Shown here: positions 1 through 36,684 of the stretch, one piece after another
How the letters are laid out: every line of letters begins with the position of its first letter
Numbering within the stretch: the first letter of the stretch is position 1
Assembly (NCBI GenBank): GCA_022779945.1
Contig: JALEYA010000089.1
Span: 1-36,684 of the forward strand
Length of the DNA: 36,684 bases
DNA from: Oscillospiraceae bacterium
Lineage (GTDB): Bacteria; Bacillota; Clostridia; Oscillospirales; Acutalibacteraceae
Reading direction: 5' to 3'
Translations under genes and position numbers: made by a program
Notes under the pieces: model-generated
Told to the model about the DNA's origin: nothing
Database searches by the model: none
Seen by the model: the letters and a program-made list of their open reading frames with translations, nothing else

Positions 1-38
1 TCTTGCTTTTTTCTTGCTTCTTGTGCTATCATATTCAT
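1..38 (-). CDS. possible start of an insertion-sequence transposase (partial)
   Basis: A reading frame begins at the ATG at 38-36 on the minus strand (a second ATG at 32-30) and runs off the left edge. The twelve visible residues read MNMIAQEARKKQ. From memory of the family, this resembles the N-terminus of helix-turn-helix/integrase-type transposases common in gut Clostridia. Twelve residues cannot prove it, and the Shine-Dalgarno site is weak. A TATAAT -10 lies 42 bp upstream (80-85) without a good -35. If this is an IS, the region just left of rpmH, where dnaA often sits, has been rearranged. Confidence 0.3.
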   Translation of the reverse strand, partial: MNMIAQEARKKQ

Positions 39-40
39 GA

Positions 41-105
41 GAAGTACTTCTTTCTTGGTTGATGTTTTGTGGTGAATTCATTATACCATATTTTGAAGTT
101 ACTTC
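41..105 (-). promoter_or_regulatory. paired palindromes around a minus-strand -10
   Basis: GAAGTACTTC (41-50) and GAAGTTACTTC (95-105) are near-identical palindromes 54 bp apart. They flank a TATAAT on the minus strand (80-85). No consensus -35 is present. They could be operator sites or part of an insertion-sequence end; the sequence does not decide. Confidence 0.35.
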
Positions 106-173
106 TCTTTTTTATTGGGTCACATCATTTTAACACATACAAAATCGGGCAGATAATTCCCGGAACTGTGTGC

Positions 174-203
174 TTGACAAAATACAGATGATTGTTATAT
201 AAT
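174..203 (+). promoter_or_regulatory. sigma-A promoter of the rpmH operon
   Basis: TTGACA (174-179), an 18-bp spacer and TATAAT (198-203) match both consensus hexamers. The MITE-like element at 231-392 lies between this promoter and rpmH, so the transcript would carry it in a ~290-nt leader. No better promoter is visible between 392 and 499. Confidence 0.75.
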
Positions 204-230
204 GTAGATCTGTAAGTTTGCACTTACAAA

Positions 231-392
231 AGTCAATCTCAAAAACATCCCGGCATTCGTCATAGCACACAACTAATGCCGTCTTTGTCGTTCTCAATCC
301 TTGAAATACACAGAGTATGTCTGCGGATTTTTGCCTAAAATCCGGCATCATTTGTGCACTATGCCAAACGCCGTGAGTTTTTAAGATTGCCT
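231..392 (-). repeat. MITE-like element, copy A (inverted)
   Basis: This is a degenerate 162-bp copy of the element at 3487-3650, in the opposite orientation and matching it along its whole length at roughly nine bases in ten by eye. Its ends (231-246 and about 375-392) are worn versions of the terminal inverted repeat AGGCAACCTCTAAAAAC. It has no plausible gene; the reading frame across it is incidental. It sits inside the rpmH leader. Confidence 0.8.
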
Positions 393-437
393 GAACCTGA
401 AAAGCGTCGGACTTATGTTGCTATACTTCGTTTACTT

Positions 438-457
438 CTCGGATTGTGCACTCCGAG
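438..457 (+). other. hairpin in the rpmH leader
   Basis: CTCGGA (438-443) and TCCGAG (452-457) form a 6-bp stem with an 8-nt loop about 40 nt before the rpmH start. No T-tract follows, so it is not a terminator. A role in L34 autoregulation is possible but not shown. Confidence 0.35.
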
Positions 458-498
458 CAATATGTCCCGTTTTAATAAATTCAAAGGAGGTAGACAAA

Positions 499-633
499 AT
501 GAAAAGAACCTATCAACCCAAAAAGCGTCACAGAAAGATGGAACACGGCTTCCGTAAAAGAATGTCCACAAAAAACGGCCGCAAGGTTCTTGCCCGCAGA
601 CGTGCGAAGGGCAGAAAGCAGCTTACTTATTGA
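499..633 (+). CDS. rpmH: 50S ribosomal protein L34
   Basis: A 44-residue, strongly basic protein beginning [13 protein letters not shown] and ending in an Arg/Lys-rich tail, the full normal length of L34. It binds 23S rRNA in the large ribosomal subunit. The start is fixed by AAAGGAGG seven to eight bases before ATG 499; longer in-frame starts lack a ribosome-binding site and are not L34-like. It heads the conserved rpmH-rnpA-yidD-yidC-jag block and is probably transcribed from the consensus promoter at 174-203 through MITE copy A. Confidence 0.98.
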
Positions 634-672
634 TTGGCTGCCACATTAATTTTGGCGTTGGGGTAGATTGAC

Positions 673-1014
673 TTGCTTAAATACGTTACATTAAACCAGA
701 ACAAGGACTTTTTGCGCCTGTATTATCGGGGCAAGTCCTTTGCTAAGCCTGCCATTGTGGTTTACGCTATGAAAAACCGTCATGGCGTTTGCCGCGTGGG
801 AATGACTGCAAGCAAGAAGATCGGAAATGCCGTCGAACGCAACCGCTCCCGTAGGATTATCAGAGCCGCTTATCAGTCTGTGTTCAAGGACGAAACCTTT
901 AACGGCAGCTGGGATCTGGTTTTTGTTGCAAGAACAAAGACGAAATACCGGAAAAGTACCGCCGTAAAAAGGGAAATGACGGAATGTCTGAAAAAGCTGG
1001 GGGTAATAGCGTGA
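673..1014 (+). CDS. rnpA: ribonuclease P protein component
   Basis: A 113-residue basic protein that assists the RNase P RNA in cleaving tRNA 5' leaders. The family signature is clear: the segment SKKIGNAVERNRSRRIIRAAY carries the RNR motif that contacts the catalytic RNA, and FVARTKTKY resembles the typical C-terminal region. The start appears to be TTG at 673, behind a weak GGGTAG site; no ATG gives a complete N-terminus. Its stop codon overlaps a GTG of the next small frame (GTGA at 1011-1014), suggesting coupled translation. Confidence 0.95.
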   Translation: MLKYVTLNQNKDFLRLYYRGKSFAKPAIVVYAMKNRHGVCRVGMTASKKIGNAVERNRSRRIIRAAYQSVFKDETFNGSWDLVFVARTKTKYRKSTAVKREMTECLKKLGVIA

Positions 1015-1088
1015 ATTCTTATGTGAAAGGAAGAAGCACCGGACTGATAAAAAAGATTCGTCTTTTTGCGGATTTTGTCCGTGTGTGA
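1011..1088 (+). CDS. possible 25-aa coupling peptide between rnpA and yidD
   Basis: A short frame starts at GTG 1011, overlapping the rnpA stop as GTGA, behind a GGGGG stretch at suitable spacing. It ends at TGA 1086-1088, immediately followed by the ATG of yidD in the same frame. The 25-residue product (VNSYVKGRS..., ...FADFVRV) is basic with a hydrophobic end. yidD has no Shine-Dalgarno site of its own, so ribosomes finishing this frame could restart on yidD. It may be only a translated spacer; no family is recognised. Confidence 0.4.
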   Translation: MNSYVKGRSTGLIKKIRLFADFVRV

Positions 1089-1346
1089 ATGGCGCTTAAA
1101 ATGAAAACATTCCTTTTAAAAGCCATACGCTTTTACAGAAAGCATATTTCACCTCATTTGCCGCCTATGTGCAAGTATTATCCGACCTGCTCGTGCTATG
1201 CGATTGAAGCAATCGAAACGCATGGGGCTTTGAAGGGCGGGCTTCTTGCCTTGTACCGGCTTTTACGGTGCAATCCTCTTTCGGCGGGGGGCTACGATCC
1301 CGTTCCGCCCAAAAAGGACAAGCACAAGAACTGTCCGCACGACTGA
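1089..1346 (+). CDS. yidD: membrane protein insertion efficiency factor YidD
   Basis: An 85-residue member of the YidD/haemolytic-factor family, thought to assist membrane insertion together with YidC. The diagnostic [19 protein letters not shown] cysteine motif and the G(G)YDPVP ending are present, and the N-terminus is the usual amphipathic helix ([11 protein letters not shown] type, here [12 protein letters not shown]). ATG 1089 directly abuts an in-frame TGA; ATG 1101, giving [12 protein letters not shown], is the more typical family start. Neither has a clear ribosome-binding site, so coupling from upstream is likely. Confidence 0.92.
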
Positions 1347-1389
1347 GTGCTCTTTCAGTCAAACGGAATAATTTTACGGAGGAAAACAA

Positions 1390-2373
1390 ATGCTATCTTT
1401 TCTCTATGAGATTTTCGGTTTCCTTTTCCGGATTCTATACGATTTTATCGGTAATTACGGTTTAGCGCTTCTTATTTTTACGCTGTTTTTCCGTATCCTT
1501 ATTCTGCCGTCAAGCATCAAGCAGCAAAAAAGCTCGGCAAAGACGGTCAGAATGCAGCCGAAGATCCGCCGGATTCAGGAAAAGTACAAGGACTATGCAC
1601 CGAATGAAAGAAACCAGAAAATTCAGCAGGAAACCAACGAACTTTATCAGAGAGAGGGCTACAGCGCCATGACGGCCGGTTGTCTGCCTCTTGTGTTCCA
1701 GCTTCCTATTCTTTACGGTCTTTACGGAATCGTCCGTGAACCGCTCAAGTACGTTTTGAAAATCCCCAACGAGCTTATCAATGCTCTGACCGCGGTGGCT
1801 TCCAACGCCATGACCGTCAGCGGCGGAAACAAGGCATACGTGGAAGCGTCGCTTATTGCAAACATTGATCAGCTCGCTTACAAAATCCCCGAAACTGCGG
1901 CGAAATATGCCGCTGATATCGACAAGATCCGGAACTTTGACTTCAAGGTTTTCGGTATTGATCTCGGCGGAATTCCGCAGTTTGATACCTTCAAATCCTT
2001 CGGCACGGCATCAACCGAAGCGAAGATCCTTTTGCTGATCCCGATTCTTTGTTTCGCAAGCTCCATGCTGACAAGCGTACTGACGCAGGTACGCCAGAAA
2101 AAGAGCAATCCGAACATGGAAAATGCGCAGATGATGGGCTGTATGATGCTCATGATGCCGCTGATGTCCCTTTGGTTCAGCTTCCAGTTCCCCGCAGGTA
2201 TGGGTATGTACTGGATTCTTTCGAACCTGATCGCTTTCGTCCAGACGCTGATTCTCGGCCACATCTATTCACCGAGAAAGACGATTGCAAGACTGATGGT
2301 TGACGAAACGATTGAAAAGCGTTCTTACGAAAAGGCAAGAAAAAAAGCCCTTGAGAACGCAAACGAAGATTAA
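1390..2373 (+). CDS. yidC: YidC/SpoIIIJ/OxaA membrane insertase
   Basis: A 327-residue insertase that places proteins in the cytoplasmic membrane, alone or with SecYEG; in spore formers the SpoIIIJ type also supports sigma-G activation. The N-terminal membrane segment (GLALLIFTLFFRILILP) ends with the conserved arginine that lies in the substrate groove. A basic cytoplasmic loop (MQPKIRRIQEKYKD) follows, then the typical AGCLPLVFQLPILYGLY segment and further membrane helices around residues 210-300. It is longer than many because of an extracellular loop at about 125-205. ACGGAGG precedes the ATG. The jag gene follows, as usual. Confidence 0.96.
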   Translation: MLSFLYEIFGFLFRILYDFIGNYGLALLIFTLFFRILILPSSIKQQKSSAKTVRMQPKIRRIQEKYKDYAPNERNQKIQQETNELYQREGYSAMTAGCLPLVFQLPILYGLYGIVREPLKYVLKIPNELINALTAVASNAMTVSGGNKAYVEASLIANIDQLAYKIPETAAKYAADIDKIRNFDFKVFGIDLGGIPQFDTFKSFGTASTEAKILLLIPILCFASSMLTSVLTQVRQKKSNPNMENAQMMGCMMLMMPLMSLWFSFQFPAGMGMYWILSNLIAFVQTLILGHIYSPRKTIARLMVDETIEKRSYEKARKKALENANED

Positions 2374-2409
2374 ATGAAAGTTATTATCTGAAAAAACGGT
2401 GGTGATACT

Positions 2410-3414
2410 ATGATACACGAAGCAACAGCAACGGGTGAAACCGTTGAAATCGCGGCGGCGAACGCCATAAAAATGCTTGCCGCTCCGCTTGAGGCCGAAG
2501 TGAGAACCGAAATCCTCGAAATACCGAAGAAAAAGGTGCTCGGTCTTTTCGGCGGTGCTCCCGCCAAGGTAAGGGCCTATTATGAAGCGCCCGACGCACC
2601 GAAAGAGGCTGTCAAAGCAAAGCCTGCACCGAAGGCCGCTCCTGCTCCGACAGCAAAGAAGCCTCAGCCGGTCGCCAAAAAGGCGGAAGCTCCGAAGGCT
2701 CAGCAGCCGCAGGCAAAACCCGAAGAAGTGACGGCTGAACCGGAACGTCAAAAAATCGAAATCGATGCTTCCAAGCCCGGACTTCAGGCGGCAAGAGATT
2801 ATCTTGTACAGATTATTTCACTTATGGGTGCCGAAAAGGTTGATATTGAAGCGTTCCGGCTTGCAGACGGTGAAGTTCTTCTTGAAATCGACTGCGGAGA
2901 CGATTACGGTCTTGTGATCGGCAGACGCGGCGAAACCCTCGATTCGATTCAGTATCTTACGAGACTGACAGCCAACAAAAAGAAGTCGGAAGGCGAATAC
3001 ACAAGAGTTTCCGTAAACGTCGGTAATTACCGTGAAAAAAGAAAGCACACACTCGCTGAGCTTGCCAAAAAGAACAGCACAAAGGTGCTCAAATACGGAC
3101 GCAACGTAACGTTTGAGCCGATGAACCCGTACGAAAGACGCATTATTCATACGACGGTTCAGGAAATTGAGGGTGTAACCTCTTATTCGGTCGGCTCCGA
3201 CGCAGAAAGACGCGTTGTCATCACGCTCGAAGAGGGCGTAAAGCCGACGCATCCGTCAAAGGGCGGTTACAACAACCGTTCAAGAGGCGGCAGAGGTCGT
3301 CAGGGCGGACGCGGTTCGAGAAAGAACAACAGCTATAAGCCGGATGCTCCGACAAGAGCACCGAAAACCGACGCAGGAGCCGAGGGCTTCTCGCTGTACG
3401 GAAAGCTGAACTAA
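2410..3414 (+). CDS. jag: KhpB/Jag RNA-binding protein (SpoIIIJ-associated)
   Basis: A 334-residue RNA-binding protein. The order is a Jag_N domain (about 1-55, with KKKVLGLFGG), an Ala/Pro/Lys-rich linker (about 60-115), a KH domain (LVIGRRGETLDSIQYL) and an R3H domain (EPMNPYERRIIHTTVQ). It ends in a Gly/Arg-rich tail (NNRSRGGRGRQGGRGSRK) that would bind RNA non-specifically. KhpB works with KhpA in RNA binding linked to cell division and elongation in other Firmicutes. The RGG tail is longer than in Bacillus Jag. GGTGGTGAT precedes the ATG. Confidence 0.95.
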   Translation: MIHEATATGETVEIAAANAIKMLAAPLEAEVRTEILEIPKKKVLGLFGGAPAKVRAYYEAPDAPKEAVKAKPAPKAAPAPTAKKPQPVAKKAEAPKAQQPQAKPEEVTAEPERQKIEIDASKPGLQAARDYLVQIISLMGAEKVDIEAFRLADGEVLLEIDCGDDYGLVIGRRGETLDSIQYLTRLTANKKKSEGEYTRVSVNVGNYREKRKHTLAELAKKNSTKVLKYGRNVTFEPMNPYERRIIHTTVQEIEGVTSYSVGSDAERRVVITLEEGVKPTHPSKGGYNNRSRGGRGRQGGRGSRKNNSYKPDAPTRAPKTDAGAEGFSLYGKLN

Positions 3415-3432
3415 TAACAACCTCTAAAGAAG

Positions 3433-3486
3433 AAACCGATAAGATGCTTGCTTGACAGGCGGTGCTTATCGGCTTTTGTTTTTTTT
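3433..3486 (+). terminator. intrinsic terminator of the rpmH-jag operon
   Basis: CCGATAAG (3436-3443) pairs with CTTATCGG (3465-3472), followed by TTTTGTTTTTTTT. The T-tract runs straight into MITE copy B. An 11-nt match to the MITE end (CAACCTCTAAA, 3418-3428) lies just upstream. Confidence 0.85.
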
Positions 3487-3650
3487 AGGCAACCTCTAAA
3501 AACTCACGGCGTTTGGCATGGTGCACAAATGATGTCGGATTTTAGGCAAAAATCCGTAGACATACTCTGTGTATTTCAAGGATTTTTAACGACAAAGACG
3601 GCATTAGTTGGGCATTATGACGAATGCCGGGACGTTTTTAGAGGTTGCCT
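3487..3650 (+). repeat. MITE-like element, copy B
   Basis: A 164-bp non-coding element bounded by perfect 17-bp terminal inverted repeats, AGGCAACCTCTAAAAAC (3487-3503) and its complement (3634-3650). An internal hairpin is built from GGATTTT and AAAATCC. It matches 231-392 end to end in inverted orientation. No transposase is inside, so it would need one in trans. The right end abuts the stop codon of the next minus-strand gene. No clear target-site duplication can be read because the left flank is a T-tract. Confidence 0.85.
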
Positions 3651-3860
3651 TTAGGTGATATAGTCTCTTAATTTATCGGCGAGCTGTTCAAGCTCGTCTT
3701 TTTCCGTGTAAAGAATCTTCAAAATACCGGATAAGCGGCTGATCTCTTTGAAGTCCGCGCTTTTTTTGGCGTTCTTCATCTTCTTCAGATAGGATTCAAT
3801 CACGTCTTTTTGTGTTTCGATCGCCGATTTGTATTCCGTATAAAGGCGCTCATATTCCAA
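3651..3860 (-). CDS. small coiled-coil protein, function unknown
   Basis: The likely start is TTG 3860, because ACGGAGGT lies about seven bases upstream; an upstream in-frame start has no such site and would overlap the preceding gene. The 69-residue product (MEYERLYTEYKSAIETQKD...) is almost entirely charged heptad-like helix, without cysteine, signal or membrane segment. It follows the sigma/XRE fusion gene by about 34 bp and is probably in the same transcript, so it may be a partner or modulator of that regulator. The family is not recognised. Its stop codon touches MITE copy B. Confidence 0.65.
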   Translation of the reverse strand: MEYERLYTEYKSAIETQKDVIESYLKKMKNAKKSADFKEISRLSGILKILYTEKDELEQLADKLRDYIT

Positions 3861-3894
3861 TATTTCTACCTCCGTTATGTAAATGAAAAATCGG

Positions 3895-4539
3895 TTAACA
3901 GTCAATTTTTTTCGGCTTTCCGGTCAAAGGATCCCGGATGGTTCGTTGTTTTCCGAAAATGATGTAGTCCGACGACACCTTGTAAAAGGAAGCGAGCTTT
4001 TTGATTTCGAGCATGGTGGCATCTTTTCCGTTCTTTTCGATTTCACCAAGCCGCTTTTCACCGATTCCTGTTTTTTCGCCGACTTCTTTTCGACTCAGGA
4101 ACTGGCTTTCTCTGATCTGAAAAAGGCGTTTGCCTGTTTCAGCCGATGAAAAGCCGTCGCCGGGACAAACAGTGCTTTGTTTTAAAAGGACTTTTGCCGT
4201 CTTTTCGCTTTCCGTTCCGTAACGGTACTCTATGGCATATTTTAGGCTGTCATAAAGCGTGTTGTTGATTTTATCGAAACGGCGATAGACCGCTGAGCGG
4301 GACATATCGGTCATTTTCGCAATCTCCTCTTTTGAAAAGCCTTTGTACCAATGAAGCCTGACCAACAGCCTGTCCTGCTGACAAAGCTCATTGTGAATCA
4401 CCCGACGAACGAGCTCGTTGAGCTCTGCTTTCCGTTGCCGTATGATATAATCCTCAAGTTCCTGCGCGTCCTTGGCTTGCCAGGCGGCAAAAGCCTGCTT
4501 TGCGTAATAGGCGTCGCTGATATCGAAACTGTTTTCCAT
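3895..4539 (-). CDS. sigma-region-4-like / XRE fusion regulator
   Basis: A 214-residue DNA-binding protein with two helix-turn-helix domains. The N-terminal half resembles sigma-70 region 4 or phage sigma-like proteins (LVRLHWYKGFSKEEIAKM, then TDMSRSAVYRRFDKI at about 62-93). The C-terminal half is a Cro/C1-type XRE domain (IRESQFLSRKEVGEKTGIG... to ...ASFYKVSSDYIIFGK, about 141-200). No sigma region 2 is present, so it is unlikely to be a full sigma factor. AAAGGAG precedes the ATG. Its promoter overlaps a LexA-box-like palindrome with direct TCGAACAA repeats, so it may be damage-inducible or autoregulated. Target genes are unknown. Confidence 0.8.
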   Translation of the reverse strand: MENSFDISDAYYAKQAFAAWQAKDAQELEDYIIRQRKAELNELVRRVIHNELCQQDRLLVRLHWYKGFSKEEIAKMTDMSRSAVYRRFDKINNTLYDSLKYAIEYRYGTESEKTAKVLLKQSTVCPGDGFSSAETGKRLFQIRESQFLSRKEVGEKTGIGEKRLGEIEKNGKDATMLEIKKLASFYKVSSDYIIFGKQRTIRDPLTGKPKKIDC

Positions 4540-4587
4540 AGTATACGTCTCCTTTCGTTCAGGAATAACTGAATGCGTAGATGAAAT

Positions 4588-4639
4588 CGAACAAATGTTC
4601 GAACAATTTCATTTTAGAGCAGTTTTTCCTGTTTGTCAA
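4588..4639 (-). promoter_or_regulatory. promoter with LexA-box-like operator
   Basis: On the minus strand, TTGACA (4634-4639), a 17-bp spacer and TAAAAT (4611-4616) form a strong sigma-A promoter. Just downstream, over the expected start point, is the perfect palindrome CGAACAAATGTTCG (4588-4601). It fits the Gram-positive LexA consensus CGAACRNRYGTTYC except at the last base. TCGAACAA is also repeated directly 12 bp apart, which would suit self-repression by the XRE domain instead. Confidence 0.65.
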
Positions 4640-4814
4640 GACCAAACGAAAAAAGGCAAGCTGAGAGTACAAAGATACGGATTTTGAAGGGGAAAACGGA
4701 GAATTTTCGGCTTTTGTTTTAGCTAATGTTAAAGTTAAACAAGTACTATAAAACGGTAAAAAGCAGCTTTTTGGCGCGGCGGCAACGGTTTTTTTGTCAA
4801 TTTGGGTAAATCAC

Positions 4815-4843
4815 TTGCTTTTTTTGCCTGAATAGTATAAAAT
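4815..4843 (+). promoter_or_regulatory. promoter of the foldase gene
   Basis: TTGCTT (4815-4820) and TAAAAT (4838-4843) with 17 bp between them. The region 4640-4814 upstream is AT-rich and holds no gene; two AACGGT motifs there are 32 bp apart and are not a LytTR pair. Confidence 0.6.
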
Positions 4844-4942
4844 AATCTTTACGCTTTGGGTGACGTATATAATCGAAAGATTGCTTCTCGTTGCCCTTTA
4901 CAGTCAGCTGTTAGAAAAAATAAGTAAAGGATGAGTTTTCAG

Positions 4943-6853
4943 ATGGCAAAACAAGAAAAATCAGCCGCAGAGCTTTATCGTGAGGAGAGAAAGGCCCGTA
5001 TTGCCAAGTCTGCGAAGAAAAACGCAAAAAAATCAATCAGTGCGGATTCCAGCGCAAAGCTGGCGAAGGTGATTTCCGTTATTCTGGTTCTTGCGCTTCT
5101 CGGCGGTATCGCCGGAATGGGTGTGAATCTTTCGGGCGTTGTTGACCGCAGCCGAACGGCCATGTATGTCGGCGACGTAAAAGTTTCACAGCCGGAATAC
5201 AGCTATTACTACAATAATATGTATCAGCAGTGTGCTCAGTACGCTCAATATGCGGCTTACGGCTATTCAATGTATGATATCGGCTTCGATACGTCTTCGA
5301 CTCCGGACACGCAGGAATATTCAGGCTACTTCGGCGATATCGAAGGCTTCCCTGAGGATAAGACCCCGATGTGGACCGATTATTTTGATTATGCCGCAAA
5401 GCAGAGACTTCAGTATACCAAGGCTTGTGTAAAGGAGGCCGAAAAGCTTGGTCTTACCTTGAGCGAAGAAGATTATGCCTCGATTGACTCCACAATTGAG
5501 GAGATGGAAGCGAGCGCAAAGAAAAATAACTATTCTCTTTCTTCTTATCTTCGTGCAAGTGTGGACAAAGGTATGTCCGTAGGCATTTTCAAGAAGATTC
5601 TTGAAGAAAATCAGCTGGCTCAGCTTGTTGAGAAGACGAAGACCGACGAACTTTCAAAGGGCTACACCGCAAAGCAGGTTGCTGCGGAATACGATAAAAA
5701 CACAATCAATTACGCAACGGTAACCTTCAGATCCTATGTGATCAATGCCGAGACCGTTGAAGATAAAGAAGCCGGCACCTCTGCGGCAACAAAAGAAACC
5801 ATGGCCGCCGCCAAGAAGGTTGCCGATAAGCTCGCCGCCGATTCCAAGGATGAAGCAAGCTTCAAGGCTGCTGTCAGTGAGATTGAAAAGGCAAACAAAA
5901 ACAAGGATTACAAGAAGTTCCTTACCGATGATTCGCTTACGCTTCAAAGTGATGTAAACAATGAAACTCTTTCGCAAAGTGTCAGCGATGAAGGCCTTAC
6001 CAAATGGCTCTTCTCTGCCAAGACCGCAAAGAACTCGACTTACGTTCTTGAAAACGCAGAAACCGGTTATACGGTATATCTGATGGTTGACCCGTCCCAC
6101 AAGGCTCCGGACGCCGACACATATGACGTAAGACACATTCTCATTGAGTTCCCCAAAGAGGAAGAGGAAACGACCGGGACGGAAGAAACAGCAGAGGAAG
6201 CAACAGAAGAATCCGAGGAAACAACCGCCGAGGGCGAGACAACAGCCGAAGCTGCCGATGCAGCCGAGACGACCACCGAAAAGACCACCGAAAAAGAGAC
6301 AACCGCAGCTCCCGAAATTAAGGTTGAAACGCTTGATGTTTCCAAATACAGTGATGTTACAATCGACCTTGCCGTAAACGGCGACACCGCAACGGATAAG
6401 GAAACGTATAAGAAGGCACAGGATATTCTCAAGGAATATCTTGACGGTGACAGAACAGCTGCTTCCTTTGCAAAGCTTGCTACGGAATACACCGCCGACA
6501 GCAACGGCGCTGACGGAGGACTTTATACGGATGTTGAAAAGGGCAAGATGGTTTCTGAATTTGAAGATTGGTGCCTGAAAGACGGACGTAAAGAAGGCGA
6601 CGTCGGCATCGTTGAAACCACATACGGCTATCACATCATGTATTTCGTAAAACGCGGCGTAAAGACATGGGATAAGGATGTAAGAAATGCTCTTGCTTCT
6701 ACGGAAGTTGCAGAATACAGCGAAAACCTTGCAAAAGGAGACAACGTAAAGATTTCTCAGGAAAACGACAAGGCTCTTGCCGCTTCGGAGGAATTCCTTG
6801 TTAAACTTGTCAAGAACAACATCAATAATTCCCAGCAGTCTCTTGCAGGCTGA
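4943..6853 (+). CDS. PrsA/SurA-type peptidyl-prolyl isomerase, membrane-anchored
   Basis: A 636-residue extracytoplasmic foldase. A basic N-terminus precedes one membrane segment (LAKVISVILVLALLGGIAG, about 40-62); there is no lipobox, unlike classical PrsA. A SurA_N-like helical region follows. The parvulin PPIase begins at DTYDVRHILIEF and resumes at FAKLATEYTADSNGADGGLY, ending in TTYGYHIMYFVKR. Between these parts is an unusual Thr/Glu/Ala-rich insert of about 60 residues, low in complexity. ATG 4943 is preferred over ATG 4931 because AAAGGA is only one base from the latter. It probably helps secreted proteins fold. It is monocistronic with its own promoter and terminator. Confidence 0.85.
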   Translation: MAKQEKSAAELYREERKARIAKSAKKNAKKSISADSSAKLAKVISVILVLALLGGIAGMGVNLSGVVDRSRTAMYVGDVKVSQPEYSYYYNNMYQQCAQYAQYAAYGYSMYDIGFDTSSTPDTQEYSGYFGDIEGFPEDKTPMWTDYFDYAAKQRLQYTKACVKEAEKLGLTLSEEDYASIDSTIEEMEASAKKNNYSLSSYLRASVDKGMSVGIFKKILEENQLAQLVEKTKTDELSKGYTAKQVAAEYDKNTINYATVTFRSYVINAETVEDKEAGTSAATKETMAAAKKVADKLAADSKDEASFKAAVSEIEKANKNKDYKKFLTDDSLTLQSDVNNETLSQSVSDEGLTKWLFSAKTAKNSTYVLENAETGYTVYLMVDPSHKAPDADTYDVRHILIEFPKEEEETTGTEETAEEATEESEETTAEGETTAEAADAAETTTEKTTEKETTAAPEIKVETLDVSKYSDVTIDLAVNGDTATDKETYKKAQDILKEYLDGDRTAASFAKLATEYTADSNGADGGLYTDVEKGKMVSEFEDWCLKDGRKEGDVGIVETTYGYHIMYFVKRGVKTWDKDVRNALASTEVAEYSENLAKGDNVKISQENDKALAASEEFLVKLVKNNINNSQQSLAG

Positions 6854-6870
6854 GAACAAGAAAAAGAAAC

Positions 6871-6910
6871 AAGACTGACTTCATTTTGAGGTCAGTCTTA
6901 ATTTTTTTGT
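6871..6910 (+). terminator. intrinsic terminator of the foldase gene
   Basis: AAGACTGAC pairs with GTCAGTCTT around an 11-nt loop, followed by AATTTTTTT. It lies between convergent genes, 17 bp past the foldase stop. Confidence 0.9.
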
Positions 6911-6944
6911 TCCGCGCTAAATGCGTCAGTTCCTGCTTTTCGTT

Positions 6945-7169
6945 TTATTGATGCTTCCCAATATAATCGAGAACGTCTCCGACGGTCTTAATCATCATTA
7001 ATTCACTGTCCGTAAATTCAATTCCGAACTCGTCTTCGACATCTCCTGCCATTTCCGCAAGAGCGTAAGAGTTTAAGCCCAGATCTCTTAAAATCAAGGT
7101 ATCCTCCGTGATCGTTTTATCGGTTACTTCGGTGTAATTGCTGAGTATGGCAATGAGTCTTTCAAGCAT
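6945..7169 (-). CDS. acyl carrier protein
   Basis: A 74-residue acidic carrier protein with the DLGLNSYALAEM motif; Ser34 is the expected phosphopantetheine attachment site. The usual FabF-associated ACP has DSL after the aspartate, so LNS marks this as a specialised carrier rather than the main fatty-acid ACP. Its ATG lies inside the end of the upstream ligase gene (8-nt overlap), with AAGGAGA before it. The pair therefore very probably works together: the ligase activates an acyl or aryl acid and loads this carrier. Substrate and downstream acceptor are unknown. Confidence 0.88.
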   Translation of the reverse strand: MLERLIAILSNYTEVTDKTITEDTLILRDLGLNSYALAEMAGDVEDEFGIEFTDSELMMIKTVGDVLDYIGKHQ

Positions 7170-8796
7170 GGACGTTATCTCCTTTTTTGATGGTCTCGTA
7201 TTCTCTTTTAATCTTCATGGTCGGGGTCTTTGAAAATTCATGCTCCCTGATGATGACCCTTTCGATGTTTTTATACGTCGGAACCGACCGGTTATAGGCA
7301 TCAACGGCTTCGTTAACTGTTTTTTCTGTTTGCTCAGCAGTATTCTTTCCCTCGGGAAAAATCTCGGCTGTTATTTTTCCGCCTTTTTCATAAACAACGA
7401 TTTCACGGATGCAGTTGTGATGGCTCAGCGCATTTTCGATCTCTTCGGGCGAAACGTTTTTGCCGTTCGAAAGAATGATGAGGTTCTTTTTTCTTCCTGT
7501 CAGATAAAGAAACCCGTCCATGTCTGTTTTTCCGAGGTCGCCTGTCTGAAACCATCCGTCAGCAGTTTTGCTGTGTTCGCTGTCGGGACTGTCAAGATAG
7601 CCTGAAAAAACGTTTGCCCCCTTAACTTCGATGTTTCCGATTCCGTTTTCGTCCTTGTCGGTGATGCGGATTTCGTTACAGCAAAGGGGCTGACCGACCG
7701 ACAGCGAACGACAGCTGCTTTTTCGGTTGACGCAGACAACGGGAGCACATTCGGTGATGCCGTAGCCGTTGAAAAAATCGATTCCGAAGTCAGAAAAACC
7801 ATTGACACAGTCTTCACTGACCGCAGCGCCGCCGCAGACGATTCCCTCAAGCTCACCGCCGAGAGAAGCAAGTATCTCCCGAAAAATTTTGCGCCGGGCA
7901 TCGATATGAAACTTCAGAAGAAAGCGGCTTAATCGAATCGCACTTTCCATTCTTTTGCTTTTACCCGCAGCTTCGGCGGACGCCCAAATTTTTTTATACA
8001 TCGTTTCTGCCATTATCGGCACGAGAACGAGCGCCTGCGGGCGGAAAAACGCAACATCCTTTGCCAACCGTCGGACACTTGAACTGATAAAAAGCTCACA
8101 GCCCTTGAGCATCGGAACCAGAATGCCGGCAACAAGTCCGAACATATGGTGGGCGGGAAGTATGAGCAGACATTTTTTGTAGTTTTCGACAGCCCGTGCG
8201 GCTGCAACGGCATCGGAAATGATATTCTCATGGCTTAAAAGAACGCCTTTGCTTTGACCGGTCGTCCCTGAAGTGAAAACGACCGCGGCTTCCGTGTCAC
8301 GCGGGAGACAGTCGGGCAGGTGAAAGCCGTCGGGTTCGGTTTTCATGAGTTCTTTGATCCGGCGAAGCGGAAAAAGGCTCAGCTTGTCCTTCCGGACACA
8401 GGCTTCGGTTTTTTCGGCGTATTCCGTCGAATAAATCACGGCCGCACAACCGCTTCTTTTGAAAACAGACGAAAGCTCATTTTCGGGAATCTCCTTGTCA
8501 ACAGGGACAACACTTGCACCGATACAGACAACAGAAAAATAGGAAACGATCCATTCGTAGCTGTTGGCTCCGATCAGGGCGATCCGTTTTCCCGAAAGTC
8601 CGAGACGGGAAAAGGCACCGGAAAGACGGCTGACATCGGAATAAAAACTGTTGAAAGATACCGTTTGCTTTTCTTCTTTGCGTATCCTGAAGGAAAAAGC
8701 CGGAGATTCGCCGAAGTTGTCACGACAAAACAGAAGCATTTCATTAAAGCTGTGCAGATTGAAAACCGGTTCTTTCTTTTCGGCTTTTCGGCTCAT
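7162..8796 (-). CDS. AMP-dependent acyl-CoA/acyl-ACP ligase
   Basis: A 544-residue ANL-superfamily adenylating enzyme. The phosphate loop is VVFTSGTTGQSKGVLLS, the acyl-binding/A5 motif is FFNGYGITECAPV, and the A7/A8 motifs are GWFQTGDLG and YLTGRKKNLIILSNGKNVSPEEIE. The C-terminal lysine appears in FSKTPTMKIKRE. Overall it resembles long-chain acyl-CoA synthetases, but its overlap with a dedicated ACP gene suggests it charges that carrier. CGGAGG precedes ATG 8796. The two genes are not accompanied here by ketosynthases, acyltransferases or NRPS modules. Confidence 0.88.
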   Translation of the reverse strand: MSRKAEKKEPVFNLHSFNEMLLFCRDNFGESPAFSFRIRKEEKQTVSFNSFYSDVSRLSGAFSRLGLSGKRIALIGANSYEWIVSYFSVVCIGASVVPVDKEIPENELSSVFKRSGCAAVIYSTEYAEKTEACVRKDKLSLFPLRRIKELMKTEPDGFHLPDCLPRDTEAAVVFTSGTTGQSKGVLLSHENIISDAVAAARAVENYKKCLLILPAHHMFGLVAGILVPMLKGCELFISSSVRRLAKDVAFFRPQALVLVPIMAETMYKKIWASAEAAGKSKRMESAIRLSRFLLKFHIDARRKIFREILASLGGELEGIVCGGAAVSEDCVNGFSDFGIDFFNGYGITECAPVVCVNRKSSCRSLSVGQPLCCNEIRITDKDENGIGNIEVKGANVFSGYLDSPDSEHSKTADGWFQTGDLGKTDMDGFLYLTGRKKNLIILSNGKNVSPEEIENALSHHNCIREIVVYEKGGKITAEIFPEGKNTAEQTEKTVNEAVDAYNRSVPTYKNIERVIIREHEFSKTPTMKIKREYETIKKGDNVHA

Positions 8797-9054
8797 GAGA
8801 ATCCTCCGTATGTTACAAATTTCCGATTCTTGTCACATTTAATGTATCACACGGTTATGAAAGAAACGTTAAGAATATTCGTCAGAAGTTTTAATTAACG
8901 ATACAAAAATACCTTTTGTGTTGACGATACTTTCCAAAAGAACGGAAGAACAATATCCCGAGCCGCATTATGCATATTTTTCTTTGTCTCGGAGAAAATA
9001 TCTTTGAAGAAAACCAAAAAAATTCGGCTTTCTTTTCGTCGAAAGGAGTGTATT

Positions 9055-9501
9055 ATGTCGATTTCAAATAAAGAGTACGATAAGATGGCTAAAAAAGCGT
9101 CCCCGAACTCGCCTGTTTTGCTTGACTGTCTGAAGGCGTTTTTGTTCGGAGGAGCTATTTGCTGTTTTGCGGAAGGCTTGAGTCAGGCGTTTAAAAAGAC
9201 AACGATGACGCAGGCGGAAAGCAAGACGCTTGTGCTGACGATTCTGATTGCGATTACGGCCGTTCTGACGGGGTTCGGTGTGTTTGACAAGATTGCGAAG
9301 CACGCCGGCGCAGGCACAATGGTGCCGATTACGGGATTTGCCAACTCGATCGTTTCGCCGGCGATGGAATTTAAAAGTGAGGGCTTTGTGCTCGGAACCT
9401 GTGCGCAGATGTTCCATATAGCCGGGCCGGTCATCGTTTTCGGCTGCGGAAGCGCAGCGGTATACGGTTTTATTATTTATCTGATTCAGCTTTTGAGGTA
9501 A
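9055..9501 (+). CDS. spoVAC: stage V sporulation protein AC
   Basis: A 148-residue spore inner-membrane protein. SpoVAC is reported to form a mechanosensitive channel involved in dipicolinic acid movement during sporulation and germination. Several membrane helices are visible (LVLTILIAITAVLTGFGVF; AGPVIVFGCGSAAVYGF), with the conserved AGAGTMVPITGFANSI segment. GAAAGGAG precedes ATG 9055; upstream extension to 9004 is unlikely. It starts a spoVAC-AD-orf-AE operon; spoVAD starts 5 bp after its stop. In Bacillus this operon is sigma-G dependent; I could not identify a convincing sigma-G site in 8900-9040. That divergent region holds no other gene. Confidence 0.95.
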   Translation: MSISNKEYDKMAKKASPNSPVLLDCLKAFLFGGAICCFAEGLSQAFKKTTMTQAESKTLVLTILIAITAVLTGFGVFDKIAKHAGAGTMVPITGFANSIVSPAMEFKSEGFVLGTCAQMFHIAGPVIVFGCGSAAVYGFIIYLIQLLR

Positions 9502-9506
9502 GAAAA

Positions 9507-10526
9507 ATGGCAATAAGACAGGGAAACAATACGATTCTATTGGAAACAAAGCCCGAAATCATTTCGAATGCCGCCGTCGCCGGTAAAAAGGAAGGCGAGG
9601 GACCGCTTGCCAAATACTTTGATGAAGTCTTTTTTGACGGAACGCTTGGTATGGACTCGTGGGAAAAGGCGGAAAGCAGACTGCTCAAGTCGGCGGCCGA
9701 AAAAGCGATCGCCAAGGCAAATCTTCGGGCAAGCCAGGTGCAGGCGATTTTTTCGGGCGATCTTCTCAACCAATGCACCGGCTCATCGTTCGGTATCAGA
9801 GGGCTGGGAATTCCTTTTGCGGGACTGTTTTCCGCCTGTTCGACAATGTCGCTGAGTCTGGCGTTGGCGTCATTGGCGATGGAAACGGGTGCCTTTGCAT
9901 ACACCGCCGCGGCAACCTGCTCGCATTTTTGTTCAGCGGAAAAGCAGTTCCGACTGCCGCTTGAATACGGAGGACAGCGAACACCGACAGCACAATGGAC
10001 AGTAACGGGGGCGGGAGCGGCGATACTCGGGAAGAGGCAGCATGAGTCAAACCCGTACATTGATGCGGTTCACATCGGAAAAATTGTTGATTACGACATT
10101 ACGGACGCGAACAATATGGGTGCGGCAATGGCACCTGCCGCGTGTGACACCATTTGCGGCTTTTTAAAAGATACCGACACCGTACCGTCCGACTACGATA
10201 TGATTCTGACCGGAGACTTGGGCAAGGTCGGAAGCGAACTGCTGTGTCAGCTGACGGAAAAGGAACACGGTATCAATATCAGAAGTGTTCACCGTGACTG
10301 CGGACTGATGATTTTTGATCTTGACAAGCAGGACGTTCATGCGGGCGGTTCGGGCTGTGGCTGCAGTGCAAGTGTGCTGTGCTCCTATATCTTAAATTCG
10401 ATGAGAAAAAACAAATTCAAGAAGATACTCTTTGCCGCAACCGGTGCGCTGATGTCGCCCGTTTCCTCCCTTCAGGGAGAGAGCATACCGGGTATCTCCC
10501 ATGCGGTAAGAATTCTGAAAGATTGA
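9507..10526 (+). CDS. spoVAD: stage V sporulation protein AD
   Basis: A 339-residue protein with a thiolase/ketosynthase-like fold that binds dipicolinic acid on the spore inner membrane. Family hallmarks include the segment around FFDGTLGMDSWEKAES, FSGDLLNQC, FSACSTMSLSLALA and the C-terminal AGGSGCGCSASVLCSY. Length matches the family. It follows spoVAC by 5 bp. The catalytic use of the thiolase-like cysteines is not expected; in this family the fold serves binding. Confidence 0.96.
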   Translation: MAIRQGNNTILLETKPEIISNAAVAGKKEGEGPLAKYFDEVFFDGTLGMDSWEKAESRLLKSAAEKAIAKANLRASQVQAIFSGDLLNQCTGSSFGIRGLGIPFAGLFSACSTMSLSLALASLAMETGAFAYTAAATCSHFCSAEKQFRLPLEYGGQRTPTAQWTVTGAGAAILGKRQHESNPYIDAVHIGKIVDYDITDANNMGAAMAPAACDTICGFLKDTDTVPSDYDMILTGDLGKVGSELLCQLTEKEHGINIRSVHRDCGLMIFDLDKQDVHAGGSGCGCSASVLCSYILNSMRKNKFKKILFAATGALMSPVSSLQGESIPGISHAVRILKD

Positions 10527-10543
10527 AAAGGGAGGGGTTTAAT

Positions 10544-10732
10544 TTGAATGCGTTTTCGGTTTTTAAAGCGATGTTTTGCCTTTTGAGATGCGGGCATTTC
10601 CTTTATACTGCCAAAAAAATTGTGTCGGTTCTGACAATGATCCTTTTTGTGTGCTCGGTCGGACTTTGTGTTTTCGGCGATAATAAGCGGATGAAGCGTT
10701 TGGCGTCAAAGATGAAGGCGGTGATAAAATGA
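10544..10732 (+). CDS. 62-aa membrane protein within the spoVA operon
   Basis: GGGAGGGG lies six to nine bases before TTG 10544, and the TGA stop overlaps the spoVAE start as ATGA, so this is a real translated gene between spoVAD and spoVAE. The product begins MNAFSVFKAMFCLLRCGHFL, has one strong membrane helix (IVSVLTMILFVCSVGLCVFG) and ends in a basic tail (KRMKRLASKMKAVIK). It has five cysteines. It does not match SpoVAA, AB, AEa or AF as I know them. The setting suggests a spore-membrane role, perhaps with the SpoVA channel. Confidence 0.75.
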   Translation: MNAFSVFKAMFCLLRCGHFLYTAKKIVSVLTMILFVCSVGLCVFGDNKRMKRLASKMKAVIK

Positions 10733-11094
10733 CGGTCTTTCTGGCTCTTTTAAAGGCCTTTCTGGTCGGCGGTCTGATCTGTGTGATCGGTCAGCTTCTG
10801 ATTGATCTGACAAAGCTGACACCCGGCAAAATTCTTGTGCTGTTCGTTGTTGTCGGAGTGGTTCTCGGGGCGCTCGGTCTTTATGCACCGGTTGTCCGTT
10901 TTGCCGGCTGCGGAGCGACGATACCGCTTGTCGGCTTCGGGTACAATCTTGCGGAAAAAACGAAGCTTGCTGTAAGTCAGGAGGGTCTTATGGGTGTTCT
11001 GACGGGGCCATTGTGTGCGGCTTCGGCAGGAATTATGGCGGCAATCCTCGGCGGACTGATCGTTGCGCTGTTTGCAAAGCCGAAGGAAAAGTAG
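10729..11094 (+). CDS. spoVAE: stage V sporulation protein AE (AEb type)
   Basis: A 121-residue membrane protein, related in sequence to SpoVAC. Visible features are membrane segments (ILVLFVVVGVVLGALGLYAP; AGIMAAILGGLIVALFA) and the conserved AGCGATIPLVGFGYNLAE motif. It is thought to be part of the dipicolinic acid channel. Its start overlaps the preceding stop by ATGA. A stem-loop with a weak T-tract follows at 11112. Confidence 0.94.
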   Translation: MTVFLALLKAFLVGGLICVIGQLLIDLTKLTPGKILVLFVVVGVVLGALGLYAPVVRFAGCGATIPLVGFGYNLAEKTKLAVSQEGLMGVLTGPLCAASAGIMAAILGGLIVALFAKPKEK

Positions 11095-11111
11095 AAAGCG
11101 GAACAAAACGT

Positions 11112-11142
11112 GTCCTTTCCGATTCGGGAGGGACTTATTTGA
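11112..11142 (+). terminator. probable terminator of the spoVA operon
   Basis: GTCCTTTCCG pairs with CGGGAGGGAC (10 bp with two G-T pairs, 3-nt loop), followed by TTATTTGATTTATT. The T-tract is loose. The next ~120 bp to the sulfur-operon promoter hold no gene. Confidence 0.6.
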
Positions 11143-11260
11143 TTTATTCTTGTGGGTATAGCCGATCAGTTTTAAACAATGGTAATCCGGAACATTCTTG
11201 CTTGTTTTCGACCTTTATTATTTCTTACATAAAAATCTGTAAAAAAAAATCAAAAAACTG

Positions 11261-11289
11261 TTGACAAACGGAAAACACCGTACTATAAT
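11261..11289 (+). promoter_or_regulatory. sigma-A promoter of the sulfur-assimilation operon
   Basis: TTGACA (11261-11266), 17 bp, TATAAT (11284-11289). Both hexamers and the spacing are ideal, so control must come from the overlapping operator and the leader. Confidence 0.88.
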
Positions 11290-11293
11290 AATA

Positions 11294-11313
11294 CCAACCT
11301 AAACGGTAGGTGG
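11294..11313 (+). promoter_or_regulatory. inverted-repeat operator, candidate Rrf2 site
   Basis: ACCTA-AACGG-TAGGT (11297-11311), extended by CC and GG outside one unpaired base, lies just after the -10 and covers the expected start point. A repressor here would block initiation. The Rrf2-family regulator encoded at the end of this operon (14365-14760) is the natural candidate; this is inference from position and symmetry. Confidence 0.55.
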
Positions 11314-11328
11314 AAAGCAGGTGGCCCA

Positions 11329-11403
11329 ATGCCGAGAGATTTTCAGGAATTATTAAGAGCCAACTTCCGTTTCGGACGAATGTGTTGCTGTTGTAACGCC
11401 TAA
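11329..11403 (+). CDS. poly-cysteine leader peptide (cysteine attenuator)
   Basis: A 24-codon frame with a good ribosome-binding site (AGGTGG, four bases before ATG). It begins MPRDFQELLRANF and ends FGRMCCCCNA, with codons 19-22 TGT TGC TGT TGT, stopping 49 bp before the sulfhydrylase gene. Four consecutive Cys codons directly ahead of cysteine/methionine genes are the mark of a translational sensor. Cys-rich leader peptides of this kind are known from mycobacteria; I know of none described for Clostridia. The coding part includes an anti-Shine-Dalgarno sequence (see next entry), giving a plausible mechanism. Confidence 0.75.
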   Translation: MPRDFQELLRANFRFGRMCCCCNA

Positions 11404-11445
11404 AGATTCCGTATAAAAAACACATTTAAAGAAACGAAAGGAAGT
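11363..11445 (+). promoter_or_regulatory. leader switch: anti-SD pairing with the metY ribosome-binding site
   Basis: ACTTCC-G-TTTCG (11363-11374), inside the leader peptide gene, pairs with CGAAAGGAAGT (11435-11445), the metY Shine-Dalgarno region, by 11 bp with one bulged G. A ribosome stalled at the Cys codons (11383-11394) would cover roughly 11365-11396 and mask the anti-SD, opening metY. A ribosome that finishes and leaves would let the helix form. No intrinsic terminator is visible in the leader, so control would be translational. Confidence 0.6.
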
Positions 11446-11452
11446 ACTTATT

Positions 11453-12739
11453 ATGTCAAACAATTATAAATTCGAAACCCTCCAGCTTCACGTCGGTCAG
11501 GAAACGCCTGACCCAGCAACCGATTCGCGTGCTGTTCCCATTTATCAGACAACCTCTTACGTTTTCAGAAACTGCGAGCACGCTGCCGCAAGGTTCGGAC
11601 TTGCCGACGCCGGCAACATCTACGGAAGACTGACCAACTCCACACAGGACGTCTTTGAAAAGAGAATTGCCGCTTTGGAGGGCGGTATCGCCGCTTTGGC
11701 TGTTGCTTCCGGCGCCGCTGCTATTACATACACGATTGAGGCACTTGCCCAGAACGGCGGTCACATTGTGGCGCAGAAGACGATTTATGGAGGAAGCTAC
11801 AATCTTTTGGCGCATACGCTCCCGAATTTCGGCATTACCGCAAGCTTCGTCAATATTCACGATCTCAGTGAAGTTGAAGCCGCCATTCAGGATAATACAA
11901 GAGCGATCTACATCGAAACACTCGGAAACCCGAACAGCGATATTCCCGATATCGACGCTTTGGCTTCGCTTGCTCATAAGCACGGACTTCCGCTTGTAGT
12001 CGACAACACTTTCGGTACTCCTTACCTGATCCGACCGATTGAGCACGGCGCAGATATCGTTGTCCACTCTGCCACCAAGTTCATCGGCGGTCACGGCACG
12101 ACCCTCGGCGGCATTATCGTCGATTCCGGCAAGTTTGACTGGGCGGCGTCCGGCAATTATCCCGCAATCGCCGCACCGAACCCGAGCTATCACGGTGTAT
12201 CCTTCACCGCCGCCGCAGGTCCTGCCGCATTTGTTACCTATATCCGTGCGATTTTGCTTCGTGATACGGGCGCAACCATTTCACCGTTTGCCGCTTTCCT
12301 GCTTTTGCAGGGTGTCGAGACACTTTCTCTGCGTCTTGAACGGCACGCGGAAAACACGAAGAAGGTTATAGAGTATCTTGTAAACAATCCCAAGGTTGAG
12401 CACGTCAACCATCCGTCGCTTCCCGATCATCCCGACCATGCACTTTATGAAAAATACTTCCCGCAGGGCGGCGGTTCGATCTTCACCTTTGAAATCAAGG
12501 GCGGAGTCAAAGAAGCGCACACCTTCATCGACAACCTCGGGATTTTCTCGCTTCTTGCCAATGTGGCCGACGTCAAGAGCCTTGTCATTCATCCGGCGAC
12601 CACGACGCATAGCCAGCTGAATGATGCTGAGCTTCTTGACCAGGGAATCAAGCCGAACACGATCCGTCTTTCCATTGGTACGGAAAACATTGATGATATT
12701 ATCGCCGACCTTCAAAAAGGCTTCGACGCTGTTGAGTAA
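11453..12739 (+). CDS. O-acetylhomoserine sulfhydrylase (MetY type)
   Basis: A 428-residue PLP enzyme of the Cys/Met metabolism family. It probably uses sulfide (or another thiol) and O-acetylhomoserine to make homocysteine; some relatives act on O-acetylserine. The N-terminal FETLQLHVGQ and YQTTSYVF motifs, the NIYGRLTNST substrate site and the PLP lysine (K209, in VVHSATKFIGGHGT) are intact, and length is normal for MetY rather than the shorter MetB/MetC. GAAAGGAAG precedes ATG 11453 and is the target of the leader anti-SD. It is the first gene of the operon with cysK, an HD protein and an Rrf2 regulator. Confidence 0.92.
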   Translation: MSNNYKFETLQLHVGQETPDPATDSRAVPIYQTTSYVFRNCEHAAARFGLADAGNIYGRLTNSTQDVFEKRIAALEGGIAALAVASGAAAITYTIEALAQNGGHIVAQKTIYGGSYNLLAHTLPNFGITASFVNIHDLSEVEAAIQDNTRAIYIETLGNPNSDIPDIDALASLAHKHGLPLVVDNTFGTPYLIRPIEHGADIVVHSATKFIGGHGTTLGGIIVDSGKFDWAASGNYPAIAAPNPSYHGVSFTAAAGPAAFVTYIRAILLRDTGATISPFAAFLLLQGVETLSLRLERHAENTKKVIEYLVNNPKVEHVNHPSLPDHPDHALYEKYFPQGGGSIFTFEIKGGVKEAHTFIDNLGIFSLLANVADVKSLVIHPATTTHSQLNDAELLDQGIKPNTIRLSIGTENIDDIIADLQKGFDAVE

Positions 12740-12761
12740 TTCAGAATAGGAGATCAATATT

Positions 12762-13694
12762 ATGTCTAAGATTTATGCATCCGCCGACCAGCTCATCGGC
12801 AAAACACCGCTTCTTGAGCTGACACATATCGAAAAAGCGTTGGGATTAAAAGCAAAAATCCTCGCAAAGCTTGAATATTTCAATCCCGCCGGCTCCGTGA
12901 AGGACAGAATCGCCAAGGCGATGATTGACGACGCGGAAAAAAGCGGAAAGCTGAAGTCCGGTTCGGTGATTATCGAGCCGACCTCGGGCAATACGGGCAT
13001 CGGTCTTGCCGCCGTTGCCGCCGCAAGAGGCTACCGGATCATTATTGTGATGCCCGAAACGATGTCTGTCGAGCGCAGACAGCTGATGAAAGCCTACGGT
13101 GCCGAACTGGTTCTCACCGAGGGCGCAAAAGGCATGAAGGGTGCCATCGCAAAGGCGGACGAGCTTTCGAAAGAAATCCCGAACAGCTTCATTCCCGGTC
13201 AGTTTGTCAATCCTGCTAACCCCGAGGCGCACCGCGAGACAACCGGTCCCGAAATCTTTGAAGACACCGACGGCGAAGTTGATATTTTCGTAGCAGGTGT
13301 CGGTACAGGCGGTACCGTAACGGGTGTCGGTGAATATCTCAAGTCAAAGAAGCCTGAAGTCAAGGTTGTTGCCGTCGAGCCGAAGTCATCTGCCGTTCTT
13401 TCAACCGGTGTTCCCGGCGCACATAAGATTCAGGGCATCGGCGCAGGCTTTGTTCCCGACGTGCTGAACACCAAGATTTACGATGAGATTATCACGGTCG
13501 AAAACGATGACGCTTTTGAAACAGGAAAGCTGATCGGAAAAAAAGAGGGCGTGTTGGTTGGTATTTCCTCCGGCGCTGCGGTTAAAGCGGCAATTGAGCT
13601 TGCCAAGCGTCCCGAAAATGAGGGCAAAACGATCGTTGCGCTCTTACCCGATACGGGTGACCGCTATTTGTCCACTCCGCTGTTTGCGGACTGA
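12762..13694 (+). CDS. cysK: cysteine synthase (O-acetylserine sulfhydrylase)
   Basis: A 310-residue PLP enzyme that makes cysteine from O-acetylserine and sulfide. The PLP lysine is K47 in [11 protein letters not shown], the substrate-loop motif is [12 protein letters not shown], and the phosphate-binding loop is GTGGTVTG. Length and motifs are standard for CysK/CysM. AGGAG precedes ATG 12762, 22 bp after metY. In Bacillus, CysK also acts as a signal-dependent partner of the Rrf2 regulator CymR; the presence of an Rrf2 gene in this operon makes a similar pairing plausible. Confidence 0.95.
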
Positions 13695-13725
13695 GCCACA
13701 CATCATCAAATTCAGTTAAATACAG

Positions 13726-13773
13726 CCGACAGAGTCGAGTCCGTTGCGGTTCGGCTCTCGTCTGCTGTCAGAA
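13726..13773 (+). other. long imperfect stem-loop between cysK and the HD gene
   Basis: ACAGC at 13726 and GCTGT at 13769 close a stem of about 20 imperfect pairs (inner matches GAC/GTC, AGAG/CTCT and CCG/CGG). No T-tract follows. It may be an mRNA stability or processing element that separates the enzyme genes from the HD and regulator genes. Confidence 0.45.
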
Positions 13774-13783
13774 GGAGAGCATT

Positions 13784-14341
13784 ATGAATATCACAAGAGA
13801 CGAAGCGTTGACGCTTTTGAAGGAATATAACAAGGATCCGTTTCATATCAAGCATGCACGGACCGTTGAGGGTGTTATGCGGTATTTTGCCGAAAAGCTC
13901 GGCTATTCGGACGAAGCCGATTTCTGGGGAATCGTCGGACTGCTGCACGACCTTGATTTTGAGCAGTACCCCGAACAGCATTGTATCAAAGAGCAGGAGA
14001 TCATGCGCGAAAGAGGGCTTGACGAAAGACTGATTCATGCAACGGCAAGCCACGGATACGGTCTTACGGTGGATATTAAGCCCGAGCACGAGATGGAAAA
14101 GGTATTGTATGCCACGGACGAGCTTACGGGACTGATCGGTGCGGTTGCCTTGATGCGACCGTCGAAAAGCGTAAACGACCTTGAACTCAAGTCTGTCAAG
14201 AAAAAGTATAAGAATCTGAAATTTGCCGCCGGCTGTTCAAGAGAGGTTATCGAAAACGGTGCCGGGATGCTCGGCTGGGATCTGGACAAGCTGATTTCGG
14301 AAACGATCCTTGCCATGCGGGCGACGGATGCCGTTGATTAA
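13784..14341 (+). CDS. HD-domain hydrolase family protein
   Basis: A 185-residue protein of the HD superfamily, metal-dependent phosphohydrolases. Candidate metal ligands are H24 (PFHIKHARTVEG), H55-D56 (GLLHDLDFEQYPEQH), H68 nearby, and later D112 in YATDELTG. The full domain is alone in the protein. The exact substrate is unknown; stand-alone HD proteins of this size are often annotated as putative hydrolases of nucleotides. AGAAGGAGAG precedes the ATG. It sits in the cysteine operon just ahead of the Rrf2 regulator, so its role may link to sulfur or Fe-S metabolism, but nothing in its sequence shows that. Confidence 0.82.
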   Translation: MNITRDEALTLLKEYNKDPFHIKHARTVEGVMRYFAEKLGYSDEADFWGIVGLLHDLDFEQYPEQHCIKEQEIMRERGLDERLIHATASHGYGLTVDIKPEHEMEKVLYATDELTGLIGAVALMRPSKSVNDLELKSVKKKYKNLKFAAGCSREVIENGAGMLGWDLDKLISETILAMRATDAVD

Positions 14342-14364
14342 AGGCACATTAAGGAGATTGTACG

Positions 14365-14760
14365 ATGATTTCAACAAGAGGAAGATATGCACTTCGTGTG
14401 ATGATTGATTTGGCCGAACACAGCGGTGACGGCTATATTCCGATGAAGGACGTTGCCAACCGTCAGGGAATATCTCTCAAATATCTGGAACGGATTCTGC
14501 CTGTCCTTGCCAAAAACAATTATATCCACGGTATGCAGGGTAAGGGCGGCGGCTATAAGCTGACTAAGCCTGCTGAAGAATATCGGGTAGGGGACATTCT
14601 CCGCCTGACCGAAGGCGATCTTGCGCCGGTTGCCTGTCTGCACGGCGGAGAGAATACCTGCGAACGGGCAGACAAATGCAAAACCGTTAAAATGTGGAGC
14701 GATTATTATGAGACAACGAACAAGTTCTTTGACGGGATCACACTGGCAGATCTGATGTAA
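14365..14760 (+). CDS. Rrf2-family transcriptional regulator (CymR/IscR type)
   Basis: A 131-residue winged-helix regulator. The N-terminus MISTRGRYALRVMIDLAEHS and the recognition helix region ISLKYLERILPVLAKNNYI are typical, followed by the GKGGGYKLTKPAEEYRVGDILR wing. Cysteines 91, 99 and 105 (CLHGGENTCERADKC) fall where IscR has its [2Fe-2S] ligands (92, 98, 104), with a slightly longer first spacing; CymR lacks this triad. It may therefore sense Fe-S cluster status, cysteine supply via CysK, or both. It closes the sulfur operon and probably binds the inverted repeat at 11294-11313, giving feedback control. AAGGAG precedes the ATG. Confidence 0.9.
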   Translation: MISTRGRYALRVMIDLAEHSGDGYIPMKDVANRQGISLKYLERILPVLAKNNYIHGMQGKGGGYKLTKPAEEYRVGDILRLTEGDLAPVACLHGGENTCERADKCKTVKMWSDYYETTNKFFDGITLADLM

Positions 14761-14772
14761 CAAAATAGGACA

Positions 14773-14818
14773 GGGCTGACGCAAAGCGGAAAACCGAAGC
14801 GTCAGCCCTTTGATTTTA
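14773..14818 (+). terminator. intrinsic terminator of the sulfur operon
   Basis: GGGCTGACGC pairs perfectly with GCGTCAGCCC, followed by TTTGATTTT. Confidence 0.9.
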
Positions 14819-14846
14819 TGGCGATATAGCGGAATAGGCGAAATAT

Positions 14847-14883
14847 GCAAAAAGAACCGGCTGTGGCAGTCGGTTCTTTTCTT
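14847..14883 (-). terminator. terminator of the GLUG lipoprotein gene
   Basis: On the minus strand AAGAACCGACTG pairs with the complement CAGCCGGTTCTT across a short CCA-containing loop (one C/T difference), followed by TTTTTG. The same hairpin has TTTTCTT on the plus strand, so it may act both ways. Confidence 0.85.
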
Positions 14884-14906
14884 GCAAGGTTTATGCTTTC
14901 TTAGGA

Positions 14907-17012
14907 TCAGTTCTTGATTCCGACATCGGGCAGGGATTCGTTGCCGAGACCTCTTTCAAATCCGGTATAGGTGCAGTTTTCGACAAGAACGGAAAAACCG
15001 TTTTCTGCGCTGGTGTTGCCGATGATTCCGCCGAACCAGTTCTGATAGAACGGGGCGTTCTCGTTGACAATTTCTTTCTTTCCGGTGTTTTTGCAGTCGG
15101 TGATTTTCAAGACTGCGTTTTTCGCCTGAACGTTTTTCTCTTTTGACTCGTCGTGATCGGTTGTCAGAAGAAGACCGCGGCCGACACGGCCGACAATACC
15201 GCCGGCTATCCGCGAAATGGTCATGATTTTGGCCTCTTCTTCTGTCATTTTGTCTGCAGCTGCCGTGATAGAAAGCGTACCGCTGTTGGTGCATTCGGAA
15301 AGAACGGTCGGAATGTCCTTCATTCCCCAGTTGCCGAGAATGCCGCCGATATATCCGTTTGTGGAACCGGTGGTGATTTTACCGCTGTTTTTGCAGTCGG
15401 AAATGGAAACCGAAAGGTTTTTGCCCATGTCAAGGGAAACCGGCATATCCATAAAGCTGATGATACCGCCTGCGTGTAAAGTCGTGTTGATCTCACCTGT
15501 ATTTTCACACTCTTCAATCACAATATGGCTGTTTGACGGCGAACTATCCATCATCCAATAAGAAATGATGCCGCCGCAGTGCTGTCCGTCGGAGGAAAGA
15601 GCGCCGGAGTTTTTGCAGTCCTTGATGGTAACATCGCCCGACGTGCTCATGAAGTTTGAAATAATACCGCCGACCGTGCCTTTGGATAAGTCCGCTGTGT
15701 TTTCACAGTCCCTGATTACGATGCTTTCACCGTCTTTGTTTTTACCGATTGCGTACAAATAACCGATGACACCGCCGGAATACTCGACCGCCGCAACCGT
15801 ACCGCTGTTGGTGCAGTCGGAAACAGTCACCGTGTAAAGGTTACGGTTGTCCGATAACTGACCGATGATGCCGCCGGCGTAAAGCTGTCCTTCAACCGTG
15901 CCGCTGTTTTCGCATTTGTAGACTGCTGCTTCCCGGCTCATGTATTTTTCGCCGCCGGTGGAGGAGAAAAAGAGAGTTCCGATGATGCCGCCGGCAACAG
16001 CATGGTTGCTTTCCTCGGTTGTTTTGCAGCGCAAGGTGCCGGTGTTTTTACAGTCGGACACGGTACCGTCATACATCATACCCGCAATACCGCCGACAGA
16101 ATCGACATTATCGGCGGCGAAGTTGATTGTACCGTTGTTTATACACTTGTCGATATTGCCGTGGCAGCTGCCGATGATACCGCCGAGGTACCATTGTGCA
16201 TGGTCTTTGACTTGTGTAATCGTACCGGTAAAGGTACAGCCGGAAATGGAGGAGTAGCGGGTTTCTCTTTCTTCGTTCTCGTCTTTTTTGTCGTTGAGAC
16301 CGCTTACTACACCGCCGAAAGACTGTCCGACGATACCGCCGGTGAGGGTGTCATAGCATGATATAACGGCACTGCTATTGCAGTTTTCAATGGCTCCGGT
16401 ATCCGTCAGCACGCCGGCAATACTGCCGAGTGTTCCGTTCACTCCCGAAACGGCAAAATAGGATTGGCTGATCGTGACGTTCTTTACCGTACCGGCAACT
16501 CTGGCAAACAGACCGTAATTTTCGCTTGTGTCTTTGCAATTCGTATTGATATAAAGGCCGGAAATCGTGTGTCCGTCGCCGTCAAATACACCTGCAAAGT
16601 CGTCGGTTCCGAATCCGATCGGCTGCCAGCTGTATTCCGGCGCCTTGGTTTCCCACTTGTCAAAATCCGCCGTATCGTTGACAGTAATATCATCGGTCAG
16701 GACATAGCAGGCTTTAACGTAGTCTTTTTTGCGGGTTTCGGAATCGGAAACGATTCTTTCGTGAAGCAACACCAGTTCAGCGGCGTTGGAAATCTGATAG
16801 GGATTGCTTTCGGTTCCGTCGCCGCCGGCAAAGTCGGAAGCCGGTGTGATATACTTGGCTTCGGGCAGTTCACGGACTTCATACTCATATTGTACGGCTT
16901 CGGTCTGAGATTCGTTTGTTGCTTCTTCTGTTGTCTTGCTGTTGCTGCCGCACGCTGTCATAGCGGAAATCAGCAGAACCAGAGACAGGAGAAGGACGAG
17001 GATTCTTTTCAT
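14907..17012 (-). CDS. GLUG-repeat surface lipoprotein
   Basis: A 701-residue predicted lipoprotein. The signal peptide MKRILVLLLSLVLLISAMTAC ends at a lipobox cysteine, then a Thr/Glu-rich linker. After residue ~70 come about 13 repeats of 35-45 residues built around a CxNSG turn and a GGIIG motif (for example GGIVGQSFGG, GGIIGSCHG, GGVIGYLYA, GGILGNWG). These are GLUG-type repeats expected to fold as a right-handed beta-helix. Similar proteins are cell-surface adhesins or carbohydrate-associated proteins; no catalytic residues are visible. AAAAGGAG precedes the ATG. Its promoter has the same LytTR repeat layout as the agr operon, so it is probably controlled by that quorum-sensing system. 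Confidence 0.85.
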   Translation of the reverse strand: MKRILVLLLSLVLLISAMTACGSNSKTTEEATNESQTEAVQYEYEVRELPEAKYITPASDFAGGDGTESNPYQISNAAELVLLHERIVSDSETRKKDYVKACYVLTDDITVNDTADFDKWETKAPEYSWQPIGFGTDDFAGVFDGDGHTISGLYINTNCKDTSENYGLFARVAGTVKNVTISQSYFAVSGVNGTLGSIAGVLTDTGAIENCNSSAVISCYDTLTGGIVGQSFGGVVSGLNDKKDENEERETRYSSISGCTFTGTITQVKDHAQWYLGGIIGSCHGNIDKCINNGTINFAADNVDSVGGIAGMMYDGTVSDCKNTGTLRCKTTEESNHAVAGGIIGTLFFSSTGGEKYMSREAAVYKCENSGTVEGQLYAGGIIGQLSDNRNLYTVTVSDCTNSGTVAAVEYSGGVIGYLYAIGKNKDGESIVIRDCENTADLSKGTVGGIISNFMSTSGDVTIKDCKNSGALSSDGQHCGGIISYWMMDSSPSNSHIVIEECENTGEINTTLHAGGIISFMDMPVSLDMGKNLSVSISDCKNSGKITTGSTNGYIGGILGNWGMKDIPTVLSECTNSGTLSITAAADKMTEEEAKIMTISRIAGGIVGRVGRGLLLTTDHDESKEKNVQAKNAVLKITDCKNTGKKEIVNENAPFYQNWFGGIIGNTSAENGFSVLVENCTYTGFERGLGNESLPDVGIKN

Positions 17013-17108
17013 TTTATGCGCTCCTTTTACACCGCCTGTAAATTTACCCTTTCGGTTCAGACGGGAGATAGATGGTTCGTCTTATCAGACTCCATTTTAA
17101 GACGATTC

Positions 17109-17137
17109 ATTATATATATAAATCTCCTGAATTTCAA
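17109..17137 (-). promoter_or_regulatory. promoter of the GLUG lipoprotein
   Basis: On the minus strand, TTGAAA (17132-17137), 17 bp, TATAAT (17109-17114). The leader is about 90 nt. Confidence 0.8.
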
Positions 17138-17147
17138 TACAAAAGAA

Positions 17148-17182
17148 ATAAACGGTCATATAAAAGGAATAAACGGTCATAG
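17148..17182 (-). promoter_or_regulatory. LytTR-type direct repeats upstream of the lipoprotein promoter
   Basis: Two 21-bp tandem units, each carrying TATGACCGTTTATT on the minus strand. ACCGTT begins at 17177 and 17156 (21 bp apart), and the second begins exactly 42 bp before TATAAT. Nine-bp sites separated by about 12 bp are the known architecture for LytTR/AgrA-family regulators. The geometry matches the two agr-region promoters. Confidence 0.75.
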
Positions 17183-17198
17183 CTTTACCGGATTTTTG

Positions 17199-17238
17199 TG
17201 AAAAGCCGGTCTTGCTGCCTTTCGGCCCGGCTTTTGGT
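17199..17238 (-). terminator. second hairpin downstream of the ABC operon
   Basis: AAAAGCCGG pairs with CCGGCTTTT around a ~20-nt loop; on the minus strand TTTTCACAAAAATCC follows. It may back up the stronger terminator at 17287 and insulate the lipoprotein promoter from read-through. Confidence 0.5.
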
Positions 17239-17286
17239 TTTGGTTCCTTTTGCCGATGAATTCGAGCTTTGGTAAAGCCTTTCGGA

Positions 17287-17326
17287 AAACAACAACCGGG
17301 CAACCTGCTTCGGCTGCCCGGAAAGC
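17287..17326 (-). terminator. intrinsic terminator of the amino-acid ABC operon
   Basis: On the minus strand CCGGGCA pairs with TGCCCGG around a GC-rich loop, followed by TTGTTGTTTTCC, 10-15 bp past the ATPase stop. Confidence 0.85.
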
Positions 17327-17336
17327 GTTTTAATTG

Positions 17337-18140
17337 TCAGATAACTTTCGAAAGGAAGTCCTTCGCTCTGTCCGATTTCGGATTGTCAAAAAACTCCTTC
17401 GGATCGGCTTCTTCAATGAATCTGCCCTCGTCCATAAACATGATGCGGGTTCCGACCTCTTTGGCAAAGCCCATTTCGTGCGTGACGACAACCATCGTCA
17501 TGCCCTGATCGGCAACCTCCTTCATCAGGTCGAGTACCTCGCCGACCATTTCGGGGTCAAGCGCTGACGTCGGTTCATCGAAAAGAATCACGTCGGGGTT
17601 CATGGCAAGCGAACGGACAATGGCGACTCTTTGCTTCTGACCGCCGGAAAGACTGGACGGATAGACGTCCGCTTTGTCCTCGAGTCCGATTCTTTTAAGA
17701 AGTTCTCTTGCTCTTTCCTCCGCCTCTTTTGTGATTTGCTTGACGGATTTGTCGGTCAGCTTTTTGCGCCTTGCCTTTTTGCCGACATAGACAGGGGCAA
17801 GCATGATGTTTTCAAGGACGGTTTTGTTGTTGAAAAGGTTGAAGTGCTGGAACACCATTCCCATTTTCTGGCGGTGGACGTTGATGTTGACCTTGGGATT
17901 GGCGATATCGACGCCGTGAAAGATGATACTGCCGCTTGTGGGGTCTTCCATGCAGTTGAGACACCGAAGAAACGTACTCTTGCCCGAGCCGGAAGGACCG
18001 ATGACAACGACCTTTTCACCTTTTCTGATGGTGGTCGTGATACCCTTTAAGACTTCGTTGTCACCGAAAGACTTTTTCAGATCCTTGACTTGGATGAGTG
18101 CACCGCCTTGCCAGACGTCGTTTTTATTTACTTCTTTCAC
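17337..18140 (-). CDS. polar amino-acid ABC transporter ATPase (GlnQ type)
   Basis: A 267-residue ATP-binding subunit. Walker A is GPSGSGKST, the Q-loop lies in [11 protein letters not shown], the signature is LSGGQKQR, Walker B is [13 protein letters not shown] and the switch histidine is in [10 protein letters not shown]. These match the GlnQ/HisP branch. An insert of basic residues ([14 protein letters not shown]) follows the Q-loop. The start is GTG 18140 behind GAGGAAG; it overlaps the permease gene by 17 nt, so the two are co-translated. It powers uptake with the permease and the permuted binding protein. Confidence 0.93.
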
Positions 18141-18831
18141 TCTTCCTCAGCCTCCTCTCCATAAGCTTGACAAGCAACGTGATGATGCAGACGATTACGA
18201 TGTAAATGATCGCCATCGCAAGATACGGCACCATGTATTCGTAGGTGGCCGAACCGATATTCTGGAACGCAAGATAAAGATCCTTGGCACCGACAAAGGA
18301 AACGACCGAGGTTTCCTTGATGAGAGCGATAAACTCGTTTCCGAGGGTCGGAAGAATGTTCTTGACCGCCTGCGGAATGACAATTTTGATCATCGCCGCC
18401 GAATAGCTGAGTCCCACCGCACGGGCACCCTCCATCTGACCTGGATCAACCGACAGAATGCCGGCACGCATCATTTCCGAAATATACGCGCCGCTGTTGA
18501 GGCCGAAAACCCAGATAGCAACGACGACCGAGGACAGTTTGACGCCGATAAGCGGCAGAAGAACATAATAGAAAACAAGAAGCTGAACGACCATCGGCGT
18601 ACCGCGGAACAGTCCGACGTAAAAGCTGCAAAAGCCGTCAAGAATCCGCGGCAAAAGCTTATACTTCGGCAAAACACGAATGGTGGCGATGACAAGACCG
18701 ATCAGAATGCCGATCAGAAGACCAGATACAGCAAAAATGACGGTATTGCGAAGGCCGATAAGGACCTCATTGTAACCGCCCAAGTCAAAGAGTATTTCAA
18801 AAAATAGAAATAATTTATCATAAAAATACAT
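18124..18831 (-). CDS. polar amino-acid ABC transporter permease
   Basis: A 235-residue membrane subunit of the HisM/GlnP family. After the first helix ([22 protein letters not shown]) comes the family motif [16 protein letters not shown] and, later, the EAA loop [25 protein letters not shown] that contacts the ATPase. About five membrane helices are visible. The start at ATG 18831 has only a weak ribosome-binding site. A hairpin between the binding-protein gene and this one probably lowers its expression relative to the binding protein. Confidence 0.93.
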
Positions 18832-18847
18832 ATGATTTCATCGTGAA

Positions 18848-18879
18848 AAACAATGCCTCACTGCTGGGCAGCAAGGCAC
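18848..18879 (-). terminator. attenuating hairpin between binding protein and permease genes
   Basis: On the minus strand TGCCT..CTGC pairs with GCAG..AGGCA around a CCCA-containing loop, followed by TTGTTTTT. Hairpins at this place in ABC operons commonly reduce read-through so that the binding protein is made in excess. Confidence 0.7.
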
Positions 18880-18900
18880 CGTTATTTCATTACTTTTTCA

Positions 18901-19788
18901 TTACTTTCCGTTGTAGGTGTCAACGATACGGCCTGCCGGAGCGGCGTCGATCATAACGTAGTCGATGTTGCCGTTGATCAGATCCTGAACGGCGAGAGCA
19001 CCGTTGTCATAACCCTGACCGGTAACGGCAAGTCCATCGAAGCCCCAGTCAGCGTCGCCCTTTACATAGTACTGAGCGGTGGTGCCGTTCTGATAACCGA
19101 TCTTCTTGGTGCTGTCGAAGCCCTTGAGGATTGCTTCGGCTGCGGCTGCGTCCTTGCAAGCGTCAAAGGTGGTGTCATCTGCCTTTGTGATGAGCATCTG
19201 AGAAGCCTGATAGTAGGAATCAGAGAAGGTCACCTGTTCTTTTCTCTTTTCGTTGACGGTAAGACCTGCCATGGCGATGTCGCACTTATGCTGACCGACG
19301 GAAAGGCAGACTGCGTCAAACTTCATGTTGCTGATAACAAGCTCCATGCCGAGTTCTTTGGCAAGAAGGTCAGCGATTTCCATATCGATTCCGTAGTAGG
19401 AATCTCCCTCCATGTATTCAAACGGCGGGAACTGAGCGTTGGTGGCAACAACAAGCTGCTCTTTCGAGCTGTCCTCTGTTGCGGAAGTAACAGGGGTCGG
19501 AGTGCCGTCGCCGAAATACTTGTTGCAGATTTCGTCAAAGGTGCCGTCCTTCATGATCTTGGCGATGAAGGTGTTGACCTTTTCAAGAAGCTCGGGCTGA
19601 TCCTTGTCAATGCCGAAAGCGTAATCCTCGTCGGTAAGCTTAACGTCAACAAGCTTGACTTTTGCTTCTGTCGCTGCTGCGGTTGTGTCGCCTTCTGCTG
19701 CTGTTGTGGTTTCTCCGCTGTTGCCGCCGCAGGCTGCCAATGAAAGTACCATAACGAGGGCAAGGAGAACGGCTAATACTTTTTTCAT
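18901..19788 (-). CDS. amino-acid ABC transporter binding protein, apparently circularly permuted
   Basis: A 295-residue lipoprotein. Signal MKKVLAVLLALVMVLSLAAC (Cys20) is followed by a Thr/Ala-rich linker. SBP_bac_3 proteins normally begin with a strand like LVVATNAQFPPFEY and end with a segment like YAFGVKKGN.ELLEKVN...DGTYDEIYNKYF. Here that C-terminal segment (residues ~45-95, VKLVDVKLTDEDYAFGIDKD to ICNKYFGDG) comes first, then a linker (96-109), then the usual start at ~110, and the protein stops at GRIVDTYNGK, where the moved piece should attach. The order is thus a circular permutation. GGAGG precedes ATG 19788. The ligand is a polar amino acid, identity unknown. Confidence 0.88.
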   Translation of the reverse strand: MKKVLAVLLALVMVLSLAACGGNSGETTTAAEGDTTAAATEAKVKLVDVKLTDEDYAFGIDKDQPELLEKVNTFIAKIMKDGTFDEICNKYFGDGTPTPVTSATEDSSKEQLVVATNAQFPPFEYMEGDSYYGIDMEIADLLAKELGMELVISNMKFDAVCLSVGQHKCDIAMAGLTVNEKRKEQVTFSDSYYQASQMLITKADDTTFDACKDAAAAEAILKGFDSTKKIGYQNGTTAQYYVKGDADWGFDGLAVTGQGYDNGALAVQDLINGNIDYVMIDAAPAGRIVDTYNGK

Positions 19789-19844
19789 GTTCTTTTCCTC
19801 CAAAAAAATAAATTGTACGTCCTCGGGACATTACTATAGCTCAT

Positions 19845-19873
19845 ATTCTAACACCGAATCGGGAATAAGTCAA
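19845..19873 (-). promoter_or_regulatory. promoter of the amino-acid ABC operon
   Basis: On the minus strand, TTGACT (19868-19873), 17 bp, TAGAAT (19845-19850). Upstream lie a TTGCATT/AATGCAA inverted repeat (19881-19907) and TGTATAATATTCA (19913-19925), which look loosely like ArgR boxes. Confidence 0.7.
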
Positions 19874-19990
19874 CTGTTACTTGCATTATTTTGCAGAAAA
19901 AATGCAATTTTATGTATAATATTCAATTAAATCCACTTCGGGCGGTCAAGAATATGCAATTTAGCTAATAAAAATCGGGGCGAAATCCGT

Positions 19991-21238
19991 TCAGCTGAGT
20001 TTATGAATGAACAAGCCGCTCAAAAGCTTCGGTTCGAACCAAGTCGACTTCGGCGGCATGACCTTTCCGGCGTCGGCGATATCCATCAGCTCGTCAAGCG
20101 AAGTCGGGTACATCGAAAAGGCGATGCGCATATCGGTTTCACACCGTCTTTCAAGCTCCGTAAGACCTCTGATTCCACCGACAAAGTCGATCCGCTTGTC
20201 GGTTCTCGGATCCTCGATGCCGAAAATCGGGGTGATGCAGTTATTCTGAAGAATCGAAACGTCAAGCCGTCCGACGGGGTCGCTTTCGTCAAACGTGCCC
20301 TCTTTCGCGGTGACGCTGTACCATTTTTTGTCAAGGTACATTCCGAAATTGTGTCGGCGGACGGGGCGGTACGGCTCGTTTCCTTTTGCTTCTTCGACGG
20401 TGAAGCTTTCACCGAGCTTCGCGATGAATTCTTCGGCCGAATAACCGTTCAGGTCTTTCATCACACGGTTATAGTCCATGATGGCAAGCTCATTTTTCGG
20501 GAAGGCAACAGCAAGGAAGAAGTTGAACTCCTCCTGACCGGTATAAGACGGATTCTGCTCTCTTCTCTTTTGACCGACCTTGACCGCCGAAGCACAGCGG
20601 TGATGACCGTCGGCGATATAAAGGCTTTCGACCGAATCAAAAAGGGCGCGGAGCTTTTCACTCACTTCCGGGCAGTCCACGACCCATACGGTGTTGCCGA
20701 TGCCGTCGTCGGTCACAAAGTCGTAAACCGGCTCATGCTCGTTTTTCCAGCTGTCGATGATTGTTTCGATCTCCTTGTTTTCGCGGTATGCAAGGAAGAT
20801 CGGACCGGTGTTCGCGTCGCAATAATCAACATGGTTGATTCTGTCTTGTTCCTTGTCCGCTCTTGTGAATTCGTGCTTTTTAATGATGTTGTTCCTATAG
20901 TCGTCAATCGAAGCACAGCCGACAAGACCGGTCTGGCTTCTGCCGTCCATGATCTGACGGTAGATATAAAAGCAAGCGGTGTTGTCCTGCGTGGTGATGC
21001 CGTTTCTTTCGAGGGCATCGAGATTTTCTCTTGCTTTGCGATAGACCTGCTCACTGTAAATATCAACGCTTTCGTCAAGGTCGATTTCCGCCCGGTCAAC
21101 GTGTAAAAAGGAGTAGGGCTTTCCCTTGACCATTTCTCTTGCTTCCTTGCTGTTCATGACGTCGTAGGGAAGTGCGGCGACCGCTTCGGCGTATTTTTCA
21201 GTCGGTCTTACGGCTTTAAACGGTTTAAAAACTGCCAT
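19991..21238 (-). CDS. DUF1015 family protein (SerK-related)
   Basis: A 415-residue member of DUF1015. Typical motifs are the N-terminal FKAVRP and LPYDVMN, the SFLHVDRAE segment, and YIADGHHRCASA. One archaeal member (SerK of Thermococcus) is a free-serine kinase that feeds O-phosphoserine to cysteine synthesis; whether bacterial members do this is not settled, so the function here is open. It has its own promoter and is not in an operon with serine genes. AGAGG precedes the ATG. No convincing terminator follows. Confidence 0.85.
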   Translation of the reverse strand: MAVFKPFKAVRPTEKYAEAVAALPYDVMNSKEAREMVKGKPYSFLHVDRAEIDLDESVDIYSEQVYRKARENLDALERNGITTQDNTACFYIYRQIMDGRSQTGLVGCASIDDYRNNIIKKHEFTRADKEQDRINHVDYCDANTGPIFLAYRENKEIETIIDSWKNEHEPVYDFVTDDGIGNTVWVVDCPEVSEKLRALFDSVESLYIADGHHRCASAVKVGQKRREQNPSYTGQEEFNFFLAVAFPKNELAIMDYNRVMKDLNGYSAEEFIAKLGESFTVEEAKGNEPYRPVRRHNFGMYLDKKWYSVTAKEGTFDESDPVGRLDVSILQNNCITPIFGIEDPRTDKRIDFVGGIRGLTELERRCETDMRIAFSMYPTSLDELMDIADAGKVMPPKSTWFEPKLLSGLFIHKLS

Positions 21239-21264
21239 GATGATAACCTCTTTTCTTTTTGTAT

Positions 21265-21293
21265 ATTGTATAAAAAACTTACCGGTTTGTCAA
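21265..21293 (-). promoter_or_regulatory. promoter of the DUF1015 gene
   Basis: On the minus strand, TTGACA (21288-21293), 17 bp, TACAAT (21265-21270). It lies just after the PAP2 gene, whose transcript may read into it. Confidence 0.8.
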
Positions 21294-21309
21294 TTGAGCG
21301 GTTTGCTCT

Positions 21310-21966
21310 TTACTCTTTTTCAAGCAGTCTTGCAACGGATAAGTAAAGCATACCGAGAGCGCAGCCGAGAACAAGTCCGCCGAGCACGTCCGTCAGCCAG
21401 TGCATACCCGAAAGAAGTCTTCCGGCGGCGGTCAGGACAATGAGGAGTACAAAAGCCACGATCAGTGCGGTGCGAAGCTTCTTACTTTTTACTCTTTTTT
21501 CGGTCTGGAAGATGGCGGCGAGCATAAACGAGCAGACAAGAAGCGTGTGCGACGACGGGTATGACGCTTCTAAAACACCGTCCACAAGGACAGGTCTTTG
21601 GTTGACAAGAATCAGCTCAAAAAGAAGATAGAACACGGCGATCAGTACATAATAGCCGGCAAGGGCATAAAGGTCGCAGTCCACCTTGAAAAAGCTTTTT
21701 CTTTTGATCAGCTGAAAAACGCCGAGAGCGGCAAAACAAACGGCCGACAAAAGCGCCGCTAAAAGACACAGGTCACTGATTTTGTCAAAGACGGCGTTCT
21801 GACCGAATAATTCGAAGGCTGCACCGTTTACCGAAGCGAAGCCGACCGAGGAACCGGCGGGGCCGATTTGCTGTACGTCAACAAACTTAACCAGTAGGGT
21901 GAACACCGCAAACACGGCAAACATGAGCCCGGTCAGGATGAAATTCTGTTTGGATTTTGATTTCAT
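21310..21966 (-). CDS. PAP2-family membrane phosphatase
   Basis: A 218-residue integral membrane phosphatase of the type-2 phosphatidic acid phosphatase family, acting on lipid phosphates such as phosphatidate or undecaprenyl pyrophosphate. The three signature parts are VNQRPV (a shortened KxxxxxxRP), YPSSHTLL (PSGH-type with Ser for Gly) and GRLLSGMHWLTDVLGG (SRxxxxxHxxxD-type). Five to six membrane helices are visible. The Lys of motif 1 is not obvious, so activity is likely but not certain. AGAAGGAG precedes the ATG. Confidence 0.85.
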   Translation of the reverse strand: MKSKSKQNFILTGLMFAVFAVFTLLVKFVDVQQIGPAGSSVGFASVNGAAFELFGQNAVFDKISDLCLLAALLSAVCFAALGVFQLIKRKSFFKVDCDLYALAGYYVLIAVFYLLFELILVNQRPVLVDGVLEASYPSSHTLLVCSFMLAAIFQTEKRVKSKKLRTALIVAFVLLIVLTAAGRLLSGMHWLTDVLGGLVLGCALGMLYLSVARLLEKE

Positions 21967-21990
21967 ATGTATCGTCTCCTTCTGATTATC

Positions 21991-22026
21991 ATAAAACCGG
22001 CAAGGACTGTTTCATCATTGCCGGTT
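21991..22026 (-). terminator. terminator after the membrane-protein gene
   Basis: On the minus strand CCGGCAA pairs with TTGCCGG around a 14-nt loop, followed by TTTTATG. It separates the gltX-glnS-membrane protein unit from the PAP2 gene. Confidence 0.75.
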
Positions 22027-22037
22027 TAACTTCTTTA

Positions 22038-22739
22038 TTATTTCTTTGTCTTTACCATGATTTTTTTCATCGGCTTTTTTCTTTTGTATGTTTTGGTTTT
22101 CTGAATCGGTGTGGCGATCAGCATATTCGAAAGAATCGTCCAGAGAATAATCAGAATCAAAAGACCGAATACCGAATAGAAACCGGCGGAAAGCGAGGCG
22201 CTTGTTACCGTGAGGATCGCCGTTGCCAGAGCAGCGATTGAGCTGTCGGAAATGGCGGAGACAAGGTCGGTCAGATTGATCTCACCGCTTGTGATCTTCG
22301 CAAAAGCACCGTTGCTGATCAGAATGTCAACAAAAAGGAGAACAAGAGCGCCGACGGAAAGTCCGATGACGGTGTATCTCTTTTTCCGGCTGTCGGAAAG
22401 GGTGCTGACAACGCCGATGGCAAGAACTACCAGAAGAACGATCACAAAAATGATGAAGAATGCCCAAAGATGCGGAATGATCGGGGCGGCCACCTCGGAA
22501 AAGGTTTTGACGTCGTCGCCGGTTTTCGGCTGAGCGGTCGAAATCAGTTTCAGTAAATCGTAAATCGAATATTCAAACGTTGTGCTGACCTTATCGGTAA
22601 GGCTTGCAATGGCATTGATCAGATTTCCAATCGTTTCGTCGGCGTTTCCGACGGTGAAGTAGAACATTTTCAGAAAGATACCGAGCACGACCGATGCCAC
22701 GGCAATGATTGGCGTCACGATTCTGTAAGCGAGTTTCAT
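22038..22739 (-). CDS. multi-pass membrane protein, function unknown
   Basis: A 233-residue membrane protein. The likely start is ATG 22739 (MKLAYRIVTPIIAVASVVLG), since GAAAGGA is about eight bases upstream; ATG 22748 is too close to it. Four or five hydrophobic segments are visible (about 6-25, 90-112, 122-142, 160-205), with a Thr/Asp-containing extracytoplasmic stretch after the first. The C-terminus is a strongly basic tail (KRKKPMKKIMVKTKK) that would lie in the cytoplasm. No family is recognised. It follows glnS by 15 bp and is probably in its transcript. Confidence 0.7.
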   Translation of the reverse strand: MKLAYRIVTPIIAVASVVLGIFLKMFYFTVGNADETIGNLINAIASLTDKVSTTFEYSIYDLLKLISTAQPKTGDDVKTFSEVAAPIIPHLWAFFIIFVIVLLVVLAIGVVSTLSDSRKKRYTVIGLSVGALVLLFVDILISNGAFAKITSGEINLTDLVSAISDSSIAALATAILTVTSASLSAGFYSVFGLLILIILWTILSNMLIATPIQKTKTYKRKKPMKKIMVKTKK

Positions 22740-22754
22740 TGATTTCATCCTTTC

Positions 22755-24410
22755 TTATTTCCATGATGAGTTGAGCTGAACCGTTCTGTTAAATATTATT
22801 TTATCAGAAGTTGATGATTTGTCAACACAGAAATAGCCCTGTCTCATAAACTGGAACGTATCGCCCGGTTTTACATCACGAAGTCCGCCTTCAAGACGGC
22901 AGCCGCTAAGCACGACAAGCGAATCGGGGTTCAGGTTGTCCTTGAAGCTGCCTTTGGATTCGTCGGACGGATTTTCGGCGTTGAAAAGGCGGTCGTACAG
23001 TCTTGCTTCAAACGGTACGCTGTCTTTGGCACTGACCCAGTGAAGCGTGCCCTTGACCTTTCTTCCGTCGGGGGAGTTGCCGCCGCGGCTTGCCGGATCA
23101 TAGGTACAGTGAACGGCGGTAACGTTGCCGTTTTCGTCCGTGTCGTAGCCCACACATTTTACGAAGTAGGCACCTCTGAGTCTGACCTCATTGCCGGGGA
23201 AGAGGCGGAAATACTTTTTGACTGGCTCGATCATGAAGTCCTCTTGTTCTACAAAGATTTCCTTTGAAAACGTCGTTTTTCTGGTTCCCATTTCGGGTCT
23301 GTCCTGATTGACGGGAAGCTCAAGTTCTTCGGTCTGATTTTCGGGGTAGTTGTCGATGATGACCTTCAAAGGACGAAGTACCGCCATGCATCTCGGAGCA
23401 TTCTTGTTCAGGTCATCTCTTACACACGCTTCCAGCAGTCCGAAATCGACCACGCTGTAAGCCTTGGAAACGCCGACGCGGTTGATAAAATCTCTGATTG
23501 CCGCCGCCGGATAACCGCGTCTTCTCATGCCGCAGATCGTCGCCATTCTCGGGTCGTCCCAGCCGTCCACGATGCCTTCTTTAACAAGCTGTAAGCATTT
23601 GCGCTTACTGGTCAGGCAGTAGTTGAGGTTGAGTCTTGCAAACTCGATTTGTCTTGACGGATTCGGGAGTCCAAGCTCCTTTAAGAACCAGTCGTAAAGC
23701 GGTCTGTGGTTTTCAAATTCGAGTGAGCACAGAGAATGGGTCACGCCCTCTTTGGTGTCCGACAGCGGGTGAGCGAAGTCGTAAAGCGGATAAACGCACC
23801 ACTTGTCTCCCGTTTGATGATGCGTAACGTGAGCGATACGGTAAATGACCGGGTCACGCATATTCATGTTCGGAGATGCCATGTCGATTTTGGCTCGAAG
23901 CACTCTTGCGCCGTCGGGGAACTCCCCGTTTGTCATGCGGGCGAACAGATCGAGATTTTCTTCGATGCTGCGGTTGCGGTAGGGGCTTTCCTTGCCCGGC
24001 TCGGTGAGCGTACCTCTGCTTTCCCGGATTTCGTCGGCGGAAAGATCATCGACGTAAGCCTTGCCGAGCTTGATGAGCTTGATTGCACACTCATGGATAA
24101 AATCGAAATAGCTTGAAGCGTAAAGCACTTCGTTCCATTTGTAGCCGAGCCACTCGATGTCCTCTTTGATGGCGTCCACATATTCGGTGTCCTCTTTTGA
24201 CGGGTTGGTGTCGTCAAGCCGGAGATTGCAGAGTCCGCCGTATTTTTCGGCGATGCTGAAGTTGATCTGGATTGCCTTGGCATGGCCGATATGAAGATAG
24301 CCGTTCGGTTCGGGCGGAAATCTTGTCTGCACATGGGTATATACGCCGTTTTTCAGGTCTTCATCAATAAAATCATGGATGAAGTTTGAAGTCACTGTCA
24401 TTTCTTCCAT
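22755..24410 (-). CDS. glnS: glutaminyl-tRNA synthetase
   Basis: A 551-residue class I aminoacyl-tRNA synthetase that charges tRNA-Gln directly. The HIGH motif is [17 protein letters not shown]; the KMSKS equivalent is [11 protein letters not shown] (the usual form is VMSKRK), followed by the GlnRS-specific [19 protein letters not shown]. The C-terminal anticodon-binding beta-barrels are present. The start is ATG 24410, behind GGAAAGGA. GlnRS is uncommon in Clostridia, which mostly use GatCAB amidation; presence here points to acquisition at some time by the lineage. It lies 19 bp after the gltX-like gene. Confidence 0.95.
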
Positions 24411-24429
24411 TGGTCTGTTCCTTTCCGGT

Positions 24430-26094
24430 TTACGCTTTGTAAAATGCAAGAGCGGTTTTCATTCTGGCTTTCACTTTGTCTTCGCCTAAAATCTGCATGA
24501 TGGAATAAAGATCGGGGGTGTTTCTTCTGCCTGTCACGGCAATACGGATTACCGTTGAAACATCGCCGACGTGACCTTTGTAAAGGTCGGGATTTTTCTT
24601 GTATTCCTTGACGTTCGGCGTGTAGCCCAAAGGCTCGCAAAGATCCTTGATTCCTGCGAACCATTCGTCCTTGCTGTCATCGGGCTTATATCTTCCGATA
24701 TAAGCCGAAAGAATCTCTTTCGCCATATCGGCGGTAATATTTTCGGGCATTTCGCTGTAATTGTTTTGATAAAGCTCATCAAAATAATACGCAATATACG
24801 CGCGGATTTCGTTGAATTTTGCGATATCCTTTCTCGGCTTCGGTGTGTCCCGGTCAACCGAGAAGATCGCTTTTGCATACTCTGTATCACGGCTTAACAG
24901 CTCATAAAGCTCGCTGTCAAAGTCCTTCGCCCACGAAAGCGCGTAGGACAGCACCTGTTCGGCGGTCATGACGCTGATGACGTTTTTGCTGACGTCGTTG
25001 AGCTTCGTCAGATCAAACAGCGCACCGCTGACGCTCATCTTTTTCAGATTGAACGGAAACTCACTCTGCGGTGCTTTCGGGTTGGCTCTTCGCCAGTCCT
25101 CAAAGTTCGAGTTGGCAAGCGTCAGCAGGTAGTCGATAACGCTTTCCTTCGGGTAGCCCTGCTCGGCGTAATAGGTGACCGCCGCTTCGGGATCCTTTCT
25201 CTTACTGAGCTTACGCTTTCCGCCGTTTTCTTCTTTCATGATCGGCGAAATGTGCGCATACTTCGGTACACGGAAGCCGCAGGCCTTGAAAAGCTGAATA
25301 TGAAGCGGAACGGAGGAAATCCATTCGTCGCCTCTTATGACGTGCGTTGTTCTCATGAAGTGGTCGTCCACCGCATGGGCAAAATGATAGGTCGGAATTC
25401 CGTCGGTTTTTAAAAGAACCACGTCCTGTATGTTTTCGGCAATTTCAATCTTGCCTTTTATCAGGTCGTCAAATTTGATCTTGCCGTCCTCTCTGCCCGG
25501 TGAGCGAAGCCGTAAGGTGTACGGCTTTCCGCTTTCGATCAGGGCTTTCTGCTCGTCAAAGGTGAGATCGCGGCACTTTGCCCATTTTCCGAAGTAGCCC
25601 TTGATTGCCGTACCCTCTTCTTCCTGCTTTTCACGAAGAGCGGACAATTCTTCTTCGGTGCAGAAGCACGGATAGGCAAGCCCCTCGGTTACCAGTTTCT
25701 TGACAACAACATGGTAAATCCCGGCGCGGTGGCTTTGCTGATACGGACCGTAGTCGCCCTTTTCTTGGTTGAAGCCGACAACACCTTCGTCAACCGTCAC
25801 GCCGAAAGCGTTCAGTCCCTTGATGATTTCGGAAACGCCGTCCTCGATCTCACGCTTTTTGTCGGTGTCCTCGATTCTTAAAATAAACACGCCGTCCGTC
25901 GTCTGTGCGTTCAGCTTGGATATCAGAGCGGCAAACAGTCCGCCGATATGAAGAAAGCCGGTCGGACTCGGGGCAAAACGGGTTACTCTTGCGCCCTCTT
26001 TCAGCGCGCGGGGCGGAAACTGCTCTTCAAGCTGTTCCACCGTTTTATGAACATCCGGAAACAAAAGCTCCGCTAGTTTTTCAAAGTCGTTCAA
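24430..26094 (-). CDS. gltX: glutamyl-tRNA synthetase (divergent GltX)
   Basis: A 554-residue class I synthetase. HIGH is [18 protein letters not shown], the catalytic loop is [16 protein letters not shown], and the segment [17 protein letters not shown] is typical. The loop continues DPEA rather than the common RHG(D/A), marking a distinct subgroup. The start is probably TTG 26094 ([11 protein letters not shown]), since GGGAGGA is six bases upstream. Together with glnS it forms a tRNA-charging operon for the Glu/Gln pair. Whether it charges tRNA-Glu only or is partly non-discriminating cannot be read from sequence. Confidence 0.92.
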
Positions 26095-26138
26095 TGTGAA
26101 TCCTCCCATGTATAAACGATTGATTTATAATCCTATCT

Positions 26139-26167
26139 ATTATCTCAAATTTCGGGATAAATAGCAA
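26139..26167 (-). promoter_or_regulatory. promoter of the gltX-glnS operon
   Basis: On the minus strand, TTGCTA (26162-26167), 17 bp, GATAAT (26139-26144). The leader is short, without T-box features. Confidence 0.6.
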
Positions 26168-26220
26168 TAGGGTAACGGCAATTTTTCTGTGCTTTTCTTG
26201 AAAGAGCGGACAAAAACCGC

Positions 26221-27585
26221 TTATTTTCCGACGCAAAACTGAGAGAAAACCTCGTCCACAACGGCGTCGGTCGTTTTTTGCCCGGTCAGCTCCAACAGGG
26301 AAGAGATTGCCGAATCAATCGAGACGTTGACCGCGTCGAGCGTGATGCCGGCGGTAAGACCGTCTATGGCCTCTTTCGTCGCCGCAAGGGCATCGAGCGC
26401 ATTTTTTCGCTGACGCTCGGTCGAAAGCATAGCCTGAGAGGTGTCAAGCTCGTCGGTGCAAAGAAGAAGCGCACAAGCTTTTTCGAGTTCTTCGAGCCCC
26501 TTTCCGTCAAGCGCACAAAGTCCGACCGTATAAGCGAATGAGGCTTCGATTGTTCCGGTGTCGGCTTTCGGGGGAAGGTCGCTCTTGTTTAACACGGCGA
26601 CGGCTCGTTTTCCTTTACAAAGGTCAATGATTTTTTCGTCGGCTTCGTCAAGCGGTCTTGATACATCGAAAACCGCAAAAATAAGACCGGCACGCTCGGT
26701 TTTTTCCTTTGCCCGTTCAATTCCGATGGACTCCACAAGATCATCGGTCAGATGAATGCCCGCCGTGTCCGCAAGGTGTAAAAGCAAGTCGCCGAGATTG
26801 ACCGTCTGTTCCACAACGTCTCTTGTCGTTCCGGCAACATCGGTGACGATCGAACGCCCGAAGCCCGAAAGCAGATTCATCAGCGCGGATTTTCCGACGT
26901 TGGGCTTGCCGATAATGGCAGTTTCCACGCCTTTTGTGACGGCACTTCCCGAATCAAAACGGGACAACAGCGATTCAAGCTGCGTTTTTACGTTTTCGAG
27001 CGTATTCAGAAGCGTTTTTTCGTCCAGCTCTTCAATATCCTCGTCGGGATAATCGACCCAGGCGCTCATGTGTGCCGCAACGGACAGAAGCATAGAGTTC
27101 AGTTCGTTCATCTTCCGGCTCAAGGCACCGTCAAGTGCGGTCAAAGCCGCTTTGGCACCCTGCTCGCCCTGCGCATGGATAAGGCTCATGACCGCTTCCG
27201 CTTCGGTGAGGTCAATTTTTCCGTTTAAAAAAGCACGCTTTGTGAATTCACCGGCTTCGGCAGGTCTTGCCCCGGCTTCGAATACCGCCCGAAGCACCTT
27301 CTTTAAGACAAACAGTCCGCCGTGGCAGGAAAGCTCAACCGTGTTTTCGCCCGTGTAGCTTTTCGGTGCGCGGAAAACGAGGGCGATACACTCGTCAACC
27401 GGCTCGTTTTCCAAATAGGCGTGACCGTACGCCGCCGTATAGCCTTTCATGGTTTCAAGCTTTCGTTTGTCGGCGGCTTTGAATACTTTTCCGGCAATTT
27501 CGACAGCGTTTTCGCCGCTGATTCGGATGATACCGATTCCGCCGGTGTTTTGCGGCGTCGCGATGGCCGCTATGGTGTCGGGCAT
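26221..27585 (-). CDS. mnmE: tRNA modification GTPase MnmE
   Basis: A 454-residue GTPase that, with MnmG, makes the cmnm5 modification on U34 of certain tRNAs. The N-terminal domain starts with DTIAAIATPQNTGGIGIIRISG. The G domain (about 215-375) has the P-loop GKPNVGKSALMN, the switch TDVAGTTRD, DTAGI and NKSD. The C-terminal FCVGK is the family CIGK motif with Val for Ile; its Cys is required for modification. MnmE usually follows jag beside mnmG near the replication origin; here it is 23 kb from jag and without mnmG in view. AGGGG precedes the ATG. Confidence 0.97.
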   Translation of the reverse strand: MPDTIAAIATPQNTGGIGIIRISGENAVEIAGKVFKAADKRKLETMKGYTAAYGHAYLENEPVDECIALVFRAPKSYTGENTVELSCHGGLFVLKKVLRAVFEAGARPAEAGEFTKRAFLNGKIDLTEAEAVMSLIHAQGEQGAKAALTALDGALSRKMNELNSMLLSVAAHMSAWVDYPDEDIEELDEKTLLNTLENVKTQLESLLSRFDSGSAVTKGVETAIIGKPNVGKSALMNLLSGFGRSIVTDVAGTTRDVVEQTVNLGDLLLHLADTAGIHLTDDLVESIGIERAKEKTERAGLIFAVFDVSRPLDEADEKIIDLCKGKRAVAVLNKSDLPPKADTGTIEASFAYTVGLCALDGKGLEELEKACALLLCTDELDTSQAMLSTERQRKNALDALAATKEAIDGLTAGITLDAVNVSIDSAISSLLELTGQKTTDAVVDEVFSQFCVGK

Positions 27586-27614
27586 AACAGCACCCCTTTT
27601 CTTAAGATCATCTT

Positions 27615-27643
27615 ATTATACATCCCGGCGTAAATTAAAGCAA
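27615..27643 (-). promoter_or_regulatory. promoter of mnmE
   Basis: On the minus strand, TTGCTT (27638-27643), 17 bp, TATAAT (27615-27620). Confidence 0.75.
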
Positions 27644-27670
27644 GTGTATTCAACGGTGTGGGAACAAAGA

Positions 27671-27712
27671 AACAGACTGCACCCATGCAAAAGGTACAGC
27701 CTGTCTCTTAAA
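27671..27712 (-). terminator. probable terminator of the agr operon
   Basis: ACAG-CTG-ACC pairs with GGT-CAG-CTGT with two internal mismatches; on the minus strand TTTCTTTGTT follows. The stem is imperfect, so some read-through into mnmE is possible. Confidence 0.55.
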
Positions 27713-27721
27713 AATCAAACC

Positions 27722-27841
27722 TTATTTCTTCAGTTTCTTCGGCATCTTCGGCTCGTAAGCAACGCCGGAAGAAGCGGCTCCTGCGCCGAGATTGGCGATA
27801 GCCTTAATAACTTCAGCAATTTTTGCACTGATTGCGTTCAT
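27722..27841 (-). CDS. agrD: AgrD autoinducing peptide precursor with serine ring residue
   Basis: A 39-residue precursor of a cyclic quorum-sensing peptide. An amphipathic leader (MNAISAKIAEVIKAIANLG) is followed by ASSGVAY and the conserved tail EPKMPKKLKK. In most AgrD proteins a Cys begins a five-residue ring closed as a thiolactone. Here Ser25 occupies that place, so the predicted ring is Ser-Gly-Val-Ala-Tyr (25-29), closed as a lactone, as in Staphylococcus intermedius. Cleavage by AgrB is expected after Tyr29. AAAGGGG precedes the ATG, and the gene begins 29 nt inside the end of agrB. Confidence 0.9.
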   Translation of the reverse strand: MNAISAKIAEVIKAIANLGAGAASSGVAYEPKMPKKLKK

Positions 27842-28427
27842 TATTTTTAACCCCTTTCTGTTTGATTTTTTCTATAATGATCATTATTGAAACCGAAATA
27901 AAGGACCATGCCGCATTGACGGCGATCTGCTTGTCCGAAGCAAGGACAAAAATCAGAATATAGGTCAAAACATATATACAAACAAGACTTCGTGAAATGA
28001 TCTTGTTTTTTCTCAGTGTCTTTTCCGAGCAAGGATGATTTTCGTTCTGAACGGGAGCAGATATCCAGATAATGACGGCGCTGACCAGAAACAAAACCGG
28101 CATAATGAAAGAAAGCTTCGCCAGCATGATAAGGTAGGTATACGCAACCGTCGAAAGGAAGGTCAGGTTGGTGATGATGAAGCATTTTGCATAGGTGCTT
28201 GCGTGATATCCGCCGCAAAAAAGACGCAGCGAGAAGAAGAACAGCAGAAAGAACAAGGCGTAGCCGATGTGCCCGAGAAGAAGCGACAGTATCGTCACAC
28301 TGCTTAACGAAAAAAGAGTGGAGAACAATATTTCAAAGCCGTAAATATAGACGTCTCTGTCGTCGCTTGCGATGGGATAATACTTTTCAAGCTTTTTGAC
28401 GCAGTAACAAGCGCATCGGTTCAGCAT
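27813..28427 (-). CDS. agrB: AgrB peptide-processing membrane protease
   Basis: A 204-residue integral membrane cysteine endopeptidase that cuts the AgrD tail and forms the ring ester. The catalytic pair is His75 and Cys82 within RLFCGGYHASTYAKC, the same spacing as His77/Cys84 of Staphylococcus aureus AgrB. Several membrane helices follow (for example FIMPVLFLVSAVIIWISAPV). Length is normal. CGGAGGAA precedes the ATG. It follows agrC by 18 bp and overlaps agrD by 29 nt, so the protease and its substrate are made together. Confidence 0.95.
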   Translation of the reverse strand: MLNRCACYCVKKLEKYYPIASDDRDVYIYGFEILFSTLFSLSSVTILSLLLGHIGYALFFLLFFFSLRLFCGGYHASTYAKCFIITNLTFLSTVAYTYLIMLAKLSFIMPVLFLVSAVIIWISAPVQNENHPCSEKTLRKNKIISRSLVCIYVLTYILIFVLASDKQIAVNAAWSFISVSIMIIIEKIKQKGVKNNERNQCKNC

Positions 28428-28445
28428 AAAGATTCCTCCGTCTGC

Positions 28446-29783
28446 TTAATTAAGTTTGTTGTTCGGCAGCATGGCAACAGATGTGAAATATCCGTTTGCA
28501 TATTCGTTTTTGAGTGTTCCGCCGTATCGGCTGACGGTCCGCATGATGTTTTTTACGCCAAGGCCGTGCATATCGGTATTGTCTGTCTTCGAGCTTTTCA
28601 GTTCCTTTTTCTCGTCGAAGGGATTGCCCGGCGCTGTATTGGTGACCTTGAAAAAGAGAAAGGCTTCCTTTTGCCATATTTTGACCTTGATCGACCGTTC
28701 TTTTCCGTTGTTGATTCTTTTGCAGGCCTCGATGGCATTGTCGATCTGATTGGCGAGAATGGCACAGATGTCGACCGATGAAAGGTAAACAGGGGACGAA
28801 AGCATCACATAATGTTCAAACGGTATGTTTTCGTCCCTTGCTTCTTCAATTTTACAGTTGATGACGGAATTGATGACGTCGTTGTTTGAGTGGCACAGCT
28901 TTGCCTGCTCATAAGAGACGGACAAAAGATCTTCCACATACTTTTTGGCGGGGGAACCGTTTTCAAGCATACCGTTGAGCGTCCGCATATGGTTTTTGAA
29001 GTCATGCACCTGATGACGGACGGCGGTCTGTGCGTTCTGCGTCTGTTCAAAGTTCTTTTTCATCATTTCATTGGTAAGCGACATCAATTCGATTTCACGT
29101 TTTTCGGTTTGGTATTTTGAACTCAAAGAGATCGCAAAAACGGTCATGATGAAAGACAGAACAATAAATACAAGCGCAAAAATCACCGTCAGCTGAATGA
29201 TCCAGAGTGTGCTTGACATGATGAACGCAGTGATAACGGACATGACGATATAAGAACCGGTCGTGATGGCCAAAACGACGCCGAGGTATTTTTGATCCAG
29301 AAGGCGCAGCTTGTCATAAATCTTCCGGCAAAGGATGAAAATAACAATTTCAATCAGTTTGTCGATTGCCAGAAAGACCGCACGCATATTGCCGGAGGAC
29401 ATGACCGTTTCGACGCATTTTGAAATGTCGAGGGAATGTCCTGCAATCATTAAAAAGCAGTAAAAAATAAGGTAGTCGATGGCGTGAAGAGAAAACCATG
29501 CAATCATTGTGGAGGTTGCCTTCAGAAGCAGAGAGCCGCGGGAGGCAAAAGAGGTGATAAGAAAAGTATAAAGGATACAGCAGATTATGGTGACAAAGGA
29601 AAAGACCTTCCAATTGTTCATCAAGGTGACAAACACGGTGTAAAAAATCGTACAGGCAAGAATCAGAAGGATATTTTTCCGTTTGTCTAACTTATTTTGC
29701 GACATTCTGATGGGAACGGACAAGGCCATGATTCCCTCCGAAAAGGTCGCAAATAATTCCATAAATTGGTAAAATACGCTCAT
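28446..29783 (-). CDS. agrC: AgrC-like sensor histidine kinase
   Basis: A 445-residue membrane kinase that should bind the cyclic peptide outside and phosphorylate the LytTR regulator. Residues 1-~215 contain six or seven hydrophobic segments without extracellular domains, as in AgrC. The phospho-acceptor region is AVRHQVHDFKNHMRTLNGM; the ATP-binding domain has an N-box (LANQIDNAIEACKRI) and a G-box (MHGLGVKNIMRTVSRYGG), typical of the HPK10 class. It lies four bases after the regulator gene. The peptide it senses is presumably the product of agrD/agrB from the same operon. Confidence 0.92.
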   Translation of the reverse strand: MSVFYQFMELFATFSEGIMALSVPIRMSQNKLDKRKNILLILACTIFYTVFVTLMNNWKVFSFVTIICCILYTFLITSFASRGSLLLKATSTMIAWFSLHAIDYLIFYCFLMIAGHSLDISKCVETVMSSGNMRAVFLAIDKLIEIVIFILCRKIYDKLRLLDQKYLGVVLAITTGSYIVMSVITAFIMSSTLWIIQLTVIFALVFIVLSFIMTVFAISLSSKYQTEKREIELMSLTNEMMKKNFEQTQNAQTAVRHQVHDFKNHMRTLNGMLENGSPAKKYVEDLLSVSYEQAKLCHSNNDVINSVINCKIEEARDENIPFEHYVMLSSPVYLSSVDICAILANQIDNAIEACKRINNGKERSIKVKIWQKEAFLFFKVTNTAPGNPFDEKKELKSSKTDNTDMHGLGVKNIMRTVSRYGGTLKNEYANGYFTSVAMLPNNKLN

Positions 29784-29787
29784 ATTT

Positions 29788-30501
29788 TTAAAGTCCCCAT
29801 TGCTCTAATAGAATTTGCTTGACTTCCTGCATGGAACGCCGGCTGATCGGAAGCGAAACTCCGTTTTTCAGCTTCAGGCTGTACCCCGATATCTGGGAAA
29901 TATAATCAATATTGACAAAACAGCTGCGGTCGATGAAGATGAACCGTCTGTCGTTCAGCTCGTCGAAAAACTCCTTGATTCCGCGGTTGTCGGTGATATC
30001 TGCGTAGCTTTCGGTGGAGATGATCAGCTGCCTTGCGACACGATTGACACAGATGATTTCGCTGTACGGAATCCGCCAGTAGTCGTTATACCGGCGAAGG
30101 GTCAGAACGTCCGTATCGGACTTGAAAACCTCTTTGACCGCACAGTCAAGCGCTTCGGGCAGATCCCGCTCCATATTCAGCTTGATGACAAATCGCAGCG
30201 CACGGGCTTTGTAGCCCTCGGCGGCCTGCTCGTCGTGTGATGTTAAAAAAATGATGGCTGAGGTCGTGGAGTATTCCCGGATCTGTCCGGCAAGTTCAAA
30301 GCCGTCCATTCCCGGCATGGATACGTCGAGAATATAGATATCGGAGGTTTTGCCGTCCTTTAGCTCATATAGCAGCAGTTCGGGCTTATAGAAGCAAGTG
30401 AGCGAATATTGAAGATGATTTTTGTTGCCGTAGCGTTCAAGCTCATCTTTGATCAGCTGAATGTCATTCTCACTGTCGTCGCAAACCGTTATTCTTATCA
30501 T
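29788..30501 (-). CDS. agrA: LytTR-family response regulator (AgrA type)
   Basis: A 237-residue response regulator. The receiver has acidic residues D8/D9, the phospho-acceptor D59 in IYILDVSMPGMDGFE, T87 and a lysine near K107. The C-terminal LytTR DNA-binding domain (about 135-237) includes IICVNRVARQLIIST and RRFIFIDRSCFVNIDYI. Proteins of this class bind paired 9-bp direct repeats, and such repeats are present at three promoters here. Its ATG overlaps the preceding stop (ATGA), so it is co-translated with the unknown 177-aa protein. Confidence 0.93.
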   Translation of the reverse strand: MIRITVCDDSENDIQLIKDELERYGNKNHLQYSLTCFYKPELLLYELKDGKTSDIYILDVSMPGMDGFELAGQIREYSTTSAIIFLTSHDEQAAEGYKARALRFVIKLNMERDLPEALDCAVKEVFKSDTDVLTLRRYNDYWRIPYSEIICVNRVARQLIISTESYADITDNRGIKEFFDELNDRRFIFIDRSCFVNIDYISQISGYSLKLKNGVSLPISRRSMQEVKQILLEQWGL

Positions 30502-31031
30502 GAAATATCCTCCTGCGCTTTCAGAGCCTTTGCTTCCGACAACCGGAATGCTTTTTTTCGGTTGATGTCGAAAAAATAGCTTTCGGGGTTTCGGCCGATC
30601 AGAATATACATATCGTTGTAAGCTCTTTTGTCCTTTGTGTTCAGGTTGCTGTTATAAATAAAAACGCCGTCGTCCCGGTTTTGGACGTGCTGTTTCAGCC
30701 GGTCGCAAATATCCTCGATGGATGCGGTACGATAGCGTGAGGACGTCCAGTGAGGAATCATTTTCCGTATCTCCTTGTCCGAATTGATGTCAACGGATAA
30801 AACGGACGGGATATGGTTGATAATACCTATAAGGTTTTGTTGGCTGATAGCGTCGCAGCTTGCAAAAACCGCAAGCGTGTCATAAAAATCACAGCCAATG
30901 TACATCAGATCACAAAAAAGGGTGTCGTTTTCTTCCGACCGTCCGAAACGATGTCCCATCTTGCAGTCATCGGAAAGAATTTTGACAATCATACTTCTTA
31001 TGGGTGCATCAAGATTCAGATTACTGTTCAT
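30498..31031 (-). CDS. protein of unknown function leading the agr operon
   Basis: A 177-residue soluble protein starting at ATG 31031 (MNSNLNLDAPIRSMIVKIL), with GGAG eight bases upstream; an upstream TTG in frame is less likely. It has no signal peptide or membrane segment. Notable parts are GHRFGRSEENDTLFCDLMY, DFYDTLAVFASCDAISQQN, the region around IPSVLSVDINSDKEIRKMI, and YNDMYILIGRNPESYFFDIN. I do not recognise the family. It is the first gene from the agr promoter and overlaps agrA by ATGA, so it is made in step with the regulator and may modulate it. Confidence 0.75.
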   Translation of the reverse strand: MNSNLNLDAPIRSMIVKILSDDCKMGHRFGRSEENDTLFCDLMYIGCDFYDTLAVFASCDAISQQNLIGIINHIPSVLSVDINSDKEIRKMIPHWTSSRYRTASIEDICDRLKQHVQNRDDGVFIYNSNLNTKDKRAYNDMYILIGRNPESYFFDINRKKAFRLSEAKALKAQEDIS

Positions 31032-31082
31032 ATAAAGTCTCCGTATCAAATTGATTTTAAAGACAGTTTCTTTATTTTACTA

Positions 31083-31088
31083 AGTATA
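31083..31088 (-). promoter_or_regulatory. -10 element of the agr operon promoter
   Basis: TATACT on the minus strand (31088 to 31083). No consensus -35 lies 17 bp upstream, as expected for a promoter needing an activator. It is 42 bp from the nearer LytTR repeat. Confidence 0.6.
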
Positions 31089-31116
31089 GTCCAAATCAAA
31101 TGAAATTTGTCGATTG

Positions 31117-31152
31117 TTGTATCAAACGGTAGAAAAATTTGTATCAAACGGT
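31117..31152 (-). promoter_or_regulatory. LytTR direct repeats for the agr operon promoter
   Basis: ACCGTTTGATACAA occurs twice on the minus strand, beginning at 31152 and 31130, 22 bp apart. The nearer copy starts 42 bp before TATACT. It is the expected binding site for the operon's own LytTR regulator, giving positive feedback. Confidence 0.75.
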
Positions 31153-31168
31153 TTATGGGAAACAGTTG

Positions 31169-31238
31169 ACCGTTTGAACATAAAAATCATACCGTTCAGA
31201 CAAAAGCGTCCCTTTTTCAGCATGAAATGTGCTATTGT
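31169..31238 (+). promoter_or_regulatory. divergent LytTR-controlled promoter
   Basis: On the plus strand ACCGTTTGA (31169) and ACCGTTCAG (31191) are 22 bp apart, and the second begins 42 bp before TATTGT (31233-31238; TATAAG at 31238-31243 is an alternative). The layout mirrors the agr operon promoter. The -35 region is poor, again suiting activation. Confidence 0.65.
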
Positions 31239-31244
31239 ATAAGC

Positions 31245-31747
31245 AGTTCTCTTTGCCGTATGAAGTCAACCTTTTCATGACAACTGAATTTTAGCATAAA
31301 CTCAGTTGCAAAACAAGTTGAAGCCTGTCGAGAAACGGGAAATATTTTAAAAAATTTATCTTTTTTCGATTCTTCGGCAGGAATACACGAAACATTGACG
31401 AAAACGGACGCTCAGCGCGGCGGTTTTGTCCGTCATACACCCCAAAATGATTTCCTTCATTCCGGTCAACTCCGCCGCTTTCGAAATTGCTATCACCCTT
31501 GCACCCTTTTCAGCACGGATCTGTCGCTTGGCCGGCAGGTCTGTGTGTTTTTTATACTTGCTTGCAAGGTAACAAATAAAGAAACGGCAGCCTTTTCTCT
31601 GACTGCCGCAAAGTATTATGCCCAAGGGTCGGAGCTTTCGGGCTGATGGATTCCCGTAAGCAGAAACCGCTCCCGGAGATACCATTTTCCGTCTTTGGCT
31701 TTTCGATATTTTTTTAGTAAACAAACTGAAAACAATTCCAATTGAAC
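31245..31747 (+). ncRNA. candidate RNAIII-like transcript; region without a convincing gene
   Basis: About 500 bp downstream of the divergent LytTR promoter hold no plus-strand frame with a good ribosome-binding site. Hairpins are visible: CAACTGA (31281) with TCAGTTG (31302), and CCTGTCGA.GAA (31325) with TTC.TTCGGCAGG (31370). The layout (agr operon and a divergent RNA from paired promoters) parallels P2/P3 of Staphylococcus agr, where RNAIII is the effector. The 3' end is not visible; it could instead be a long leader for the transporter gene at 31835. Boundaries are approximate. Confidence 0.4.
31571..31608 (-). terminator. minus-strand hairpin with T-rich tail
   Basis: CGGCAG (minus strand, 31608-31603) pairs with CTGCCG (31590-31585), followed on the minus strand by TTTCTTTATTTG. 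It lies just past the stop of the frame at 31616-31752. Confidence 0.5.
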
Positions 31748-31752
31748 TTGAC
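31616..31752 (-). pseudogene. possible gene remnant on the minus strand
   Basis: A frame ending at TAA 31618-31616 has protein-like content (KKYRKAKDGKWYLRERFLL, then TGIHQPESSDPWA) and is followed directly by a terminator-like hairpin. No start codon with a ribosome-binding site is found, and the consensus promoter of the next plus-strand gene overlaps its upstream end. It looks like the 3' end of a gene whose front has been lost. I do not recognise the family. Confidence 0.35.
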
Positions 31753-31776
31753 ATATCTTTTTGTATACTGTATAAT
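31748..31776 (+). promoter_or_regulatory. promoter of the transporter-esterase operon
   Basis: TTGACA (31748-31753), 17 bp, TATAAT (31771-31776): a full consensus sigma-A promoter. Confidence 0.88.
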
Positions 31777-31783
31777 TTTTCCG

Positions 31784-31815
31784 CGTTAAATCGAAAAAAT
31801 CTGTGCGATTTAACG
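31784..31815 (+). promoter_or_regulatory. perfect inverted repeat at the transcription start
   Basis: CGTTAAATCG (31784-31793) and CGATTTAACG (31806-31815) form a perfect 10-bp inverted repeat with a 12-nt loop beginning at the expected +1. It could be an operator for a sugar-responsive repressor or a 5' mRNA hairpin. No T-tract follows closely. Confidence 0.65.
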
Positions 31816-31834
31816 GACTTTTGGGAGGAATTTT

Positions 31835-33319
31835 ATGAAGAACCCTTTTAATCTGCCCACACCCGCCGGCTGGCAGACCGGTAAAAAAGAAAGAATGTGC
31901 TATTACCTGTATTTTGCAGGTCAGAATGCCGTTTATTTTCTGATTGCAACGTATCTGACAACCTATATGATGTTCCAGGGCGTTGACCTGAAAAAGTCCG
32001 CTGCCGTTATGCTTGCGGTCAAGGTCTGGGACGCTGTCAACGACGCTATTTTCGGCGTTATTTTCGATGCCGTTAAATTTAAGAGCGGAAAGAAGTTTAC
32101 GCCGTGGCTCAAGGTTTCCACACCGCTGATTGCCATTACGACCATTCTTCTTTTCATCATTCCGAAGGGTTCGGGCGAGGGTGTGAAGCTTGCCTGGCTT
32201 GCTGTCGCTTACATTCTCTGGGATACCGCTTACACGCTTTGCGACGTTCCGATTTACGGAATCATCACCGCTATGACCGAAAATCTTGACGAAAGAACAT
32301 CCATGCTTTCTTATAAGAGCATCTGGGGCGGCGTCGGCAATGCGCTTGCCACTGTTCTGGCTTCCGTTCTTGTCAGCGAAAAGGTCGGCTCCAGTTATGC
32401 CATTGTTGCTCTTGTTATTGCTGTTTTCTCGTTTGCTACGATGTATCCCGCCGCGAAGAATCTGAAAGAACGCTGCGTACCCGTAAATGAAGAGTCATTC
32501 ACGCTTCGCAATATGTTCAAGTACCTGTTCAGCAACAAGTATCTTCTGATCTACTATCTCGGATACTTCTTCTATTCGTCCGCGAATGTTGCCAACAGCC
32601 TGAATCTTTTTGTTTCCTATTATCTTTTCAACAACTCTTTGTTCTCGCTCGTTGTCGGTGCGCTCGGCGTGGCTCCGATGCTCATCTTCTCACTTCTTGT
32701 ACCGCATATGCTTCGTAAGATTGACAAGATGAAGCTGTATGTAATCTGTACGATTTCGGTAATCGTTTTAAGCGTGTTCAACTGGGTGATCGGCTACGGC
32801 AGTATTGTCATGTTTATTATTCTTACAACACTGCGTTCCATACCGCTTGCGATTATCGGCGTCGTTATGTTCATGTTTACGCCTGACTGTGCCGAATACG
32901 GTAAGTTCAAAACCGGAATCGATGCGAAGGGAATTACGTTCTCGATCCAGACCTTTATGGCAAAGCTTACGGGTGCCGTTTCCGGTGCTCTCGGAATGTT
33001 CATTCTCGGTCTGAAGTCCTCCGAATGGGTCAGCATTGAGGTCGAAAACTTCGAACAGCTTCAGCAAAGCGGCGTAATACAGACGCCGCATGCGCTGAAC
33101 GTGCTCTGGTTCGTTTATATTATGGTTCCGGCAATCGGCTGTATGCTTGCTCTTGCAACCTGGCTTTGTTACCGTCTGAAGGACACGGACGTTCAGATCA
33201 TGGCCGACTGCAACACCGGCAAGATCACCCGTGAAGAAGCGTTCGAAAGGCTTTCGAATCCCTACGGCTGTACGCTTGAAATGAAACAAACCGCAAAAAG
33301 CGGGGAGAAAGCGGAATGA
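31835..33319 (+). CDS. GPH/MFS-type sugar-cation symporter
   Basis: A 494-residue transporter with about twelve membrane helices, of the glycoside-pentoside-hexuronide:cation symporter group of the major facilitator superfamily. The N-terminal AVKVWDAVNDAIFGVIFD is the typical NDxxxG-like cation-site helix of MelB relatives, and DTAYTLCDVPIYGI and PDCAEYGKFKTGIDAKGI are also family-like. Cytoplasmic N- and C-termini are polar. GGGAGGA precedes the ATG. Its stop overlaps the esterase start (ATGA), so the imported compound is probably an acetylated glycoside or glycan fragment; the actual substrate is unknown. Confidence 0.88.
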   Translation: MKNPFNLPTPAGWQTGKKERMCYYLYFAGQNAVYFLIATYLTTYMMFQGVDLKKSAAVMLAVKVWDAVNDAIFGVIFDAVKFKSGKKFTPWLKVSTPLIAITTILLFIIPKGSGEGVKLAWLAVAYILWDTAYTLCDVPIYGIITAMTENLDERTSMLSYKSIWGGVGNALATVLASVLVSEKVGSSYAIVALVIAVFSFATMYPAAKNLKERCVPVNEESFTLRNMFKYLFSNKYLLIYYLGYFFYSSANVANSLNLFVSYYLFNNSLFSLVVGALGVAPMLIFSLLVPHMLRKIDKMKLYVICTISVIVLSVFNWVIGYGSIVMFIILTTLRSIPLAIIGVVMFMFTPDCAEYGKFKTGIDAKGITFSIQTFMAKLTGAVSGALGMFILGLKSSEWVSIEVENFEQLQQSGVIQTPHALNVLWFVYIMVPAIGCMLALATWLCYRLKDTDVQIMADCNTGKITREEAFERLSNPYGCTLEMKQTAKSGEKAE

Positions 33320-34044
33320 CAAAGGGTAAAAAAGCGGCTGTGATTGCTGCGGCGGTTGTAATGGTTCTCTGTTTATCCACAACCGCGCTCGGCGTATATA
33401 TGTACCAAAACGGCAACTTCCGTCAGATTCATCCTTTTACCGAACCGAAAGACGGACAGATAAAAGTTGCCTGTGTCGGGGACAGTATCACCTACGGCTA
33501 CGGAATCAAGGGCTGGAAAGAGAATGCATACCCGGTTGTGCTGGGCAGACTTCTCGGGAACAAGTACTGCGTCAACAATTTCGGCTATACCGGACGCACG
33601 GTTCAGACCGACGCAAACAAGCCGTTTACCAAAGAAAAGCTGTATCAGAAAAGCCTTGCTTACAAGCCGGATATCGTTGTTCTGATGCTTGGCTCGAATG
33701 ACAGCAAGCCGTATAACTGGCACGGTATCGAGGCGTTCAAGACCTCTTACGGTGAAATCATCGACAGCTATATAAGTCTCGAAAGCAAGCCGAAGGTTTA
33801 TCTCATTACGCCTCTTCCGGTCTTTCCGGATAAGGAAGGCAAGATCCGGTATGATCTTGATGCCGGGCTTATCAGCGGCGATATTACGCTTGCGGCAAAG
33901 CAGCTGGCAAAGGAAAAAGGCTTGACGCTGATTGACATGAACGCAGTGTTTGACAACAGAAGCGATCTTTTTTCCGACGGGGCTCACCCGACGGCCGAGG
34001 GCGCAAAGCTGTTTGCCGAAACGGTTTTTGAAGCAATTCAATAA
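33316..34044 (+). CDS. SGNH/GDSL-family esterase, membrane-anchored or secreted
   Basis: A 242-residue serine hydrolase. A signal peptide or anchor (AVIAAAVVMVLCLSTTALGVY, about 9-29) precedes the SGNH fold. Block I is VACVGDSITYGYG (catalytic Ser), block II contains the glycine in NNFGYTGRT, block III is MLGSNDS and block V is SDGAHPTAEG with the Asp/His pair. Such enzymes deacetylate sugars or cleave lipid esters. Overlap with the transporter gene by four bases suggests removal of acyl groups from a carbohydrate outside the membrane before uptake. This is an inference. Confidence 0.9.
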   Translation: MTKGKKAAVIAAAVVMVLCLSTTALGVYMYQNGNFRQIHPFTEPKDGQIKVACVGDSITYGYGIKGWKENAYPVVLGRLLGNKYCVNNFGYTGRTVQTDANKPFTKEKLYQKSLAYKPDIVVLMLGSNDSKPYNWHGIEAFKTSYGEIIDSYISLESKPKVYLITPLPVFPDKEGKIRYDLDAGLISGDITLAAKQLAKEKGLTLIDMNAVFDNRSDLFSDGAHPTAEGAKLFAETVFEAIQ

Positions 34045-34048
34045 GGAA

Positions 34049-34081
34049 ACGGGGCAGTTCGGTGTTGAACTGCCCCGCTTG
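34049..34081 (+). terminator. bidirectional terminator between esterase and holin genes
   Basis: CGGGGCAGTTC pairs perfectly with GAACTGCCCCG around a 6-nt loop. On the plus strand CTTGTC follows; on the minus strand TTTCCTTATT follows. It can serve both convergent units. Confidence 0.75.
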
Positions 34082-34094
34082 TCATGGCTTCCTA

Positions 34095-34391
34095 TCAGCT
34101 TTTTGCGCCGGTAAGCTTGTATACTTCGCTTTCAATGAGCGTGCATACCTCGTCTACATCAAAGACAATTCCCTTTGACAACAGGAAGTTTACAACATAT
34201 TCCTTTTTTTGGCTTCCTGTTTTACTGCCGTAGAGTTGTTCGGCTGCGCTGACGGCTGTCCGGACCCAGAACTTCAGTGTCTCTGCTTTTTCCGCGGAAA
34301 GTCGTTGCTTTAAAACGGGAAGAATGAAAGCCGTTATGACGGCGGAAAGCAGGCTGATGACAATTTCGATAATTTGGGTATAGTCGTTCAT
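34095..34391 (-). CDS. phage holin, LLH-like
   Basis: A 98-residue holin-like protein. The start is ATG 34391 (MNDYTQIIEIVISLLSAVI) behind GAAAGGAG. One N-terminal membrane helix (IIEIVISLLSAVITAFILPVL) is followed by a charged helical domain containing FWVRTAVSAAEQLYG, a motif known from LLH-family holins of Firmicute phages. Holins open the membrane to let the endolysin out. It is last in the lysis run on the minus strand after the endolysin and XhlA-like genes. Confidence 0.82.
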   Translation of the reverse strand: MNDYTQIIEIVISLLSAVITAFILPVLKQRLSAEKAETLKFWVRTAVSAAEQLYGSKTGSQKKEYVVNFLLSKGIVFDVDEVCTLIESEVYKLTGAKS

Positions 34392-34414
34392 TTTCGTTCT
34401 CCTTTCAGATTCGT

Positions 34415-34654
34415 TCAATTCTGAACTTCAAGGTCGTCGATCCTGTGATTTGCGACCTTGATTTTTTCTTCGTGCAGCTTGATGTCCTCTTCAAGCTTAT
34501 AGGTTCGCTCAATCAGATTGTTGTGCTTATTGACCCGGTTTTCCAGCTGTTCAAGCCGGAAGTTTGTCAGCTTGTTGGAAACCAGGATGCCGCCGAACGT
34601 ACCGCCGAGCGTGCCGACAAGGCTTATCAGGGCGACAATTACCGTATCGCTCAA
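34415..34654 (-). CDS. XhlA-like phage membrane/coiled-coil protein
   Basis: A 79-residue protein starting at TTG 34654 (MSDTVIVALISLVGTLGGTF), eight bases after GGAAAGGAAG. A longer frame to 34753 would translate the repeat at 34689-34726 and has no ribosome-binding site. It has one N-terminal membrane helix followed by a long coiled coil (RLEQLENRVNKHNNLIERTY ...). This arrangement resembles haemolysin XhlA and similar lysis accessory proteins, though the orientation of helix and coil is reversed relative to XhlA of Bacillus. It sits between endolysin and holin genes, 23 bp before the holin start. Confidence 0.72.
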   Translation of the reverse strand: MSDTVIVALISLVGTLGGTFGGILVSNKLTNFRLEQLENRVNKHNNLIERTYKLEEDIKLHEEKIKVANHRIDDLEVQN

Positions 34655-34688
34655 AATAGTATCTTCCTTTCCATATTGTTGTGTTGCA

Positions 34689-34726
34689 CCCCTGAAAGGG
34701 GAGCTGTCACGCAGTGACTGAGGGGT
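34689..34726 (-). repeat. palindromic repeat, intergenic copy
   Basis: Two hairpins in tandem: CCCCT-GAA-AGGGG and GTCAC-GCA-GTGAC, with AGGGG at the far end also able to pair with CCCCT. It starts directly after the endolysin stop codon. The core AGCTGTCACGCAGTGACTGA is identical to the copy at 34985-35026; only the flanking arms differ, and each arm still pairs with its partner. Confidence 0.8.
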
Positions 34727-35451
34727 CATAGCACCTCGCAGTAGTCCAGGCATACCCAGCCGCTTGGTGTCTTGCCCCAGTTGAGTGCCGTTTCGGTGAC
34801 GGTGAAAGAAAGACCTTTGACATAGCCGTCAACCTTTTTCCCGGCAAGCTTCATGATTTTCGCCTGCGCACTTGCGGTCAGCTGACTAAATTTCAGCTTC
34901 TTGTACTTCGTACCGGCTCCGGCTCTGACATTGAGCACATCCGCTTTCGTCACGCGGTAATTCCCGGGCATGTACTTCGCTTTGGCTCCCTCTTTGAGGG
35001 AGCTGTCACGCAGTGACTGAGGGAGTTCCCTCCACCACTTTTCCGGGTCAATATATCCGCCGCCGGAAAGCTTCTTCAGCCCAAGGTGCAGGTGAATGCC
35101 GGTCGCCCTGCCGGTCTTGCCGGTGTACCCGAGAACCGTGTTCTTGTTGACGGCTTGCCCTTTCTTGACGCAAATGCCGTCAAGGTGATAGTGAAGCATT
35201 TTTACGCCTAAGCTGTCGTATTTGACCCAGACATACTTTGCACCGCCGAACGCCCAATCGGTTCCGCAGGAAAGCACAACGCCGTCCGTGACAGGGTACT
35301 GTGCAAGCTTCACATTGTAGGTTGCGTAGTCCACGCCGTTATGAAAGCCTGAAGTTGCGCCCTTTGATGTATTCATCGACTTTCTCGGGCCGTACGGTGA
35401 GGAGATGTAGTTGCTATTGTTGTGAAAAATTAAATTTGAAAGTTCTGACAT
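34726..35451 (-). CDS. phage M23 peptidase endolysin with SH3-like domain
   Basis: A 241-residue endolysin. The N-terminal M23/LytM zinc peptidase (about 10-140) has the ligands in GFHNGVDYA and HLHLG (GIHLHLG), plus YHLD; it cuts peptide cross-bridges of peptidoglycan. The C-terminal SH3-like domain (YRVTKADVLNVRAGAGTKY ... GWVCLDYCEVL) should bind the wall. Between them is a stretch of about 16 residues, LPQSLRDSSLKEGAKA, encoded by the inserted palindromic repeat; the frame is kept. ATG 35451 has GGAGCAAC upstream. It is the central gene of the lysis module. Confidence 0.88.
   Translation of the reverse strand: MSELSNLIFHNNSNYISSPYGPRKSMNTSKGATSGFHNGVDYATYNVKLAQYPVTDGVVLSCGTDWAFGGAKYVWVKYDSLGVKMLHYHLDGICVKKGQAVNKNTVLGYTGKTGRATGIHLHLGLKKLSGGGYIDPEKWWRELPQSLRDSSLKEGAKAKYMPGNYRVTKADVLNVRAGAGTKYKKLKFSQLTASAQAKIMKLAGKKVDGYVKGLSFTVTETALNWGKTPSGWVCLDYCEVL
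34985..35026 (-). repeat. palindromic repeat inside the endolysin frame
   Basis: GCTCCCTC-TTT-GAGGGAGC followed by GTCAC-GCA-GTGAC and TGAGGGAG. It lies in frame in the linker between the two endolysin domains. Similar CAGTC(A/G)CT...GACAGCTCCCTC repeats are, from general knowledge, dispersed in genomes of gut Ruminococcaceae. Confidence 0.8.
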
Positions 35452-35494
35452 TTTGTTGCTCCTTTTTTAATATAAAAAAACCGCACTCTGTCGG

Positions 35495-35522
35495 TTGACA
35501 AAATGCGTTCTTGTGATATAAT
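35495..35522 (+). promoter_or_regulatory. promoter of the convergent antitoxin-like RNA
   Basis: TTGACA (35495-35500), 16 bp, TATAAT (35517-35522). A near-copy of its -10 region (AAAATGCGATATAATGAGA) lies 45 bp downstream. Confidence 0.8.
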
Positions 35523-35527
35523 AGAGG

Positions 35528-35617
35528 TACAAAGGGTACTGCGATAAGCGGTTACTCCAAAATGCGATATAATGAGAAACACCGCAATTTGGACGTTGGC
35601 GGTGTTTCTTAATTTTT
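35528..35617 (+). ncRNA. candidate antisense antitoxin RNA
   Basis: A ~90-nt transcript would run from the consensus promoter at 35495-35522 to an intrinsic terminator at 35575-35617 (AGAAACACCGC pairing with GCGGTGTTTCT, then TAATTTTT). It is convergent to the toxin gene 26 bp further on, so its 3' part is antisense to the toxin mRNA tail, as in TxpA/RatA-type pairs. Its 5' part carries AAGGGTACTG and GCGGTTACTCC in the same sense as the toxin leader. The ends are estimated. Confidence 0.65.
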
Positions 35618-35642
35618 ATGTTCCGACTTTTTTATAAAGCCG

Positions 35643-35726
35643 TTACTTTTTAAAAATCAAGTAACAAAGCGTGATAAGTTGTATCAGCATTACCGTGAAT
35701 GCTACGAGCAATTCGAAAGTAACCAC
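35643..35726 (-). CDS. holin-like type I toxin (27 aa)
   Basis: A 27-residue peptide starting at GTG 35726 behind GGGAGG at eight bases. It reads VVTFELLVAFTVMLIQLITL then CYLIFKK: a short acidic start, one membrane helix and a basic end. This is the pattern of Firmicute holin-like toxins (TxpA/BsrG/Hol_Tox group), which damage the membrane when overproduced. Its promoter, a 5' hairpin and a convergent RNA with its own promoter and terminator complete a type I toxin-antitoxin unit. It lies inside the prophage lysis region, where such units are common. Confidence 0.8.
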   Translation of the reverse strand: MVTFELLVAFTVMLIQLITLCYLIFKK

Positions 35727-35746
35727 TGCTTATCACCTCCCTTGCG

Positions 35747-35832
35747 GGAGTAACCGCCTACCGTTATGTACAGTACCCTTGGCAGTTTTAAAACTGCACA
35801 CTATTTATATCATAGGTACCGGATTTTGTCAA
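35747..35832 (-). promoter_or_regulatory. toxin promoter and structured leader
   Basis: On the minus strand TTGACA (35827-35832), 17 bp, TATAAA (35804-35809). The RNA would start near a perfect 5' hairpin (GCAGTTTTAAAACTGC, 35783-35798). The leader then contains AAGGGTACTG (35780-35771) and GCGGTTACTCC (35757-35747), both also present in the convergent RNA. CCCGCAAGGG next to the ribosome-binding site may fold over it. Confidence 0.7.
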
Positions 35833-35844
35833 ATATTGCTATAT

Positions 35845-35870
35845 TCCGCCGCTCGGCGGATTTTTGTTTT
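35845..35870 (+). terminator. plus-strand terminator
   Basis: TCCGCC-GCTC-GGCGGA followed by TTTTTGTTTT. It faces plus-strand transcription, so it would stop read-through of the antitoxin RNA. It overlaps the stop codon of the minus-strand gene at 35869. Confidence 0.7.
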
Positions 35871-36045
35871 AGTTGCCTTCTTCGGCTTCGGTTTTTTCGT
35901 CCGTTTCGGTGTACGTTCGTCCGCTGTTTTTCGGATCGACGGCGTCCGAATATTTTACACCGTCACGTTCGATATAGAAGCCGCAGTCGCTGTATGTGCG
36001 GTCAAAGTCCGTGTTGTTGATTGTGATGTTTTCGGTCTGAATCAT
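35869..36045 (-). CDS. small acidic prophage protein, function unknown
   Basis: A 58-residue protein. AGGAGG lies five bases before ATG 36045, and the start overlaps the LRR gene stop as ATGA, so it is real. It begins MIQTENITINNTDFDRTYSD, continues CGFYIERDGVKYSDAVDP and ends in an acidic tail (TETDEKTEAEEGN). Small genes of this type, often with a YIERDG-like motif, follow tail-fibre genes in gut Firmicute prophages; function is not known. Confidence 0.75.
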   Translation of the reverse strand: MIQTENITINNTDFDRTYSDCGFYIERDGVKYSDAVDPKNSGRTYTETDEKTEAEEGN

Positions 36046-36684
36046 ACTGTACCTCCTGTGACTTCCGGATAATCTTCAATGGCTCTGATCTGTGCGCTGT
36101 ATGCCGTCCAGTTTGTTGCGGCTTTGTATGTATTGACAAGAGCCGACGGTACATAGACGTATCCGGATCCGCTTGAAATCGGCGTATTTCCGAGTGCTCT
36201 TGTGTCCGTAAGTGTACAAAGCGTTTCCCTTCTGATAATCAGCGTTTCAAGCGGCGTAGCCCAGAATGCAAGATTTCCGATTGACGAAAGAGAGCCGAAA
36301 TCCGCTTTTTTCAGTCCGCTGTACCAGAAGCACTGGGTTCCGACATTTTCAAGCTTCGGAAAATTGACCTGCTCAAGTTTTTCGCAATACTGAAATCCGC
36401 CGACGGACGTCACATTCGGAAAGCTTATCTGCTCAAGCTGTCTACAGTAGTTAAAGCTGCTGATTTTCGTGGCGCTGCCGCAGTCAATGCTTTTCAGCGC
36501 AGTATAGGCAAACGAACCGAGTGCCGTTACACCTTCGGGAAACGTAATTTTTTCAAGGCTTGTGCAGTTGGCAAAAGACGGTAATCCCTGCCTGAAAGAG
36601 ATATCCCGTGCAAATGCAACTTCTCTGACCTGCGTTCTGCCGTCAAAACCGGAGCCTATGTTCAATACTTTTGTCCCTGTGTAT
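36042..36684 (-). CDS. leucine-rich-repeat (BspA-like) phage surface protein, partial
   Basis: The frame is open to the right edge (visible start ...YTGTKVLNIGSGFDG), so the N-terminus is missing. About 214 residues carry BspA/LRR_5 repeats of ~20-23 residues (CTSLEKITFPEGVTALGSFAY, CEKLEQVNFPKLENVG, TPLETLIIRRETLCTL). The end GYVYVPSALVNTYKAATNW is the standard C-terminal cap of LRR_5 proteins in gut Clostridia and their phages. By place, just upstream of the lysis genes, it is probably a tail fibre or host-binding protein. Confidence 0.85.
   Translation of the reverse strand, partial: YTGTKVLNIGSGFDGRTQVREVAFARDISFRQGLPSFANCTSLEKITFPEGVTALGSFAYTALKSIDCGSATKISSFNYCRQLEQISFPNVTSVGGFQYCEKLEQVNFPKLENVGTQCFWYSGLKKADFGSLSSIGNLAFWATPLETLIIRRETLCTLTDTRALGNTPISSGSGYVYVPSALVNTYKAATNWTAYSAQIRAIEDYPEVTGGTV

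Follow-up and report, generated by a model that had tools for sequence, protein, structure and literature searches.

Agr signals closed into a ring through a serine have already been described in C. thermocellum (PMC5322536), S. pseudintermedius and E. faecalis. The C. thermocellum AgrD product was identified by LC-MS/MS as a lactone from Ser25 to Phe29, with Tyr30 outside the ring and Pro35 conserved (PMC5322536); its agrD (Clo1313_2818) is solitary, no agr operon being apparent around it. S. pseudintermedius makes a five-residue serine lactone with a four-residue tail (RIPT[STGFF]) out of an agr circuit with gene order BDCA, and the fsr system of E. faecalis makes GBAP, a serine lactone with a nine-residue ring, by means of AgrB-, AgrC- and AgrA-like proteins, with fsrD lying within fsrB and without RNAIII. 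C. difficile agr2, the order of which is written agrACDB in papers, groups four agr genes with a two-component system; its signal is given in a table as NSA[SSWVA], and the ring of the agr1 signal is [CPWII] (PMC12312760). In S. aureus, which makes a thiolactone, the P2 and P3 promoters show tandem-repeat AgrA sites and long spacers of 18 and 20 nt (PMC4227749).

The locus described here lies in a stretch of 36,684 nt (hereafter the window) from a 2.2 Mb genome placed in the Acutalibacteraceae, a family to which Acutalibacter sp. 1XD8-36 also belongs. It is best explained, with high probability, as a complete agr autoinduction circuit in which AgrD gives rise to a five-residue lactone, Ser24-Ser25-Gly-Val-Ala28. 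It has the serine offset of the C. thermocellum AgrD and the Pro five residues on, and is predicted to share its five-residue lactone and its cut before Tyr, but it is a full operon in another host family. Four of the five residues of the predicted ring are identical to those of the ring listed for C. difficile agr2 (Ser-Ser-x-Val-Ala), again from another host family, for which no counterpart of the first gene of the operon, X, is reported. The predicted five-residue serine lactone is shared with S. pseudintermedius, of another bacterial family, and the serine lactone and the set of AgrB-, AgrC- and AgrA-like proteins with E. faecalis. The predicted likeness to S. aureus P2/P3 lies in two divergent promoters with long -35/-10 spacers, each faced by direct-repeat AgrA sites; unlike RNAIII, the divergent RNA of the window is a prediction only and has no Rfam match above the gathering score.

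The five genes are tightly packed on the minus strand between 27722 and 31031, in the order X-agrA-agrC-agrB-agrD (Table 1), as a preliminary description made from the sequence had it. AgrB matches PF04647 (E 4.6e-37) and carries His75 and Cys82, which that description had rightly taken to be intact, as well as Arg68, all three invariant within the subfamily. AgrC is a polytopic kinase with a GHKL ATPase domain (PF14501, E 2.9e-23), an HDFKNH box at residue 260, an N-box at 345, a GLG motif at 407 and hydrophobic segments. It lies in one operon with the LytTR regulator AgrA, which has a receiver (PF00072, 9e-14), a LytTR domain (PF04397, 1.8e-14) and the phospho-acceptor motif LDVSMPG at residue 58. 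AgrD, encoded beside agrB, scores 36 bits against TIGR04223 in a family search (cut-off 19), has the P-x-x-P tail (Pro31-x-x-Pro34) and places Ser24 at the ring-closing position, where Cys or Ser is found. Since the five-gene order recurs in other genomes, the arrangement is not due to chance. Judged from the sequence, the locus can be called a complete agr quorum-sensing set, domains and catalytic residues intact, with high confidence.

Table 1. Features of the agr locus and its flanks (positions in the window; promoters, boxes, ring and RNA are predictions)
Feature	Position	Strand	Remarks
Gene X	30498..31031	-	177-aa orphan protein; first gene of the operon; ATG start agrees with relative L061 (start 3917)
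agrA	29788..30501	-	Response regulator: receiver and LytTR DNA-binding domain
agrC	28446..29783	-	Sensor histidine kinase: about 6 TM segments and GHKL ATPase
agrB	27813..28427	-	Membrane cysteine endopeptidase/cyclase
agrD	27722..27841	-	Signal precursor, 39 aa; overlaps the end of agrB
Codons of predicted ring Ser24-Ser25-Gly26-Val27-Ala28	27758..27772	-	Column conservation and MS-proven C. thermocellum homologue
Intrinsic terminator 3' of agrD	27667..27709	-	18-bp stem, U-rich 3' end, -28.1 kcal/mol
P2-like operon promoter, TCGACA, 19-nt spacer, TATACT	31083..31113	-	Read from sequence
Tandem AgrA/LytTR-type box, ACCGTTTGATACAA twice, 22 bp apart, facing operon	31117..31152	-	Exact 14-nt repeat
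Second tandem box, ACCGTTTGA / ACCGTTCAG, 22 bp apart, facing away from operon	31169..31199	+	Sequence
Candidate P3-like extended -10, TGCTATTGT, 33 nt past second box	31230..31238	+	G003: TGCTAAAGT at 32 nt
Candidate divergent non-coding RNA, about 310 nt	31244..31556	+	14-bp hairpin (31513-31546) and T-run at end; terminator scan
Possible basal promoter, TTGTTT-17-TAAAAT (extended -10), upstream of boxes	31288..31316	-	G003: TTGTTT-17-TACAAT

AgrD, MNAISAKIAEVIKAIANLGAGAASSGVAYEPKMPKKLKK, is devoid of Cys, and the end of its core and its tail read SSGVAY-EPKMP. The same five genes are carried by a second species of the genus (G003, MAG contig CAMAZY010000005.1), whose AgrD is identical from residue 3 on, with a sole amino-acid change at residue 2 and seven synonymous codon changes; agrB differs at 42 amino acids between the two. 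G003 has a second agr locus as well, of the cysteine type. A search of 32 further genomes of the genus found none with this AgrB, and one with a remote AgrB that has an internal stop; the locus is therefore rare in the genus. AgrDs were collected as neighbours of AgrB relatives from genomes of the family and named genomes, and aligned on the E/Q-P-x-x-P tail, positions being counted from the residue that precedes the tail (Tyr29 in the window). Among 33 relatives lacking Cys, position -5, which corresponds to Ser24, is Ser in 32 and Thr in one; position -4, that of Ser25, is Ser in only six, the remainder having E, I, W, M, L, T, Q, N or another residue. In a class-wide sample of 87 more AgrDs, Cys (56), Ser (23) or Thr (3) occupies position -5 in 82; the share of Ser there, about a quarter, is only approximate since the sample favoured high-scoring matches. 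By homology, then, Ser24 corresponds to the ring cysteine, and the proposal that a Ser takes the place of the ring Cys was borne out.

Which serine closes the ring, and where it ends, is a separate matter. The preliminary description predicted a five-residue serine lactone, as we do, but gave it as Ser25-Gly-Val-Ala-Tyr29, for which the AgrB cut would fall between Tyr29 and Glu30. Ser25 is present in the window, G003, L079 and L081, and could close a ring as well: Cys stands at -4 in nine of 19 collected Cys-type AgrDs, in eight of which there is no other candidate for the ring Cys, and some of those from the family (CVALY, CYIIY) would then form five-residue rings ending in Tyr. Against this, Ser24 is the most likely ring residue because the near-invariance of Ser at -5 among the Cys-less relatives is matched at -4 in so few of them. 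Ala28 is the likely end because characterised AgrDs are cut before the residue that precedes the E/Q-P-x-x-P tail (PMC5322536, PMC12312760). C. thermocellum Ser25-Phe29, Tyr30 and Pro35 align with Ser24-Ala28, Tyr29 and Pro34 of the window, so that the MS-proven serine lactone leaves out the very Tyr that Ser25-Tyr29 would include (PMC5322536). A sampled precursor (L137, TCPWII/HQPKVP) fits the C. difficile agr1 ring with the same cut site. From these alignments the ring is probably SSGVA, with Tyr29 remaining in the discarded tail, and Ser25-Tyr29 appears unlikely. Calculated [M+H]+ values of 402.198 for cyclic SSGVA and 478.230 for cyclic SGVAY tell the two apart, one or two extra Ala residues taking the former to 473.235 or 544.273, and SSGVAY having 565.262. 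A lactone without a tail may convert to the homodetic ring of equal mass, as seen for a lactone analogue (PMC11297923). The corrected prediction changes which signal of this group of gut commensals is to be synthesised and sought.

A six-residue lactone Ser24-Tyr29, or a still larger ring, would have precedents in the six- and nine-residue agr rings of C. acetobutylicum and of E. faecalis GBAP (PMC4916163). The likely six-residue type in our sample, however, has its Cys one position earlier (-6) rather than a later cut, and the window AgrD gives no sign of a cut after Tyr, which makes such rings very unlikely. We know of no agr peptide product from any member of the Acutalibacteraceae, nor did the literature searched yield one, as might be expected if the serine marked a decayed or non-functional locus, or a precursor from which a linear peptide is made. 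This is exceedingly improbable: the reading frames are open throughout, the catalytic residues are kept, and agrD, with one change in 39 residues, is more conserved between the species than the other genes. Ser is moreover conserved over deep clades of AgrB; in the AgrB tree, where the window groups with G003 and a MAG from roe deer, L076 (support 99/98), the Ser label is clustered (six changes versus 11.4 in shuffles) and spans several deep groups. The preliminary description had likewise held that the serine is not decay, while naming homologues all with Cys, through a sequencing error or mutant, as the finding that would speak against it. The homologues instead carry Ser almost throughout where Cys is lacking, and sequencing error or mutation is rejected because the same AgrD core recurs in the independent genome G003. 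On these comparisons we hold with high confidence that the serine is genuine and maintained.

With Ser24-Ala28 as the ring, and by analogy with homologous systems, AgrD would be anchored at the membrane via its amphipathic N-terminal part and cleaved by AgrB (Cys82/His75) between Ala28 and Tyr29, upon which the Ser24 hydroxyl would attack the acyl-enzyme to give the lactone Ser-Ser-Gly-Val-Ala. A short N-terminal tail may be kept on the lactone, the leader being removed near a GAG-A-A motif. The exported peptide would activate AgrC and lead to phosphorylation of AgrA, which, bound to the paired ACCGTTTGA boxes, would switch on the X-agrACBD promoter and so complete a positive feedback; the divergent transcript may be switched on as well.

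As an agr system the locus is ordinary but well preserved, of the predicted serine-lactone type with the corrected ring. The preliminary description placed too much weight on the Ser-ring AgrD as unusual, this type appearing common in Clostridia by our class-wide sample (23 of 87) and being already published, and on the non-staphylococcal gene order, A-C-B-D being that of most Ser-type relatives; neither is new. Far from being a curiosity, serine-closed agr signals appear to form a widespread class in Clostridia with deep roots. An origin from phages or plasmids was considered and rejected: AgrB has no phage match, plasmid AgrBs are only 29-34% identical (Paraclostridium, Monoglobus), and a single match in viral contigs is 30% identical. 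Less ordinary are two additions: the orphan gene X, which immediately precedes agrA, and AgrA-type boxes that occur in pairs pointing in both directions.

LytTR sites consist of 9-bp direct repeats 22 bp apart. The boxes upstream of X match the AgrA pattern by type only, as read from the sequence; at up to three mismatches this pattern has three matches in the window versus 0.05 expected by chance, and the genome has a single copy of the exact double site. The pair facing the operon is conserved in G003 and appears in L076, which keeps one box pair, as ACCGAATGA/ACCGTTTGA; the second pair is conserved in G003 although its flanks have diverged. The G003 counterpart of the putative P2-like promoter reads TTGACA-19-TATACT at the same place. 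A wider AgrA regulon was considered and rejected, box-like sites elsewhere in G000 and G003 having 2-3 mismatches and lying mostly inside long reading frames.

Beyond the second box pair, a divergent RNA of about 310 nt is predicted with low confidence from a comparison of two genomes, the counterpart in G003 being of about 210 nt. The plus-strand -35 of its candidate promoter is poor, and the best conserved block (31278-31330) fits a minus-strand promoter feeding the operon equally well. Inspection gave no conserved small coding frame of more than five codons shared with G003. The terminal hairpin, which with its T-run closes the region at about 31553, persists in G003 despite four changes, each on one side of the stem and each preserving the pairing (-21.7 and -24.9 kcal/mol); the T-run of G003 is weak.

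Homologues of X lie directly upstream of agrA in the window, G003, L076, MH27-2, L081, G469, G1146 and G080, and in Acutalibacter 1XD8-36 with its near-identical L077; X adjoins agrA in every locus with a readable next gene, a further one (G1084) ending at the contig edge. Boxes of the AgrA type were not found before most other X operons, fewer than half of the related operons having them. X was found in eight of 398 genomes of the family and in four of 394 drawn from the order, all four belonging to the family of the window, and none was found in phages, plasmids or viral contigs. It appears to be a family-restricted orphan gene, soluble by hydropathy, without a significant sequence match in Pfam, NCBIfam, PHROG or PDB and with nothing convincing in PADLOC (a lone AbiC match, E 0.0022, in one of eight members). 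A role for X in the circuit can be put forward with low confidence. That agr of this lineage is a five-component system with X as dedicated partner, and that AgrA of the genus also drives an RNAIII-like divergent short RNA from a P3-like promoter, is conceivable yet doubtful; should the RNA or a role of X be borne out, gut commensals would have an equivalent of the staphylococcal P2/P3 design. The AF2 model of X is confident, with a pLDDT of 80.7 for the whole protein and 86.2 for the C-terminal domain alone. Fold searches with either gave no confident match; among the weak matches (best Z about 3, Foldseek E >0.5) small bacterial RNases recur (RNase Sa, colicin E5, RelE), so that kinship of the C-terminal domain with the Barnase/colicin E5/RelE-type RNase fold may serve as a model-based lead only. 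The nearly invariant His of this domain is Arg in the window.

The AgrDs of the relatives' loci L011, L014, L016, L025, L026, L027, L057 and L059, for example NSTTCVALYQPKAP, have their sole candidate ring Cys one position later, at -4 counted from the residue before the E/Q-P-x-x-P tail, and the ring would consist of four residues, or five when Tyr/His is counted. Most of these Cys(-4) AgrDs sit in a single branch of the AgrB tree. Nested within the Cys(-4) types of this tree are two AgrDs without Cys, from L020 (genome G057; STSSGTLFQP) and L050 (G073; STTSFTFYQP), and this nesting suggests that Cys was recently replaced by Ser in both. The only AgrB match of G173, a member of the window's genus, is remote, has an internal TGA and is possibly decayed (L070, G173:C218).

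The table lists features around the operon. In the four X-agr operons L063, L091, L081 and L230 a divergent helix-turn-helix (Xre-like) gene appears upstream of the orphan gene X, where it appears to occupy the site of the window's AgrA-type boxes. The gene group adjoining the agr operon in Acutalibacter sp. 1XD8-36 (L063) looks like a peptide-modification cluster. In G003, the second genome of the window's genus, a gene upstream of agr is intact, whereas its window counterpart is reduced to a remnant with 82% identity to its 3' end; an MFS-type transporter gene comes next, in place of the intact gene, immediately preceded by a perfect promoter.

Features surrounding agr in the window and relatives
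Feature	Location	Strand
Gene remnant	window 31616-31705	-
Promoter, TTGACA-17-TATAAT	window 31748-31776	+
MFS-type transporter	window 31835-33319	
Intact gene, G003	L061:2819-3310	
669-aa protein, G003, convergent to agrD; reads as TIR domain and leucine-rich repeats	L061:7303-9312	-
Radical-SAM-like gene, acyl-carrier-like gene, short Cys/His-rich peptide, subtilisin-like protease	L063:7406-9300
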